Positions 1 through 64,000 of a stretch of 64,000 bases of DNA are shown here, in pieces. The notes under the pieces were generated by a model. That model saw only the letters and a program-made list of their open reading frames with translations. It ran no database searches and was not told where the DNA came from. Each line of letters starts with the position of its first letter. Position 1 is the first letter of the stretch. Source of the stretch: Fervidobacterium nodosum Rt17-B1 (GTDB lineage: Bacteria; Thermotogota; Thermotogae; Thermotogales; Fervidobacteriaceae); contig NC_009718.1 of the NCBI RefSeq assembly GCF_000017545.1, positions 186,001 through 250,000 of the forward strand. Direction: 5' to 3'. Made by a program: the position numbers and the translations under genes.

Positions 1-1
1 T

Positions 2-241
2 AAGGCTGATAAGGTAAGGATGGAAATAGATTTTGTTGAAGCTTCTTCAGAAGATTCAGCACTAATGGAAGAAACTGAACAGATAGTAAAAGAATACGGT
101 GTATCTATAAAGGCTAAATCAAAAGAGAAATCATCGAAAAAGGCTTTAAATAAGTCAAAGAGCTATGAGCAAACTGTACAAAAAAGAAAGAAATCAAGCA
201 AAGAATCTAAAACGGGAATGAAAGATAAAAAACAGAAATAA
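2..241 (+). CDS. C-terminal end of an unidentified protein (5' end outside window)
   Basis: The reading frame is open from the left edge to a stop at 239-241, so this is probably the tail of a longer gene; an ATG at 20 lies inside it, but no ribosome binding site supports it as the start. The visible 79 residues begin with a short mixed segment ([14 protein letters not shown]) and end in a very lysine- and serine-rich, probably disordered tail. Such tails are common on RNA- or DNA-binding proteins, but no domain can be recognised. ligA follows after a short AT-rich gap. Confidence 0.5.
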
Positions 242-285
242 TTTTTAAATATTCGAAAATTTCGAAAATTTCCGAGGTGGTAATC

Positions 286-2331
286 ATGGTTTCTGAAAAA
301 ATAAAACAGGAGGTAGAAAAGCTAAGAAAAGAAATTGAGTACCATAATTACAGATACTATGTTCTTGCTCAGCCAGTCATAAGTGATGAAGAATACGATA
401 AATTGATGAAACGATTAATGGAGTTAGAGGAAAAATATCCTGAGTTAAAAACTCCCGATTCACCAACACAAAGAGTTGGTGGACAGCTGATTGAGGGATT
501 TGAGACAGTTGAACACAGCGAACCAATGCTCAGCCTTGATAATACATACAACGAAAATGAAATAAGGAATTTTCACGAAAGAATTAGAAAAGTTGTTAGA
601 GATGTTCAATACGTTGCAGAACTTAAAATTGACGGAGTATCTATTGCTTTGAGATATGAGAATGGTCTTTTAGTAAGGGCTATCACAAGAGGCGATGGGT
701 TAAGAGGCGATGATGTTACTGCAAATGTCAAAACAGTTAAATCAATTCCGCTTAGACTTCCCGAACCTCTAACGATAGAAGTACGTGGTGAAATATTCAT
801 GCCAGTTCAATATTTTGAAGAATTTAATCGACAACGTGAAGAAGAGGGTTTACTGCCATTTGCTAATCCAAGGAACGCAACGGCGGGAACGCTTCACCTA
901 CTTGATCCATCACAAGTTGCTCAAAGAAAATTGGATTCCTTCATGTACTATATTGTAAAACCACAACAATACGATTTGAAAACTCAATGGGATGCGCTTA
1001 AGTTTTTGGAAAAATTACATTTCAAAGTTAATCCACATAGTAAATTATTAAGCTCGATAGAAGAAGTGATAGATTATTGGAAAGAATGGACCGAAAAAAG
1101 GAAGAAACTTGAGTATTGGATAGATGGTGTTGTAGTAAAGGTTAACGATTTTGAACAGCAAAACGAACTTGGTTGGACTGCTAAATCACCACGTTGGGCA
1201 ATTGCCTTTAAATTTCCAGCGCAACAAGTTAGAACGAAGGTCTTAAATATCACATTCCAGGTAGGAAGAACAGGGACTATTACACCTGTTGCGGAGTTTG
1301 AACCGGTTGAACTTGAAGGTAGCATAGTTAAGAGGGCTTCTTTGCACAATTTTGACTATATAAAAGAAAATGATATACGTGTAGGAGATTATGTTTTTAT
1401 AGAAAAAGCTGGAGGTATAATTCCACAGATTTCGTATGTCTTAAAAGAATTACGTGACGGTGATGAAATAGAAACTGTTCCACCAGAAAAATGTCCCGAA
1501 TGTGGAGGACCTGTTGGTAAAGAGTCGGGAGAATACGTAGCTTACAAATGTCTGAATCCACATTGCCCAGCAAAATTGAAAAGACATATTGAAGTATTTG
1601 TATCACGTCAAGCGATGGATATACAAGGTCTTGGGCCAAAGATTATTTCTAAGATTGTTGATGCTGGATTAGTTAAGGATATAGCAGATTTATATTATTT
1701 AAATATCTTTGATTTAGCGCAAATAAGCGGACTTGGTCCAAAAATGATATCAAATATACTAAGTGAGATAGAAAAATCAAAACAAAATCCAATTGAAAAA
1801 TTGCTAGTTGGACTTGGAATACCAGGTGTTGGTGAAAAGATTGCAAAAGTGCTTGCCAAAAAGTATAAAAGCATGGAAGAACTTTCAAAAGCAGATATAA
1901 AAGAATTGAGTGAAATTGAAGGAATTGGAGAAGATATCGCTAAGAATATAGTCGAATATTTCAATTCGCCAAAGACAAAGGAAATATTGGAAAAATTACG
2001 AAAAGCTGGAGTAAATCTCGAAAGTGCTGAAACTACAACTTCAAATATTCTAGATGGACTTACATTTTGTGTAACTGGAACCTTGGAGAATTTTTCAAGG
2101 GAAGAGATAAAACGCTTTATAGAATCACTTGGTGGACATTTTACGGATAACCTTACTAAGAAAACAGATTATCTTCTAGTAGGCACAAACCCGGGAAGCA
2201 AATTAGAAAAAGCGAAAAAGTTTGGTGTTAAAGTTTTGAATGAACAAGAATTTTTAGAAATGCTTGAAAAGAAAGGAGTTGAACTCAAAGAATCGTGGAA
2301 AAAGCCGAAACCAAAAGATACGCTGTTTTAG
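286..2331 (+). CDS. ligA: NAD-dependent DNA ligase LigA
   Basis: Seals nicks in DNA during replication and repair, using NAD+ to adenylate itself. The 681-residue length and domain order are typical: an N-terminal Ia/adenylation domain with the AMP-accepting lysine in KIDG (Lys114), an OB fold, a four-cysteine zinc finger (CPECGG, then CLNPHCPAK) near residues 405-430, helix-hairpin-helix repeats around 470-570, and a C-terminal BRCT domain. I start at the ATG at 286, because the upstream GTG at 277 lies inside the ribosome binding site GAGGTGG. The 3' end overlaps ispD by 37 bases, which suggests translational coupling. Confidence 0.97.
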
Positions 2332-3026
2332 CATTTGGTGGTCAAGGTAACAGATTTGGATGGGTAAAACCAAAACAATTTTATCCTATAAAAAACGATA
2401 AAACTATATTAGAATACATTGTTGAAAAATTTATTTCTTTTGACTTGTTTGATAAAATAATTTTGCTGTCTCCAGAAAATTACATCGATGAAACAAAGAG
2501 GATAATCAGTGGAATATCCGACTTTTCGAGAAATAGCATAACAATTCTACCTGGTGGTGACACACGTCAGCATTCGATATGGAATGCGATCTCTTTCCTA
2601 AAAGACTTTGCGTATGATGAAGATATAGTTTTAATCCACGATGGGGCAAGACCTTTAATTACAGAAGATATAATCTTAAGAAATTTGGAAGAATGCAGAA
2701 AATTTGGAGCTGTTGTAACAGCAATATCTGCAACAGACACTGTAAGTTATTCTGGAAATGGTGAATTGATAGATGAAATAATTCCAAGAAGTAAGATACA
2801 CCTTCACCAAACTCCTCAAACTTTTAAATTTGAAATAATTAGAAAATCAATGGAAGAACATTTAAATATGCTTCATTTATTTTCAGATGACGCTTCCATA
2901 GTTTTGGCTTCTGGCTACAGTGTAAAGTATGTAAATGGTAGTAGGGCGAATATAAAAATAACAACGATGGAAGATATTGAAATAGCAAAAAAATTAATAG
3001 AAAAATCGGAAGAAACAAAGTACTAG
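2295..3026 (+). CDS. ispD: 2-C-methyl-D-erythritol 4-phosphate cytidylyltransferase-like protein (IspD)
   Basis: IspD joins CTP and MEP in the non-mevalonate isoprenoid pathway. Family signatures are present: a glycine-rich nucleotide loop with following PKQF (GGQGNRFG...KPKQF), [24 protein letters not shown] and HQTPQTF. The first loop is unusual, because the common AAGxGxRM reads [10 protein letters not shown] here. The 243-residue length is normal. The GTG start at 2295 lies inside the end of ligA. The related TarI-type cytidylyltransferases share this fold and are the main alternative, but no teichoic-acid genes are nearby. Confidence 0.83.
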
Positions 3027-3042
3027 TAAGGGGGAGAGTTAT

Positions 3043-4119
3043 TTGAATTTAAGGAAAATAATAATTAACATAATAATAGCTGTTGTCGTAAGTTTATCCG
3101 TTATAAATATTGTTGGTATTTTCTTTGCCAAGGAAAATCCTTACAAGGCTTTGATTTCTTATCCTTTTAAATATGTCCCTGTATTTTTAGTTATTTTAGC
3201 GCTTGATTATTTAGCACATGCCATTAGGACGATGATAGTTGTAAAAAGTATGGGATACAAAATAACATTCTTTCAAGCACTTGAAAATGTGTTTTTCAAT
3301 ATCTATTTTTCTTTTGTGACACCAATGTCTATCGGGGGACAGCCTTTTCAGATATACCATCTTACAAGGCTTGGGCTTTCAACTTACGATGCAACTAACA
3401 TAACTATTTCCAGGATGTTTGTTGGAATAATGATTGTTTTCACAGTAGACATAATTTTTATCAACAAAGTTATAGGAATCTTGAGGGGTACGGTGGGTTT
3501 AGGAGTAGTACTACTTGGATTTTTCGTTACTACGGCGATTAGCATTTTAGGTTTTATAGCTTTTACAAATAAAAAGTTTCTCTTTTCAATTTTCAGATTG
3601 ATTAGGAAAATCACAAGGTCAGAGAAACTAAAAAACAAAGAAGAAGCAGCACTCAAGTGGATAGAAAATATGAGTGATTCAACTAAAACATTATTCTTGA
3701 AAAATTATTGGGCTCTTATATTAGACTGGTTGTTGGGAGTCATAGCTTCGGTAGCTTCACCACTACTTTTAAAACTCTCAATAGAAGCTGTAACAACTAT
3801 CCGTGTACCACTTTCAGTAATTTGGGGAACTCTTACGATGTTAAACACCGTTGTTTATTACGTTCCAACACCGGGTTCGAGTGGTAGTATAGAGGGGTTT
3901 TATCAATTAGTTTTATCACACATGTACGATAGCAAATCTTCGATGGTAGGAATTCTAATGTTTAGAATTATAACCTACTATTTAATTGTTTTCCTTGGTA
4001 CTGTTCTCATTTGGAGAGTAGCTAGACACAAGGATGAAATGATGAATGATAGTTCAACAAATTTAACAGATGACTCAATTAATACAACGGGTAATCAAGG
4101 GGGAAAAAAAGATGAGTAA
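3043..4119 (+). CDS. Flippase-like integral membrane protein (LPG synthase TM / UPF0104 family)
   Basis: A 358-residue membrane protein with about eight hydrophobic segments. It shows the pattern of the UPF0104/TIGR00374 family, related to the transmembrane half of lysyl-phosphatidylglycerol synthase: a conserved TPMSIGGQPFQIYHL stretch near residue 95 and PTPGSSGSIEG near 280. There is no C-terminal aminoacyltransferase domain, so lipid transport or an unknown membrane role is more likely than lipid lysylation. TTG start after GGGGGAG. The C-terminus is hydrophilic (NDSSTNLTDD) and overlaps the next gene by 8 bases. Confidence 0.75.
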   Translation: MNLRKIIINIIIAVVVSLSVINIVGIFFAKENPYKALISYPFKYVPVFLVILALDYLAHAIRTMIVVKSMGYKITFFQALENVFFNIYFSFVTPMSIGGQPFQIYHLTRLGLSTYDATNITISRMFVGIMIVFTVDIIFINKVIGILRGTVGLGVVLLGFFVTTAISILGFIAFTNKKFLFSIFRLIRKITRSEKLKNKEEAALKWIENMSDSTKTLFLKNYWALILDWLLGVIASVASPLLLKLSIEAVTTIRVPLSVIWGTLTMLNTVVYYVPTPGSSGSIEGFYQLVLSHMYDSKSSMVGILMFRIITYYLIVFLGTVLIWRVARHKDEMMNDSSTNLTDDSINTTGNQGGKKDE

Positions 4120-4606
4120 AGAAAGTCTTTGGTTGATAATAAGTGATTCGCATGACAACATACCAAATGTAAATAAAATTGTGGAAATAGCCAAAAAAAG
4201 AGGCATAAGCAAAATTTTTCATCTTGGAGATATCGTTTCACCTTTTCTTGCACCATATTTTTTGCACGATGGAATAGAATTCTTAGGCATATTTGGAAAT
4301 AACGATGGTGAAAAGTTATTTCTAATGCAAAAGTTCCAATCTAAACTCCACAACGGACCTTATGAAAAAGAAATTGACGGTTTTAGAGTATTCTTAATGC
4401 ATGAACCATATGCGCTTATACCTGCTATAAAATCTCAACTTTACGATTTCGTCTTTTATGGACATACTCATCAAATTGATATACGTCAAGAAGGAAAAAC
4501 GCTTATCATAAATCCTGGAGAATCATGTGGCTATCTAACGGGAAAAGCAACAGCTGTTATTTTGGATCCTTCGAATAAAGAATATGAAATCATTGAAATA
4601 CAATAG
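4112..4606 (+). CDS. MJ0936/YfcE-type metallophosphodiesterase
   Basis: A small calcineurin-like phosphoesterase of 164 residues. Metal-binding motifs are intact and in order: SDSHDN near the N-terminus, HLGDIVS, FGNNDGE, an MHEPYA histidine and YGHTHQ. Family members are Mn/Ni-dependent phosphodiesterases whose physiological substrates are mostly unknown. I chose the ATG at 4112 because it follows AAGGGGG at a good distance; an in-frame ATG further upstream would extend into the preceding gene without a ribosome binding site. The 3' end overlaps comF by 23 bases. Confidence 0.88.
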   Translation: MSKESLWLIISDSHDNIPNVNKIVEIAKKRGISKIFHLGDIVSPFLAPYFLHDGIEFLGIFGNNDGEKLFLMQKFQSKLHNGPYEKEIDGFRVFLMHEPYALIPAIKSQLYDFVFYGHTHQIDIRQEGKTLIINPGESCGYLTGKATAVILDPSNKEYEIIEIQ

Positions 4607-5264
4607 GTTAATTAAAATATTCAATAGCTTAAATGAAACAATTTCTGAAATCACAGGACTTATAACAAATACACAGTGTGTAGTCTGTGGAGATGAAAGT
4701 AACGGTCACAGGCTATGTGAACGCTGTCTTGAATTGACACATGCTCCACCTTCTACTGTTACTTTAATACATAGAGGTCTTGAAATATACTATTTCGGGA
4801 TTTATAAAGAACTCTTGAGAGATTTTATTCTATCTTACAAATATCAAAACCATGATTCACTTCATAAAGAATTTGCTCAGATGATTGCGAGGACTATAAA
4901 GTTTAATCATTTAGATTTTGATTACATAACGTACGTTCCGGCAACTAAGAGTGCCAAAAAGAAACGCGGGTACGATCATATGAATCTCATTGCTAAAAGA
5001 ATTTCAAAGATGCTAGACATACCATTTGTACAGACTATGAAAGCAGTTAGAGAAACGGACCAGCTTATTGCCAAAAACAGAGAGGAAGCAGTTAAAGGGA
5101 AATTTATTCTCTTAGATAATTTGCCGAATTTTTCAACAAAATCTATTTTGATTATTGATGATGTGTATACTTCTGGAAGTACAATGAGGGAAGCTATAAA
5201 GACTCTTGAATATTTAAAACCAAAAGAAGTGATACCAATAGTCATTGCTATGAACAGAGGTTAA
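4584..5264 (+). CDS. comF: ComF family phosphoribosyltransferase-like protein
   Basis: A 226-residue protein with an N-terminal zinc-finger-like cluster (CVVCGDES...CERC, residues 31-48) and a C-terminal type I phosphoribosyltransferase fold with the PRPP loop ILIIDDVYTSGSTM. This is the ComF/GntX layout. In naturally transformable bacteria ComF helps take up or process single-stranded DNA; elsewhere the role is unclear. Two pilin-like genes occur in this window, but no DNA-uptake machinery does. Confidence 0.86.
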   Translation: MKSLKYNRLIKIFNSLNETISEITGLITNTQCVVCGDESNGHRLCERCLELTHAPPSTVTLIHRGLEIYYFGIYKELLRDFILSYKYQNHDSLHKEFAQMIARTIKFNHLDFDYITYVPATKSAKKKRGYDHMNLIAKRISKMLDIPFVQTMKAVRETDQLIAKNREEAVKGKFILLDNLPNFSTKSILIIDDVYTSGSTMREAIKTLEYLKPKEVIPIVIAMNRG

Positions 5265-5296
5265 ATGAATGTGTTTAATAGAAAGGAGGTTTCTAA

Positions 5297-5542
5297 ATGT
5301 CTGGAAATGTGTATATAAACGAAAACACATCATTTGAGAAAATTGCTGAATATTTTCCTTATCTTATACAGCCACTTCTTGAAAAGGGGATAAAGGTTAT
5401 AGTATGCGGTGATGTAAAATGGGGGACCATAGGGGAAGAAATTGAAAAAATGGGACTGAAAAAAGAAGATATATTGAAAGAATTAAACGAAATAGCGCAA
5501 AAAAACGGTGGTCCTGTCCGCTCTTTGAAGTTAGACCTTTAA
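5297..5542 (+). CDS. Small DUF1858-like protein
   Basis: An 81-residue protein behind a strong AAAGGAGG ribosome binding site. It resembles DUF1858 domains (INENTSFEKIAEYFP...LLEKGIKVIVCGDVKWGTIGEEIEKMGL), small helical domains with a conserved Cys-Gly often found next to redox or hybrid-cluster proteins. Only one cysteine is present here. Function unknown. Confidence 0.72.
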   Translation: MSGNVYINENTSFEKIAEYFPYLIQPLLEKGIKVIVCGDVKWGTIGEEIEKMGLKKEDILKELNEIAQKNGGPVRSLKLDL

Positions 5543-5627
5543 AATTCTTAACGAAAAAAAACATAACTTATGGTAAAATAATATGCTACGGTGATTTCTT
5601 ACCACAAATTTTGGGAGGTGTAGACAT

Positions 5628-6890
5628 ATGAGAAAAGTTCTTTTGGTTGTTTTGTTAATCACATCTGTACTGTTTTTTGGTGCGACAAAGGTAGTTTTTT
5701 GGCATGCTATGGGCGGTGGACAGGGCGAAACTTTGAACCAGATTGTTAAAGCTTTTAACGAATCTCATCCAGATATCGTAGTTGAAGCAGTTTATATAGG
5801 TAACTACAACGCATTACAACAAAAATTACTTGCAGGTGCACAAGCAGGTCAACTTCCAACAATCTCACAAGCTTACGCGAACTGGACAGCCAAATTATTA
5901 CAAAGTAACATAGTTGAGCCACTTAACAAGTATATGAACGATCCAAAGATTGGTATGACAAAAGCGGAATGGGAAGATGTTTTTAAAGCATTTAGAGATA
6001 ACTGTACATGGGGTAACACAGTTTACGCAGTTCCTTTCAACAAAAGTTTGTACATACTTTACTATAACGCAACAGCACTATCGGCAGCAGGTATTAGTGC
6101 ACCAAAATCTATAAACGAACTTCTTTACGCTTCAAAAGCCCTAACAAAGGATAAAAATAAAGATGGTAAACCAGATGTTTACGGTTTTGCGTTCAGAACA
6201 ACTGTTGATACATTCCAAATATTCCTTATGATGCGTGGCGGAGATATAGTCAAAAAAGATCCAAAAACAGGAAGATATGTTTCTGCGATAGATTCTCCCG
6301 AAACAAGAGAAGTTCTCTCATTCTTCAAGAAACTTCTCGACGACAAGGTAGCATTCGCACAAGGTGGATATCTTAATGACATATTTGGTCAAGGTACCGT
6401 ATTAATGTACATTGATACAATAGCTGGAAGAACATACGTCGAAAGTTCAGCTAAAGGTAAATTCCAATGGTCATGGGCACCAGTTCCTGTTTGGAAGACA
6501 AGAAATGTTCCATTTGCAGGAACAGATATAATTATGTTCAGTACAGCTAAGGAAGAAGAAAAAAGAGCAGCTTGGGAATTTATGAAATACTTAATTTCAC
6601 CAGAAGTCACGGCATACTGGGCGATAAACACAGGCTACTTGCCAGTTAGAAGAGCCGCTCTTCAAACAACGATATGGAAACAAGCAGCAAAGTCTGATCC
6701 ATTGTTGGAAATTCCTCTACAACAGATTGACAATGCAAAAATGGATCCACAACTTAGCGTCTGGACGGAAATTAGAAACGTTGTTAGCACAATGTTCAAC
6801 GATTTCATCAACGGAAAAGTTGACATGGAAACAGCAATTAAGAAAGCGGATGCGGATATAAAGAAATATTTGGCTGAAGAATATAAATAA
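5628..6890 (+). CDS. Extracellular solute-binding protein, family 1 (probable sugar ABC transporter)
   Basis: A 420-residue secreted binding protein. Residues 1-18 form a signal peptide (RKVLLVVLLITSVLFFG) without a lipobox cysteine. The mature start KVVFWHAMGGGQGETLNQIV is typical of the UgpB/MalE-like family 1, which binds sugars, oligosaccharides or glycerol-phosphates. Strong ribosome binding site GGGAGGTG. No permease or ATPase of the matching type lies beside it, and a strong terminator follows at once, so it is a single-gene unit that must work with a transporter encoded elsewhere. Confidence 0.88.
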   Translation: MRKVLLVVLLITSVLFFGATKVVFWHAMGGGQGETLNQIVKAFNESHPDIVVEAVYIGNYNALQQKLLAGAQAGQLPTISQAYANWTAKLLQSNIVEPLNKYMNDPKIGMTKAEWEDVFKAFRDNCTWGNTVYAVPFNKSLYILYYNATALSAAGISAPKSINELLYASKALTKDKNKDGKPDVYGFAFRTTVDTFQIFLMMRGGDIVKKDPKTGRYVSAIDSPETREVLSFFKKLLDDKVAFAQGGYLNDIFGQGTVLMYIDTIAGRTYVESSAKGKFQWSWAPVPVWKTRNVPFAGTDIIMFSTAKEEEKRAAWEFMKYLISPEVTAYWAINTGYLPVRRAALQTTIWKQAAKSDPLLEIPLQQIDNAKMDPQLSVWTEIRNVVSTMFNDFINGKVDMETAIKKADADIKKYLAEEYK

Positions 6891-6910
6891 TTTAAATTAA
6901 AAAAACAAAT

Positions 6911-6945
6911 AAGGGCTCGATTTATAAATCGAGCCCTTATTTTAT
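6911..6945 (+). terminator. Rho-independent terminator of the solute-binding protein gene
   Basis: A perfect dyad with 14-base arms (AAGGGCTCGATTTA at 6911-6924 and its complement at 6925-6938) followed by a T-rich tail, 20 bases after the stop codon. Confidence 0.9.
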
Positions 6946-6952
6946 TTTAACC

Positions 6953-6981
6953 TTGATATTTTTCAATAAAAGTGATATAAC
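6953..6981 (+). promoter_or_regulatory. Promoter of the ABC exporter-TetR operon
   Basis: TTGATA (6953-6958) and TATAAC (6976-6981) separated by exactly 17 bases. It sits between the preceding terminator and the palindromic operator, so the transcription start would fall inside the operator. Confidence 0.75.
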
Positions 6982-7007
6982 AATAAGTGACCATATGGTC
7001 ACTTATT
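6982..7007. promoter_or_regulatory. Palindromic operator, probably for the TetR protein of this operon
   Basis: A perfect 26-base palindrome whose core is AGTGACCATATGGTCACT. It begins one base after the -10 box. The operon carries one DNA-binding protein, the TetR regulator at 8767-9399, and TetR dimers bind such perfect palindromes, so autorepression is likely (inference). A T-run follows, so a second role as an RNA hairpin cannot be excluded. Confidence 0.72.
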
Positions 7008-7037
7008 TTTTTTGTTTCTTATTTGGAGGTGATTGAC

Positions 7038-7928
7038 TTGGTAGAAAATGCCAGAGGCACATATTTGCTTGAAATTATCGGATTAACAAAGTACTACGGA
7101 AAAAAGTTGGCAATTTCAGATGTTAATCTCTATGTTGATTCTGGGGAAATAGTTGGATTTGTTGGACCAAATGGTGCGGGAAAGACTACAACGATGAGAA
7201 CGGTGATGGGATATTTAAAACCTTCGAATGGAAAAATTTTCCTTTTTGGTGAGGAAGTTACAAGAAACAATTTACATAGACTAATTAAAGATGTAGGTTA
7301 CGTTCCAGGAGAAGTAAATTATTATCCAGACGTTACTGTAAAGAAAATTCTCGATTTTTATGCAAGTTTTTATCCTGATTTTGATAAAGATTACTGTGAA
7401 AAGTTGTGCAGCAATTTTGACATACCCTTAAACAAAAAATTTGAGGAATTGTCTTTAGGAAATAAGAAGAAAGTCTCGATAATTCAGTCACTTGCGCATA
7501 AACCCAAGCTTTTGATATTAGACGAACCTACTAACGCACTTGATCCATTTATTCAAAAAAAACTTTACAACGTACTTGAGGAACTCAAAAAACAGGGAGT
7601 TGGTATTTTACTTTCCTCACATGTGTTAAACGAGGTTGAGAGACTATGTGATAGGGTAATTTTTATAAAGGGAGGAAAGGTGATAGTTCCTAAGGTATTT
7701 AGAAAGTCCTTGAAGAAGGTAACCCTTATAAATGGAATATTTGACGAATCTGTTTTTAAAAATTACAACGAAATTGTTGATTTGAAAAGAAATAATTCTG
7801 ATATAACCATATTTTTCGATGGAGACGTAAAACGTTTAATTGATTTATTAAACAAAGTTGAATGTTCAGACGTTCTTATTGAGGATTTATCGTTAGAAGA
7901 CGTGTTTGAGAAGCTTTATCAATCCTAA
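7038..7928 (+). CDS. ABC transporter ATP-binding protein (exporter type)
   Basis: Energises export together with the permease that follows. All ATPase motifs are present: Walker A GPNGAGKTT, a signature LSLGNKKK in place of LSGGQ, Walker B LLILDEPTNALDP and the switch histidine in LSSHVLNE. The C-terminal extension is typical of CcmA/NatA-like ATPases of ABC-2 systems. I choose the TTG at 7038, 6 bases after GGAGGTGA (7025-7032); an in-frame GTG at 6987 lies inside the operator and is not credible. Confidence 0.92.
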   Translation: MVENARGTYLLEIIGLTKYYGKKLAISDVNLYVDSGEIVGFVGPNGAGKTTTMRTVMGYLKPSNGKIFLFGEEVTRNNLHRLIKDVGYVPGEVNYYPDVTVKKILDFYASFYPDFDKDYCEKLCSNFDIPLNKKFEELSLGNKKKVSIIQSLAHKPKLLILDEPTNALDPFIQKKLYNVLEELKKQGVGILLSSHVLNEVERLCDRVIFIKGGKVIVPKVFRKSLKKVTLINGIFDESVFKNYNEIVDLKRNNSDITIFFDGDVKRLIDLLNKVECSDVLIEDLSLEDVFEKLYQS

Positions 7929-7969
7929 TATTAAATAATTAAAAAATAAAATGAGCGGGAGGGAGAAAT

Positions 7970-8770
7970 GTGCAGGTATTTAAATGGGAAATGAAGAGGA
8001 ATTTTAAATCTTTTGTAATTTGGTCCGCGTTTATAATAGCCATACAATTTATGTACTCAGCTTTATTTCCATCTTTTGCTGGTGAAGGTGGTTTGTTTTC
8101 ATCAAAGATGCAACTTTTACCAAAAGCCTTTTTAAAAATATTTGGTGTTGAAAAGATAGATTTCAGCGATATACTTCACTTCTTTGCGATGCAAGGCCAA
8201 ATATGGATATTTCTCTTTGCAACTTTTTATTTGACAAAGCTTTCCTCTTCTATGTTTGTAAAAGAGGAGCACGATAAAACCGCAGAATTTGTCTTATCAA
8301 GACCTATAAGTAGAAAAAAATACGTTTTGGAAAAATTTTTATCAGTTAATCTATATTTAATTTTCTATGACTTTGTAATTACATTTTCTCTCCTTGGAAT
8401 GTTTAACAAATACAAAGTGAAACCTTTTGATTTGTCGCTTTTTTGGCAAATTGCATTCTCCTTTTGGGCAGTGCATATATTTATGACGGCTGTAGGAATT
8501 GCCTTTTCGCTTATAACTCGAAAAAGAAATATCGCCGATACAGGTTCTTTGTTTGTTCTTGGATTTTTCTATGTACTTTCACTTATTTCACGTGTGTATG
8601 AAAAGTACGAATATATAAAAAATTTCACGCCATTTGGAATATTTGACCCAGCGATGCTTATAAAAGGTAAAAATTTTAATGTAACTGCATTTGTTGTAAT
8701 TATACTAATTTACATCACTACTTTATTTTTTGGAGTTTATTACTACGAAAGGAAAGATATATACTCATGA
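7970..8770 (+). CDS. ABC-2 type transporter permease
   Basis: A 266-residue protein with about six membrane segments and the ABC-2 feature EEHDKTAEFVLSRPISRKKYV near residue 100. The first segment starts after a short basic N-terminus (KWEMKRNFKS), as is usual for this family. GTG start behind GGGAGGGAG. It pairs with the ATPase upstream to form a drug, lipid or peptide exporter of unknown substrate. Its 3' end overlaps the TetR start by 4 bases (ATGA). Confidence 0.88.
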   Translation: MQVFKWEMKRNFKSFVIWSAFIIAIQFMYSALFPSFAGEGGLFSSKMQLLPKAFLKIFGVEKIDFSDILHFFAMQGQIWIFLFATFYLTKLSSSMFVKEEHDKTAEFVLSRPISRKKYVLEKFLSVNLYLIFYDFVITFSLLGMFNKYKVKPFDLSLFWQIAFSFWAVHIFMTAVGIAFSLITRKRNIADTGSLFVLGFFYVLSLISRVYEKYEYIKNFTPFGIFDPAMLIKGKNFNVTAFVVIILIYITTLFFGVYYYERKDIYS

Positions 8771-9399
8771 AAGAAGTTAAAAACGAAACAAAGAAAGATT
8801 TAATATTGAAAATAGCCTTAGAAGAATTCGCTAATTACGGTTTTGTGGCGGCATCTACCAACAGGATAGCAAAAAAAGCTGGCATTTCTAAAGGATTGAT
8901 ATTTAAATACTTTAAAAGTAAAGAAAAATTGTACTTTTCGGTTTTTGAACAACTTATATCCGAATTATATTCAGTTGTTTTACCTAAAATAGAAGTTTGT
9001 AATGACTTTTTTGATTCACTGATAGAGGTGACTAAATCAAAGATTGAGTATTTTATCGTACATCCACTTGAGTTTAAATTTCTTGAAATCTTGAGAAACG
9101 ATTTAGAGAACGTTAATTCAAAAGTTTTCACCACAGAAATGAAAAAGAAATTGATAGAATTAATGATGAACGAAGAAAAGAAAAGTTACAACACTTTATG
9201 GGAAAAGTTTTCAAATATCAAACTTAAAGATGGTATTGATAGAAACTTTGCTTTTGAGTTCACGTTTACTGTGCTCAAATCATATGGAAATTTATTGTTG
9301 AATAAGTATAGTCTCCAAAAAAATATGGAAGATGGTATGAACAAAATTTTGGACGAGTTAAAAAAAGTTATAGAGTTTATAAAATATGGAATTCTCTGA
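8767..9399 (+). CDS. TetR family transcriptional regulator
   Basis: A 210-residue repressor. The N-terminal TetR helix-turn-helix is clear (LEEFANYGFVAASTNRIAKK followed by AGISKGLIFKYFKSKEKLY, residues about 16-55); the C-terminal ligand domain is divergent. It is translationally coupled to the permease. It most likely represses its own operon through the palindrome at 6982-7007, with the exported compound as inducer (inference). Confidence 0.9.
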   Translation: MKEVKNETKKDLILKIALEEFANYGFVAASTNRIAKKAGISKGLIFKYFKSKEKLYFSVFEQLISELYSVVLPKIEVCNDFFDSLIEVTKSKIEYFIVHPLEFKFLEILRNDLENVNSKVFTTEMKKKLIELMMNEEKKSYNTLWEKFSNIKLKDGIDRNFAFEFTFTVLKSYGNLLLNKYSLQKNMEDGMNKILDELKKVIEFIKYGIL

Positions 9400-9404
9400 T
9401 ATAC

Positions 9405-9444
9405 AAAAAACAATCGACCCAATTAATTGGGTCGATTGTTTTTT
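9405..9444. terminator. Bidirectional rho-independent terminator
   Basis: A long perfect dyad, A-run + CAATCGACCCAATT / AATTGGGTCGATTG + T-run, between the convergent tetR and oppF genes. A-runs and T-runs on both sides let it serve both strands. Confidence 0.9.
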
Positions 9445-9455
9445 TATTCTGGGTA

Positions 9456-10649
9456 TTATAAACTTCCTGGGAAGTGACAAGCAACGAAGTGTTCAGGTTT
9501 AATTTCCCTTAGCTCAGGTTTTTCTTTTGAACAAATTGGTTTTGCAACTGGACACCTTGGGTGGAATGGACATCCACTTGGTGGATTAACCGGACTTGGA
9601 ACGTCTCCTTGGAGTATTATTCTTTGTTTTTTAAACTCTGGGTTTGGAACTGGTATAGCACTCATAAGTGCTTTTGTATATGGATGCAAAGGTTCATCGA
9701 ACAAGTCTTTTTTACGCGCAGTCTCAACAACCTTTCCAAGGTACATAACAACAACTCTACTGGAAATATATTTAATCAACGACAAATCGTGCGATATGAA
9801 AAGATACGTTAAGTTATGTTCTTTTTGTAAATCCATCATGAGGTTTATAACCTGCGATCTGATTGAAACGTCAAGTGCGGCAACAGCTTCGTCTGCGATT
9901 ATAAGCTTTGGATTCATTAGTAAAGCTCTTGCTATACCAATTCTCTGTCTCTGACCACCGGAAAATTCGTGTGGGAATCTGTACATGTGTGTCGGGTGAA
10001 TTCCAACTTCTTCAAGTGCTTTTCCAACTTTATCAATTGCCTGTGATTTCGTAATCATTTTGTGAGCTAAAGGACCTTCGGCAAGGATATTTTTTATACG
10101 CATTCTTGGATCAAGCGAACTGTATGGATCCTGGAAAACTATTTGGATATCTCTTCTGAATTGTAATCGCTTTTCTTCCAAATCATCAACAAGGTATTTA
10201 ATTAGCCCTTCTTCGCCTTTTTCCTTGAATATTTTAAAATATTTAGTATCAACGTCGTCTTTTGGAGTAAAGCCACTATTTCTGAATTTTTCGATGTATG
10301 TCTTTTGTACGTATCTTTTAGCCTTCCATGAAGGTAAGAAATAGTGTGTTGTATCTTCACCATTCACTATAATTCTACCTGAAGTGGGTTCGTAAAGTCT
10401 CAAAAGTGTCATACCAACTGTTGTTTTCCCACAGCCAGATTCACCGACAAGACCAACTGTTTCACCTTTATAAACTTCAAAACTCACACCGTCAACGGCT
10501 TTTACCCAAGCAACTATTCTTTTAAAAACTCCAGCTTTGATAGGAAAGTGTTTAACAAGATTATCTATCCTTAAGATAACCTCTTTTTGTTCATCTTGAT
10601 TTTGGAAATTTGTATTTTGAACAGCTTGTGTTATTTTGTTTTCGCTCAT
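9456..10649 (-). CDS. oppF: Oligopeptide ABC transporter ATP-binding protein OppF/DppF
   Basis: One of two ATPases that drive peptide (or, in Thermotogae, often oligosaccharide) import. Motifs: Walker [11 protein letters not shown]-loop [12 protein letters not shown], signature FSGGQRQR, Walker [14 protein letters not shown]-switch FISHDLSL, and the C-terminal Opp/Dpp motif GCPFHPRCP with its cysteines. At 397 residues it is about 70 longer than usual, because a lysine-rich insert (about residues 105-170) lies between Walker A and the Q-loop. The ATG overlaps the oppD stop by 4 bases. Confidence 0.93.
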
Positions 10650-11662
10650 GCGCCTTCACCAGCCTTTGCTATTTTTTGTGCTTCTTCAACTTTCTTGTAG
10701 AAGAAACACCTTGAATAGTGCCCTTCTTCAACTTGTACAAGGTCTGGCATTTCTATAGTACATTTTTCTTCTTTGAATTCACATCTATTACTGAATCTGC
10801 ATCCTGGTGGGAAGTGTAATGGGTCTGGAACCATACCCGGTATACTGTAAAGCCTGTCTTGTTCAATATCCAATCTTGGAATTGCGTTCAATAGTCCCCA
10901 TGTGTATGGATGTTTAGGCTTTTTAAAGACAGTTTTTACATCAGCTGTTTCCATAACTTTTCCACCGTACATAACAACTACTCTGTCGGCGTTTTCCGCT
11001 ATAACTCCAACATCGTGTGTGATAAGTATAATAGCCATTCCGTATTCTCTCTGTAATTCTTTCATTAGTTCGAGTATTTGTGCTTGAATCGTAACATCAA
11101 GAGCCGTTGTTGGTTCATCTGCTATGAGAAGTTTTGGCCTACAAGAAAGAGCCATTGCTATCATCGCTCTTTGTCTCATACCACCGGAGAGTTCGTGTGG
11201 ATATTCGTCAACGCGTTTTTCTGGTTCAGGAATACCGACTTTTCTTAACATATCTATAGCCATTTGTCTTGCTGTTTTTTTGTCAACTTCTTGGTGGAGC
11301 AAAATAGCTTCCATAATCTGTTCGCCAATAGTAAAGACGGGGTTAAGAGCAACCATTGGTTCTTGGAATATCATTGCTATCTCATTACCACGAATTTTAC
11401 GCATTTCATCGTCATTGAGTTCTAATAAATTCTTTCCATTGAATATGATTTCGCTACCTTCTTCTATCTTGCCTTTTGGATCAAGCAATCTTAATATGGT
11501 TAGTGAAGTGACGCTCTTTCCACTTCCAGATTCACCAACGATACCTAATGTTTCGCCTTCATATACTTCAAAATCTACTCCGTCTACTGCTTTTACAACG
11601 CCATCTTCTGTATAAAAATATGTTCTCAAATTTCTAACAGTTAATAGTGGTTTTTTATCCAA
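10646..11662 (-). CDS. oppD: Oligopeptide ABC transporter ATP-binding protein OppD/DppD
   Basis: Partner ATPase of OppF. Walker [10 protein letters not shown]-loop [12 protein letters not shown], signature [10 protein letters not shown], Walker [13 protein letters not shown], and the C-terminal [11 protein letters not shown] motif are all present. The best start is the TTG at 11662 (about 338 residues), 6 bases after GGAGGTG. An in-frame ATG at 11677 would take that ribosome binding site into the coding region. Confidence 0.93.
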
Positions 11663-11676
11663 TTTGTCCACCTCCA

Positions 11677-12609
11677 TTACTTCAACCTTGGGTCGAATAC
11701 ATCTCTGAGAGCGTCGCCAACGAGGTTCCACGCAAGAACAAATAACACCATAGCCATACCTGGATAAAAGACTGCATACCAGTATGAGAATGTTGAACCA
11801 CTTGTACCAAGTATCCAGTTACGTGTGAAGTTAAGCATTGAACCCCAGTCAGCGTACCCAAGTGGAGCACCTAAGCCTAAGAATGATAAACCAGCAGCGG
11901 TTATAACAAGCGAACCCATACGCATTGATGCTTGAATCAAGACTGGGAAAATTGTATTTGGCAATATGTGTCTAATAATTATAAAGAAATCTTTTACTCC
12001 AAGTGCTTTTGCAGCCAAGACAAATTGTTCTTCTTTAACTTGTAAAATATTTGCCCTTATAAGCCTTGCAGCACCCATCCAACCAAAAACGGTCATTGCA
12101 ATCATAACTTTATCCAGACCGTTACCAAGGATAGTTGTTAAAACCATTGCGGCAAGCAAAAATGGAATAGACATGAACACATCTGTAATCCTCATTAAAA
12201 TTTCGTCTATCCAGCCACCATAATACCCAGATATTGCCCCGATTATTATACCAAATAGTGTAGAAATAATTGTAACCGTAAGCCCGATGTAAAATGCTGT
12301 TCTTGTACCCCAAACAACACCGTAGAATATATCTCTACCTTGGATCATACCAAATGGATGCTCTGCCGATGGAGGAACTGGCTCAGAACTCCAAGTTATA
12401 ATAGGCATAATGTAAGGATTATCTAATTTCATTGGATTACCATTTTCATCTAACATCATTGGGTTAACTGGTTTAGCTATAACAGGTGCAAGAATAGCAA
12501 TGATTATAAAGAATATTAACAGAGAAAATCCCAATACTGCAGAAGGATTTCTAAAAATCTTACGCATTACACGTTTAAATTCTGTATTTTGCTTTTTATT
12601 TTCACTCAT
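11677..12609 (-). CDS. oppC: Oligopeptide ABC transporter permease OppC/DppC
   Basis: A 310-residue inner-membrane permease with an N-terminal hydrophobic segment after NPSAVLGF and the binding-protein-dependent transport domain. The EAA loop contacting the ATPases is visible ([20 protein letters not shown]). The region between the first two membrane segments is long and polar, as in DppC. ATG after AAGGAGGTG. Confidence 0.93.
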
Positions 12610-12623
12610 CTTTTGGCACCTCC

Positions 12624-13661
12624 TTAACCAAGTCTGACTCTTGGGTCAAATACTGCGTATAAGATATCTATAATGAGGTTACCAAGTACAAGTAACGTTG
12701 AATAGAACAGAGTTGTTCCCAGAACAGTTGCATAATCAAGTGCAACAGCCGCTTCTGCCGCCAATCTTCCTATACCTGTTCGGTTGAATATAACCTCGAT
12801 TATAACTGTACCAGAAAGTAAACCGATAACCATTGCACCCGCAACTGTAACTACCGGAATCATAGCATTTCGCTTTGCATGTTTGTGGATAACATCTTTT
12901 TCGGGAACACCTTTTGCACGAGCAGTTCTGACGTATTCTTTTGAAAGAACTTCGAGCATACTTGATCTTGTAATTCTAAGTAAGTATGCCCACCACAAGA
13001 ATGAAAGTGTTAGAACAGGTCCAATTATATGCCTTAATGCGTCCCAAAATACATCAAGTCTACCATTTATGAGTGCATCGATAGTCAAAAGATGAGTTGC
13101 CTTAATAAACGATGATGATTTAACTACTTCTTCAGCCCATTGTGAAAGATTTCCCGGAGGGAACCAACCGAGCACTGAATAAAAGACCATTAGTACGAGA
13201 AGGCCAAAGACAAAGTCTGGGAAAGACCAACCAATTATAGCAACAATTCTTATAAAGTGGTCTAAGAATTTATCCCTTTTAACTGCAGCCATTACTCCAA
13301 GCCATATACCAACTCCAACAACTGGGAAGAGAGCGTACAAAGCAAGCTCAAATGTATATGGGAACCTACTCCAAATAGCTTTTAATACAGGTTCTTTACC
13401 AACCTGTGACCAACCTAAATCTCCTTTTAAAGCGTTCAAAAGCCATTTTCCATATCTTTCTACAAATGGCTTGTTCAAACCGTACTTTTCTTTTAAAGCG
13501 TCAAGCTCCGCGTTTGAAAGTTTATCAAACACGTTTGGGTTTACGTATGAAGCAAGAAGTTTATCTGGACCCAAAATCTGGAACAAACTAAATATAATCA
13601 GTGAGACTCCTAAGACTATGAGTGGTAACAAAAGTAGCCTTCTGATGATAAATGTTGTCAA
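12624..13661 (-). CDS. oppB: Oligopeptide ABC transporter permease OppB/DppB
   Basis: A 345-residue permease and first gene of the operon. The N-terminal signature FIIRRLLLLPLIVLGVSLII and the EAA loop RTARAKGVPEKDVIHKHAKR are typical. TTG start behind a double ribosome binding site (GGAGGTGGAGG). No oppA-like binding protein lies upstream: the next gene on this strand is uvrC. The operon therefore depends on a binding protein encoded elsewhere. Confidence 0.93.
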   Translation of the reverse strand: MTTFIIRRLLLLPLIVLGVSLIIFSLFQILGPDKLLASYVNPNVFDKLSNAELDALKEKYGLNKPFVERYGKWLLNALKGDLGWSQVGKEPVLKAIWSRFPYTFELALYALFPVVGVGIWLGVMAAVKRDKFLDHFIRIVAIIGWSFPDFVFGLLVLMVFYSVLGWFPPGNLSQWAEEVVKSSSFIKATHLLTIDALINGRLDVFWDALRHIIGPVLTLSFLWWAYLLRITRSSMLEVLSKEYVRTARAKGVPEKDVIHKHAKRNAMIPVVTVAGAMVIGLLSGTVIIEVIFNRTGIGRLAAEAAVALDYATVLGTTLFYSTLLVLGNLIIDILYAVFDPRVRLG

Positions 13662-13787
13662 CTACCTCCACCTCCTGTGATAATCTAAAAAATAAAAAAT
13701 TAAATTCGAAATACTGTTAATTTAAGAATATGTCCAAATTTATATGTTGGTTACAGAAAAATAGAAATCTTATACATCCTAGAAAGA

Positions 13788-13815
13788 ATTATAACACTCA
13801 AATTACATTTATCAA
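13788..13815 (-). promoter_or_regulatory. Promoter of the oppBCDF operon
   Basis: On the minus strand, TTGATA (13815-13810) and TATAAT (13793-13788) are separated by 16 bases. It lies between the end of uvrC and oppB and leaves a 5' leader of about 120 bases in which I see no clear structure. Confidence 0.65.
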
Positions 13816-13831
13816 CTTATTTAACACGAAT

Positions 13832-15523
13832 TTAAAGGTTCCTACGATACGATAGTTCATTTAACAAACTTTCAGTGGCTTTTTTCCCAATTAATTGTTC
13901 AATTTCGCTCCTTGACACCGAGAGTATTTCTTCAATGGAAGTGTAACGTTCAAGCAGAGTCTTTTTTCTTTTGGGACCTATCCATTTTATTTCATCGAGA
14001 ATGCTTCTAAGTGATTTTTTTGTGGATAAATTCCTTGTAAATTCATTTGCTACCCTGTGCGTTTCATCACGTATCTTTACAAGTAACCTTAAAACAGGAT
14101 GGTCGAAAGCCAATCTTATTTCTCCATGTAAAGTTACTATAGTTTCTTCTTCTTTAGCCAAGCCTATTACATCACATTCTCTTTCCTTCCCAATTTCTTT
14201 TAGGGACTGGTAGGCGGCATTTACTTGTCCAATTCCACCATCTATGAAAAGTAAATCTGGGACATTATGCTTCGTATACCTTTTCTTGACAACGATACGT
14301 ATACTTTCAAAATCGTCCAAAATATCACCAAGTTTGTATCTTCTGTATTCTTCCTTCTTGATTTCACCGTTTTCAAAAACAACAAGCGAAGCCACCGTAT
14401 TTTTGCCAGCCAAGTGCGAAATGTCTATTCCCTCTATCCTGTTTGGCAACTTCATGAGTCCAAGTAATTCCTTCATTTGTTTTAGAATAATCTTGTTAGT
14501 CAAGATAAGTCCTATCTCATAATTTAGGTTATCTATGGCTTTGTTGAGTAATTGCAATTCCAAATCATCTTTGGCTTGGGCTATTTTGATTCCTAATATT
14601 TTGGCTATGTTTTTAAGCTCTTTATTCTCTTTTTCGACAATTATCTTTTCTGGTATGTCTGAAGTGTTTTGTGTATAGAATAATTCTATGAAATCCACTA
14701 TATGGCCATCGTATTCATACACAAGCTTAGAGATAAGGTATCCGGAGCGTATCTTGAAAACGAGGAAAGTCTTATGTTTCCCAACGACTAAATCGATGTT
14801 TACAGACTCTGGTAAAACTACGCCTTGAGATTCCATGACTTTATTAAAATTCAACAATATATCCCTATACTTTGCCGCGTTTTCAAAATCGAGTAATCTG
14901 GCATGTTGCTCCATTTTTAACTTTATAAAAGAAATAACATTGCTAAATTTTCCTTTGAGAACATTTTTAACCTCGTTAATTTTCTTTTTATAATCTTCTG
15001 GACTCTCTTCGTTGATGCACACGCCAGAACACAAACCTAAGTGATAATCCATACAAGGTTTTTTCAATTTTGTAATATCACGTTTGCACGTTCTGAATTT
15101 GTATACTTTTCTCAGTACTTCAAAGAGCTGCCTTGTAAAATATACATTTGTAAAAGGTCCGTAAAATTCACCCTCGCCTTTGCGATTGCGAACAATTTCA
15201 AGATATGGAATTTCGTCATTGCTTATCCTTATATATGGATAAACCTGCGTGTCTTTTAACATAGCGTTGTATTTTGGCTTGTATTTGTATATCATATTAG
15301 CTTCAAGTATTAGTGCTTCTTTCTCATTATCAAGTAATATAACTTGTAAATCATCAGCTTCTTCAACTATTAACTTGCTTTTCCCATCTTTTGCTTTAAA
15401 ATGTGAGGTTAATCTTTTTTTCAGCTCTTTTGCTTTGCCAATGTATATGTATTCTTCTCCTTTTTTGAATATGTAAACTCCAGATTTATTCGGTATTTTT
15501 TCCAAAATTTTAAAATCTAACAT
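13832..15523 (-). CDS. uvrC: Excinuclease ABC subunit C
   Basis: Makes both incisions in nucleotide excision repair after UvrAB find the damage. Order of domains: GIY-YIG nuclease at the N-terminus (SGVYIFKKG...YIYIGKAKELKKRL), a cysteine cluster (FRTCKRD, CMDYHLGLCSGVC), the UVR domain near 200-235 that binds UvrB, the RNase H-like nuclease domain (IEGIDISHLAG...LLFIDGGIGQ) and two helix-hairpin-helix motifs at the end. Start at the ATG at 15523 after GGGGTG; the GTG at 15532 is part of the ribosome binding site. Confidence 0.96.
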   Translation of the reverse strand: MLDFKILEKIPNKSGVYIFKKGEEYIYIGKAKELKKRLTSHFKAKDGKSKLIVEEADDLQVILLDNEKEALILEANMIYKYKPKYNAMLKDTQVYPYIRISNDEIPYLEIVRNRKGEGEFYGPFTNVYFTRQLFEVLRKVYKFRTCKRDITKLKKPCMDYHLGLCSGVCINEESPEDYKKKINEVKNVLKGKFSNVISFIKLKMEQHARLLDFENAAKYRDILLNFNKVMESQGVVLPESVNIDLVVGKHKTFLVFKIRSGYLISKLVYEYDGHIVDFIELFYTQNTSDIPEKIIVEKENKELKNIAKILGIKIAQAKDDLELQLLNKAIDNLNYEIGLILTNKIILKQMKELLGLMKLPNRIEGIDISHLAGKNTVASLVVFENGEIKKEEYRRYKLGDILDDFESIRIVVKKRYTKHNVPDLLFIDGGIGQVNAAYQSLKEIGKERECDVIGLAKEEETIVTLHGEIRLAFDHPVLRLLVKIRDETHRVANEFTRNLSTKKSLRSILDEIKWIGPKRKKTLLERYTSIEEILSVSRSEIEQLIGKKATESLLNELSYRRNL

Positions 15524-15663
15524 AAAAAACACCCCAAGTATCTAATTTTAACTTTATCTTCATATGATATTACTTGAAAATTGCTAGAAATAATTATAAA
15601 CTACTTTCAGTTAATTGTCAGCTAGAAAATTCAAAAATAAAATTTCGATTTGGGGGGATTAAA

Positions 15664-17241
15664 ATGCCCGAAAAGTACATAGTTGTTACTGGTGGTGTTT
15701 TAAGTGGCATAGGTAAGGGTATTTTTTCCGCATCGCTTTCAAGAGTATTAAAAGAAGTTGGAGTTGATATAAATGTTCTCAAAATAGATCCGTATTTAAA
15801 CGTAGATGCTGGGACGATGAATCCGAACCAGCATGGTGAGGTTTTTGTGACTGATGATGGTTACGAAGCAGATCTTGATTTGGGACATTACGAGAGATTC
15901 TTAGGTGTCAGTATGACAAGAAAAAACAACATCACCGCAGGTCAGGTATATTCTACTATAATTCAAAGGGAACGTGAGGGAAAATACTTAGGCTCAACAG
16001 TTCAGGTTGTTCCACACGTTACATCGGAGATAAAAGAAAGAATAACGACAATGCCAGGAAAAGTACTATCTATAGAAATCGGTGGAACTGTTGGAGACAT
16101 CGAAGGTGAAGTGTTCTTAGAAGCTGTCAGAGAACTCGCGTTTGAAAAAAATAGAAATGATTTCCTGTTTGTTCACGTCACGTATGTTCCATATCTGAGG
16201 GTGACGAACGAGTTCAAAACTAAACCTACCCAACAATCTGTCCAGCTTTTAAGAAAAATAGGTATCCAACCGGACATTATTGTTGTCAGAAGCGAATTAC
16301 CAATTGATTCTCAAAGTTTGTATAAAATAGCGCTCTTCAGCGGTGTGCCAAGAGAAATGGTTATAAATCTTCCGGACATCGGAAATGTTTACCAAATACC
16401 AGAAATGTTATACGAAGCAGGCGTGCACAAGCTTGTCGCAAAAAAACTGGGAATTGAAATAAATGAAGGTCCACTTAATTGGGTATATCCAAAGTCATTT
16501 AAACCATATAGGATAGCACTAATTGGTAAGTACCTTGGGACAGACGATGCATACAAAAGCATAATTGAATCGATATTTTTATCAGGAGTTCAAAAACCGG
16601 TTGTCGTCGATGCACAAGAATTAGAAGAGCTTGATGATGATGGCGTTGCTCAGAAATTGAGCACATTTGATGCATTGATAATTCCAGGAGGTTTTGGAAG
16701 AAGGGGAATAGAAGGAAAAATAAAGGCAATAAAATATGCAAGAGAGAACAAAAAACCGATTTTAGGTATTTGCTTAGGTATGCAACTCATGGCTATCGAA
16801 TTTGCAAGGAATGTTATGGGATTAAAAGGCGCGAACTCTACAGAGTTCGATGAATCGACTCCTTATCCGGTTGTAAATATGATGGAAGAGCAAAAGAAAA
16901 TAATGAACCTTGGTGGTACGATGAGACTTGGTGCACAAAAGATGAGAGTGCTTAAAGGTACGAAACTTTATAACATTTACAATCAAGAGGAAGTCTTTGA
17001 AAGACACAGGCACAGATATGAAGTTGATACAGAGAGATTTTCAGAGATGTTTAAACGACCTGGTGAAGAAGGATACAAATTTGTAATATCTGGTGAATCC
17101 GAATTCCTTGAAGCGATAGAAATTGAAGGTCATCCATTCTTTATCGGCGTACAATACCACCCAGAATACAAATCAAAAGTTGGACAACCACACCAAATTT
17201 TCTTAGAATTGATAAGGGCTATTGAGGAGGTTAATAGTTAA
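15664..17241 (+). CDS. pyrG: CTP synthase
   Basis: Converts UTP to CTP with glutamine and ATP. The N-terminal synthase domain begins KYIVVTGGVLSGIGKGI, and the C-terminal class I glutamine amidotransferase has its nucleophile in LGICLGMQ and His/Glu in QYHPEYKS. I start at the ATG at 15664 after GGGGGGATT (525 residues), which removes an upstream in-frame extension without family resemblance. The stop overlaps the next start by one base (TAATG). Confidence 0.96.
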   Translation: MPEKYIVVTGGVLSGIGKGIFSASLSRVLKEVGVDINVLKIDPYLNVDAGTMNPNQHGEVFVTDDGYEADLDLGHYERFLGVSMTRKNNITAGQVYSTIIQREREGKYLGSTVQVVPHVTSEIKERITTMPGKVLSIEIGGTVGDIEGEVFLEAVRELAFEKNRNDFLFVHVTYVPYLRVTNEFKTKPTQQSVQLLRKIGIQPDIIVVRSELPIDSQSLYKIALFSGVPREMVINLPDIGNVYQIPEMLYEAGVHKLVAKKLGIEINEGPLNWVYPKSFKPYRIALIGKYLGTDDAYKSIIESIFLSGVQKPVVVDAQELEELDDDGVAQKLSTFDALIIPGGFGRRGIEGKIKAIKYARENKKPILGICLGMQLMAIEFARNVMGLKGANSTEFDESTPYPVVNMMEEQKKIMNLGGTMRLGAQKMRVLKGTKLYNIYNQEEVFERHRHRYEVDTERFSEMFKRPGEEGYKFVISGESEFLEAIEIEGHPFFIGVQYHPEYKSKVGQPHQIFLELIRAIEEVNS

Positions 17242-17963
17242 TGCGAAAAATAATTGCTGATTATCACATTCATAGTAATTATTCACCGGATTCCAATAGC
17301 ACTATAGAAGAAATATTGGAAACGGCAAGAGAAAAGAGGATTGAACATATAATTATTACCGACCATTATGAGTTAGCCGATAGCCATTTCAACGTTATAG
17401 ATATTGAGACATATCGAAAAGAAATGGAAAAATACTCGCTACCTGTTGGCGTAGAACTTGGTTGGGATGGCATAAAAGAACTCAACATAGATACGACAAA
17501 ATTTGATTATGTATTACTTGCACATCACTACGTGGAAGAACCTATAACGCAGGAAAGTTATAAGAATTACTTATTAAGGTTGCTAGATATTGTAAAACGA
17601 TTCGACAGTTACCATGCGTTGGCACATTTGGACTTTCCAAGAAGATACCATCCGCAAAGAGAAGAATTTTCAAAAGAATTGTACGATATAATAACCGAAA
17701 TACTAAAAATAGTTATATCAAATGGAAAAATGTTAGAGGTTAACGTTTCACCTATCAAACTGTACGGTGAACCAAATCCAAGTATCGATATTCTAAAGTT
17801 GTATAAATCGCTTGGTGGGAGGAATATAACGATAGGCTCTGACGCGCATAAGTTGGAAGACATTGGCAAAGGAATAGAAAAAGGTATTGAAATACTTTCG
17901 GAATTAGGTTACAATTATATCTTGGTGTTAGATACTGAATGGCGAGAGGTTAAGATAAAATAA
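17241..17963 (+). CDS. PHP domain phosphoesterase (histidinol-phosphatase-like)
   Basis: A 240-residue protein of the PHP family, which hydrolyses phosphate esters with a trinuclear metal site. Metal ligands are visible: DYHIHSNYSPDS at the N-terminus, ITDHYE, GVELGW, ALAHLDFPRRY and GSDAHKLEDIG near the C-terminus. It is close in length and pattern to HisK histidinol-phosphate phosphatase, but no his genes are nearby, so the substrate is open. Coupled to pyrG. Confidence 0.82.
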   Translation: MRKIIADYHIHSNYSPDSNSTIEEILETAREKRIEHIIITDHYELADSHFNVIDIETYRKEMEKYSLPVGVELGWDGIKELNIDTTKFDYVLLAHHYVEEPITQESYKNYLLRLLDIVKRFDSYHALAHLDFPRRYHPQREEFSKELYDIITEILKIVISNGKMLEVNVSPIKLYGEPNPSIDILKLYKSLGGRNITIGSDAHKLEDIGKGIEKGIEILSELGYNYILVLDTEWREVKIK

Positions 17964-17997
17964 CATTTTATAAATCACAATAGAGGAGGTATGTTCT

Positions 17998-18591
17998 ATG
18001 GAAATTAGTGCACAAATGGTTAAGGAACTTAGGGAAAGAACCGGCGCAGGTATGATGGATTGTAAAAACGCACTTGCTGAAGCAAACGGCGATTTTGAAA
18101 AGGCTATAGAAATTCTTAGGAAAAAAGGACTGGCAAAAGCAGCTAAGAAAGCTGGAAGAGAAACAAAAGAGGGTCTTATCATCTCTTACGTTCACCACAA
18201 TGGCAAAATAGGAGTTTTACTTGAACTCAACTGTGAAACAGACTTCGTTGCGAGAACAGATGACTTCAAAGAACTTGGTAACAAAATCGCTATGCACATC
18301 GCAGCGATGTCACCAAGATGGGTTACAAGAGAAGAAGTACCAGCTGATGTAATTGAAAAAGAAAAGGAAATATACAGAGAACAACTCAAAGATTCAGGAA
18401 AACCGGCGCAAGTTATTGAAAAAATTATCGAAGGAAAGCTTGAAAGCTTCTATCAAGACAACTGCTTACTTGAACAAAAATTTGCTCTCGACCAAAATGT
18501 AACAATTAAAGATATGATTCAACAAGCAATCGCGAAGATTGGAGAAAACATCCAAGTTTCAAGATTTGTTAGAATGCAAATCGGGGAATAA
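17998..18591 (+). CDS. tsf: Elongation factor Ts
   Basis: Recycles EF-Tu from GDP to GTP form. The N-terminal UBA-like region ([21 protein letters not shown]) and the hallmark [12 protein letters not shown] are present. At 197 residues it is the short thermophile form with a single core subdomain. In many bacteria tsf follows rpsB; here it stands alone behind a PHP gene. Ribosome binding site GAGGAGG; terminator directly downstream. Confidence 0.97.
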
Positions 18592-18609
18592 CAAAGAATA
18601 AATTTTTAG

Positions 18610-18636
18610 AGCTGTGCGTTATCGCACGGCTTTTTT
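18610..18636 (+). terminator. Terminator after tsf
   Basis: Stem AGCTGTGCG / CGCACGGCT with one G-T pair and a TTAT loop, followed by T6. It starts about 20 bases after the stop codon. Confidence 0.88.
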
Positions 18637-18801
18637 GTTTTTCTAATGTTTATCTTTGAAATGCTGCGTTTTACTGTTGTAATTACGCCTTTCATACTTA
18701 AAAATTAGCAGAATATATTTTGATGTGAATTTTTTAGAAAATATTTGGTAAAATAACAACATACAAAAGGTTTAACACTGTTAAAAGTGGAAGTGATTGA
18801 A

Positions 18802-19269
18802 GTGGCTGACACGGATAAGTATAATGGATTCAAAAGAGGTTTTACAATCATTGAGCTTCTTATAGCGATAGTTGTCATTGCTCTACTTATGGTAGTTGTT
18901 ACTCCATTTGCCATAAATGTGGTAAAGAAAGCTAGAGCATCACAAGTTGCACAGAATTTTAGGAACATTAAAACCGCGGTTGAAAATTATTTCTATATGG
19001 AAAATCCAGAAAATCCAGTCTATATGGAAAATCCAGAAAATCCAGAACGTGAGATCAACTTCTCCAACCTCATAAGCAAAGAATATATTAAATCAATTCC
19101 AGATGATTTTTCGCTTTCAATAAAATCAGCTGGTAACAATACCTGGTTGTTAGAAATAACCTACAATGGTAAAAACGTTGATATTGAAGACGTAAAAGCA
19201 AGTGGTATGAATTATGTAAAAGAAATACAAGATAAAGTTATTGTCTTCGAATTTACACTGAAAAAGTAA
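18802..19269 (+). CDS. Type IV pilin-like protein with an internal peptide duplication
   Basis: A prepilin-type protein with cleavage/methylation signature KRG-FTIIELLIAIVVIALLMV; processing would be between Gly and Phe. The exported part has a tandem duplication of YMENPENP (see repeat). The start is uncertain: GTG at 18802 is 4 bases after GGAAGTGA; an in-frame GTG at 18787 lacks a ribosome binding site. It is a close paralog of the next gene through the start of the pilin helix (ASQVAQNFRNIK is shared). No assembly ATPase or prepilin peptidase is in the window, so role (pilus, competence or surface pseudopilus) is open. Confidence 0.82.
   Translation: MADTDKYNGFKRGFTIIELLIAIVVIALLMVVVTPFAINVVKKARASQVAQNFRNIKTAVENYFYMENPENPVYMENPENPEREINFSNLISKEYIKSIPDDFSLSIKSAGNNTWLLEITYNGKNVDIEDVKASGMNYVKEIQDKVIVFEFTLKK
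18993..19045 (+). repeat. Tandem 27-base coding repeat in the pilin-like gene
   Basis: Two 27-base units, the first 26 bases identical, begin at 18993 and 19020 and encode YMENPENPV and YMENPENPE. Each unit itself holds two copies of GAAAATCCA. The number of units could change by slippage without breaking the frame. Confidence 0.9.
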
Positions 19270-19363
19270 AAAAATGAAAAAATCATTTAACCTGTAATTT
19301 TTGCATTTCATCTTTTTAAACATGTAATTTAACATCAAAATTGTGCTGTTTATTTTCGAATAA

Positions 19364-19392
19364 TTTAACTTTGGAAAATCTTGTGTTATAAT
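19364..19392 (+). promoter_or_regulatory. Promoter of the second pilin-like gene
   Basis: A perfect TATAAT (19387-19392) with TTTAAC (19364-19369) 17 bases upstream. It gives a leader of about 35 bases before the AAAGGAGG ribosome binding site and suggests the second pilin gene is expressed separately from the first. Confidence 0.6.
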
Positions 19393-19432
19393 TAAAGTGT
19401 GATTCCAAATCTTAAAAAAGGAGGTAGGTATT

Positions 19433-19870
19433 ATGAGAAAAGGTTTTACGTTGGTTGAACTTTTGATAGTATTAGCGGTTATTGCAGCGCTTATGGCAGT
19501 CGCAACACCACTTGCGCTTAACGCAGTTAAGAACGCAAAGGCAAGCCAAGTGGCGCAGAACTTTAGAAATATAAAGGCGGCATTTGAAAATGCATGGAAC
19601 ACTGAGCGAGGAAAAATAAATAATGTAGATCTAACAACAAATGGAGGTACCTTGAAGCTTTCTGATCTCCAAGCAGCTGGGTATTTAAGCTCTGTACCGA
19701 GTGGTTTTTCAGATATAACAGTTTCAGCACCGTCAAACGGAGTTTACAAAGTATATTTTACTTACGATAATACTGATGTTGACGTCGAAAGAGTTGTAAA
19801 ACAATATGCCGATGTAAAAGAGGATGGCACCAAAGCAAAATTAGAATTTTCAGTACAGAAATTCTGGTAA
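19433..19870 (+). CDS. Type IV pilin-like protein
   Basis: A 145-residue prepilin with a very short leader (MRKG) and the class III motif FTLVELLIVLAVIAALMAV, including Glu5 of the mature protein. The helix continues as NAVKNAKASQVAQNFRNIKAAFENAW, then a beta-rich globular part. A strong ribosome binding site (AAGGAGG) and own promoter suggest high expression. It lacks the ENP repeat of its neighbour. Confidence 0.88.
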   Translation: MRKGFTLVELLIVLAVIAALMAVATPLALNAVKNAKASQVAQNFRNIKAAFENAWNTERGKINNVDLTTNGGTLKLSDLQAAGYLSSVPSGFSDITVSAPSNGVYKVYFTYDNTDVDVERVVKQYADVKEDGTKAKLEFSVQKFW

Positions 19871-19900
19871 GTCTTCTAAATTGAACTTCTCAGTTATAGA

Positions 19901-19926
19901 GCCCCCTTTATGGGGGCTTTTATTTT
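19901..19926. terminator. Terminator between pilin and kamE (convergent)
   Basis: GCCCCC-TTTAT-GGGGGC followed by TTTATTTTTT. It terminates the pilin transcript and may also serve the lysine operon arriving from the other side. Confidence 0.85.
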
Positions 19927-19931
19927 TTACC

Positions 19932-20717
19932 TTATTTATGCCTTCTCACCCATTCTTGTGCGATGAATGCACCAACGTCTTCGGCAAATGTTCCTGGTCC
20001 AAAGCCCGCATCAAAACCAAGTTCTTTTGCAAGTTCGTGTGTTATTCTTGGTCCACCAACAACAACAATTACGTCTTTTCTTATGCCTTCCGCTTCAAGG
20101 ATTTCTATTAAATTTGTCAGGTTCTTAATGTGTACGTTCTTTTGTGTAACTGTTTGCGATACCAAAAGTGCGTCGGCTTTTACTTCTATTGCCTTCGCTA
20201 CGAATTCTTCGTTTGGTACTTGACTTCCCATGTTGTATACTTCAAACATCTTATACCTTTCAAGTCCATAATGTCCTGCAAAACCTTTCATGTTGAGTAT
20301 CGCATCAAGTCCAACAGTGTGCGCATCTGTTCCCGTTGTCGCACCTACGACGATGAGTTTCCTTCCTATGTTCTTTTCAATGAATTCGTCTATCTCTTCC
20401 ATCGTCATTCTGTGTACTTCGACTTTTGGCACGCTTATCGCTGTGTAATCAATAGTATGTACACAATCACCGTATCCAATGAAGAATGTGAAACCTGGTG
20501 TAAGTTGATGATGATAAACTATCATGGGATTATCAAGCCCCATCTTTTTCATCAGTTGCTTTGCGGCTTCAACAGCTTCGTCACCATCTGGTACAGGTAA
20601 CGTAAAGCTTACCTGTACTTTTCCATCGTTCATTGTGTCTCCGTAAGGTTTTATCGCTTTTAAATTGAGCGTCTTGTCAAAATCTTTCTTTTCAAGTGAG
20701 TATAATCCTCCAGACAT
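19932..20717 (-). CDS. kamE: Lysine 5,6-aminomutase beta subunit
   Basis: Small subunit of the adenosylcobalamin- and PLP-dependent enzyme that moves the terminal amino group of beta-lysine (or D-lysine) to carbon 5. It carries the cobalamin-binding DxHxxG motif (TDAHTVGLD) and a lysine in NMKGFAG. With the start at 20717 these residues are His133 and Lys144, which match the cobalt-ligand and PLP-binding residues known from the Clostridium sticklandii enzyme. That agreement, and the ribosome binding site AAGGGGGA, support this start over an ATG 27 bases upstream. Last gene of the operon. Confidence 0.95.
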   Translation of the reverse strand: MSGGLYSLEKKDFDKTLNLKAIKPYGDTMNDGKVQVSFTLPVPDGDEAVEAAKQLMKKMGLDNPMIVYHHQLTPGFTFFIGYGDCVHTIDYTAISVPKVEVHRMTMEEIDEFIEKNIGRKLIVVGATTGTDAHTVGLDAILNMKGFAGHYGLERYKMFEVYNMGSQVPNEEFVAKAIEVKADALLVSQTVTQKNVHIKNLTNLIEILEAEGIRKDVIVVVGGPRITHELAKELGFDAGFGPGTFAEDVGAFIAQEWVRRHK

Positions 20718-20745
20718 GGAATTCCCCCTTCCGAGTAAACGCAAG

Positions 20746-22296
20746 TTAGTGTTTCAATAGCTTTTCTTCAAATGGGTTGTAATAATACTTGCCTTTTTCG
20801 AATACTCCGTCGAGTCCTTTTCCACCTTTGATTGGTCTTTTTGTGTTTGCGAATACTCCTTTCTCAAGTGATTTGAATAGCCCATCTTCCCTCATTTTTT
20901 CCAATAGTTCTATCGCTTGGTCAAGTACTTCTTTTGCCCTTCTTTGGATTATTCCATCTTGTTTGAATACGACTTCATCGCCTAAATTCCTCATGTTGTT
21001 GAATATATACTTTGCCGTTTCGATAGCTACGTATCTATCAGAGAGGAACGGCGTATGTATTGCTTCCGTCATCATACCGAGCAATTGGATACCTTGTTTT
21101 GTCCATATACCTATAACGTTGAACATCGCGTCTTGGACAAGTCCTCTGAAAATATTACCGGTCATGAATCTTGTTGGTGGCATGTATTTAAGAGGAGCTT
21201 TCGGGAATAGCTCTCTTGAAAGCTGAGCTTGTGCGAGCTCGTATAAGAATCCGTTTTCAAGCCATGGGTCCATTTCAAACGCGTGACCAAGTCCCATCTG
21301 CTCTTCTGGAATGCCGGCAAGCAGTGCAAGTTGTTCGTTTATGAGCTGTGAAGAGATAACTGTGTATCCTTGTTCGTAGGCATCTGCCGTTGTGAGGTAG
21401 TTATCTTCACCAGTGTTTATGATAATTCCAGCGTAACCAAGTATTATCCTTGAGAAATATTGGTCAACCATGGTTCTTATCATGTTTATGTCCCTGAATA
21501 GTATTCCATAAAGCGCGTCGTTTAGCATTACGTCTAATCTCTCGAGCGCACCTAATGCAGCTATTTCAGGCATACACAAACCCGAGCTGTAATTGGTCTG
21601 CCTTATGTACCTTCCAACTTCCTTTGCAACTTCATCTAAAGCTTTCCTCATTATTCTAAAGTTTTCCTGTGTTGCAAACGTTCCGCCGAAACCTTCGGTT
21701 GTTGCACCGTAAGGTACGTAATCAAGCAAGCTCTGGGCGGTTGAGCGGATAACCGCGATTATATCTGCACCTTGTCTTACCGCAGCTTGCGCTTGTATAA
21801 CGTCTTCGTAGATATTTCCCGTTGCAACGATAACGTATATGTAAGGTTGCATCGGGTCTCCAAGCTCTTTTATCATTTTTTCTCTTTCCATTCTTTTTTC
21901 ATCGATAATCTTTATAGTGTTATCAGCAATCTTATTGACTTGTGCTTTTATTTCATCTATATTGTGCATAGGTAATTTAGTTAAATCGAGTTTACCATCG
22001 GCAATTTGTTGCGCGATTTCCTGTGGAGTCATACCGGTCTCAAGAATTGCGTTACCTAGATAGAGAGCCACGCCGTTGCTGAGTGCGCCTTTTTCTTTTA
22101 AATGATCAACCACGACGTTTGGAAGAGGAATATCTTCGTTGTTAACACCATCTATTCCGAAGAATCTGCATATAGTTCTTTCAACGCTTACAGTTGAGTA
22201 CTTCCTGACGAAATTCACAACGTCTAAGGCTATATCACGGGCTAATTGCCTTGCCTTTTCTATCTTCTTTGGATCAAGACCGAGTTTGCTTTCCAT
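20746..22296 (-). CDS. kamD: Lysine 5,6-aminomutase alpha subunit
   Basis: Large, TIM-barrel subunit (516 residues) of lysine 5,6-aminomutase, which binds PLP and adenosylcobalamin with KamE. The sequence resembles the family throughout, with an N-terminal helix IEKARQLARDIALDVVNFV and a conserved glycine-rich GGTFATQENFRIMRKALDE region. The alpha-beta pair lies together as in other lysine fermenters. Start after GGAGAGGGAGG. Confidence 0.94.
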   Translation of the reverse strand: MESKLGLDPKKIEKARQLARDIALDVVNFVRKYSTVSVERTICRFFGIDGVNNEDIPLPNVVVDHLKEKGALSNGVALYLGNAILETGMTPQEIAQQIADGKLDLTKLPMHNIDEIKAQVNKIADNTIKIIDEKRMEREKMIKELGDPMQPYIYVIVATGNIYEDVIQAQAAVRQGADIIAVIRSTAQSLLDYVPYGATTEGFGGTFATQENFRIMRKALDEVAKEVGRYIRQTNYSSGLCMPEIAALGALERLDVMLNDALYGILFRDINMIRTMVDQYFSRIILGYAGIIINTGEDNYLTTADAYEQGYTVISSQLINEQLALLAGIPEEQMGLGHAFEMDPWLENGFLYELAQAQLSRELFPKAPLKYMPPTRFMTGNIFRGLVQDAMFNVIGIWTKQGIQLLGMMTEAIHTPFLSDRYVAIETAKYIFNNMRNLGDEVVFKQDGIIQRRAKEVLDQAIELLEKMREDGLFKSLEKGVFANTKRPIKGGKGLDGVFEKGKYYYNPFEEKLLKH

Positions 22297-22316
22297 CTCT
22301 ATGCCTCCCTCTCCTT

Positions 22317-23744
22317 TTAAATTTTAATTTCTTTAACTAACCTCATTATTTTTTCATCTATATTGAGTAATTCCATTATCTTTATAGCATCCTTTGGAAC
22401 AGTTGAATTGTCTGCTTGAATTATCTGATAATCTATGTAATCTTGCAAATTGTTTATAATGTCTTCCGAATTACGATTGCTTTTATCTTTTAATAACTTC
22501 TCTTTTAGACCTTTTATCCTAAGTCTTCTTCTTGCTTGTATGTCATCGAAATGCGTGACAATGATTGTGTAAGATTTATTCTTTTCGAATAATTTAACTA
22601 AGGCGTTTACGATAATTGTTCCTTCGTATGGATTTGTTGTACGAGCTGGTTCGTCTATTAAAATTAAACTTGTTTTCCCTTCAGTTTCTTTTAGTGCTTC
22701 GTTGATTAACAATATCTCCGCTCCAAATGAAGAAAGTCCGGAGAGTGGTTTTTGATTGTCTTCAGCTATTATTGAAATATTATCAACATAAGTTAATTCA
22801 CAAGACTGAGCTGGTACAAAGAAACCAAGTTGAGCCATATATTGGATTAGCGCAACGGTTCTGAGTACTACACTCTTTCCAGACATATTTGCACCGACCA
22901 TTACCGTGACACCCGGAGTAATTTCTATATCAACTGGTTGATATGTTTTTCCTAATTTTTCAAGTTCACTTTTCAACTTTGGATTAAACATACCCTTTAT
23001 TTTTATACTTCTGTTTTTTTCTCTTGTAATCTGTGGGCAAGATAATCCGAGTTCTTCCGATAGTCTTGTTTTTGTGAGTATTACATCAAGGTATTTTATC
23101 TTCTCTATCGATTCGCTTATTATATGGTGGTAATTTGACAATCTTTGGCTTATTTCTTCCAAAATCATCTTTTCAATTTGGCTTTCCTTTTCTGTAAGTG
23201 CAAGTATTTCGTCTTCACAATTATTTTCGCTTTTCAACAATTCTCTTTTTTTCTTTCTTATCTCCGCAAGTTCTTTGCTGTATGCGTCGTATATGTAAAA
23301 AGTTGGCATTCTCAAACCTTCTGGATCTAATAAATCTATAACATCCGTTAATTCTGGTGGTACAAATTTTTTTGGAAGATGATTTTTTATCATTTCGCGT
23401 ATACTATCAACAACAAGCACGTAATTCTTTAGTTCAAAAAGTTCTATTTCATCCAAAATTTCTTTATTTTTTATACGCTCAAACGTGTGTGATACGTCTA
23501 AAACACACTCAAGATTATTGAGTATATCCTCTAAGAATTTTTCATTTTGAAAAGTTTTGATAAGTTCTTCAACGTCACTATGATGAGTAAGAATGTTTTC
23601 AAAACTCAGTGGCACAAGATGTTGAAAATATTTTTGTCCATAAGGTGTTTTTGGGTCAAGCAGTGATTTTATATAGTCAAATCCAATGAGTCTTTCAAAA
23701 TCTTCCCGTTTTTTGGGAATCGTCGTTAAATTTGTGTAATTCAC
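22317..23744 (-). CDS. kamC: MutS-like ATPase, probable lysine 5,6-aminomutase reactivase subunit KamC
   Basis: A 475-residue protein with the ATPase core of MutS: P-loop GANMSGKS (residues 284-291), LILIDEPARTTNP Walker B and IIVTHFDD. It lacks mismatch-binding domains and is much shorter than MutS1. In lysine-fermenting Fusobacterium and Clostridium a MutS-like protein in the same gene neighbourhood is named KamC and assigned to reactivation of the B12 aminomutase. Placement just before kamD supports that role. GTG start. Confidence 0.78.
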   Translation of the reverse strand: MNYTNLTTIPKKREDFERLIGFDYIKSLLDPKTPYGQKYFQHLVPLSFENILTHHSDVEELIKTFQNEKFLEDILNNLECVLDVSHTFERIKNKEILDEIELFELKNYVLVVDSIREMIKNHLPKKFVPPELTDVIDLLDPEGLRMPTFYIYDAYSKELAEIRKKKRELLKSENNCEDEILALTEKESQIEKMILEEISQRLSNYHHIISESIEKIKYLDVILTKTRLSEELGLSCPQITREKNRSIKIKGMFNPKLKSELEKLGKTYQPVDIEITPGVTVMVGANMSGKSVVLRTVALIQYMAQLGFFVPAQSCELTYVDNISIIAEDNQKPLSGLSSFGAEILLINEALKETEGKTSLILIDEPARTTNPYEGTIIVNALVKLFEKNKSYTIIVTHFDDIQARRRLRIKGLKEKLLKDKSNRNSEDIINNLQDYIDYQIIQADNSTVPKDAIKIMELLNIDEKIMRLVKEIKI

Positions 23745-23780
23745 CTTCTCACCTTCGAACTTCGAATTTCACTTTGAGTC

Positions 23781-24779
23781 TTACTTTCGGACATCTATTA
23801 TTGGTATATCGCTTATATACTCTTTCAGTTCGTTTATCAATGTCTCCGAATCAAGAATATATCCATTTGGTGAAACGGGGTTAACGGTTATCCCTATTAT
23901 ATTTGTCTTTGCTAACACTTTTATGTTCGGTTTGTACTTCACAAAACTATCGTATGTTACAAATATCTTTGTGAAGTCACGCACTATTATCTCTTTGTCT
24001 TTTATCAATTTAACAGCGTTATCAGTAAGCGCTCCTGGGATGTATATTGCCTCAAAATTATCACCAATCGTTTCCTTGATTTTTTGAATGTTCAATACAG
24101 AAGTTAACTCTGTTTCTTTCCATTCGTTGTTTAGTTTTATACATATATTCTGTGATTTTTCGAGAACTTTACGACTTTCTTCGTCAACTTGTGGAAGGTT
24201 ACATAGTGTGTAGATATACCTTGTGTGTTTCACTATCTCCCTTTTCTCGATAGAATATGCCGCGCCTGTTGCCAATACTATACTATCTGCGATTGAGGGA
24301 TTACCTTGGCTAAAGCGTGAAAGCGCACCATCTATTACGACTATATCGGTGTAATTGCTCAGAAATTTTACAATTTCTTGCATCCAATGTGTCGATTGTG
24401 GGCCAGAAAGGATTATCTTTCCCTTTTCAAGAGCCCTCGCTATTATTAATCTACCAGTTGGGGTTGATTGCTTTGAAACGTGTATAATTTCAGAGAGTAA
24501 CTTCTTTTGTTTGAAAAAAACTTCCGTTGTCGTGTACAGAAAATTTTCATCAACATACACGGACGGTTTGAGGGTCCCAAATACAATATCTTTTTCCTCA
24601 CCGTCCGTGCCTATTGATGTTAATCCTATTTTTCTTTTGGATTTTATATTTTCAACCACAAAGTTGAGCGTCTCAGTCTTTCCAGTGTTTTTTTCTAAAC
24701 CAATAATGGCTAAAGTTTTAGAATTTAAGACAGCGTTAATGAGTTTTCCTTTATCTTCGTTGAATACGTCGGATACCAT
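23781..24779 (-). CDS. kamB: Probable lysine 5,6-aminomutase reactivase subunit KamB
   Basis: A 332-residue protein with an N-terminal P-loop (GLEKNTGKT, residues 27-35) and a conserved GPQSTHWMQEIV stretch near 131. The position between kamA and kamC matches kamB of other lysine fermenters, whose product works with KamC to exchange damaged cobalamin (established for the family only in outline). Similarity is weaker than for the enzymes, so the name rests partly on context. Its start overlaps the maoC stop (TAATG). Confidence 0.72.
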   Translation of the reverse strand: MVSDVFNEDKGKLINAVLNSKTLAIIGLEKNTGKTETLNFVVENIKSKRKIGLTSIGTDGEEKDIVFGTLKPSVYVDENFLYTTTEVFFKQKKLLSEIIHVSKQSTPTGRLIIARALEKGKIILSGPQSTHWMQEIVKFLSNYTDIVVIDGALSRFSQGNPSIADSIVLATGAAYSIEKREIVKHTRYIYTLCNLPQVDEESRKVLEKSQNICIKLNNEWKETELTSVLNIQKIKETIGDNFEAIYIPGALTDNAVKLIKDKEIIVRDFTKIFVTYDSFVKYKPNIKVLAKTNIIGITVNPVSPNGYILDSETLINELKEYISDIPIIDVRK

Positions 24780-25180
24780 TATATTTTCACTAAAGCCTCT
24801 CCCTCGATAGCACTTTCGCCATTTTCTTTAACAACAACGGTGTCAAGCAATATTCTTCTTTTATCTTTATCTATTTCTTTTACTATGAGTTTAACCGTTA
24901 CTTCTTCGCCAACGTAAACTGGTCTTTTAAACTTTGCATTTTGCATTAAGTATATTGTCCCAGCGCCCGGGAATTCTGTACCGAGTACTGATGAGATTAT
25001 TCCAAGTGAAAGTATGCCGTGTGCTATCCTTCTGCCAAATATTGTATTTTTTGCGTATTCTTCATCAAGATGCACAGGATTCTTATCTCCAGTTGCTTCA
25101 GCAAATAATTTTACCATTTCATCTGTAACTATTCTCTTAACTATGTATTCCTGACCAATGTAGAAATCGTTTATATCCAT
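24779..25180 (-). CDS. MaoC-like (R)-specific enoyl-CoA hydratase
   Basis: A 133-residue single hot-dog protein. The hydratase-2 motif is intact: FAEATGDKNPVHLDEEYA with catalytic Asp and His, then RRIAHGIL. Members hydrate crotonyl-CoA to (R)-3-hydroxybutyryl-CoA. Crotonyl-CoA is the product of the Kal step in this operon, so it could divert that intermediate. This gene is not part of the standard lysine pathway. Start at the ATG at 25180 after AGAGGAGTGAG. Confidence 0.85.
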   Translation of the reverse strand: MDINDFYIGQEYIVKRIVTDEMVKLFAEATGDKNPVHLDEEYAKNTIFGRRIAHGILSLGIISSVLGTEFPGAGTIYLMQNAKFKRPVYVGEEVTVKLIVKEIDKDKRRILLDTVVVKENGESAIEGEALVKI

Positions 25181-25194
25181 ATATCTCACTCCTC

Positions 25195-26463
25195 TTATTT
25201 GCCTTTCTTTTCCTTCCATTCTTTTATTCTTTCATGTCTTTCAAGGTGTGCGGGCTCGATACTTATTTTCTTATCGGTGAAGAGTGAAGCAACGCCTGAG
25301 AATTTGTATTTTTCTCTGTATTCGCTATCATCAACGTCGCTTTCCGTGTCTTCTGGTTCATGGTATGCGACGATAACACCTTCGTAGTTTCTCAGTATGA
25401 CTGTATGGTCTGACATTGATATGACGTAATTGGGCATAACTCTTATCTTTCCACCGCCAGCTGGCGCGTCAACAACAAACCATGGAACGCAGAAGCCTGA
25501 TGTGTGACCAATCAGTGCTTCCATTATCTCAAGTCCTTTTTTAACAGATGTTCTGAAATGAGTTAAGCCTTGTGAAAGGTCACACTGGTAGATGTAGTAA
25601 GGTCTCACACGGATTTTAACGAGTTGGTGAACGAGCTCCATCATTATGTAAGGACTGTCATTTATACCTCTCAGTAAAACAGATTGATTCCCAAGGGGTA
25701 TTCCGGCATCTGCTAACATTTCACATGCCCTTGATGATTCTGGTGTTATTTCTTTTGGATGGTTAAAGTGTGTATTTATCCAAATTGGATGATATTTCTT
25801 TAACATGTTTGTCAGTTCAGGTGTTATCATTTGTGGCAGCACTACTGGAGTTCTTGTACCAATTCTGATGATTTCAACATGTTTTATTTTCCTCAATTCT
25901 TTGAGGATATATTCTAACATCTCAATTCCAACGAGCAAACCGTCTCCACCTGATATGAGAACGTCTCTCACTTGTGGAGTTTCTCTTACGTATTCAATCA
26001 TCGCATCAATTTCCTGTTTGGTTCTTGCCCTATCGTGTTGACCCGCAAATCTTCTCCTTGTACAGTGTCTACAGTACATAGAACACATGTCTGTAACTAA
26101 CATGAGTACGCGGTCTGGATATCTGTGTGTAAGACCGGGCACTGGTGAATCTTCATCTTCGTGGAGTGGATCCGTCATATCCCATTGCGATGTGAAAAGT
26201 TCCTTCGCAGTGGGTACTGCCTGTCTTCTAATTGGACATTTTGGGTTGTCTGGATCCATAAGGCTTGCATAATAAGGTGTTATAGCCATTCTTAATGTCT
26301 TGAGCGCGTTTCTCACACCTTCTTCCTCTTCTGGTGTGAGGTTAATAACTTGCTTTAACGTGTCAACATCCATTATCCTGTTTCTAATTTGCCATCGCCA
26401 GTCATTCCATTCTTCCTCTGTCACGTTTTTCCAAAGAGGAATGTCTTTAAAATACCTTGCCAT
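25195..26463 (-). CDS. kamA: Lysine 2,3-aminomutase
   Basis: Radical SAM, PLP-dependent enzyme converting L-lysine to L-beta-lysine, the first step of the pathway. The iron-sulfur motif CSMYCRHC is at residues 127-134, and the PLP lysine is in GGGKIRVMP (Lys339, cf. Lys337 in the clostridial enzyme). The 422-residue length is typical, including the C-terminal tail. Start at the ATG at 26463, after GGAGGTG; upstream in-frame codons overlap the ribosome binding site. Confidence 0.96.
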
Positions 26464-26501
26464 CACAAGCACCTCCAAAAATTTGCCAAAATTTGTCTAT
26501 T

Positions 26502-27539
26502 TTATACATATAATTTTTCAAATAATTCTCTTATTTCTCTTGATTCTCTCAATATATTAAGTGCAACTTCAGCATGTCCTTTTGTGTATCCATTTCCTAT
26601 TATCATTGTCACATCTTTTCCAACACCTTCCGCTCCAAGTGCAGCTCTCGTAAACGAAGTTGCCATACTGAAGAAGTAAACTATGCCTTCGTCTTTTGTA
26701 ATAAGTATCGATGACATCTCAGTTGTTGGCACGTTGACGTTGTTTATAACAACATCACAGTATTTACCACCTGTAACTTCCATTACCTTTTGGTATACTT
26801 CCACAGGTTTGGTCGCATCGGCAATTATCACATGGTGCGCCAATTTCAAATCTTCTATACGTTTTGCGTTTTCTGGTGAGTATTCAACAACTATGACTTT
26901 TCCATCTTTTCCGACAGCTTTCATTGCTTCGTACGCGCAAAGTACACCAGATTTTCCACCGCCACCGATTATGCAAACGGTCATCCCTGGTTTAACGAGT
27001 TTTTGTGTTTGCGCTGGTGCACCTGCTACATCAAGAACGGCAAGAGCTAATTTTTCTGGTATATCATCTGGTAATTTTGCGTAAATACCGCTCTCAAAGA
27101 GTATAGCTTTTCCCTTTATATCAACCTGATCTGTCTCCACATTGACTTTTATAATCTCATCGATTCTTAAGGGAGTTAAGGACAAGCTCACAAGTGTTGC
27201 TATCTTATCTCCGACTTTTAAATCTGTGGGAAAGTCTGGACCGATTTCCTCGATAACACCGATGAGCATTCCACCGGAACCGGTAACTGGGTTTTGCAAC
27301 TTTCCACGTTCTTGAACAATTTTTAATATGGTATCTTTAATACATTCAACGTTGCCATGGCATGACTCTTCAATTTGCGTAAAACTTGCGGAATCGACGT
27401 TGAGTGTTTTCACATCGATAAGCATTTCATTTCTGTATATTTCCATGTCGTTGTCTATCTTAAGTGCTGCTTGTGGGAGTGTACCTTTCGGTTCGATAAC
27501 TCTATGCGTGCCAAATGGGCAACCCTTTACATTTTTCAT
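26502..27539 (-). CDS. kdd: L-erythro-3,5-diaminohexanoate dehydrogenase
   Basis: Oxidatively deaminates 3,5-diaminohexanoate to 5-amino-3-oxohexanoate with NAD(P)+, the redox step of the pathway. The family N-terminus GCPFGTHRVIEPKGTLPQAA is diagnostic, and a Rossmann motif CIIGGGGKSGVL is visible near residue 190. At 345 residues it matches known Kdd proteins. It overlaps the kce stop by 4 bases. Confidence 0.94.
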   Translation of the reverse strand: MKNVKGCPFGTHRVIEPKGTLPQAALKIDNDMEIYRNEMLIDVKTLNVDSASFTQIEESCHGNVECIKDTILKIVQERGKLQNPVTGSGGMLIGVIEEIGPDFPTDLKVGDKIATLVSLSLTPLRIDEIIKVNVETDQVDIKGKAILFESGIYAKLPDDIPEKLALAVLDVAGAPAQTQKLVKPGMTVCIIGGGGKSGVLCAYEAMKAVGKDGKVIVVEYSPENAKRIEDLKLAHHVIIADATKPVEVYQKVMEVTGGKYCDVVINNVNVPTTEMSSILITKDEGIVYFFSMATSFTRAALGAEGVGKDVTMIIGNGYTKGHAEVALNILRESREIRELFEKLYV

Positions 27540-28363
27540 TTATCTTCCCTCCTAATGCCGAGAATTTTCCTTGCTTCATCTGGAGTTGCAATTTCCCTTC
27601 CAACTTCGTGTGCAATTCTCACAATTCGCTCTACCAATTGGGCATTTGATGTGGCAAGTTCACCTTTTCGGTAATATATGTTATCTTCGAAACCTACCCG
27701 TACATGACCTCCCATAACGATGGCATGTACGGCTAACGGTAATTCGTATCTACCTATACCGGCAACTGACCATGTACAGCCTTCTGGTAATTTGTTGACT
27801 AAGAAAACAAGGTCTTCTATATTTCCAGTCATCGCACCAGGTACACCTAAGACAAAATCGAAGTGTAAAGGCAATTCAAGTAAACCTTTCTTTACAAGTC
27901 TCAATGCGTTTTCTATCATTCCAGGTTCGAACACTTCTATCTCGGGTTTTATTCCTTTCTCTTTCATACGCATGGCTAATAGTTCCATAAACGATGGTGA
28001 ATTCATGAATACGTCATCGCCAAAATTACATGAACCAGCCGAAAGAGTTGCCATTTCTGGTTCTGCGTCAAGGCATTGGATTCTCTCTTCAGGTTTATGC
28101 CAAACTGCCCCACCTGTTGAAAATTGGATAATGATATCGCAACCTTTTTCTCTTATCTTACGTTTTATCTCAGCGTAAACTTCTTTAGACTGTGTTGGAG
28201 TGCCATCCGGAAGGCGTGCGTGTATATGAGCAATTGATGCACCAGCCTTCCAGCACCTGTAAACATCTTCCGCAATTTCGTCTGGAGTTATAGGTAAATT
28301 CGGTTGCTGTTGTTTGGTTACTTCAGCACCTGTTACAGCAACGGTAATTATAAGCTTTTCCAT
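27536..28363 (-). CDS. kce: 3-keto-5-aminohexanoate cleavage enzyme
   Basis: Condenses the keto acid with acetyl-CoA and releases acetoacetate plus 3-aminobutyryl-CoA. A BKACE-family protein of 275 residues with N-terminal ITVAVTGAEVTKQQQPNLP, the metal-binding HIHAR and GGHVRVGFEDN near the C-terminus. Start at the ATG at 28363 behind GAGGTGG. Confidence 0.95.
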   Translation of the reverse strand: MEKLIITVAVTGAEVTKQQQPNLPITPDEIAEDVYRCWKAGASIAHIHARLPDGTPTQSKEVYAEIKRKIREKGCDIIIQFSTGGAVWHKPEERIQCLDAEPEMATLSAGSCNFGDDVFMNSPSFMELLAMRMKEKGIKPEIEVFEPGMIENALRLVKKGLLELPLHFDFVLGVPGAMTGNIEDLVFLVNKLPEGCTWSVAGIGRYELPLAVHAIVMGGHVRVGFEDNIYYRKGELATSNAQLVERIVRIAHEVGREIATPDEARKILGIRREDK

Positions 28364-28388
28364 ATTATCCACCTCGCAGATACTTTAT

Positions 28389-28811
28389 TCATTTCTCATG
28401 TTTATATCTTTGCTTCTCAATTGGTACAACACAAGTTCCACTTGCTTTGCAGACTAATATGGGTTCTTCAAGTACCTCCGCTGCACTATCGTTTATATCA
28501 GGTCTTGACCTTATTACTTTGTACGCTTCGAATTTCATTTTTCTCGAAGTTCTGCCAACTTCAACAATTTCACCACGTGCTTCTATGTAATCCCCAGCGT
28601 ACACTGGTGCAAGGAATTCTACGTTATCGTATGCTCTGAACAAACCTTCATCTCCATCAAACCTGATAAGAAGCTCTGTTGCCACATCTCCAAAAAGCTG
28701 GAGCATCTTCGCACCATCAACAAGATTTCCACCGTAGTGTGCATCTGCTTGGCTCATTCTAAGTCTAATCACAGCTTTTGGAAATTCTATGTTATCTGAA
28801 TTATTTGACAT
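28389..28811 (-). CDS. kal: 3-aminobutyryl-CoA ammonia lyase
   Basis: Removes ammonia from L-3-aminobutyryl-CoA to give crotonyl-CoA. A hot-dog fold protein of 140 residues with the characteristic [23 protein letters not shown] and [12 protein letters not shown]. Start at the ATG at 28811 behind GGGGGTGA. The gene lies between kce and the CoA-transferase, as expected from pathway order. Confidence 0.93.
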
Positions 28812-28866
28812 TACATTCACCCCCAAACCTTCCTGCAGGACTCGAAAAATCAAATCAATTGTTTTC

Positions 28867-29517
28867 TCAGAATCTTCTGAGATTTTCGGATACTATTAAC
28901 TTTGCTTCCGTTAATTTAATTACTTCTTCCAAAGTGGTTTCTTCTGCTATTTCTTCGAGTACTAACCCTTCATCTGTAGGTCTTATCACGGCTAACTCGG
29001 TTACCACTAAGTCAACTCTTCTTATAGATGTTAGTGGTAATGTACATTTTTTAAGTATTTTTGGTTCGCCTTTAGCGGTATGCGTCATTGCAACAATAAC
29101 TCTCTTTGCACCTGTTACTAAATCCATTGCGCCACCCATACCTGGAATCATTTTGCCGGGTATCATCCAATTTGCCAAATGTCCTTCTTCGTCTACTTGC
29201 AATCCACCAAGTACAGTTACATCGAGATGTCCGCCTCTAATCATCGCAAAAGAAAAGGCACTATCAAATGTCATGGCTCCCGGTAAAGCTGTTACAAAGC
29301 CTGCCCCTGCGTTTGTTAAATCTTTATTTTCAAAACCTTCTTCTGGTTCAGGTCCCATTCCTATTATTCCATTCTCACTTTGGAAGAACACATGCACTCC
29401 TTTTGGTATATAATTCGCAACCAACGTTGGTAAGCCTATACCAAGGTTTACCAGATCTCCTTCCTTTAGTTCTTGAGCAACTCTTTTAGCTATTTTTTCT
29501 TTTGGATCAACTGGCAT
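28867..29517 (-). CDS. atoA: CoA-transferase beta subunit (butyryl-CoA:acetoacetate type)
   Basis: Family I CoA-transferase small subunit, 216 residues, with the catalytic glutamate in [11 protein letters not shown]. In this pathway it and the next gene would pass CoA from butyryl-CoA to the acetoacetate produced by Kce (the Kat reaction). Stop and start are separated from the alpha subunit by two bases. Confidence 0.9.
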
Positions 29518-29518
29518 A

Positions 29519-30172
29519 TCACTTCACCCCCGCTACGACAACGTAATCTATTAATACACCGGGTGTTCTAACTTCGTTTGGTGCTATCGCTCCTACAGGA
29601 ACTATTTCTTCAACTTCGACTATGACCAATTCTGCTGCCATAGCCATAAGCGGATTGAAATTTTCCGCTGTAAAGTTGTATACCAAATTTCCATAATAAT
29701 CACACTTTTTTGCTTTTATTAAAGCGACATCCGCTTTGAGTGGTAATTCGAGAAGATACTTTTTCCCTTCAATCTCTATAATTTGCTTGCCATTTTCAAC
29801 TATTGTTCCGACACCAGTCGGTGTTAAGATTCCACCAAGTCCTGCTCCACCAGCGCGCACACGTTCTGCTAGTGTTCCTTGAGGTACGAGTTCAACTTCG
29901 AGTTCACCAGCTATCATCTGTCTTTGGGTTTCTGGGTTTGTCCCAATGTGTGAAACAATGACTTTTTTACAGAGTTTATTTACAATCAGTTTCCCAATAC
30001 CACGTTCTGGAGTCGCAGTATCGTTTGCTATGACTGTAAGATTGTCTATCCTATTTTCAACGATCTTATCGATAATGCCTTCAGGTGTGCCAACACCCAA
30101 AAAACCACCAATCATAATTGTCATTCCTGGTTTTATAAACTTAATTGCTTCGTCGTGGGTTATGACTTTCAA
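29519..30172 (-). CDS. atoD: CoA-transferase alpha subunit (butyryl-CoA:acetoacetate type)
   Basis: First gene of the lysine operon; 217 residues. The alpha-subunit signature [20 protein letters not shown] and [16 protein letters not shown] are present. TTG start 8 bases after GGGGG. Substrate specificity between butyryl-CoA, acetyl-CoA and acetoacetyl-CoA cannot be read from sequence; the operon context favours the butyryl-CoA:acetoacetate role. Confidence 0.9.
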
Positions 30173-30237
30173 GGTAAATGCCCCCTTTCATTTTGTAATA
30201 GTTTTAGTGGTTTAGAAAAAAGATTTTTCCAATATTC

Positions 30238-30246
30238 AGTATAACA
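30238..30246 (-). promoter_or_regulatory. Extended -10 promoter of the lysine operon
   Basis: TGTTATACT on the minus strand, with no good -35 box. It predicts a start near 30231 and a leader of about 59 bases, too short for a cobalamin or lysine riboswitch, and I see none. Confidence 0.5.
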
Positions 30247-30396
30247 CTATTACCACTTTATTTCTAATGTTAACGGTGCAATTAAAAAAATGCATTCAAA
30301 AGCATAGAAGAGATTTAAAGAGCTATAGCCGAGAAAAATTACATTTTCATAGCTTAAAATTACGTCTTTACACATCCAAAAAGTCTTTGGAAAAAT

Positions 30397-30424
30397 TTGA
30401 AATAAGCAAAAAAGAATGTATAAT
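30397..30424 (+). promoter_or_regulatory. Promoter of yfiH
   Basis: TTGAAA (30397-30402) and TATAAT (30419-30424) with a 16-base spacer, about 45 bases before the start codon. The rest of the 298-base gap from 30173 holds the divergent lysine-operon promoter and no gene I can support. Confidence 0.65.
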
Positions 30425-30470
30425 TGTTTTGACTTTTATGATTGCTTTTCTAAAACGCGGAGGTGACCAG

Positions 30471-31271
30471 ATGAAGTTTCATGTTGGGAATTATATTCTA
30501 AAAGAAATTGATGGTACGATAATAGCCCAATCGCCTATGTTTTTGCAGTTCGAAGGCATCGAACACTTATTCACTACACGGATAATAAAGGATGATGAAG
30601 CCAAGAAAGAATTGGGCGAATTGGATATGTCCGTTAAAAATGATGAATTTCCTAAACATTTTGAGTTTTTAACCAAATGTGTCAATATTTCACCTCAAAG
30701 GTGTGTATTTTCTCATCAGGTGCATAGCAAGAACATCAAGGTTGTTACGTCGGAAGATATTGGTGAGCCGTATTGGGAAAGGAAGCTAAGAGAAGTTGAT
30801 GGACTTATCACAAATGAAAGAGGATTGTTTCTTGTAACAACTTATGCGGATTGTATGCCGATATTAGCTTACGATCCAAATAATGAGGTTATAGGTGTTG
30901 CGCATTCCGGATGGAGAGGGACGTTAATTGAAATTGCGAAAGAACTTATTTTGAAAATGAACGAAGAGTTTAATTCTTCTCCGCAAGATATATTCGTTAC
31001 AGTTGGACCTTCCATAGGACCAGATAGTTTTGAAGTGGGCGAAGATGTTGCTGAGAAGTTTTTCTTAAAATTCGGTAGGGAAGTTATAAAAGAATTTGGG
31101 AGCAAAGTTCACGTGGATCTTTGGAAGGCTGTGGAGCTGACACTTAAGTCTGTAGGAGTAGAGCACATCGAGTTCTCCATGATTGATACTTACAAACACA
31201 CAGAGTATTTTTACTCTTATCGAAAGGAAAATACAAAGAAGAGGTTTGCAGCGATAATTGGTTTGAAATAG
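30471..31271 (+). CDS. YfiH-type purine nucleoside phosphorylase / laccase-domain protein
   Basis: A 266-residue member of the YfiH/LACC1 (DUF152) family, copper or zinc enzymes first called polyphenol oxidases and later shown to act on purine nucleosides. Conserved ligands are visible in TTYADCMPI, VAHSGWRGT and VGPSIGPDSFEVGEDV. I start at the ATG at 30471 behind GGAGGTGA; the frame is open further upstream but without family resemblance and across the promoter. Confidence 0.88.
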   Translation: MKFHVGNYILKEIDGTIIAQSPMFLQFEGIEHLFTTRIIKDDEAKKELGELDMSVKNDEFPKHFEFLTKCVNISPQRCVFSHQVHSKNIKVVTSEDIGEPYWERKLREVDGLITNERGLFLVTTYADCMPILAYDPNNEVIGVAHSGWRGTLIEIAKELILKMNEEFNSSPQDIFVTVGPSIGPDSFEVGEDVAEKFFLKFGREVIKEFGSKVHVDLWKAVELTLKSVGVEHIEFSMIDTYKHTEYFYSYRKENTKKRFAAIIGLK

Positions 31272-31308
31272 TTGATTTGAAAATTACATATTTTGAGGGG
31301 GGAGCGTT

Positions 31309-31980
31309 TTGAAAAAAGCGGATATGTTTTCCATACTTTTCTTTATTCTTTTGGCTTTCTTACTCATATACGATAAAACAAGAGCTGCGTACTTAATTTT
31401 TAACGCAGCTCATCCGTATATATTAGGTTTTCTTAAAGTTGGAATACTTGCAACATTCGGCGAGATATTAGCTTTAAGGATAATTAAAGGTCGTTATGTA
31501 ATGCCAGTTGGCTTAATTTACAGGTTTATAGTTTGGGGATTTCTTGGGATAGTTTTTGTTGCCGTTTTTGAATTATTTGGAAGTGGTACCACAGCTTTAC
31601 TTGATAAAAATTTGCTCCCATACTATTCAAACGCAAGAAAATTTTTCCAAGCGTTTTACACAAGTGTACTGATGAATTTAATATTTGCACCAACGTTTAT
31701 GGCGTTTCATCGTATAACAGATGCTTATATTGATTTATCCGAAGGGAAATTATCTAAAATGTTAAAAATTAATTTAGATAAAGCCCTATCGTATATCGAC
31801 TGGAAGACATTTGCCAATTTTGTTGTCTTGAAGACCATTCCGTTTTTCTGGATACCTGCTCATACTGTGACGTTTTTACTTCCATCGTCTTATAGAGTGC
31901 TTGTTGCAGCGTTGTTATCGGTAGCTTTGGGTGTTATACTCTCATTGAAAAAGAAGGCAAAGAGTGTGTCTGCGAGATAA
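31309..31980 (+). CDS. Membrane protein, possibly Mpv17/PMP22-like
   Basis: A 223-residue protein with four to five hydrophobic segments. ILGFLKVGILATFGEILALRI near residue 38 and the C-terminal IDWKTFANFVVLKTIPFFW resemble bacterial Mpv17/PMP22-like proteins, a family of unknown function. TTG start after GGGGGGAG. Similarity is recalled from pattern only, so the family is tentative; that it is an integral membrane protein is clear. Confidence 0.6.
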   Translation: MKKADMFSILFFILLAFLLIYDKTRAAYLIFNAAHPYILGFLKVGILATFGEILALRIIKGRYVMPVGLIYRFIVWGFLGIVFVAVFELFGSGTTALLDKNLLPYYSNARKFFQAFYTSVLMNLIFAPTFMAFHRITDAYIDLSEGKLSKMLKINLDKALSYIDWKTFANFVVLKTIPFFWIPAHTVTFLLPSSYRVLVAALLSVALGVILSLKKKAKSVSAR

Positions 31981-31989
31981 ATTTAAACT

Positions 31990-32940
31990 CTATACGGCTT
32001 TTTCCATAATTATATTGTTTAAAAACTTCACCGTATTTCTCGAGATAAATCTTCTGAAAATATACGAAGATTTGTGTCCAGATAGAACTACGACTTTTTT
32101 AGCGTTTGGTAATAATCTAAAAAGTCCATTTGATGCTTGTGAAGGGATAACTTTGTCAAATACGCCTTGGAACATCAAAACTGGTTGATTAACAAAAACA
32201 GCGTACGATATTGGATCGTAATGGAAGCAAGTGGGCTTAAGTTCGAATATTTGTTCTATTGACTTGAGGACATGTACTTTTTTTCTGCTTTCTTTTCTTA
32301 ATTCAATACACTTTTGTTCATCTTTGCAGCCCCATTCGTTGCTGTACTTTGCGTAACCTTGTCTTACAGGTTCCACGTAAGGAGAGTACCAGTTTATCCA
32401 TCGCCAATCACCGCCGGTAAACGCGAGTACACCGGCGTCAAATCTTTTGTCTAATGCTAAAGTCATAGTGGTTATCATTCCACCGAAACTGAAACCCATA
32501 ACGCTTAAAGGCAGTCTTCGCAAGTGTTTGAAAGATTCATCGCTTTCTAACAAATCCACAGTCCTTCTAACGTCTTTTATAGCTTGATGAAACCTTACTA
32601 TACAATGAGCTGGTGAATGGTGAAAGAATGGTTCGCCACCTTCCCATTCTGGTTTCGCACGTTCCGCATGGTATGGGTGGATTACAAAGAATGTTTCGAT
32701 GCCCTCTTTTGCAAAATGTTCACCAAACCACATTAGATAAGGAATATGACCGTTTCCGATACCATGCAGAAAAATCATCTTCATCCATGGATTCTGTGCA
32801 TGGTATTGATAAACGTAAATTCTCTTTGATTCAGGTATATCTGGTTCGTAAACAGTATCAAATGTCAGAAGTGTATAACCTTCTTTCTCTTCCTTCTTTA
32901 AGTTGAATGGGATAGTTTTATCGTATTCGTATATGTACAT
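31990..32940 (-). CDS. Alpha/beta hydrolase
   Basis: A 316-residue hydrolase with the nucleophile elbow GFSFGGMI, the oxyanion-side FLHGIGNGH, a probable acid in QGVFDKVIP and a catalytic histidine in LSGHKSSYI. It has no signal peptide and is probably a cytoplasmic esterase or peptidase-like enzyme. The same strand continues with PAP2 and the aminotransferase fusion, with close spacing. Confidence 0.82.
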   Translation of the reverse strand: MYIYEYDKTIPFNLKKEEKEGYTLLTFDTVYEPDIPESKRIYVYQYHAQNPWMKMIFLHGIGNGHIPYLMWFGEHFAKEGIETFFVIHPYHAERAKPEWEGGEPFFHHSPAHCIVRFHQAIKDVRRTVDLLESDESFKHLRRLPLSVMGFSFGGMITTMTLALDKRFDAGVLAFTGGDWRWINWYSPYVEPVRQGYAKYSNEWGCKDEQKCIELRKESRKKVHVLKSIEQIFELKPTCFHYDPISYAVFVNQPVLMFQGVFDKVIPSQASNGLFRLLPNAKKVVVLSGHKSSYIFRRFISRNTVKFLNNIIMEKAV

Positions 32941-32948
32941 TTTAAATT

Positions 32949-33605
32949 TTATTCCCCCTTTCTTGCATCGTAAAATTGGCTTCCTATGTTATAACCTATC
33001 GAAGCGCCAAACAACACATCGGAAGCCCAATGATTGTTGGACCAAACTCGTTGCAACGAAAATACGACTGGAATTGCGTACCATATATCTCCGAATCTTT
33101 TGGCAACAGGTGTAAAAATAGCCCAGCTAAGTGCACTGTGTCCCGAAGGGAATGATTGGTAATCACGGTTAAGATTAAATGGTTCAAAAACAAACGCACC
33201 TAAATTATTGTAAGGTCTTGCGCGACCTATGAGAACTTTGATTAAAGCGGTTAACCCGGCACTTACGGCGAAGCTTTCAACAACTGTAAACGCAGTGTAA
33301 TTATCAAATGGATAGATTATTAACGCTGTAGTCAAAGCAAGCAGCGAAAATTCTAGGGTGTCAAAAGTATCCCAAAAGTTTAAAAATGATGATTTAGGAA
33401 CAGATTTGTTTATATGTTCATCGAGCAAAAAAGACAAACCACTTAACATGGTAAGCGGATTGGTTATAAAATCGCTATTGTAAATCAAGTGATTTAAGTC
33501 GTATTGAGTTTCATCAATAAGATTAAAATCGGTAAAATCGGCAAAAATCGATACAAATGTCAATAAAAATAATATTACGATGGTTTTTGATGTCTCAATT
33601 TTCAT
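32949..33605 (-). CDS. PAP2 family membrane phosphatase
   Basis: A 218-residue protein with an N-terminal signal/anchor (TIVILFLLTFVSIFADF) and the three PAP2 motifs: KVLIGRARP, PSGHSALSW and SNNHWASDVLFG. Members dephosphorylate lipid phosphates such as undecaprenyl pyrophosphate or phosphatidic acid on the outer face of the membrane. The start overlaps the stop of the upstream gene by 4 bases. Confidence 0.88.
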   Translation of the reverse strand: MKIETSKTIVILFLLTFVSIFADFTDFNLIDETQYDLNHLIYNSDFITNPLTMLSGLSFLLDEHINKSVPKSSFLNFWDTFDTLEFSLLALTTALIIYPFDNYTAFTVVESFAVSAGLTALIKVLIGRARPYNNLGAFVFEPFNLNRDYQSFPSGHSALSWAIFTPVAKRFGDIWYAIPVVFSLQRVWSNNHWASDVLFGASIGYNIGSQFYDARKGE

Positions 33606-35167
33606 ACTCTTTTCTCCATTCTTACATGTGGTATACCGGCTTCGTAAAATTCTTCCCCAACTTGTTTATATCCCAGTTTTTCATAAAAGTCTTTAACCTG
33701 TTTTTGAGCGTTTAGGACGATCTTTTTATTTTCCAAACTTGTTAGAAACATTTCAATGTGCTCCATTATCATCTTTCCATATCCGTACCCACGATAATTC
33801 AAAAGTACAGCAACACGTTCTATTTTCCAGTAATCTCCTATATCTCTTGCCCTCGCTACCGCAACGGGTTTTGAGAAGTGCTTTAAAATAAAGTGAATGG
33901 CTTCTTCATCTTTTCCATCTATTTCAAGCTCTTTATCTATGTTTTGTTCATTTACGAATACTTCTTCTCTTATATTACGACATATCTCAAACCTTTCATC
34001 TGGTAATCTAAATGCCTCAAATTCTAAGGCGTTGTCATACGCTTTTTTCATTCTTTCAAGTCCATCATTTAACAGGCTCCTAGGACATGCAAAATTGAGC
34101 CTGACACAATTTTTATCACCAAACTCTGCACCATCGTTTAAATAAACGCGTGCATTTTTTAAAAAGAATTCGTATGGATTTTCCAAGTTAGCTTTTGAAC
34201 AATCGATCCACATAAGGTAAGTACCTTCCGGAAGTGACGGTTCAAGAAGTGGTAAATTCCTTTTAATGTATTTATAAGCGTAATCTCTGTTGTTTTTTAA
34301 ATACTCAACTAACTCATCTACCCATTCAGGTGAATTGTAAGCAGATTTCAATGCCTCTAAAGAAAAAATGTTTCCAATTAAAAGCTCAAGGTTTTCGATG
34401 TAATTTTTATAAGCCTGCCTTAAAGCTTTATCTGGAATGATACCGTACGCATTTGGCAATCCGGCTATATTAAACGTTTTCCCTGGTGAATTCAGTACGA
34501 TAACATTATCTTTCGCTATTTTTAAAAAACTTGTGAATTTGGAGGGACTATAGACGATATCGCCGTGGATTTCATCAGACACGATTACAAGATTATATCT
34601 CCTTGCTATTTCGTATAACTTTGTGAGTTCTTCGATACTCCATACTCTTCCAACCGGATTATGTGGGTTTGAGAGGATTAACATTTTCGTTCTATTATCT
34701 ACTGATTTTTCGAGATTTTCATAATCTATTAGCCATTTTCCATCTTTTTTGATAAGTTTATTTTCAACTATTTTTCTTCCGTTGTTTTCAACTACTCTGA
34801 AAAAAGGTGGATAAACTGGTGTTTGTATGATGACTTTGTCTCCGGGCTGTGTGAATATATTTATTACGAACGATATCATAGGGACAACCCCTGGACCATT
34901 AACAATCCACTCTTTTTCAATTTCAACCTCGTACCTTGACTTGTACCAGTTAGTGATTGCTTCGTAATATTCTTCCGAGCGGTAGGTATAACCAAAGATA
35001 CCGTGATTTGCCCTATCGATAAGTGCTTTTATAATCTTCTCCGAAGTTTTAAAATCCATATCTGCAACCCACATAGGGAGTATATCATCACCGTGTATAT
35101 TTAAAATCATATCCCACTTAAAACTATCTGTTCCCCTGCGATTAACAATTTCATCGAATGAAGACAA
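33602..35167 (-). CDS. Fusion of a MalY/PatB-type aminotransferase (C-S lyase) with a GNAT acetyltransferase
   Basis: A single 521-residue frame with two enzymes. Residues 1 to about 385 form a fold type I PLP enzyme of the PatB/MalY class: PMWVADMDF, NPHNPVGRVW, VSDEIHGDI and the PLP lysine in NSPGKTFNIAG. From about 392 a GNAT domain follows (REEVFVNEQNIDKELEIDGKDEEAIHF is split over its first strands; acetyl-CoA loop RGYGYGKMI). TTG start 6 bases after GGGGGTG. PatB/MalY enzymes cleave cystathionine or cysteine conjugates; an attached acetyltransferase might acetylate a substrate or product. Confidence 0.87.
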   Translation of the reverse strand: MSSFDEIVNRRGTDSFKWDMILNIHGDDILPMWVADMDFKTSEKIIKALIDRANHGIFGYTYRSEEYYEAITNWYKSRYEVEIEKEWIVNGPGVVPMISFVINIFTQPGDKVIIQTPVYPPFFRVVENNGRKIVENKLIKKDGKWLIDYENLEKSVDNRTKMLILSNPHNPVGRVWSIEELTKLYEIARRYNLVIVSDEIHGDIVYSPSKFTSFLKIAKDNVIVLNSPGKTFNIAGLPNAYGIIPDKALRQAYKNYIENLELLIGNIFSLEALKSAYNSPEWVDELVEYLKNNRDYAYKYIKRNLPLLEPSLPEGTYLMWIDCSKANLENPYEFFLKNARVYLNDGAEFGDKNCVRLNFACPRSLLNDGLERMKKAYDNALEFEAFRLPDERFEICRNIREEVFVNEQNIDKELEIDGKDEEAIHFILKHFSKPVAVARARDIGDYWKIERVAVLLNYRGYGYGKMIMEHIEMFLTSLENKKIVLNAQKQVKDFYEKLGYKQVGEEFYEAGIPHVRMEKRV

Positions 35168-35293
35168 AATGAACACCCCCAATAGGAAATTATTAAGAAA
35201 TTAAACTCTAAATAATATTATAACACCTTTTAAATTATCATGTGTTATAATTAAATAAACAAGTTTACGTAGTATCTGAGGTAGGTGAAGTTT

Positions 35294-36574
35294 ATGAAAA
35301 TTCCAAATTTTACCTTTTGGTTTATAATAATTGTCTTTGTGATAGGTGGCTTAGCCATATACGTTTACGAACATTTTAGATACTCACCTTTTTCACTCCA
35401 AGTTGATTTTGAGGTCGCGAAAGGGTATATTTACGATAAACATGTGGAATGTTACAACCCAAATTTCAGAAACAAATTTAGAACACGAAATGTACAATTT
35501 AACTCACGTATGACACCCTATCAGTTTGCTATGAATGTAGCACCTGTTTTATCGGAATTAAATGACGGTACGACGCGTATAGAAATACCGATTAGGCGTG
35601 TTGATAAAATTCTGCCTTTAAAATTTAAATACATTGATAATGAGGTATTTGTTTACGAGACAAATTGTGAAATTCCAGAAGGTTCGAAAATAATCTCGAT
35701 AAACGGTGAACCTATTGATACAATTCTTGAAAGGTATACCAGACTTTACCCAAACCTTAGCGAATTTGAGGCAAAATACGCATTTGTGGAAAAGTTATTG
35801 ACATATTATTTAAAGATAATCGATGCCAATTCTATTCAAATTGTTTATAAATCTCCACAATCGTCCGTTCAAAAAACGACTTATTTAAAAGGAATTGAAA
35901 AGTTCCAAGAAAAAAGAAACATAATTGATTTGATAAAATTAGACGAATCGTTAGTTGTTAAAATCAATTCATTTAAAATTTCATCAAAAGAAGATATGCA
36001 ATACGTAGCGCAAAAAATGGAAGAAATTGCTGGTGAATCATCTGATTCTTCTATTACTATTTTTGATTTACGTTACGCTTCAGACGGTGATGAAACAATT
36101 CCATTGGCAATTATCTCAATGCTCATTTCTCAGCCAGAAAAACTCTATCAGGAGCTCTATGTTAGATACAAAGACCATCTTGTCAAAAAAGACCAAATCC
36201 CCATACAACCCGATGAGAACCAATTACTTGGAAAAGTTTATTTCTTGGTTGATAAGACTTGCTTTTATACTCCTCACAAGGTTCTATTAAGCTTTTTTGC
36301 AAAAAGTGGAGAAAAAAATAATAACGTTACTATAATTTCATCGGATAATGAATACAATTTCTCAAATGTATTTTACGTCGATGAAATCGCAAAAATTCTC
36401 CCAAACACGAAAGCATACTTAATAATTCCGACTGGCAAAGTCTTGGTTAACGGTATTCCAGATATTCAGGTTAATGAGTATTTAAAACTAAACTGTGAAG
36501 AATTAATTAATCTGGATTCGTACAAAACTTACTTAGAAAAGATAGCAAAGATAATAAAAAACATAGGAAGGTGA
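35294..36574 (+). CDS. Membrane-anchored S41-peptidase-like protein, probably without catalytic serine
   Basis: A 426-residue protein with an N-terminal anchor (FWFIIIVFVIGGLAIYVYEH) and an extracytoplasmic part similar to C-terminal processing peptidases: a PDZ-like segment around 130-150 (GSKIISINGEPIDTILERY), TIFDLRYASDGDE where S41 enzymes have DLRgNgGG, and GKVYFLVDKTCFYTPHKVLLSF where the Ser of S-S-A-E is expected. No serine sits there. Start at the ATG at 35294 after GAGGTAGGTGA. The next gene, a PAS-SpoIIE phosphatase, follows after 4 bases. Confidence 0.68.
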   Translation: MKIPNFTFWFIIIVFVIGGLAIYVYEHFRYSPFSLQVDFEVAKGYIYDKHVECYNPNFRNKFRTRNVQFNSRMTPYQFAMNVAPVLSELNDGTTRIEIPIRRVDKILPLKFKYIDNEVFVYETNCEIPEGSKIISINGEPIDTILERYTRLYPNLSEFEAKYAFVEKLLTYYLKIIDANSIQIVYKSPQSSVQKTTYLKGIEKFQEKRNIIDLIKLDESLVVKINSFKISSKEDMQYVAQKMEEIAGESSDSSITIFDLRYASDGDETIPLAIISMLISQPEKLYQELYVRYKDHLVKKDQIPIQPDENQLLGKVYFLVDKTCFYTPHKVLLSFFAKSGEKNNNVTIISSDNEYNFSNVFYVDEIAKILPNTKAYLIIPTGKVLVNGIPDIQVNEYLKLNCEELINLDSYKTYLEKIAKIIKNIGR

Positions 36575-36578
36575 ATAT

Positions 36579-37637
36579 ATGTATAAACTTTTAAGTTACT
36601 TAGAAAAAGAGAATGTCATTAATTTCCTTATGGATTTAGATATACCTGCTTACATTGTTTCTAAAGATAGGGTAATTGTATTTTGGAACAAAGCAGCTCA
36701 GAAATTAACAGGTTATTCACCAGAAGATGTTATTGGTAAACCATGTGCTAAACAAGTACTAAATCACGTTGATAGGACAGGAATACCGGTTTGTTCAACG
36801 GAACTATGTCCGCTTTACCAAGCGATAAAGAACGGTATTCCAGTTCAAGTACCGTTTGCTGTGTACGGTTTAACGAAAAGTGGTAAGCGAAGGCCGCTGT
36901 CTATTTTTGGCATTCCAATTAAACCAAATGGTGAAGTGATAGGAGCTATAGAACTATTTTCCGATGCAGAAAATATGCATAGCGATATGTCTCTTGCGAT
37001 AAAAATTCAGCAGGCATTTGTACCACAGGACACGGATAACGTTAAGTTTTTTTACAGACCATCCGTTGGGCTTGGTGGAGATATGATTTACTATAACCCT
37101 CCATGGGTTGGTATAATAGATATCAGTGGTCACGGTGTTGCGGCTGCTCTTGTTAGTATGTTGCTACGAACAATTTTTGACATCGTACTTTCCTTTGATC
37201 CACCATTGCATGGGGTACCATTTTTGATTGAGAATGAATTGAAAAAATATCAACTTGAAGATATATACTTTACAGCGATATTGGGGAAACTTGAAAATGA
37301 TGTATTTAAGTTCCTTGATATTGCTCACCCTTCACCGGTGAATATCTCAAAAAAAGAAATATTGAATACAATTAACATTCCACCTATTGGGTTTGGTTTT
37401 TCTGAAGATTATACTGAAGAGGTTGTAAACGTTTTCAACTTATCTGATGGAAAGTTGCTACTGTACACCGATGGGATAACCGAAGAAAAAACAAAAAATG
37501 GCATGCTCACAACTGAGGGGTTAGTTAATTTAGTAAGTCCTGACGATAATTTAGAGATGATATACCTTAAAGTACTAAAAGAAAGAATGTCCTCCTTACA
37601 GGAGGACGATGTGACGATGATTCTCTTACAAAAATAA
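36579..37637 (+). CDS. PAS domain-SpoIIE (PP2C-type) serine phosphatase
   Basis: A 352-residue signalling protein: an N-terminal PAS domain (DIPAYIVSKDRVIVFWNKAA, GYSPEDVIGKPC) that carries several cysteines (CAKQVL...VCSTELCPL), then a SpoIIE/RsbU-type phosphatase with GGDMIYY, DISGHGVAAAL and LYTDGITEEK. Such proteins dephosphorylate anti-sigma-factor antagonists. The cysteine-rich PAS could sense redox state or bind a metal or haem (inference). No anti-sigma partner is adjacent. Confidence 0.88.
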   Translation: MYKLLSYLEKENVINFLMDLDIPAYIVSKDRVIVFWNKAAQKLTGYSPEDVIGKPCAKQVLNHVDRTGIPVCSTELCPLYQAIKNGIPVQVPFAVYGLTKSGKRRPLSIFGIPIKPNGEVIGAIELFSDAENMHSDMSLAIKIQQAFVPQDTDNVKFFYRPSVGLGGDMIYYNPPWVGIIDISGHGVAAALVSMLLRTIFDIVLSFDPPLHGVPFLIENELKKYQLEDIYFTAILGKLENDVFKFLDIAHPSPVNISKKEILNTINIPPIGFGFSEDYTEEVVNVFNLSDGKLLLYTDGITEEKTKNGMLTTEGLVNLVSPDDNLEMIYLKVLKERMSSLQEDDVTMILLQK

Positions 37638-37641
37638 CTTT

Positions 37642-39210
37642 TTATTCCCATTCGATTGTTGCAGGTGGTTTCGATGTGATATCGTAAACCACTCTGTTTA
37701 CTCCTTTTACTTCGTTGACAATTCTTTTCGCCACATGGTTTAGAAAATCGTGTGGCAATTTTGCCCAATCTGCTGTCATACCATCTTCACTTGTTACCGC
37801 TCTGAGTGCGATAACATTTTCATATGTTCTGTAATCTCCCATAACTCCAACGCTTTTAATCGGTAATAATACGGCAAATGCTTGCCAGACTTTGTCGTAA
37901 AGGTCCCATTTTTTAAGTTCTTCTATGAATATGAAATCAGCCTCTTGCAATGTTTTTACAGCTTCTCTTGTTACAGATCCGATGATTCTCACAGCTAATC
38001 CTGGACCTGGAAATGGATGACGTTTCAAAATACTTGACGGTAAGCCAATTTCTTGACCTAACATTCTTACTTCATCTTTGAAGAGATATCTCAGTGGTTC
38101 GATAATTTCGAATGGTAATTTCTCTGGTAACCCACCAACGTTGTGATGCGTCTTTATCTTCGCACCGGCTTTTCTTTCGGCAACTTTACTTTCGATAATA
38201 TCCGGATAGAGTGTTCCTTGAGCTAAGTATTTGATATCACCATACTTTTCTTTTAATTTCATTGCTTCTTCATAAAAAACATCTATGAACGTGTGACCAA
38301 TTCTCTTTCTTTTTTCTTCCGGGTCTTCCACACCATCTAACACCTCCAAGAATTTCTCGGAGGCATCAACATAGTGTATATGTATGCCTATTTCTTCGAA
38401 TTGTTTAACTACTTCGATACATTCATTTTTTCTTAGCAATCCCGTGTCAACGAATATCGGTATGAATTTGTCTGGTACCGCTTTGTGAAGCAACATGGCT
38501 ACAACCGAAGAATCCACACCACCGGATAGCCCAAGTATAACTCTTCCGTCTATTTTTCTTCTCAAATCTTCTATTATCTGCTCAGCAAGGTTTGATATCT
38601 TCCAATTTGGATTGAGTTTGGCTACTTTCTTTAGAAAATTTTCAAGAATCTGTTTACCAAATTGAGTGTGGGCAACTTCAGGATGAAATTGTACCCCATA
38701 AAATCTATCGTCAATACTTCTAACAGCTGCATAAGGTGAATTTTCACTTCTAGCTATAACTTCGAAGTTTTCAGGTAAAACTTCCACTCTATCTGAGTGA
38801 CTCATCCAAACTGTGAAAGAATTCGGTAAATTTTGGAAGATTCCAACATGTTTAATTACATTTAACGTTGCTGGCCCAAACTCTCTATGAGTTGATTTTT
38901 CTACTTTCCCACCAAGTTGGTGAACGATTGCCTGTAATCCGTAACAGATACCGAGCACTGGAAGATTGGAATCGAAAACATACTGAGGTATTTTTGGTGC
39001 ATTTTCATCGTAAACGCTGGAAGGTCCACCGGATAGAATAAATGCGACAGGTGACAGTTTTTCAACATTTTCCCAAGGCTCATCGTAAGGCAACAGTTCG
39101 CAATAAAAACCCAACTCCCTTACTCTTCGAAGGATAAGTTGAGTGTACTGGGATCCAAAATCAAGCACAACGACTGTTTCTTTTTTTTGGTTTCTCTTTT
39201 CCTCTAACAT
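37642..39210 (-). CDS. guaA: GMP synthase (glutamine-hydrolysing)
   Basis: Aminates XMP to GMP. Class I amidotransferase domain first ([13 protein letters not shown], nucleophile in GICYGLQ, His/Glu in QFHPEVAH), then the ATP-pyrophosphatase P-loop [10 protein letters not shown] and the C-terminal dimerisation domain ending [13 protein letters not shown]. Start at the ATG at 39210 after GGGGGG (522 residues); the longer frame upstream runs over the promoter. Confidence 0.96.
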
Positions 39211-39251
39211 ACTTTTCCCCCCACGACAAAATATTCGGTGTATTTGGTGTT

Positions 39252-39300
39252 TTGTATTTTGAGATACAATACTTTTACCACACACCTCTTTAATTTTCAA
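39252..39300 (-). promoter_or_regulatory. Promoter and dyad upstream of guaA
   Basis: On the minus strand TTGAAA (39300-39295) and TAAAAG (39277-39272) are 17 bases apart, with TGG before the -10. A dyad TTGTAT-N6-ATACAA (39252-39269) covers the expected start site and could be an operator. No purine regulator gene is in the window. Confidence 0.5.
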
Positions 39301-39350
39301 CTTAAGTCTTCGTTAAATCTTTGAAATTATTTTTAATTTATTCCCGTTTA

Positions 39351-39482
39351 TCATGGATAGCCTTTCAGTCTTATTGACAATAAAAACTGCAATTTCGTTA
39401 AAATCATCACTATGACAATGAGAATGATGAGCACAGCGACAAGTACACTTCCCTTACGTCCCCACCTACGCCCCTTATTCAT
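39351..39482 (-). CDS. 43-residue membrane peptide, pilin-helix-like
   Basis: A short frame with a good ribosome binding site (GGGGG, 7 bases before the ATG), 37 bases after the amylase stop. The peptide begins with a basic stretch (NKGRRWGRKG) followed by one hydrophobic helix (SVLVAVLIILIVIVMILTKL) and a short basic end. It looks like the N-terminus of a pseudopilin-type protein without its globular domain, or a single-span membrane peptide. Function unknown. Confidence 0.55.
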   Translation of the reverse strand: MNKGRRWGRKGSVLVAVLIILIVIVMILTKLQFLLSIRLKGYP

Positions 39483-39519
39483 TGAAATTCCCCCATGGAA
39501 ATATATATTAAATTAATAA

Positions 39520-40944
39520 TCAATAAATTCTTTTATATTGGTTGTAATTACCTTTGGTTTTATTTGTTGCCTTGAGTATTCTGAAACCTTTGGCTGGAAC
39601 ATTTATTCTTAGTATTCCACCAACAATCCAAAACTCTTCGTTGGTGAATAAGTCAACAAAACACGTACCAGCAAGGAGTCTTCCATCAGGTACAGAAAGA
39701 GCAATTTCTTGCTTTTCTGATTTGTTAACAACAACTATAACATCATCGAGTACATACGGTGCTTTTCTTAAAAAGGCTAAAGGTTCATCGTTTATAACTT
39801 CAAATGTTCCTATTTTAAGAGCAGTCTCTGTTTTTCTTATCTTGATTAGCTTTTTGTAAAACTCTCTTAAATCGTTGTCCCATCGTTTTTCATCCCATAT
39901 CATACCAGCTCTATTTTCTGGATCCCAACCGCCTTCCATACCAATTTCACTTCCGTAGTAAACAAAAGGTACACCGGGATAAGTGAATTGTAGGGCTATC
40001 GCGAGTTTCCTTAAATCTTTATCTGGCAAAACGGTTGCAATCCTTTGAGTATCGTGACTATCCAACATGTTCCAACAACCGTAAATATTCGGTGTTTTAT
40101 CGTAAGCGCTTTGAAGCGCGTAACCGATGTTTTTAAGACTATCATTCAACCAGCCAATTACACTTTCCCTGAAATGATAATTCATTATCCCATCAACCAC
40201 TTCCCAATTAGATGGAAAATTCCATGTTTCCGTTACAACATACTTTTCAGTTGATACAGATTTTGCTCTTGATGTTATAAGCGCATTATTAACGTATCCA
40301 ACATCGAATCCGACATCCAACCTCCAACCATCTACTCCCATTTTCAAGTAATGCTCCACAACATTTAATAAATATTCTCTAACCGGAGTTTCTTCCCAAT
40401 TCCATTCGGGCATACCATCAACGTTTTGCCACGCCCTGTAACCATTTTTATAAAATGAAAATTTAGCTAAATGCTCTTTTTTACCTCTAAGTGCACTCTT
40501 AAACCATTTATTTTCTTTACTCAGGTGATTAAAGACACCATCAAGCATAACTCTAAATCCATTTTCTTTTGCTTTTTTTAGGTAATACTTGAACGCCGCT
40601 TCACCACCGAATTGGGGATCGATTTTCATATAGTCTATAATATCGTATTTATGGTTAGAAGGTGAGAGGAAAATTGGAGTTGTATAAATCAAATTTACGC
40701 CAAGATCTTTCAAATAGTCTATCTTTTCAGCAATTCCCCACAAATCTCCGCCGTAGAATTCAAAACAATGTTCAATATTTGGCTTATGTTTTGGTAATGT
40801 GTTCCATTCAACAATTTTTCCACCTCTTTTTGTGTAAAGATGTGCTTTATCATGCACTGTTTTTCCTTTACCTATTGCAAATCTATCTGGAAAGATTTGA
40901 TAAATCACAGATTCGTAAACCCAACTTGGGAGTGGATAAATCAT
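39520..40944 (-). CDS. GH13 alpha-glucan hydrolase (cyclomaltodextrinase/neopullulanase-like)
   Basis: A 474-residue glycoside hydrolase of family 13 without a signal peptide, so intracellular. Catalytic triad: nucleophile Asp in GWRLDVG, acid Glu in VVTETWNF and Asp in MLDSHDTQR; region I is MLDGVFNH. It lacks the N-terminal extra domain of classical neopullulanases. Likely degrades imported maltodextrins or cyclodextrins. Confidence 0.9.
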   Translation of the reverse strand: MIYPLPSWVYESVIYQIFPDRFAIGKGKTVHDKAHLYTKRGGKIVEWNTLPKHKPNIEHCFEFYGGDLWGIAEKIDYLKDLGVNLIYTTPIFLSPSNHKYDIIDYMKIDPQFGGEAAFKYYLKKAKENGFRVMLDGVFNHLSKENKWFKSALRGKKEHLAKFSFYKNGYRAWQNVDGMPEWNWEETPVREYLLNVVEHYLKMGVDGWRLDVGFDVGYVNNALITSRAKSVSTEKYVVTETWNFPSNWEVVDGIMNYHFRESVIGWLNDSLKNIGYALQSAYDKTPNIYGCWNMLDSHDTQRIATVLPDKDLRKLAIALQFTYPGVPFVYYGSEIGMEGGWDPENRAGMIWDEKRWDNDLREFYKKLIKIRKTETALKIGTFEVINDEPLAFLRKAPYVLDDVIVVVNKSEKQEIALSVPDGRLLAGTCFVDLFTNEEFWIVGGILRINVPAKGFRILKATNKTKGNYNQYKRIY

Positions 40945-41067
40945 CTGACATAGCTCCTTTCCATTATTTTATATTTCCTGATGACTTTGAAATTTCATTC
41001 ATGAAAATTATAACATACAGATTAAATGTTACAATATAAATTCAATCGCGCTGTTTGAAAGAAATTA

Positions 41068-41076
41068 TGTTATAAT
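41068..41076 (+). promoter_or_regulatory. Extended -10 promoter of the NhaC-type gene
   Basis: TGTTATAAT, a perfect extended -10, about 43 bases before the start codon. No convincing -35. No lysine riboswitch fits in this leader. Confidence 0.55.
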
Positions 41077-41118
41077 GTACCAGATTTCTTATTTATTTTA
41101 TTTTGGGAGGTGTGGAGG

Positions 41119-42666
41119 ATGCAAGGTACAGCTTGGTCTATATTGCCACCGCTTGTAGCTATTGTTCTCAGTTTCATCACCAAAAACGTTCTTCTTTCTC
41201 TTTTCCTGGGTATATTCACCGGTGGGTTACTCTTGAGTTCTTTCAACCCAATAGCCGCAGTTGGGTATTCGCTTGACAAAATTATAGGTTCTATGGCGGA
41301 TGAATGGAATGCTAAACTTCTCCTTTTCAATTTGTTAATGGGAGCAGGTATAGCTTTTATATGGAAACTCGGAGGCAGTATGGCGTTGTCAGAATGGGCA
41401 AAAAAGCGTATAAAATCGAGGAAGACGGCCAATGTAACCGCATGGCTTCTTGGAATAATTGTTTTCTTCAACGATTACATCAATGCCGCCATTGTTGGAA
41501 ATGTTACAAGAGATATATTTGAAGAACATAAGATATCAAGAGAAAAATTGTCTTATATCCTTGACTCTACCTCTGCACCTGTGGCAACATTCTTTATTTC
41601 TGATTGGATTGCATATCAATTATCTATGATTCAAAATGGTATGGATGCTGCGGGAATAAAGGATGTAACTCCTATAAAAGCCTTCTTTGGAAGCATACCG
41701 TTTAACTTTTATTGTATTTTTACTGTTTTGTTCGTTGGGTTAATTGCCATTACCGAATGGGATTTTGGACCAATGCTTAAAGCAGAATTAAGGGCGAGAA
41801 AAGAAGGAAAGACATATAGAGATGGGGCAGTGCCCATGCTTAACGTTGATTTCGAACTTGGGGAACCAATAACTAAAAAACCTATGATACTGACGTTTGT
41901 TTTACCTATCGTTGCTCTCATAGGAGTAACTCTCTGGGGATTTTATTATACAGGCGCAAAAGCCGGTGGAACAACTTTGATTGAAAAGTTAGGAAACGCG
42001 GATGCGGCAACTGCGTTGCTCTGGGGTGCTTTCGCAATGGTTATCACAGGCATGTTAATTGCTGCAGGATTTAGACTTATGAACGTCTCTGAAATGATGA
42101 AGACATTCCTTGACGGTTTGAAATTAATGTTACTCGCATGTGCTATACTTGTACTTGCATGGTCCATTGGAAGTGTGACAAAAGATATGGAGCTTCCAAA
42201 ATTTGTAATTTCTATGATAAGCGAAGATGCTTCATTTGCTTTGGTACCAAGTATAATCTTTGTAGTCTCTATGCTTATCTCCTTTGCAACAGGCACATCA
42301 TGGGGAACAATGGCAATTATGACACCTCTTGCAATACCGATTGCTTACAAAATTACTGGCGATGCATTTTTCTCTGTTACAGTAATGGCTGGAGTTGTTT
42401 TCGCAGGCTCAATATTTGGTGACCACTGTTCACCTATATCTGATACAACTGTTCTTTCCTCGATATTCTCTGGTTCAGACCATATGGACCACGTGAATAC
42501 ACAAATACCATACGCAATGACAACAGCACTGGTTTCACTTTTCTTATACTTAATTTTCGGTTTTTCAAAAATTTCAGCGTTTGTGCTCATACCAGTCGGA
42601 ATTGTAATACTTGTTATCTTGTCAAGATTGCTTCATATATCAAGTATGAAAAAATACAATATGTAA
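41119..42666 (+). CDS. NhaC family Na+/H+ antiporter-like transporter
   Basis: A 515-residue membrane protein with about eleven to twelve hydrophobic segments and NhaC-family features: FFNDYINAAIVGNVTRDIF, STSAPVATFFISDWIAY, FATGTSWGTMAIMTPLAIPI and FGDHCSPISDTTVLSS. The family exchanges Na+ for protons, but some members (e.g. LysW) have been proposed to carry lysine. Start ATG at 41119 behind GGGAGGTG. Given the lysine fermentation operon in this window, amino-acid transport is a possibility but unproven. Confidence 0.85.
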   Translation: MQGTAWSILPPLVAIVLSFITKNVLLSLFLGIFTGGLLLSSFNPIAAVGYSLDKIIGSMADEWNAKLLLFNLLMGAGIAFIWKLGGSMALSEWAKKRIKSRKTANVTAWLLGIIVFFNDYINAAIVGNVTRDIFEEHKISREKLSYILDSTSAPVATFFISDWIAYQLSMIQNGMDAAGIKDVTPIKAFFGSIPFNFYCIFTVLFVGLIAITEWDFGPMLKAELRARKEGKTYRDGAVPMLNVDFELGEPITKKPMILTFVLPIVALIGVTLWGFYYTGAKAGGTTLIEKLGNADAATALLWGAFAMVITGMLIAAGFRLMNVSEMMKTFLDGLKLMLLACAILVLAWSIGSVTKDMELPKFVISMISEDASFALVPSIIFVVSMLISFATGTSWGTMAIMTPLAIPIAYKITGDAFFSVTVMAGVVFAGSIFGDHCSPISDTTVLSSIFSGSDHMDHVNTQIPYAMTTALVSLFLYLIFGFSKISAFVLIPVGIVILVILSRLLHISSMKKYNM

Positions 42667-42671
42667 TCTTT

Positions 42672-42710
42672 AAAAAAGAGGTTCTGAAATCTTTCAGAAC
42701 CTCTTTTTTT
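42672..42710 (+). terminator. Terminator after the NhaC-type gene
   Basis: A perfect stem of 18 bases (A6 GAGGTTCTGAAA and its complement) with a two-base TC centre, ending in a T-run. Confidence 0.9.
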
Positions 42711-42742
42711 TACATTATATCTCTTTTAGACTTTCTGGATTG

Positions 42743-42811
42743 TGGTATAATTCAATAGGTATAGAATACAAAGCATAGCGTACTTTTGTGCAGAATGTGT
42801 ACACTATGCTT
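42743..42811 (+). promoter_or_regulatory. Extended -10 promoter and leader dyad of pyrBI
   Basis: TGGTATAAT at 42743-42751 is a perfect extended -10. About 20 bases further, AAGCATAG-C-GTAC (42771-42783) pairs with GTAC-A-CTATGCTT (42799-42811): 12 pairs with one C/A mismatch and a 15-base loop, in the leader of pyrBI. It does not carry the known PyrR-binding consensus. It may be an operator or an RNA control element. Confidence 0.55.
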
Positions 42812-42865
42812 ACGAAAAAAAGAAAACAGGAAAGAAAACTTAGAACGTGGGGGGAGTGGTTTTGT

Positions 42866-44440
42866 ATGAAGAGAGACTTTTTGGGAAGGACACTTGCGGT
42901 TATAAACGACTTTTCTGTTGAGGAACAACTTTTCTTGTATAAGAGTACGCAGAAGTTAAAAGAAAAGATTAGAAACAAAGAAGATGTTTCAGAATTTCAA
43001 ATCAAACGAGAGACAGGTATATACATCGTCTTTGTAGAACCTTCCACACGTACAAAGGAATCGTTTATAAACGCCGCTAAATTCCACAAAAACGCAAAAG
43101 TAAATGTATTTGATTCAGAACACTCATCTTTTAATAAGCAAGAAAGCTATGTAGATACCTTTAACATGTTAACGGGTTACAGTGGATATTCAATTTTCAT
43201 ACTCAGAACAAGATTAGAAGGTGTTACACGCTTACTCGAGCAAAAAGTTGGTGAATTCGCAGAGAGACACGGAATCGAACGCCCAGCGTTTATTAATGGT
43301 GGAGATGGTAAACACGAACATCCAACACAAGAATTACTAGACGAATTCACTTTTTTAGAACAGATGAACTTCGATAATTCCCATATTCGAATCGCACTTG
43401 TCGGTGATTTGTTACATGGAAGAACTGTTCATTCAAAAGCCAATGGGTTGAAAGTCTTTAAAAATGTTGAAGTCGATTTAATAGCACCGGAAGAACTGCA
43501 AATGCCGAAAAGTTATATTGAAAAAATGAAGAGAAATGGGTTCGAAGTTAGATTGTATAGCTCGATAGATGAGTATTTAGAAACCACCAATCCCGCACCA
43601 ATTTGGTACTTCACAAGATTACAACTTGAACGAATGGGAGAAGATATCCTCGAAAAAGCCCACCTTTTGAAAAAAGCAGTCACATTCAGAAAAGACATGC
43701 TCGATAAAATACCAGAAGGTACAAAGTTTTACCATCCACTTCCAAGGCCCAAGATTGATCCTGAAATTCCGACATTCTTAGACACGCTTCCACTAAATGG
43801 TTGGGAACATCAGGCGATTAATGGATATTGGGTGAGAGTTGTTTTGCTTTCCATGCTTGGTGGTGCACTTTTAGCGGATTTTGACACAACAAAGAAACGA
43901 GAAGAATTACCTGACGATTTTATAATCCCAGCTCCAATAGTTGATGGTACAAAAGGTGTTGCTAAAGAAGGCAAGCGAGGAATTAAACCCATCAGTAATG
44001 GTACGGTTATTGACCATATAGCGAAAGGTAAAACAACTGAAGAGATTTACAATACTATTGTAAAGATAAGAAAAATTCTCAAAATTTACGATGTGGATAG
44101 CGCTGATGGAATATTCAAATCTGCTGATGGAAATTACAAAGGGTACATAAGCCTTCCTGATAAATACCTCTCGTTCAAAGAAATAAAGAAATTAGCTGCC
44201 ATTTCGCCGAATACGACAGTGAATATAATTAAAGATAGCAGAGTTGTAGAAAAGTACAGACTGCAGCTTCCACCGAGGATTTATAATTTCGATGAAATTA
44301 GGTGCAAAAACGAAAACTGTATCACAAACCCAGCGCATGGAGAGAATGTTTCGGCATCGTTTATTCAAGTTGATGGTAAATTTGTATGTGAATACTGTGA
44401 GACTCCTCACGAGTACCACGAAATTTGGAATGTAAAGTGA
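42866..44440 (+). CDS. pyrBI: Aspartate carbamoyltransferase, fused catalytic and regulatory chains
   Basis: First committed step of pyrimidine synthesis. Residues 1 to about 345 are the catalytic chain (carbamoyl-phosphate loop VEPSTRTKESF, HPTQELLDEF, FYHPLPRP); from about 375 the regulatory PyrI chain follows (GTVIDHIAKG), ending in a zinc site with four cysteines (CKNENC, then CEYC). This fusion is known from Thermotoga maritima. Start at the ATG at 42866 after GGGGGGAG. Confidence 0.95.
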   Translation: MKRDFLGRTLAVINDFSVEEQLFLYKSTQKLKEKIRNKEDVSEFQIKRETGIYIVFVEPSTRTKESFINAAKFHKNAKVNVFDSEHSSFNKQESYVDTFNMLTGYSGYSIFILRTRLEGVTRLLEQKVGEFAERHGIERPAFINGGDGKHEHPTQELLDEFTFLEQMNFDNSHIRIALVGDLLHGRTVHSKANGLKVFKNVEVDLIAPEELQMPKSYIEKMKRNGFEVRLYSSIDEYLETTNPAPIWYFTRLQLERMGEDILEKAHLLKKAVTFRKDMLDKIPEGTKFYHPLPRPKIDPEIPTFLDTLPLNGWEHQAINGYWVRVVLLSMLGGALLADFDTTKKREELPDDFIIPAPIVDGTKGVAKEGKRGIKPISNGTVIDHIAKGKTTEEIYNTIVKIRKILKIYDVDSADGIFKSADGNYKGYISLPDKYLSFKEIKKLAAISPNTTVNIIKDSRVVEKYRLQLPPRIYNFDEIRCKNENCITNPAHGENVSASFIQVDGKFVCEYCETPHEYHEIWNVK

Positions 44441-44459
44441 TGTTTTAAAATTACAAATT

Positions 44460-44494
44460 AATCGGCTGCTTTAATTATGAGCAGCCGATTTTTT
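44460..44494 (+). terminator. Terminator after pyrBI
   Basis: AATCGGCTGCT / AGCAGCCGATT perfect 11-base stem with a nine-base loop followed by Ts. Confidence 0.9.
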
Positions 44495-44526
44495 GTATAA
44501 TTGTTTGATAAAATGACAAAATGATA

Positions 44527-44595
44527 AAAAAATCCCCCGGTAAAAACCGGGGTGGGAAGGTGTGGTGGCCGTTGTGAGGTCGCGTCCTCACTATA
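44527..44595 (-). ncRNA. GC-rich two-hairpin element after rex (terminator plus possible small RNA)
   Basis: On the minus strand, about 20 bases after the rex stop, a perfect hairpin GTGAGG-ACGCGA-CCTCAC (44591-44574) is followed by a C-rich linker and a second hairpin CCCCGG-TTTTTA-CCGGGG (44552-44535), then a T-run. The second is a rho-independent terminator. The first hairpin and the unusually GC-rich linker stand out in this AT-rich sequence and have no coding explanation; in AT-rich thermophiles such GC-rich islands often mark structured RNA. Confidence 0.5.
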
Positions 44596-44609
44596 TGTAA
44601 TATTTTTTA

Positions 44610-47247
<2,638 letters not shown>

Positions 47248-47266
47248 TCATCACCCTCCCGAATAA

Positions 47267-49165
47267 TTAACCGACAAGTTCTATGGCGCCAAATTTACAC
47301 TTCGTTACACACAAGCCACACTTAATACACTTATCCTGGTCGATGACGTAAGGCTTACCTCTTTCGCCACTGATTGCATTATTTGGACAACTCCTCGCAC
47401 ACAAGCTACAGCTCTTACACTTTTCGGGTATGATAATGTATTTCTTAAACGCGGTACACATTCCACTCGGACATTTACCTTCTATATGTTCGATGTATTC
47501 ATTTTTGAAATACTTCAATGTACTGATAATTGGGTTTGGAGCCGTCTTACCAAGTCCACATAGTGATGCTGTCTTGATTATTTCTGACAATTGTTCGAGT
47601 GTTTCAAGGTCTTCGTAAGTAGCTTTACCTTGTGTGAATTTTTCTAGTATGTTATACGCTTGCGTTGTTCCTTCCCTACATGGTACACACTTTCCACATG
47701 ACTCACGCTTTGTAAAATCAAGGAAGAACCTTGCAACTTCGACCATACACCTATCTTCCGTAATTGCAACGATACCACCTGAACCAACCATCGCACCTAC
47801 TGATTTCAACGTGTCGTAATCAAGAGGTAAATCGAATAATTCTTCTGGGAGACATGCGCCTGATGGTCCACCGATTTGTATAGCCTTTATCTTTTGACCA
47901 TTTGATGTACCACCACAGATATTGTCAAGTATATATCTTAACGTTGTACCAAATTGGATTTCAATGATACCTGTAAGTTTGAGAGGCCCTGTGACTGAGA
48001 ACATCTTCGTTCCAGGTGATTTTTCAACACCGCGTTTTCTATAATTTTCAACACCATCTCTAATTATCTTTGGTACATTTGCGTAAGACTCAACATTGTT
48101 TATTAACGTTGGCTTGCCCCACAAACCTGATTGTGCTGGGAATGGAGGTCTTGGTCTTGGTACACCTCTTTTACCTTCGATAGATGCAAGTAAAGCTGTT
48201 TCCTCACCACAAACAAACGCTCCAGCACCTTCTTTTACGTACAATTCAAATGAGAAATCTGTACCTAAAATATTTTCACCGAGCAAACCGTATTCTTTTG
48301 CATCTTCTATAGCTTTATTGAACATCTCAACTGCAATTGGGTATTCAGCTCTGATGTACGCATAGCCCTTTTGCGCACCGATTGTGTACGCAGCGATAAT
48401 CATACCTTCAAGAACAGAATGTGGGTCTCTTTCAAGCAAAGTTCTGTTCATAAATGCTCCTGGGTCACCTTCGTCTGCGTTACAGACAACGTATTTGATA
48501 TCCCCTTTACTATTATAGGCAGCCTCCCATTTTAAACCCGTTGGGAATCCACCACCACCACGACCACGCAGGCCAGCTGCTTTAATTTGTTCTATTATCT
48601 CTTTCCTATCCATACCAGAGAGTACTTTGGCAAGAGAAGTATATCCACCACGTGCCATGTAATCCTCTATGCTTTCACATTCGCTTGTACCTATTGCCTC
48701 CATTATGTAAAATGTTTGGTTTTTAAAGAATGTCGCATCTTCAAGCCTTTCAACCTTTTTATCTGTAATCGGGTCTGTAAGCAATAACCTTTCAATTGCT
48801 TCGCCTTTCATAAGAGTTCTCTCAACTATTTCTTCAACATCGTTAACACTGACATGGCTGTATGTAATTCCATATGGCATTATCTTTACAAGTGGGCCAA
48901 GTGAACATAATCCACAGCATCCTGTTTTTTTCACTGGTGTGTCATCATCGTCAATCTTTTCTATATTTACATCCAATCCTTTTTGATTTATAACTTCGAC
49001 GAATTTAGCGTAAACCTTTCTCGAACCACTCGCGGTACAACCTGTACCAACACATACGTATATAGATGTTTTTTGGAGCTTCTTTTCTCTTTTTATTTTT
49101 AATTCTTCTATGTATCTCAACAAATCAGCTGGATTTTTGAACTTTCTTTCAACAGCTACTGCCAT
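47267..49165 (-). CDS. hydB: Hydrogenase subunit HydB (NuoF-like, NADH and FMN binding)
   Basis: A 632-residue flavoprotein where NADH is oxidised or reduced. Order: N-terminal thioredoxin-like [2Fe-2S] domain (CVGTGCTASGS...CCGLC), the NuoF core with FMN/NADH site GRGGGGFPTGLKWE and GAGAFVCGEETALLASIEG, the [4Fe-4S] motif SCGKCVPCREGT, and two C-terminal ferredoxin clusters (CKSCSLCARSCP, CIKCGLCVTKC). Confidence 0.94.
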   Translation of the reverse strand: MAVAVERKFKNPADLLRYIEELKIKREKKLQKTSIYVCVGTGCTASGSRKVYAKFVEVINQKGLDVNIEKIDDDDTPVKKTGCCGLCSLGPLVKIMPYGITYSHVSVNDVEEIVERTLMKGEAIERLLLTDPITDKKVERLEDATFFKNQTFYIMEAIGTSECESIEDYMARGGYTSLAKVLSGMDRKEIIEQIKAAGLRGRGGGGFPTGLKWEAAYNSKGDIKYVVCNADEGDPGAFMNRTLLERDPHSVLEGMIIAAYTIGAQKGYAYIRAEYPIAVEMFNKAIEDAKEYGLLGENILGTDFSFELYVKEGAGAFVCGEETALLASIEGKRGVPRPRPPFPAQSGLWGKPTLINNVESYANVPKIIRDGVENYRKRGVEKSPGTKMFSVTGPLKLTGIIEIQFGTTLRYILDNICGGTSNGQKIKAIQIGGPSGACLPEELFDLPLDYDTLKSVGAMVGSGGIVAITEDRCMVEVARFFLDFTKRESCGKCVPCREGTTQAYNILEKFTQGKATYEDLETLEQLSEIIKTASLCGLGKTAPNPIISTLKYFKNEYIEHIEGKCPSGMCTAFKKYIIIPEKCKSCSLCARSCPNNAISGERGKPYVIDQDKCIKCGLCVTKCKFGAIELVG

Positions 49166-49166
49166 A

Positions 49167-49670
<504 letters not shown>

Positions 49671-49733
49671 TTAATTAGCTTTATCATGTATTTTTCATGT
49701 TCATCTATAACTCGATTCTACGAAATATTACAA

Positions 49734-49765
49734 TTGTTATTTTTATAACGTTATTTTTTTCACAA
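49734..49765. promoter_or_regulatory. Two overlapping Rex-like operators
   Basis: TTGTTATTTTTATAACGT (49734-49751) and ACGTTATTTTTTTCACAA (49748-49765) each resemble the 18-base Rex site (TTGTxAA-N4-TTxACAA) and share four bases. Together they form the symmetric pattern ATTGT-N7-ATAACGTTAT-N7-ACAAT. They lie just downstream of the hydC promoter of an operon that encodes Rex itself. Confidence 0.7.
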
Positions 49766-49767
49766 TT

Positions 49768-49796
49768 ATAATAAACCAAAAATTGCTATTAGTCAA
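49768..49796 (-). promoter_or_regulatory. Promoter of the hydCBA-rex operon
   Basis: TTGACT (49796-49791) and TATTAT (49773-49768) on the minus strand with a 17-base spacer; an alternative TATAAT is at 49770-49765. The start would fall at the edge of the Rex-like sites. Confidence 0.72.
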
Positions 49797-49876
49797 GAGA
49801 TAATTTAGAATTTTTTCACGAAATTTGATTAGGTTTGACTAAGAGACAAATATATATCTTAAAATGCTTTGTTGTA

Positions 49877-49904
49877 TTGACTAAAAGGCGAAAAAAGTTA
49901 TAAT
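49877..49904 (+). promoter_or_regulatory. Promoter of the glycosyltransferase gene
   Basis: TTGACT (49877-49882) and TATAAT (49899-49904), spacer 16 bases, about 35 bases before the TTG start. Confidence 0.65.
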
Positions 49905-49939
49905 TGTAATTGGTAAATCACTTCAAGGAGGAAATAAAA

Positions 49940-50941
49940 TTGGCTGAGCAAAAGGTATCCATTGTGCTGCCTGTTAGGAATGAGGCTAAGACTATACAAA
50001 AGGTGCTTGATGGCTTACTAAGGCAGGAATATGAAGATATTGAAATTATAGTTATTGATGGTATGAGTACCGATGAAACACGTAATATAGTTCAAAGGTA
50101 TGTGGGGCGTTTTCCAGAAAAGGTTAAATTAATTGAAAACGAAAAGGTTTATACCCCATCTGGGCTTAATATCGGTATCCGTAATTCTTCAGGTGAATAT
50201 GTAATGATAGCAAGTGGACACGCTTCTTATTCAAAAAATTACATTAAAGAATGTGTAAAAGCAATTGAAAGTAGTGAGTGTGATATAGCGGGTGGAGTCG
50301 TTGAAGTTTTGCCAAGAAGTGAATCGAAGAAAGCTTTGGCGATAGCTGAAATCTTAAAGCATCCATTTGGTATTGGCGGAGCGAGGTATAAACTGGGCGC
50401 GGTCGAAAAAACTTATGTTGATACTGTCGCATATGGTGTTTATAAAAGAGAAGTATTTGAAAAAGTTGGTCTTTTTAATGAAAATTTGATAAGAAATCAA
50501 GATATCGAATTTAACTTGCGGTTGAAGGGTTCAGGATACAGGATTATGTTGATTCCACAAGCAAGAGCTTACTATTTCGCGCGAGATAAGTATAAAGAAT
50601 TGTGGAAAAATAACTTTTCAAACGGTTTTTGGGTTACTTACAGTAAAAAGTTTGCTGAAAATCCTTACAGATTGAGGCATCTTATTCCATTGTTTTTCGT
50701 CGTTTACTTGATTACACTTTTTGCATTTATTCTATTCTTCGATGACTTTCTCAAAGTCATTTTTTCAATACCTTTAATTTTGTATTTTGTATTGAATATT
50801 TTATCTTCATTTGGAATTTCTCTAAATCACAAAGATTTTTCTTTGTTTTTTTACGCTTTGATAGGTTTTCTTACCTTGCATATATCGTACGGTATAGGTT
50901 CACTCTTTGGGATTTTTAAATTTTTGAAAGACAAAAAATAA
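49940..50941 (+). CDS. Glycosyltransferase family 2, ExoA-like
   Basis: A 333-residue GT-A enzyme: VSIVLPVRNEAKTIQKVLDG at the N-terminus, DGMSTDETR, IGIRNSSGEYVMIASGHA and a late RNQDIEFNLRLKGSGY (putative catalytic region). Two hydrophobic segments at the C-terminus anchor it to the membrane, as in ExoA-type enzymes that build polysaccharide on a lipid carrier. TTG start at 49940 after AAGGAGG. Confidence 0.85.
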   Translation: MAEQKVSIVLPVRNEAKTIQKVLDGLLRQEYEDIEIIVIDGMSTDETRNIVQRYVGRFPEKVKLIENEKVYTPSGLNIGIRNSSGEYVMIASGHASYSKNYIKECVKAIESSECDIAGGVVEVLPRSESKKALAIAEILKHPFGIGGARYKLGAVEKTYVDTVAYGVYKREVFEKVGLFNENLIRNQDIEFNLRLKGSGYRIMLIPQARAYYFARDKYKELWKNNFSNGFWVTYSKKFAENPYRLRHLIPLFFVVYLITLFAFILFFDDFLKVIFSIPLILYFVLNILSSFGISLNHKDFSLFFYALIGFLTLHISYGIGSLFGIFKFLKDKK

Positions 50942-50968
50942 GAGCACAGTGAAAACTGTGCTCTTATT
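50937..50968. terminator. Bidirectional terminator with GAAA tetraloop
   Basis: Perfect 14-base stem (AATAAGAGCACAGT and its complement) closed by GAAA, between convergent genes; the stem starts inside the last codon of the glycosyltransferase gene. Confidence 0.88.
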
Positions 50969-50971
50969 TGT

Positions 50972-52039
50972 TTATAATATACTCATTAAAATTCTTTCCG
51001 AAGCTTTTCCGTCGCCAAACGGGTTTTCCCTATCTTCTGGTTTAAATTCGAGCGCTAATTTTAGGTTTTTATAAACATCTTCTTGTGTTGTACCTGCCAA
51101 GACTCCAAACCCACTTTCAATAACTTCTGGGCGTTCCGTTGTTTCTCTGCAAACAACAACAAATTTCTTAAATGTTGGAGCCTCTTCTTGTAACCCCCCA
51201 CTGTCACTTGCGACAAATAGACTATCTTTAATTAATGAGGTCATTTCAACATAGTTAACTGGTTCTATGAGATGAGCACCTTTGCAATTTTCCAGCTCGC
51301 TGTACACAATTTCTCTAACTTTTGGGTTTTTATGCACTGGAAACACGAACTCTATATTTTGCTCCTCTGAGAATTTCCTGATAGCTCTTAGGATATTTCT
51401 CATTCGCTGACCGATGTTTTCTCTTCGATGTAGAGTTACGACAAAATAATTCGTATGGTTGATTATTTTTTTACGTATAGACTCCAAATCAAATTTGTTC
51501 ATTACGTACATTTGAGCATCGATAACGGTATTGCCTGTTATGATTATTTTTTCTTCTGGAAAGTTTTCTTTTAAGAGTGTGTTTTTTGCATTTTTCGTGG
51601 GTGCGAAGAGTTTTTCTGAAACTTGGTCTATAACTCTTCTGTTCATTTCTTCAGGGAATGGATCGTACAGATTTCCACTTCTTAACCCGGCTTCTATATG
51701 TCCAACTTTTATACCTCTGTTGAACGCAGCTATAGCTGTTGCCATTGCTGTTGTTGTGTCTCCTTGAACAAATATCCAATCGTAGTGTTTTTCTTTTGAA
51801 AGTTTTTCGAATTCCATAACTACTTTGTAAGTTACATCGTTCAATGTTTGGTCTTTAGTCATGATGTTCATATCGTAATCAGAATCGATGGCAAAAATAT
51901 CTTTCATCATATCGACCATTTCTCTATGTTGACCTGTGCAGATAAAGTCGGTACTTATACCCATCTCTTTTGCTTTCAAATAAACAGGTGCAACCTTTAT
52001 AATTTCCGGTCTGGTGCCAAATATGATTCCTATGTGCAT
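50972..52039 (-). CDS. wecB: UDP-N-acetylglucosamine 2-epimerase (non-hydrolysing)
   Basis: Interconverts UDP-GlcNAc and UDP-ManNAc for surface polysaccharide. Family signatures: GIIFGTRPEIIKVAPV, CTGQHREMV, HIEAGLRSG, VTLHRRENIG and SDSGGLQEEAP. The start is ambiguous: ATG at 52039 and TTG at 52045 both flank the ideal distance from GGGAGG; I prefer the ATG. It converges on the glycosyltransferase gene, which suggests a shared role in the cell envelope. Confidence 0.93.
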   Translation of the reverse strand: MHIGIIFGTRPEIIKVAPVYLKAKEMGISTDFICTGQHREMVDMMKDIFAIDSDYDMNIMTKDQTLNDVTYKVVMEFEKLSKEKHYDWIFVQGDTTTAMATAIAAFNRGIKVGHIEAGLRSGNLYDPFPEEMNRRVIDQVSEKLFAPTKNAKNTLLKENFPEEKIIITGNTVIDAQMYVMNKFDLESIRKKIINHTNYFVVTLHRRENIGQRMRNILRAIRKFSEEQNIEFVFPVHKNPKVREIVYSELENCKGAHLIEPVNYVEMTSLIKDSLFVASDSGGLQEEAPTFKKFVVVCRETTERPEVIESGFGVLAGTTQEDVYKNLKLALEFKPEDRENPFGDGKASERILMSIL

Positions 52040-52216
52040 CTTCAAACGTCCTCCCAGTTTTTCAGTTTTTGTTTACGATTTTTGTGCTTTTTAAATTATA
52101 GCATGAATTTTGCTTTTCTTAAATAGCTAATATTAATGTTGATTTTTGTTGTTTAGTGTGTTACCATATAATTGATAATTATCCGTGGTAAAAAACAAAG
52201 CAAGGAGGGAAATTTT

Positions 52217-53581
52217 ATGTTCGATGCAGTGATTATAGGTGGTGGACCGGGAGGGTACGTTTGTGCGATAAAACTTGCACACTTGGGTAAAAATGTTGCA
52301 CTTGTTGAGAAAGAGAATCTTGGTGGTACTTGTACTAATTGGGGTTGTATTCCAACAAAGGCGTTGCTTACAGCTACACATTTAATAGATGAAATAAGAG
52401 AAAAAGCAGATAAATACGGAGTTAAAGCGACTTTTGAAGGATACGATATTTCCAAAGTAATGGCACACGCACAGAAGAGTGTAACGTTGTCGAGAAAAGG
52501 TATAGAGTTTCTCATGAAAAAGAATAATGTAACATTAATAAAGGGTACTGCAGAGGTTGTAAATAAAAATCAGGTGAAGATAAAAGAATCAGGTGAGATA
52601 TTTGAAGGGAAAAATCTTGTTCTTGCTCACGGTTCCGTTCCTGTCGTATTTCCACCGTTTGATAGCATCGAGGGTATATGGACAAGCAATGATGTTTTTA
52701 AGTTACAGAGTGTGCCACAGAGTTTGCTTATAATTGGTGGGGGAGTAATTGGTGTTGAATTTGCAACTTTTTTCAGTTCGCTTGGAACAAAAGTAAGAAT
52801 TGTGGAATTAGCTGAACACATATTACCAACCGAAGATTCAGATGTTGCCGAAGAAGTTAAAAAAGCGATGATAAGAAAAGGCGTAGAAATCCAAGAAAAA
52901 AGTAAAGTTACAAATATTGAAAAACTCGAAAAATCTTACAGAGTTACGATAAAAGATAACAACGAGAAAGAAAATGTTGTGGAAGTTGAACGTATACTCT
53001 TAGCTGTTGGGCGAAGGCCAAATATACCGGAAGATGTAAGAGCATTAGATGTAGAAATTGAAAGGGGAATAAAGACAAATAGAAAGATGCAAACTAACAT
53101 AGAAGGTGTTTACGCTATCGGTGATATAAGAGGTCATATTATGTTAGCACATGTGGCATCTTATGAAGGAATAACTGCCGCGTTGAATATAGCTGGAATA
53201 GAAGCAGAAATGGATTATTCAGCGGTTCCATCAATCATATTCTCAAATCCAGAGGTTGCATCCGTTGGTTTAAGGGAAAAAGATATCGACCATGAAAAAG
53301 TAAAGATTTCGAAGTTCCCACTATCAGCAAATGGAAGAGCAAGAACGATGCTTGAAAACATAGGCTTTGCAAAGGTTATAGCCGATAAAGAAACAGGTAC
53401 AGTTCTTGGAATGTCTATTGTCTCACCAGTTGCAACTGAGCTTATCATGGAAGGTGTTGTAGCAGTTAAGAATAAACTCACGGCTCATCAACTTGAAGAA
53501 TCAATACATCCACATCCAACGTTGAGTGAGACTTTACTTGGTGCACTCGAAGGAATAACAGATAAGCCATTACATTTATAA
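52217..53581 (+). CDS. lpdA: Dihydrolipoamide dehydrogenase
   Basis: FAD and NAD dependent disulfide oxidoreductase (454 residues) that reoxidises lipoyl groups. FAD site VIIGGGPGGYVCA, redox disulfide GGTCTNWGCIPTK, NAD site IIGGGVIGVEFA, and C-terminal catalytic EESIHPHPTLSE. No 2-oxoacid dehydrogenase or glycine cleavage gene is adjacent, so the partner lies elsewhere. ATG at 52217 after AAGGAGGG. Confidence 0.92.
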   Translation: MFDAVIIGGGPGGYVCAIKLAHLGKNVALVEKENLGGTCTNWGCIPTKALLTATHLIDEIREKADKYGVKATFEGYDISKVMAHAQKSVTLSRKGIEFLMKKNNVTLIKGTAEVVNKNQVKIKESGEIFEGKNLVLAHGSVPVVFPPFDSIEGIWTSNDVFKLQSVPQSLLIIGGGVIGVEFATFFSSLGTKVRIVELAEHILPTEDSDVAEEVKKAMIRKGVEIQEKSKVTNIEKLEKSYRVTIKDNNEKENVVEVERILLAVGRRPNIPEDVRALDVEIERGIKTNRKMQTNIEGVYAIGDIRGHIMLAHVASYEGITAALNIAGIEAEMDYSAVPSIIFSNPEVASVGLREKDIDHEKVKISKFPLSANGRARTMLENIGFAKVIADKETGTVLGMSIVSPVATELIMEGVVAVKNKLTAHQLEESIHPHPTLSETLLGALEGITDKPLHL

Positions 53582-53586
53582 AGATT

Positions 53587-54036
53587 TCAGTGTAATTTGA
53601 ACAATCTCTCAAAGAATCTGAAAATCTTAGTAGTTATGAATTCTTTACTTGTATCTAATGGTTCAACTTTTATAGTGTAAGCACCTATCAATTTACCAAA
53701 GAGTATGTCTGTGAATATTTGATCACCGATAACTACTATCTCATCCTTATTTTTAAAATGTTTTTTCAATCTCATCATTACTTTGAATGGCAAGGGTTTA
53801 AGAGCGCGCCAGATAATCTTTACGTTGTTGATTTCTAATTTTCTTTTTTTCCCATTTGAGACAATAAAAACAGAGGCATCGTTAGAGAGGAGATATTTGA
53901 ATATCTCCTCTATTTCTTTTGGCACGATGTTAGATTTCCATACATTGATTGTGTTATCAAAATCAAAAAGAAAAACTCTCTTTCCTTCAGAGAGTAATTT
54001 TTTGAAATCTATATCTTTAACACTTTTTACTTTCAA
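53587..54036 (-). CDS. YqeG-type HAD phosphatase
   Basis: A 149-residue HAD hydrolase of subfamily IIIA. Motif I FLFDFDNTI, motif II VSNG and motif III IVVIGDQIFTDI are present. Related proteins dephosphorylate phosphatidylglycerophosphate in some organisms; in most the substrate is unknown. It follows the sigma factor gene after 14 bases. Confidence 0.82.
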   Translation of the reverse strand: MKVKSVKDIDFKKLLSEGKRVFLFDFDNTINVWKSNIVPKEIEEIFKYLLSNDASVFIVSNGKKRKLEINNVKIIWRALKPLPFKVMMRLKKHFKNKDEIVVIGDQIFTDILFGKLIGAYTIKVEPLDTSKEFITTKIFRFFERLFKLH

Positions 54037-54050
54037 ATCAGGCTTCAGAA

Positions 54051-54674
54051 TTATCCCTCCAAGAACGGTAAGATAGATGCACTCAATTTACTTCGGACGA
54101 TTTTTTTAACTTTCTGTACCGTATTATCGACTTTTTTGAAATTTACACCAACCATTTCTTCAATTTCTTTGTAACTGTATCCGTCAAGCCAGAGCTCGAA
54201 TATCTGCGTTTCTTCTTCGTTTAGCTTTTCCAATATTTCTTCATGGACGATACTTAAAATGGTCTTTTTCACGACGTTAGTACTTGTGTTTTCATCGGCC
54301 ACAAAATAATCTATTTGCTCGTCATCAACATCGTCAAAAACCGAATCCATACTTGTTGAATCTGAAAGCATCTTGTTTTTCTTTCTGTTTTGGTAAGTAA
54401 TAAATGTTTTTATTTCAGATTCTATACTCCTCCAAGCGAATGTTGAAAACGAACTTTTATTCTCTTCAAAATAATATATCGCTTTTATAAGCCCGATAAG
54501 TCCATTTTGAACGATATCATCAAATTCAGCCCATGGTGCATAAAATTGTGAGGCGATTCTCACAACCATTGGGTAATACTTTTCAATTATCAAATCAACA
54601 GCGTCATTCAATCCACTTTGGGCAAGTTCAACAAGTTTTTCTATTGGTTTATTTCTAAGAGCGTATTTAATCAT
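54051..54674 (-). CDS. sigH: RNA polymerase sigma factor, SigH-like
   Basis: A 207-residue sigma-70-type factor without region 1 or a full region 3. Region 2: AEFDDIVQNGLIGLIKAIYYFEE split around the core-binding helix, then SSFSTFAWRSIESEI; region 4: LNEEETQIFELWLDGYSYKEI. Between them is an acidic, Ser/Asp-rich linker. Its layout resembles SigH of Bacillus and of Thermotoga. The regulon cannot be read from this window. Confidence 0.86.
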   Translation of the reverse strand: MIKYALRNKPIEKLVELAQSGLNDAVDLIIEKYYPMVVRIASQFYAPWAEFDDIVQNGLIGLIKAIYYFEENKSSFSTFAWRSIESEIKTFITYQNRKKNKMLSDSTSMDSVFDDVDDEQIDYFVADENTSTNVVKKTILSIVHEEILEKLNEEETQIFELWLDGYSYKEIEEMVGVNFKKVDNTVQKVKKIVRSKLSASILPFLEG

Positions 54675-54701
54675 ATTTTAATGCTCTATATCTCCTTCAT
54701 T

Positions 54702-55541
54702 TTATTTTATAAGCATTTCTGCAATTACCCCAATATCTTTTGCTATTATATGAGGTTTGATAGGTCCTTTTTCAGCTTGTTCTAATGTAGCCTCTCCTGT
54801 CAAAACAAGTGCTGTCCATGTTCCAGATTGGATACCTGCCAGTATGTCTGTATAAAGTCTATCACCAATCATACAAGTCTCAGTTGGGCTTATGTTGTAG
54901 CGTCTCATTACCATTTCCAAAAGTTTAGGTTCTGGTTTTCCAAATACTATGTTAGGGTAAACTCCAGCAGCTTTTCTGATAACTGATGCAATAGCGCCTG
55001 CATCAGGAAGTGGTCCTTCGTCGGATGGACAGTTCAAATCTGGATTTGTTACGACAAAAAGCGCACCATTAGCAACAAATTGCGTTGCTTTTTTGATTTT
55101 TTCATATGTTAATGTCTTGTCAAATGTCACGACAACAATTTCTGGGTTTTCTTCTACAACATTTAATCCTACTCTTTTGAATTCTTCTTTTATCTCGTCT
55201 GTTCCAACGATGTAAACCTTAGCAGGACCGAATTCTTCAAATAAATACTCAGCGGTTGCTACACCAGCTGTTATGAAATGCTCTTTCGAAAGGTTAAATC
55301 CAATGTTCTTAAACTCTTCAACATAGCTATCTATAGTTCTGTTGGAATTGTTGGTTAAAAATACAAACTTTTTACCAAGTTGTTCAACTATATCAACAAA
55401 TTTACGTGAACCTTCAAATGGTTTCCCACTTAAATAGAATGTACCATCGATATCTAAAATAAATAAATTACATTGTTTAATACGTTCGACAACACCGTTT
55501 CTTAGCTCGATAACGCCGTCTATTTTTTCCATGCTCTTCAA
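54702..55541 (-). CDS. NagD-like HAD phosphatase (p-nitrophenylphosphatase type)
   Basis: A 279-residue HAD-IIA phosphatase: FILDIDGTFYLSGKPF (motif I), VFLTNNSNR (motif II), FGKPEPK (motif III lysine) and MIGDRLYTDI (motif IV). Thermotoga has a structurally known homologue of broad phosphatase activity. TTG start at 55541, 6 bases after GGTGGTGA. Confidence 0.88.
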   Translation of the reverse strand: MKSMEKIDGVIELRNGVVERIKQCNLFILDIDGTFYLSGKPFEGSRKFVDIVEQLGKKFVFLTNNSNRTIDSYVEEFKNIGFNLSKEHFITAGVATAEYLFEEFGPAKVYIVGTDEIKEEFKRVGLNVVEENPEIVVVTFDKTLTYEKIKKATQFVANGALFVVTNPDLNCPSDEGPLPDAGAIASVIRKAAGVYPNIVFGKPEPKLLEMVMRRYNISPTETCMIGDRLYTDILAGIQSGTWTALVLTGEATLEQAEKGPIKPHIIAKDIGVIAEMLIK

Positions 55542-55610
55542 GATTTATCACCACCACTATTTTATTTGTTCTTCTTTTTCATTATATCATAAAATAATTT
55601 TTTGTTTGGT

Positions 55611-55619
55611 GGTATAATT
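55611..55619 (+). promoter_or_regulatory. Extended -10 promoter upstream of the insertion sequence
   Basis: TGGTATAAT pointing into the IS element, about 55 bases before its apparent left border. It could have driven the exported protein gene at 57346 before the element arrived (inference). Confidence 0.45.
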
Positions 55620-55674
55620 CTATTGTGTTATAAAATTCAAGCATTCCTGTAAGGAAAAATAGATTTTGAAAAAA

Positions 55675-55731
55675 GTATCGCCTCCTGATAATATATAATT
55701 ACCCCATCACACTAAAATCAGGAGGCGATAC
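55675..55731 (+). promoter_or_regulatory. Fold-back inverted repeat around the transposase promoter
   Basis: GTATCGCCTCCTGA (55675-55688) and its perfect complement (55718-55731) flank a TATAAT (55694-55699). The right arm contains the transposase ribosome binding site AGGAGG and ends one base before the ATG. A transcript entering from outside would fold and hide the ribosome binding site; one starting near 55706 would not include the left arm. Confidence 0.75.
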
Positions 55732-55732
55732 C

Positions 55733-56992
55733 ATGGAACAAAAGTATGTTAATCCAAAAGTTTCAAGAATTTCTCAAGACACTCTAATTGTCGGTATTGA
55801 TGTTGCTAAAAGAAATCATTGGGTTAGGATGACTGATTATCGTGGAATTGATTTGATTAGCCCTTTCAAGATTAATAATACCATAGATGGTATTAAAATG
55901 TTAGAGGAAAAAATAAGAATTATTAAGCAAAAGGAAGGGTTAAACAACGTAATCTTAGGCATGGAACCATCAGGGCATTATTGGAAGGTTTTAGCTTGGC
56001 AAATGAAATCTAACGAGCAAGTAAATTATCTTGTTGGAGTAAATCCATATCATGTGAAGAAAAGCAAAGAATTTGATGATAACTCACCTAGTAAAAATGA
56101 CAAGAAAGATGCAGGATTAATAGCCAAATTAATCAAAGATGGAAGATATTTCGATATGCATTTATCAAATGATGTGTATAGTGAGTTAAAAGTATTAACC
56201 ACGACAAGGGAACAATTAGTAAGTAAGAGAAAAAATTCAAAAAATATTGTAATAGCTATAATAGACGAATACTTTCCTGAGTATGAGAAGATATACAAAA
56301 ACATATTTTCGGAAGGTTCGATGAAATTATTAAAGACCTATCCATTTCCGGAAGAGATATTAAGAGTTGGAGTAGAAGAAATAGAAAGTGTATTGAAAGA
56401 ATCGACAAAGGGGAAAGACTGGAAAAGTAGGGCGCGGAAGATATACGAAGCAGCGAGAGAATCGGTAGGAGTAAGAGCAGGGCAAAAAAGTGCGAAAATG
56501 AAATTAAGGATGCTATTGGAAGAAATAGAGCTATTAACAAGACAAATTCAAGAGCTAGAAGAAGAGATGAAAAAAATGATAGAAGAAACAGAAGAAGGGG
56601 AATATATAGAAAGTGTGCCAGGGATAGGAACGGTAATGACAGCCACGATATTAGGAGAGACAGGAGGGTTAAGCAGGTTTAAAAGCTGGAAACAAATAAG
56701 GAAATTAGCTGGATTGAACCTGTACGAAGAAAGTTCTGGAGAACACAAAGGAAAAACGCGGATAACAAAAAGAGGGCGGCCGTTACTGAGGAAAATAATA
56801 TACTTGATGGCAAAAACGGTGATAAGACATAACCGTGAAATAATGGAAAAATATTTAAAACTGAGGAAAAGAGAAAAAAATCCATTAAAAGAGACACAAG
56901 CATTGATAGCAATAGGATTGAAAATGATAAGGATAATATTCAAGTTAGTGAAAAGCAAGACAAGATATGAACCGGAGAGAGTATATGTATAG
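55733..56992 (+). CDS. IS110-family transposase (DEDD recombinase)
   Basis: A full-length 419-residue transposase. The N-terminal RuvC-like DEDD domain has Asp23 (VGIDVAK), Glu78 (GMEPSGHYW), Asp123 and Asp126 (KNDKKDAGLI). A coiled-coil-like, Glu/Lys-rich segment spans about 255-290. The C-terminal Tnp domain has SVPGIGTVMTATIL and a serine in SSGEHKG (near 335) that is the expected nucleophile. No frameshift is seen, so the element may be active. IS110 enzymes are guided by an RNA encoded in the element's own non-coding end. Confidence 0.94.
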   Translation: MEQKYVNPKVSRISQDTLIVGIDVAKRNHWVRMTDYRGIDLISPFKINNTIDGIKMLEEKIRIIKQKEGLNNVILGMEPSGHYWKVLAWQMKSNEQVNYLVGVNPYHVKKSKEFDDNSPSKNDKKDAGLIAKLIKDGRYFDMHLSNDVYSELKVLTTTREQLVSKRKNSKNIVIAIIDEYFPEYEKIYKNIFSEGSMKLLKTYPFPEEILRVGVEEIESVLKESTKGKDWKSRARKIYEAARESVGVRAGQKSAKMKLRMLLEEIELLTRQIQELEEEMKKMIEETEEGEYIESVPGIGTVMTATILGETGGLSRFKSWKQIRKLAGLNLYEESSGEHKGKTRITKRGRPLLRKIIYLMAKTVIRHNREIMEKYLKLRKREKNPLKETQALIAIGLKMIRIIFKLVKSKTRYEPERVYV

Positions 56993-57165
56993 GTGAGAAA
57001 GCCGGTCACCTCCATTAGGAAAGTAACCAGGATACGAGAATAAGCAAACTCACCATACCTCAAATAGGACGAAGGAATGTGAGAGTGTGGAACAAACCAG
57101 GTGGGCATAAGAGGGTTAGTTTGAGGGAAAATGGTGGGGAAGTAGTTAAAAAAAATAATCTAAGA
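56991..57165 (+). ncRNA. Candidate guide (bridge/seek) RNA region of the IS element
   Basis: A purine-rich, comparatively GC-rich stretch directly after the transposase stop, with no supported gene. It can pair locally: AGGTGA (56991-56996) with TCACCT (57006-57011), and CCTCAAA (57059-57065) with TTTGAGG (57120-57126). It differs sharply from the AT-rich 57180-57300 that follows. In IS1111-type elements the guide RNA lies downstream of the transposase. Exact limits cannot be set from one copy. Confidence 0.45.
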
Positions 57166-57345
57166 AGGAATAAAGCGACATAAAAATAATGAATTAATTC
57201 ATTAAAGATAAAAAATTAAAATTATTAAGATTTTAGATAAACTCTTTTGGAAAAGAAAGGGAAGTAAGAATTTTTTGAAAAAATAAGAAAAAACGTATTT
57301 CAGGAGGCTAATCAAAAATATTTCTTTGAAGAGGAGGTGAATATT

Positions 57346-58137
57346 ATGAGAAGAAAGCCTATTTTAGTTATTTTTGCAACAGCGTTTGTAATATTAACAT
57401 CTTTGGTATTTGCTGATAGTAAATCTTCTGACTTTGTGTTAAGTATAATTCCACAACACAAGGAAGGTTTCTTCGTCGAGTTCACATCGGTTGGTGTTTC
57501 CTTTGGAAATTCGGAAGTCTCAACTCAACCACTATTTGATGTTCTTGGAATTTTTAATCTTCGCTATAGATACTATGTATCGCCGTTATTTGTTTCTTCA
57601 ATAGAAACTTATTTTTTCGACCCACTTTTCATTTCAAAAACTTATATGGGAGAACCATATGACGAATCATCACAGGTTTATATTTTATTCAACCGAAGCT
57701 ACATACATGGGAATATGATTGTAAGACCTGTGATAATTAAACCGTACGCAGAATTGCTGACGATACTCGTTGGAAATTATAATTTTTCAGAGTATGCAGG
57801 TTCAACGATATCAAGAGGATTTTTAAGTATGGGGACATTGTTGTCTAAAAATATTGAATTATTTGGTACACTTGAGTCAGGGATGGCACTTACGATTTGG
57901 ACAAGTTCAACCGTAAGCCAAGAAGAATGGAATACATTTTTAGATGAGTTAAGGCAAAAAACGCTCTACATAACCTTTAGAACGGGATTGGATTGGTATT
58001 ATGATAATTATTCCGGATTAGAAATTGGTTATAGAGTAATATTATACGGTAATGATAGTCCATTAAAGCTCGTTCAAGGTTTCACAATAACGGATTGGAT
58101 ATACAACATAGTGAGTTCTATAAATGCTTCTTCTTAA
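57346..58137 (+). CDS. Exported protein of unknown function
   Basis: A 263-residue protein with a clear signal peptide (RRKPILVIFATAFVILTSLVFADS). The mature part is rich in alternating aromatic and polar residues (FNLRYRYYVSPLFVSS, TFRTGLDWYYDNYSGLEIGY) and ends without membrane helices, which suggests a small beta-barrel or another outer-envelope (toga) protein. I do not recognise a family. Start ATG at 57346 after GAGGAGGTGA. The preceding gap (56993-57345) is the 3' flank of the IS. Confidence 0.7.
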   Translation: MRRKPILVIFATAFVILTSLVFADSKSSDFVLSIIPQHKEGFFVEFTSVGVSFGNSEVSTQPLFDVLGIFNLRYRYYVSPLFVSSIETYFFDPLFISKTYMGEPYDESSQVYILFNRSYIHGNMIVRPVIIKPYAELLTILVGNYNFSEYAGSTISRGFLSMGTLLSKNIELFGTLESGMALTIWTSSTVSQEEWNTFLDELRQKTLYITFRTGLDWYYDNYSGLEIGYRVILYGNDSPLKLVQGFTITDWIYNIVSSINASS

Positions 58138-58317
58138 CAAAAAGTAAATATACCATTTATTACTACAGATTATTATTTGAGCTTTTCTGTAAAATTCTAA
58201 ATTTTTATATTCAATTAGGAATTTTTCTACAATCGTTAAAATAGTTTATTTTGCTTAAAACCGTTGAATATAACTGATATTTCTACGAATATTTCTAAAT
58301 TTTGACCACTTTTGTGC

Positions 58318-58346
58318 TTGTGAATTTTTTACTTTTATGGTAGAAT
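58318..58346 (+). promoter_or_regulatory. Promoter of the second hydrogenase gene, with a Rex-like half site
   Basis: TTGTGA (58318-58323) and TAGAAT (58341-58346) with a 17-base spacer and TGG before the -10. The -35 coincides with the Rex half-site TTGTGAA; the second half (TTACTTT) matches poorly. The rest of the 256-base gap 58138-58393 is AT-rich without a gene. Confidence 0.5.
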
Positions 58347-58393
58347 TTTTTTAGACGTACTATGTGTTATTATACTATGGAGGTGGGTGGCCG

Positions 58394-60154
58394 ATGGTAA
58401 CAGTTTATATCAACGACAAGCCTTATGAAGTTTCAGAAAACAAAACAGTATTAGAAGTTGCACAAGAGCTTGGATACTACATTCCAACACTTTGTCATCA
58501 TCCAGAACTTGAGCCAATTGGTGCTTGTAGAATCTGTGTTGTTGAAGTTGAGGGAGCAAGAACACTCCAACCAGCGTGTACAACGAAAGTGTCAGATGGA
58601 ATGAAAATAAGGACAAACACAGAAAGAGTAGAAAGTGCAGTCAAATTTAATCTTTCATTGATTATGGCAAATCATCCACACGAATGTATGTACTGTGAGG
58701 CGGATGGTAGATGTGAACTCCAGAAGCTTGTCCATATGTACGATATCAAACCTATATTTGGTGTTAATGTTGATATGGATAAAGAAATTGATATCAGTAG
58801 TCCATCTATAAACAGAGAGCTTTCAAAATGTATTAAGTGTCAAAGATGTGTGAGAGTTTGTAGTGAAATACAAGGAATGAACATTTATTCAATGGTAGAC
58901 AGAGGTTATGAATCTCTTCCAGAGACAGAGTTTGGTATACCAGTATATGAGACAAATTGTATAAGCTGTGGACAATGTGCCTACTTATGTCCTGTTGGAG
59001 CTATCTACGAAGCTCCAGATTGGAAGAAAGTGCTTAATTTACTTAACAAGAAAGAACCAGGAAAAGTTTACGTTGCTCAAACAGCCCCATCTGTCCGTGT
59101 TGCGATAGGTGAAGAATTTGGGGTGGAGCCAGGTACAGTTAGTACGGGAAAGATGGTTGCTGCTCTTAGAAGACTTGGATTTGATTATGTTTTCGATACA
59201 AACTTTGCTGCAGACTTGACAATTATGGAGGAAGGTTACGAACTAATCCACAGATTGCAAAACGGTGGAAAGTTCCCAATGTTCACTTCGTGTTGTCCAG
59301 GTTGGGTTAATGAGATGGAAAAAGAATGGCCAGAATTAAGAGAAAATCTTTCTACAGCAAAATCTCCACAACAGATGATGAGTAGCGTTGTTAAGACATA
59401 TTTTGCACAAAAGATAGGTGTAAAACCAGAAGATATAGTTATGGTTTCCGTTATGCCTTGTACGGCAAAGAAAGATGAAATTACAAGACCACAACAGCTT
59501 GTTGACGGTATAAAAGTGACGGATTACGTTATTACGACAAGAGAACTTGGCAAGCTTATAAAACTCAAAGGAATTCCATTTGTAAACTTACCAGAAGAAC
59601 AATACGATAGTCCACTTGGTACATCCACAGGTGCCGGAGCATTGTTTGGTGTTACCGGTGGTGTTATGGAGGCAGCACTTAGAACCGCATATGAAGTTAT
59701 CACAGGTGAAAAATTACCAAAACTCGTATTTGATTCTGTGAGGGGACTTGATGGCGTAAGAGAAGCTGAAATTGATATTAAAGGTAAGAAATTAAGAGTA
59801 GCCATTGCGCACGGTATGGCAAATGTAAAGAGATTACTTGCTGAAATGAAAGAAGGAAAGAGATACTACGACTTTGTCGAGATAATGGCGTGTTACGGTG
59901 GATGTATAGGTGGAGGCGGACAGCCAAAGAACCTCGACCCAGATATACTTAAGAAAAGAGCAGCTGCTATTTATTCTATCGATGAGCTTAGCGTACTTAG
60001 AAGGTCGCATGAGAACCCAGATATAATAAAACTTTACGAAGAGTTCCTCGAAAAACCAAACAGCCACAAGGCTCACCACTTATTGCATACTCATTACACC
60101 GATAGGTCAAGAGCCGTGAGAAAAGCGCAAAAGCAACAAGAAAAAGTAAACTAA
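58394..60154 (+). CDS. Second [FeFe]-hydrogenase (single-gene, NADH-type N-terminus)
   Basis: A 586-residue hydrogenase. It has an N-terminal [2Fe-2S] domain (CHHPELEPIGACRICV, CTTKVS), His/Cys cluster and ferredoxin region (CIKCQRCVRVC, CISCGQCAYLCP) and complete H-cluster motifs TSCCPGW, MPCTAKK and [14 protein letters not shown]. Unlike HydA of the operon it lacks the C-terminal thioredoxin-like domain, and no HydB/HydC partners lie beside it. Start ATG at 58394 after GGAGGTG. It sits upstream of hydG/hydE on the same strand. Confidence 0.93.
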   Translation: MVTVYINDKPYEVSENKTVLEVAQELGYYIPTLCHHPELEPIGACRICVVEVEGARTLQPACTTKVSDGMKIRTNTERVESAVKFNLSLIMANHPHECMYCEADGRCELQKLVHMYDIKPIFGVNVDMDKEIDISSPSINRELSKCIKCQRCVRVCSEIQGMNIYSMVDRGYESLPETEFGIPVYETNCISCGQCAYLCPVGAIYEAPDWKKVLNLLNKKEPGKVYVAQTAPSVRVAIGEEFGVEPGTVSTGKMVAALRRLGFDYVFDTNFAADLTIMEEGYELIHRLQNGGKFPMFTSCCPGWVNEMEKEWPELRENLSTAKSPQQMMSSVVKTYFAQKIGVKPEDIVMVSVMPCTAKKDEITRPQQLVDGIKVTDYVITTRELGKLIKLKGIPFVNLPEEQYDSPLGTSTGAGALFGVTGGVMEAALRTAYEVITGEKLPKLVFDSVRGLDGVREAEIDIKGKKLRVAIAHGMANVKRLLAEMKEGKRYYDFVEIMACYGGCIGGGGQPKNLDPDILKKRAAAIYSIDELSVLRRSHENPDIIKLYEEFLEKPNSHKAHHLLHTHYTDRSRAVRKAQKQQEKVN

Positions 60155-60169
60155 TAAAATGGTAAATCA

Positions 60170-60203
60170 GTTCGGCAGTGGTTCAACACTGCCGAACTTT
60201 TTT
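60170..60203 (+). terminator. Terminator after the second hydrogenase
   Basis: Perfect 11-base stem GTTCGGCAGTG / CACTGCCGAAC with a six-base loop and T-run. Confidence 0.92.
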
Positions 60204-60316
60204 ATTTTTTACCACGTAAGAAAGAGATTGACAGAGAAAATTACAAATATTTTTGAATATATGTCAATCAAGACTGAAATTGTACAAATTCTAATGTATG
60301 TTATTTTATTCTCTTG

Positions 60317-60325
60317 TGATAAAAT
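60317..60325 (+). promoter_or_regulatory. Candidate promoter of the leader RNA
   Basis: TGATAAAAT, an extended -10 without a good -35. A transcript from near 60332 would carry about 205 bases of leader before the first start codon. A TTGACA at 60330-60335 has no matching -10. Confidence 0.4.
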
Positions 60326-60391
60326 TTTATTGACAAGTGAATAATTTCTCAAAGTGGTATGTCCTTTCTGAGATGGAGGAGTTGTATCTGA

Positions 60392-60502
60392 CATCGAGGA
60401 AAGAGGAATGATTGGATAGAATTTGTTTGTGAAAAAATTATCATTCTATTTTTTGCTTTTCAATCAGCCTCTTTCCTTGATGCAAAGGAAAGAGGCTTTT
60501 TT
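60392..60502 (+). promoter_or_regulatory. Leader RNA with exclusive antiterminator and terminator stems
   Basis: Segment 60468-60482 can pair with 60392-60406 over 15 bases (one G-T pair), extended by TGATTG/CAATCA (60409-60414 with 60461-60466) around an inner hairpin (60416-60422 with 60443-60449). Alternatively its first part, as AGCCTCTTTCCTT (60466-60478), pairs with 60485-60497 to form a 13-base stem followed by T6, a rho-independent terminator. Both cannot form together. It lies about 36 bases before the hydG-hydE operon. Confidence 0.8.
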
Positions 60503-60538
60503 CATTTTGTGTAAATACGCTATGGGGAGGTTTTTGGA

Positions 60539-60793
60539 ATGGTTGAACAAAATGAAAGATATTACACAGTGGACATCATTGTAATTGATAGGAACAACGC
60601 TTATTCTAAGGTAAATGAATTGCTTCATCAATATTCGGATATTATAAAACTTCGGGTTGGGTATCCTGTTCCAGACGAAAATATCGCGATAGTTTTTTTG
60701 ATTGTTAAAGCTACGAACGATATTGTGGGTGCATTTACTGGAAAGATAGGAAATATAAAGGGTGTAAAGGTTAAAAGTATAGCCGTTAATTAA
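60539..60793 (+). CDS. TM1266-type ACT-like putative hydrogenase regulator
   Basis: An 84-residue ferredoxin-like/ACT-fold protein: YYTVDIIVIDRNNAYSKVNE, HQYSDIIKLRVGYPV, KATNDIVGAFTGKIG and GVKVKS. It matches the family annotated as iron-only hydrogenase system regulator that accompanies hydG and hydE in Thermotoga and clostridia. It has no DNA-binding motif, so ligand sensing or protein contact is more likely. Start after GGGGAGG. Confidence 0.82.
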   Translation: MVEQNERYYTVDIIVIDRNNAYSKVNELLHQYSDIIKLRVGYPVPDENIAIVFLIVKATNDIVGAFTGKIGNIKGVKVKSIAVN

Positions 60794-60821
60794 ATTATTT
60801 TGTATATTGGAGGTGTTTAGT

Positions 60822-62231
60822 ATGTTTGTGTTCACGAAAGAGTTGGAAAGTGAAAAGACGTTCATCCCAGAAGATGAAATATTCGAGTTACTCGAAACAA
60901 CAAAAAATCCAGATTCTGTTAGAGTTAGAGAAATCCTTGAGAAATCTTTGAATAAGAATCGCTTAGAGCCAGAAGAAGTGGCAACTTTACTAAACGTTGA
61001 AGACAAAGACTTGCTTGAAGAGATTTTTCATGCTGCAAGGACTTTAAAAGAAAGGATATACGGTAACAGGATAGTTTTATTCGCACCTTTGTACATTGGA
61101 AATGATTGTGTTAATGATTGTGTTTACTGCGGTTTCCGTACGTCAAATCCAGAGGTGTACCGCAAAACTCTGACTTTTGATGAATTGAGGAATGAAGTTA
61201 AAGCTTTGGTGTCTAAAGGGCATAAGAGGTTGATAGTTGTCTATGGTGAGCATCCTCGTTACAGCCCAGAGTTTATAGCCGAAACTATAAGGATAATATA
61301 TGATACTAAAGTCGGAAACGGTGAAATAAGAAGGGTAAATGTCAATGCTGCACCACAGACTGTTGAAGGGTATAAAATCATAAAAGAAGCGGGAATAGGT
61401 ACGTTCCAGATATTCCAAGAAACTTATCATCAGCCAACTTATAAGAAATTACACCCACGTGGTCCAAAATCAAATTACGCTTGGCGATTGTATGGGCTTG
61501 ATAGAGCTATGTTAGCTGGTATAGATGATGTTGGTATTGGAGCTTTATTTGGATTGTACGATTGGAAGTATGAAGTTATGGGACTTATTTACCATACGAT
61601 ACACCTCGAGGAAAGATTCGGTGTGGGTCCTCACACAATATCTTTCCCAAGGATAGAACCAGCAGTTGGTAGTGAGATATCGTATAATCCACCACACAGA
61701 GTTAGTGACGAGAATTTCAAAAAGTTGGTTGCAATAATTAGACTTGCCGTTCCATACACAGGTATGATTCTTACCGCAAGGGAACCGGCGGAATTGAGAA
61801 AAGAAGTACTGAAAATGGGTGTGTCTCAGATAGATGGTGGTTCAAGCATAGGTATAGGTTCGTACTCTCAAGAAGATCCGGAAAAAGTTAAGAAAAGTCA
61901 ATTCATTTTAGGTGATAACCGAACTCTTGAAGAGGTTATTTACGATCTTCTCAAAGAGGGATATATTCCTTCGTTCTGTACAGCGTGTTACAGAATGGGA
62001 AGAACTGGAGAGCACTTTATGGAATTCGCAATCCCTGGTTTTGTTAAAAGGTTCTGCACGCCTAACGCTCTTTTCACGTTGAGAGAATATTTAAACGATT
62101 ACGCTTCAGAAGAGACAAAAAGATTGGGTCATGAACTCATAAAGACCGAGCTTGAAAGAGTTAACAATAGGGATTTAGTTGAGAAGTACCTCCAAAGAAT
62201 CGATAGTGGTGAGAGAGATGTCAGATTTTAA
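60822..62231 (+). CDS. hydG: [FeFe]-hydrogenase maturase HydG
   Basis: Radical SAM tyrosine lyase that makes the CO and CN ligands of the H-cluster. The SAM cluster motif CVNDCVYC is near residue 95, and the C-terminal auxiliary cluster motif CTACYRMGRTGEHFME followed by a later Cys is present. 469 residues is normal. ATG at 60822 after TTGGAGGTG. hydF, the scaffold GTPase, is not in this window. Confidence 0.95.
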   Translation: MFVFTKELESEKTFIPEDEIFELLETTKNPDSVRVREILEKSLNKNRLEPEEVATLLNVEDKDLLEEIFHAARTLKERIYGNRIVLFAPLYIGNDCVNDCVYCGFRTSNPEVYRKTLTFDELRNEVKALVSKGHKRLIVVYGEHPRYSPEFIAETIRIIYDTKVGNGEIRRVNVNAAPQTVEGYKIIKEAGIGTFQIFQETYHQPTYKKLHPRGPKSNYAWRLYGLDRAMLAGIDDVGIGALFGLYDWKYEVMGLIYHTIHLEERFGVGPHTISFPRIEPAVGSEISYNPPHRVSDENFKKLVAIIRLAVPYTGMILTAREPAELRKEVLKMGVSQIDGGSSIGIGSYSQEDPEKVKKSQFILGDNRTLEEVIYDLLKEGYIPSFCTACYRMGRTGEHFMEFAIPGFVKRFCTPNALFTLREYLNDYASEETKRLGHELIKTELERVNNRDLVEKYLQRIDSGERDVRF

Positions 62232-62478
62232 AACACTCAGTAAGTATCTTGAAGATGTTGCTAAAATGCTTAACACAAAGGTGTGGATATGTGAAAAAAT
62301 AGGTCGAAGGTTGTCCTGCATTGCACGAGCAGGTGAAGAAAGTTACAGTGAAGCATATCAAGTTTACGAAGATGATAAATACGTGGTTTTTGCTGAAAGG
62401 CAATTAAATAATTCCGAGGAAAGCGAGTTGATAATAGATTTCATCGTTAAGTATTTAAAAGTAGGTGATTGTAAATGA
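62218..62478 (+). CDS. Small protein between hydG and hydE
   Basis: An 86-residue acidic protein that overlaps both neighbours (14 bases with hydG, 4 with hydE), so translation is coupled. It has two cysteines (WICEKIGRRLSC, and the final DCK) and a mixed alpha/beta pattern. I do not recognise a domain. A small gene occupies the same place in Thermotoga maritima, as far as I recall, which would suggest a role in hydrogenase maturation. Confidence 0.72.
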   Translation: MSDFKTLSKYLEDVAKMLNTKVWICEKIGRRLSCIARAGEESYSEAYQVYEDDKYVVFAERQLNNSEESELIIDFIVKYLKVGDCK

Positions 62479-63524
62479 TAGAAATAAAAAAGATACAAAA
62501 TGTTGATTTGGATTATCTAACTTATCTCTTGAGTACAGATGAACATAACGAAGAGATATTTAAAGTAGCTGATGAGGTAAGAAGAAAATACGTAGGTACA
62601 GAAGTACATCTGAGAGCTATTATTGAATTTTCAAATTACTGTTCACAGCATTGTCTTTACTGTGGTCTGAGGGCTGAGAATAGAAATTTAAATAGGTATA
62701 GAATGACGGAGGAAGAAATTTTAGAAAGAGCAAGGTTGATTGCCAAACTTGGTATAAAGACAATAGTGTTGCAGTCTGGAGAGGACCCTTACTATACAAC
62801 GGAAAGGATAAGTTACCTTATTACTGAGATAAAAAAGCTCGATGTAGCTATAACTTTGAGCATAGGGGAAAGAGATTTTGAAGAGTACAAAATTTGGAAG
62901 GAACTTGGTGCTGATAGATACCTTATGCGTCATGAGACAGCTTCACCAGAATTGTACGCAAAACTCCATCCAGGTGATTCTTTCGAGAATAGAAAAGCAC
63001 ACCTATTTGAGTTGAAAAGACTCGGGTATGAAACGGGAGCAGGCTGTATGGTTGGGCTTCCCGGTCAAACACCTTACGATATGGCTTTAGATTTGGCTTT
63101 TCTCAAAGAATTGGATGCGGATATGATAGGTATTGGACCGTTTATACCAAATCCAGATACACCTCTTGCGAATCAAGGTGGAGGAACATTAAAAGACACT
63201 TTAAAAATGGTGGCACTTGCACGAATTGTAGTACCAACAGCAAATATACCAGCTACAACAGCGTTGGGTTCTATAGACCCGTTTGGTAGGCAAATGGGAT
63301 TAAAGTGTGGAGCGAATGTGATTATGCCGAATTTAACACCGAATCCCTACAGACCAAATTACTCCCTATATCCCGGTAAAATCTGCTTATTTGAAAAAGA
63401 TACCGCCTGCGTCGAGTGTACAAAAGCGATGATTAAAGGTGTGGGACTTGTCGTTGGAGAAGGTTACGGATACAGAAGAAAAATAAATATTGAAGAATAT
63501 AAAATAACAGCTGTTGGTGATTAA
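62475..63524 (+). CDS. hydE: [FeFe]-hydrogenase maturase HydE
   Basis: Radical SAM enzyme of the BioB-like group that works on the dithiolate/organometallic precursor of the H-cluster. Cluster motif CSQHCLYC, then GLRAENRNLNRYRM, GYETGAGCMVGLPGQT, DMIGIGPFIPNPDTPL and a C-terminal Cys pair (CLFEKDTACVEC) as in HydE proteins. 349 residues. Starts 4 bases before the end of the small gene. Confidence 0.95.
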   Translation: MIEIKKIQNVDLDYLTYLLSTDEHNEEIFKVADEVRRKYVGTEVHLRAIIEFSNYCSQHCLYCGLRAENRNLNRYRMTEEEILERARLIAKLGIKTIVLQSGEDPYYTTERISYLITEIKKLDVAITLSIGERDFEEYKIWKELGADRYLMRHETASPELYAKLHPGDSFENRKAHLFELKRLGYETGAGCMVGLPGQTPYDMALDLAFLKELDADMIGIGPFIPNPDTPLANQGGGTLKDTLKMVALARIVVPTANIPATTALGSIDPFGRQMGLKCGANVIMPNLTPNPYRPNYSLYPGKICLFEKDTACVECTKAMIKGVGLVVGEGYGYRRKINIEEYKITAVGD

Positions 63525-63540
63525 CACCAACAGCTGTTAT
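63504..63540. terminator. Convergent terminator after hydE
   Basis: A perfect 16-base stem (ATAACAGCTGTTGGTG and its complement) with a five-base loop; the left arm lies inside the last hydE codons. The T-rich tail is better on the minus strand, so it probably serves both genes. Confidence 0.75.
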
Positions 63541-63575
63541 AAACCTTTTAAATTTTTTGAGCTTTCGAGATAAAG

Positions 63576-63845
63576 TTAAACTTCTAATTTCATGTATTTT
63601 GCTTGTACTCCATCGATACTGTTTAGTTTTTGGCAGAGTTCTTCGTGTTTTGACTCATCGTCTACGAGTTCTAATATGATAAGTCCAACTGGTGAGCAAT
63701 ACTGACCTGCACCTTCGTGTAATCCAAGACGCGTTTTGATGTAACAACCGTACTCTGTCAAAAGTTTTTGAACTTCCACTGCGGCTTGTTCGCGTTTGTC
63801 AACTAAAATAGCCATAACTGTTCTTACTGTAATATCTTTCGCCAT
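63576..63845 (-). CDS. Second small ACT-like protein near the hydrogenase genes
   Basis: An 89-residue protein of the same size class as the TM1266-like gene: VRTVMAILVDKREQAAVEVQ, a central GCYIKTRLGLHEGAGQYCSP, then IILELVDDESKHEELCQKLN and GVQAKYMKLEV. The beta-alpha-beta pattern suggests a ferredoxin-like/ACT fold; it contains three cysteines. Start at the ATG at 63845, 7 bases after GGGGG. Function unknown; position beside hydGE suggests redox or hydrogenase control. Confidence 0.72.
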   Translation of the reverse strand: MAKDITVRTVMAILVDKREQAAVEVQKLLTEYGCYIKTRLGLHEGAGQYCSPVGLIILELVDDESKHEELCQKLNSIDGVQAKYMKLEV

Positions 63846-63891
63846 AGTCCATCCCCCTTTCAAAAGGTTGAAATAGAGTAAATCAATTAAA

Positions 63892-63920
63892 TTATACTAA
63901 ATTTTTCTATACATTGTCAA
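63892..63920 (-). promoter_or_regulatory. Consensus sigma-A promoter of the last gene
   Basis: Perfect TTGACA (63920-63915) and TATAAT (63897-63892) with a 17-base spacer, the only full-consensus promoter I found in the window. It predicts strong expression of the 89-residue protein. From 63921 to 64000 I see only AT-rich sequence, with a plus-strand TATAAT at 63969-63974 that may serve a gene outside. Confidence 0.85.
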
Positions 63921-64000
63921 GTTTTTCACTAAGTTTAATTAATGTGAGATAAAATGAAATAGATGTAGTATAATTAATATTAAACGAAACAAAAAAATTT

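Follow-up and report, generated by a model that had tools for sequence, protein, structure and literature searches.

A symmetric RNA hairpin in the leaders of [FeFe]-hydrogenase maturation genes: a candidate cis-regulatory class with TM1266-family proteins as proposed partners

The stretch of DNA analysed here (the window) comprises 64,000 nucleotides of the Fervidobacterium nodosum Rt17-B1 genome (NC_009718.1, positions 186,001 to 250,000). The leader of its H-cluster maturation operon carries a hairpin, termed H1, which appears to belong to an ancient class of cis-acting RNA found in at least four groups of bacteria. In the overall reading that we put forward, whose chances we judge to be evenly balanced, TM1266, as a stand-alone sensor protein, would bind H1 and switch off the maturation of [FeFe] hydrogenase upon a signal related to the H-cluster. 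The structure of H1, the exclusivity of the pairings around it, their conservation, the gene context and the co-occurrence with TM1266 come from comparison of sequences across genomes. The features of the locus are the following (window coordinates):

60320–60325, + strand: possible −10 hexamer TAAAAT (TG-A-TAAAAT) of a putative leader promoter, a weak assignment from sequence
60364–60403, + strand: H1, the conserved element (minimum-energy fold, covariance-model match, covariation)
60392–60482, + strand: predicted antiterminator (60392–60406 with 60468–60482; extension 60409–60419/60456–60466), excluding H1 and the terminator
60466–60497, + strand: intrinsic terminator, 13 bp followed by T6
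60524–60530, + strand: Shine-Dalgarno sequence GGGGAGG of the TM1266 gene (sequence)
60539–60793, + strand: first gene of the operon, for an 84-aa TM1266-family protein that is proposed to bind H1 as a regulator (TIGR03959, PF21699, AlphaFold)
60822–62231, + strand: hydG (TIGR03955, 545 bits)
62179–62478, + strand: ORF of 99 aa with no Pfam or NCBIfam match, identified in relatives by tblastn
62475–63524, + strand: hydE (TIGR03956, 370 bits)
63576–63863, − strand: second TM1266-like gene (CPF_0552 family, NF052672), convergent to hydE

The leader occupies the segment between the hydA terminator (60169–60198) and the start of the TM1266 gene (60539). Folding of the 222-nt region is better than that of 198 from 200 dinucleotide shuffles (z −2.7), and two terminator-like sites were found in the region against 0.1 expected, the second one being the hydA terminator. 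The main arms of the antiterminator are 15 nt long and 93% complementary, the remaining position being a G-U, while the terminator arms (60466–60478/60485–60497) form 13 perfect pairs around a 6-nt loop followed by T6. The 3′ half of H1 supplies the antiterminator with its 5′ strand. Folded alone, H1 adopts a minimum-energy structure (−16.1 kcal/mol) that is exactly the one derived by comparison. The sum of H1 and terminator (−21.6 kcal/mol) is −37.7 kcal/mol, nearly equal to the −35.2 kcal/mol of the antiterminator, in agreement with the expectation for a switch. The three structures very probably constitute an exclusive switch in which H1 and the terminator co-exist. The sequence-only reading had described two exclusive pairings (15 plus 6 bases upstream versus a 13-bp terminator with T6) and these are real. 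Its interpretation as an attenuation leader of the H-cluster maturation operon stands, but it missed the upstream hairpin H1; the upstream sensing part that it placed at 60332–60391 is retained with its limits corrected to 60364–60403. The putative promoter at 60320–60325 was not reported by a pattern scan of the region. Concerning the neighbouring genes, the 99-aa ORF is kept between hydG and hydE across Thermotogota with roughly 30–55% identity, a TM1266 paralogue lies near the hyd locus in most genomes of the genus Fervidobacterium, and an ORF upstream of the locus (55733–56992, + strand) resembles by eye an IS110-type transposase.

The sequence of H1 in the window is CTTTCT-GA-GATG-GA-GGA(GTTGTA)TCT-GA-CATC-GA-GGAAAG. 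Its outer (60364–60369/60398–60403), 4-bp (60372–60375/60392–60395) and inner (60378–60380/60387–60389) helices are separated by two tandem G·A internal loops, according to the consensus order outer helix, GA/RA, 4-bp helix, RA/GA, inner helix. At the sequence level, the element is CUGA-N4-RAGG occurring twice with N4s complementary to each other, here GATG and CATC, and each half-site forms a tandem G·A-type loop whose closing pairs are a C-G that never varies and a U·G that hardly does. H1 is thus two-fold symmetric, about 40 nt long, and has no junction or pseudoknot. The internal loops do not share the free variation of the N4 helix (GGUG/CACC, GAUG/CAUC, GGCU/GGCC, GGUC/GACC, AAUG/CAUU, AACC/GGUU, GUCC/GGAC, CUUA/UAAG, UAAA/UUUA, UUGC/GCAA and others). 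Covariation was assessed in 17 family sites gathered by sequence pattern and upstream position with no explicit pairing requirement: 98.6% of the cells are paired versus 92.6% after shuffling, a level reached by none of 500 shuffles, and six of 13 pairs are changed on both sides. Among 74 aligned sites 110 doubly changed cells were counted versus 37 expected from shuffles. A set of 41 sites from four groups scored 0.55 versus 0.21, a comparison that leans towards pairing because some of these sites were picked by it. All of these shuffles leave phylogeny in, related genomes not being independent. The relatives keep both pairings of the leader, as the sequence-only reading had proposed to check together with covariation, and its alternative of a duplication restricted to this strain does not hold.

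A covariance model built from the 17 family sites (R1) was run over 103 Thermotogota genomes and gave matches in 65. The window H1 scores 64.0 bits (E 3.2e-13 in its own genome; the sequence is in the training set and the E-values of models R1 to R3 are rough). When gene context is considered and one later match (L137) added, the element is found in 64 of 70 HydG-positive genomes versus none of 33 HydG-negative ones; the R1 matches in G031 and G055 were judged by their context to be due to chance. The same judgement was made for matches in coding or unrelated sequence without hyd genes (L082, L084, L103, L110, L112, L113, L309, L310, L318). Within Thermotogota the element precedes TM1266-hydG-hydE(-hydF), hydF alone (L044, L076, L078, L080, L097, L100, L108), or hydA followed by TM1266 (L027, L029, L031), and lies directly 5′ of hydG in L101, L105, L111 and L137 and of hydE in L104. 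Scanning 84,980 species for the pattern yielded 62 matches. When those outside Thermotogota were evaluated with a model made from Thermotogota sites only (R2), two stood out, L155 (Ignavibacteriales) and L188 (Neomarinimicrobiota), and no other match outside Thermotogota has a TM1266 gene close by. With R2, the phylum to which L188 belongs then gave 20 sites, the class of L155 eight and Clostridia four, 28 of these 32 being directly 5′ of TM1266 or hydG. The training set of a general model (R3, 41 sequences) included some clostridial sites that had been selected for their position and pairing. Of 398 clostridial genomes, 40 contained R3 matches, 43 sites in all. Hyd genes adjoin 38 of the 43 sites (30 of 35 outside the training set), and the other five are 5′ of other genes or inside coding sequence. 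Outside Thermotogota the element is nearly always directly 5′ of TM1266, hydG, hydE, hydF or hydA. By these model matches, H1 spans at least four groups, Thermotogota, Neomarinimicrobiota, an Ignavibacteria-related class and Clostridia, in a genome sampling that is uneven and made up in part of metagenome assemblies. Some loci have two copies: at L254/L273 one operon has an element before TM1266 and another between TM1266 and hydG, and in L303 (G131:C177) two copies flank two genes inserted within the leader 5′ of TM1266, one of them nucleotidyltransferase-like by eye, the element being duplicated.

Three types of wiring connect H1 to expression. In most Thermotogota and Neomarinimicrobiota its 3′ strand has a second partner in the 5′ terminator arm, as in the window, where H1 precedes the TM1266/hyd genes and is predicted to exclude the antiterminator of the expression platform. 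In 46 of 48 Thermotogota leaders the native antiterminator arms pair better than arms exchanged among species (mean −24.6 versus −17.6 kcal/mol). Three clostridial loci (L276, L280, L283) are wired differently, the 3′ terminator arm being complementary to the 5′ strand of H1; the pairing in the L276 group is AAGUCAGGA with UCCUGACUU (−14.2 kcal/mol). The third arrangement, found in family f8 and several Clostridia (L086–L100, L278, L291, L298–L301), has the 3′ half-site continuing into a Shine-Dalgarno sequence AAGGAGG, located a few bases 5′ of the start codon, and a terminator is dispensable there. The automated terminator search gave no hairpin or a wrong one in L057, L062, L067, L104, L137 and some Clostridia. 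In four f8 loci (L093, L095, L098, L099) the Shine-Dalgarno of the element serves a mini-ORF ending in or near a terminator-like hairpin 5′ of hydG, and translation of this mini-ORF may control termination.

The structure of all three wirings indicates that formed H1 probably corresponds to the OFF state, and we infer the sign of control, the binding of a protein and the signal as follows. The nascent RNA would fold H1 first, with its two identical half-sites around the 4-bp helix. If H1 is held, its 3′ strand would be blocked, the terminator would fold and transcription would stop before TM1266-hydG-hydE (OFF). If H1 is free, the longer antiterminator would invade it, no terminator would form and the operon would be read (ON). 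In the lineages where H1 contains or abuts the Shine-Dalgarno, held H1 would block translation instead. The holder would most probably be a TM1266-family protein acting in a PyrR-like manner, the first gene of the operon then encoding a feedback repressor that could act in trans on the separate hydF, hydA or hydE units. The signal sensed by TM1266 might be a product or intermediate of H-cluster assembly, which is a guess.

TM1266 is proposed as the binder of H1 on account of its co-occurrence with the element, its position as first gene and the two-fold symmetry of H1, since an RNA whose two half-sites are identical and symmetrically placed suits an oligomer that is itself symmetric. We incline, with moderate confidence, to the view from these comparative data that TM1266 binds H1 and represses as PyrR does. 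The window protein scores 102.7 bits against TIGR03959 (cut-off 60.8) and matches PF21699. A structure of TM1266 was released in 2006 and the protein is still named a putative regulator. The AlphaFold model (pLDDT 94) matches this structure, 2NZC, with a TM score of 0.91, the nearest structures being 2NZC, IlvN and the C-terminal domain of NikR. It is an ACT/NikR-C-type domain without the DNA-binding part of NikR and is probably oligomeric. It counts against the proposal that few of its basic residues are nearly invariant and that the nearest relatives of the fold are mostly ligand sensors, not RNA binders. TM1266 is the commonest first gene downstream of the element and is present in 65 of the 70 HydG-positive Thermotogota genomes. 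Five genomes of one genus (G066–G070) lack both TM1266 and the element while their congener G071 has both, a joint absence that may reflect a single deletion. More informative are f9, f8-g20 and G101, where the element is before hydG or hydF and TM1266 is elsewhere without an element, and G103, which has the element and TM1266 with no hydG found, possibly due to an incomplete assembly. No element was found in the clostridial genome G105, which has hydG and no TM1266. Against the proposal, none was detectable in G023, which has both TM1266 and hydG. For Clostridia, in the shared sample, all 33 genomes with an R3 match have TM1266 versus 176 of 348 overall. Most clostridial genomes with TM1266 have no R3 match, and either the element is more diverged in Clostridia, where several half-matching hairpins are visible, or TM1266 has other targets.

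The main rival of the TM1266 reading is a small-molecule riboswitch, which we consider rather unlikely. H1 itself would bind an ion or small molecule connected with H-cluster biosynthesis, such as SAM, tyrosine, iron or an H-cluster intermediate, with no protein needed, TM1266 being merely a regulated gene. That the GA/RA loops are deeply conserved between phyla while the helices change is typical of riboswitches, as is the use of both termination and RBS occlusion, and genes other than hyd are occasionally downstream: element-like hairpins precede ECF transporter S-components and an SsuC/TauC-type ABC transporter at three clostridial loci (L315:300–345, L320:332–377, L321:295–340), which may be additional members of the regulon and might give a clue to the signal. 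However, a dimeric protein is the better match for a small symmetric hairpin with neither junction nor pseudoknot, the presence of the element goes with TM1266 rather than with hydG in G103 and G066–G070, and no Rfam riboswitch matches it. Taken with gene order and co-occurrence, the symmetry of H1 favours a TM1266-family protein over small-molecule sensing. Binding of H1 by a different protein or by a trans-acting RNA, to which the shortage of R3 matches among clostridial TM1266 genomes lends some weight, is improbable, for no other gene is so regularly first downstream and TM1266 is in all element-bearing genomes checked. Attenuation through translation of a leader peptide was rejected as largely refuted by the alignment: an ATG just 5′ of H1 in the window (about 60359) does open a 10-codon frame ending inside H1, and mini-ORFs precede the terminator at some f8 loci (L095, L098), but start codon and frame are missing in relatives with the same H1 and the compensatory changes track base pairing, not codons. 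We give next to no credence to the CTGA-N4-RAGG repeat being a DNA operator for a transcription factor, despite its two direct repeats near the promoter region, a reading largely refuted because the N4s covary as base pairs and further opposed by the variable loop length and by the location of the element inside the transcript, overlapping the antiterminator or Shine-Dalgarno.

To our knowledge, the way H-cluster assembly is matched to hydrogenase demand is poorly known. The work on H1 provides a precise candidate binding site together with a regulon, and predicts the direction of control. If the proposal is correct, a widespread class of regulatory RNA is missing from Rfam, and H1 could serve as a means of steering biohydrogen production by Thermotoga, Fervidobacterium and Clostridia.

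In agreement with the sequence-only reading, which recognised no riboswitch or T-box in the leader, no Rfam 15 family reached its gathering score over the window leader or in eight relatives, where the sole match was a neighbouring tmRNA gene (in L096). Weak matches to the L20 leader (33 bits, 60117–60209), BTnc201 (32.9 bits) and PyrR (27.3 bits) were discarded, all being far below the cut-off. In the open-licence literature we found no leader RNA for hydG, hydF or TM1266 and no target or mechanism for the TM1266 family (TIGR03959, PF21699; PDB 2NZC), annotated as putative regulator; the main text of two large structured-RNA surveys does not mention hydrogenase genes. The RAT hairpin of the BglG/LicT systems is also short and pseudo-symmetric, has two internal loops and binds a small dimeric domain; it overlaps a terminator and is stabilised to prevent termination. 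H1 shares this general shape, but it has a different consensus, overlaps the antiterminator and not the terminator (60364–60403 versus 60466–60497), excludes the former and goes with termination. The same genes are controlled by Rex, which binds upstream of a CopG-annotated gene and hydG in Caldicellulosiruptor bescii (PMC6391272), as a DNA-level redox repressor, in a layer separate from the H1 RNA. A Rex-like operator (AAGTGAATAATTTCTCAA, 60335–60352) has three mismatches and is unproven; the window has 17 Rex-like matches versus 10 expected, a number reached by four of 100 shuffles and not clearly enriched. A 19-nt inverted repeat (60306–60344) lies over the putative −10 and overlaps this sequence, and a GTGAATATTTTC-like sequence recurs here in Fervidobacterium relatives. 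The closest parallel is the PyrR attenuator of pyr operons (mechanism in PMC4347634; RF00515), where a hairpin excludes an antiterminator that in turn excludes a terminator. There as here, the proposed binder comes from the first gene of the operon and its binding would give OFF. The leader has this anti-antiterminator/antiterminator/terminator architecture and would work like RF00515 without being a member (27.3 bits, gathering cut-off 54): its hairpin is made of two identical CUGA-N4-RAGG half-sites, its genes serve H-cluster maturation and its proposed protein, TM1266, is unrelated to PyrR. The architecture is of a known kind, an attenuator with an anti-antiterminator, and the RNA class, the genes it precedes and its proposed partner are apparently undescribed.
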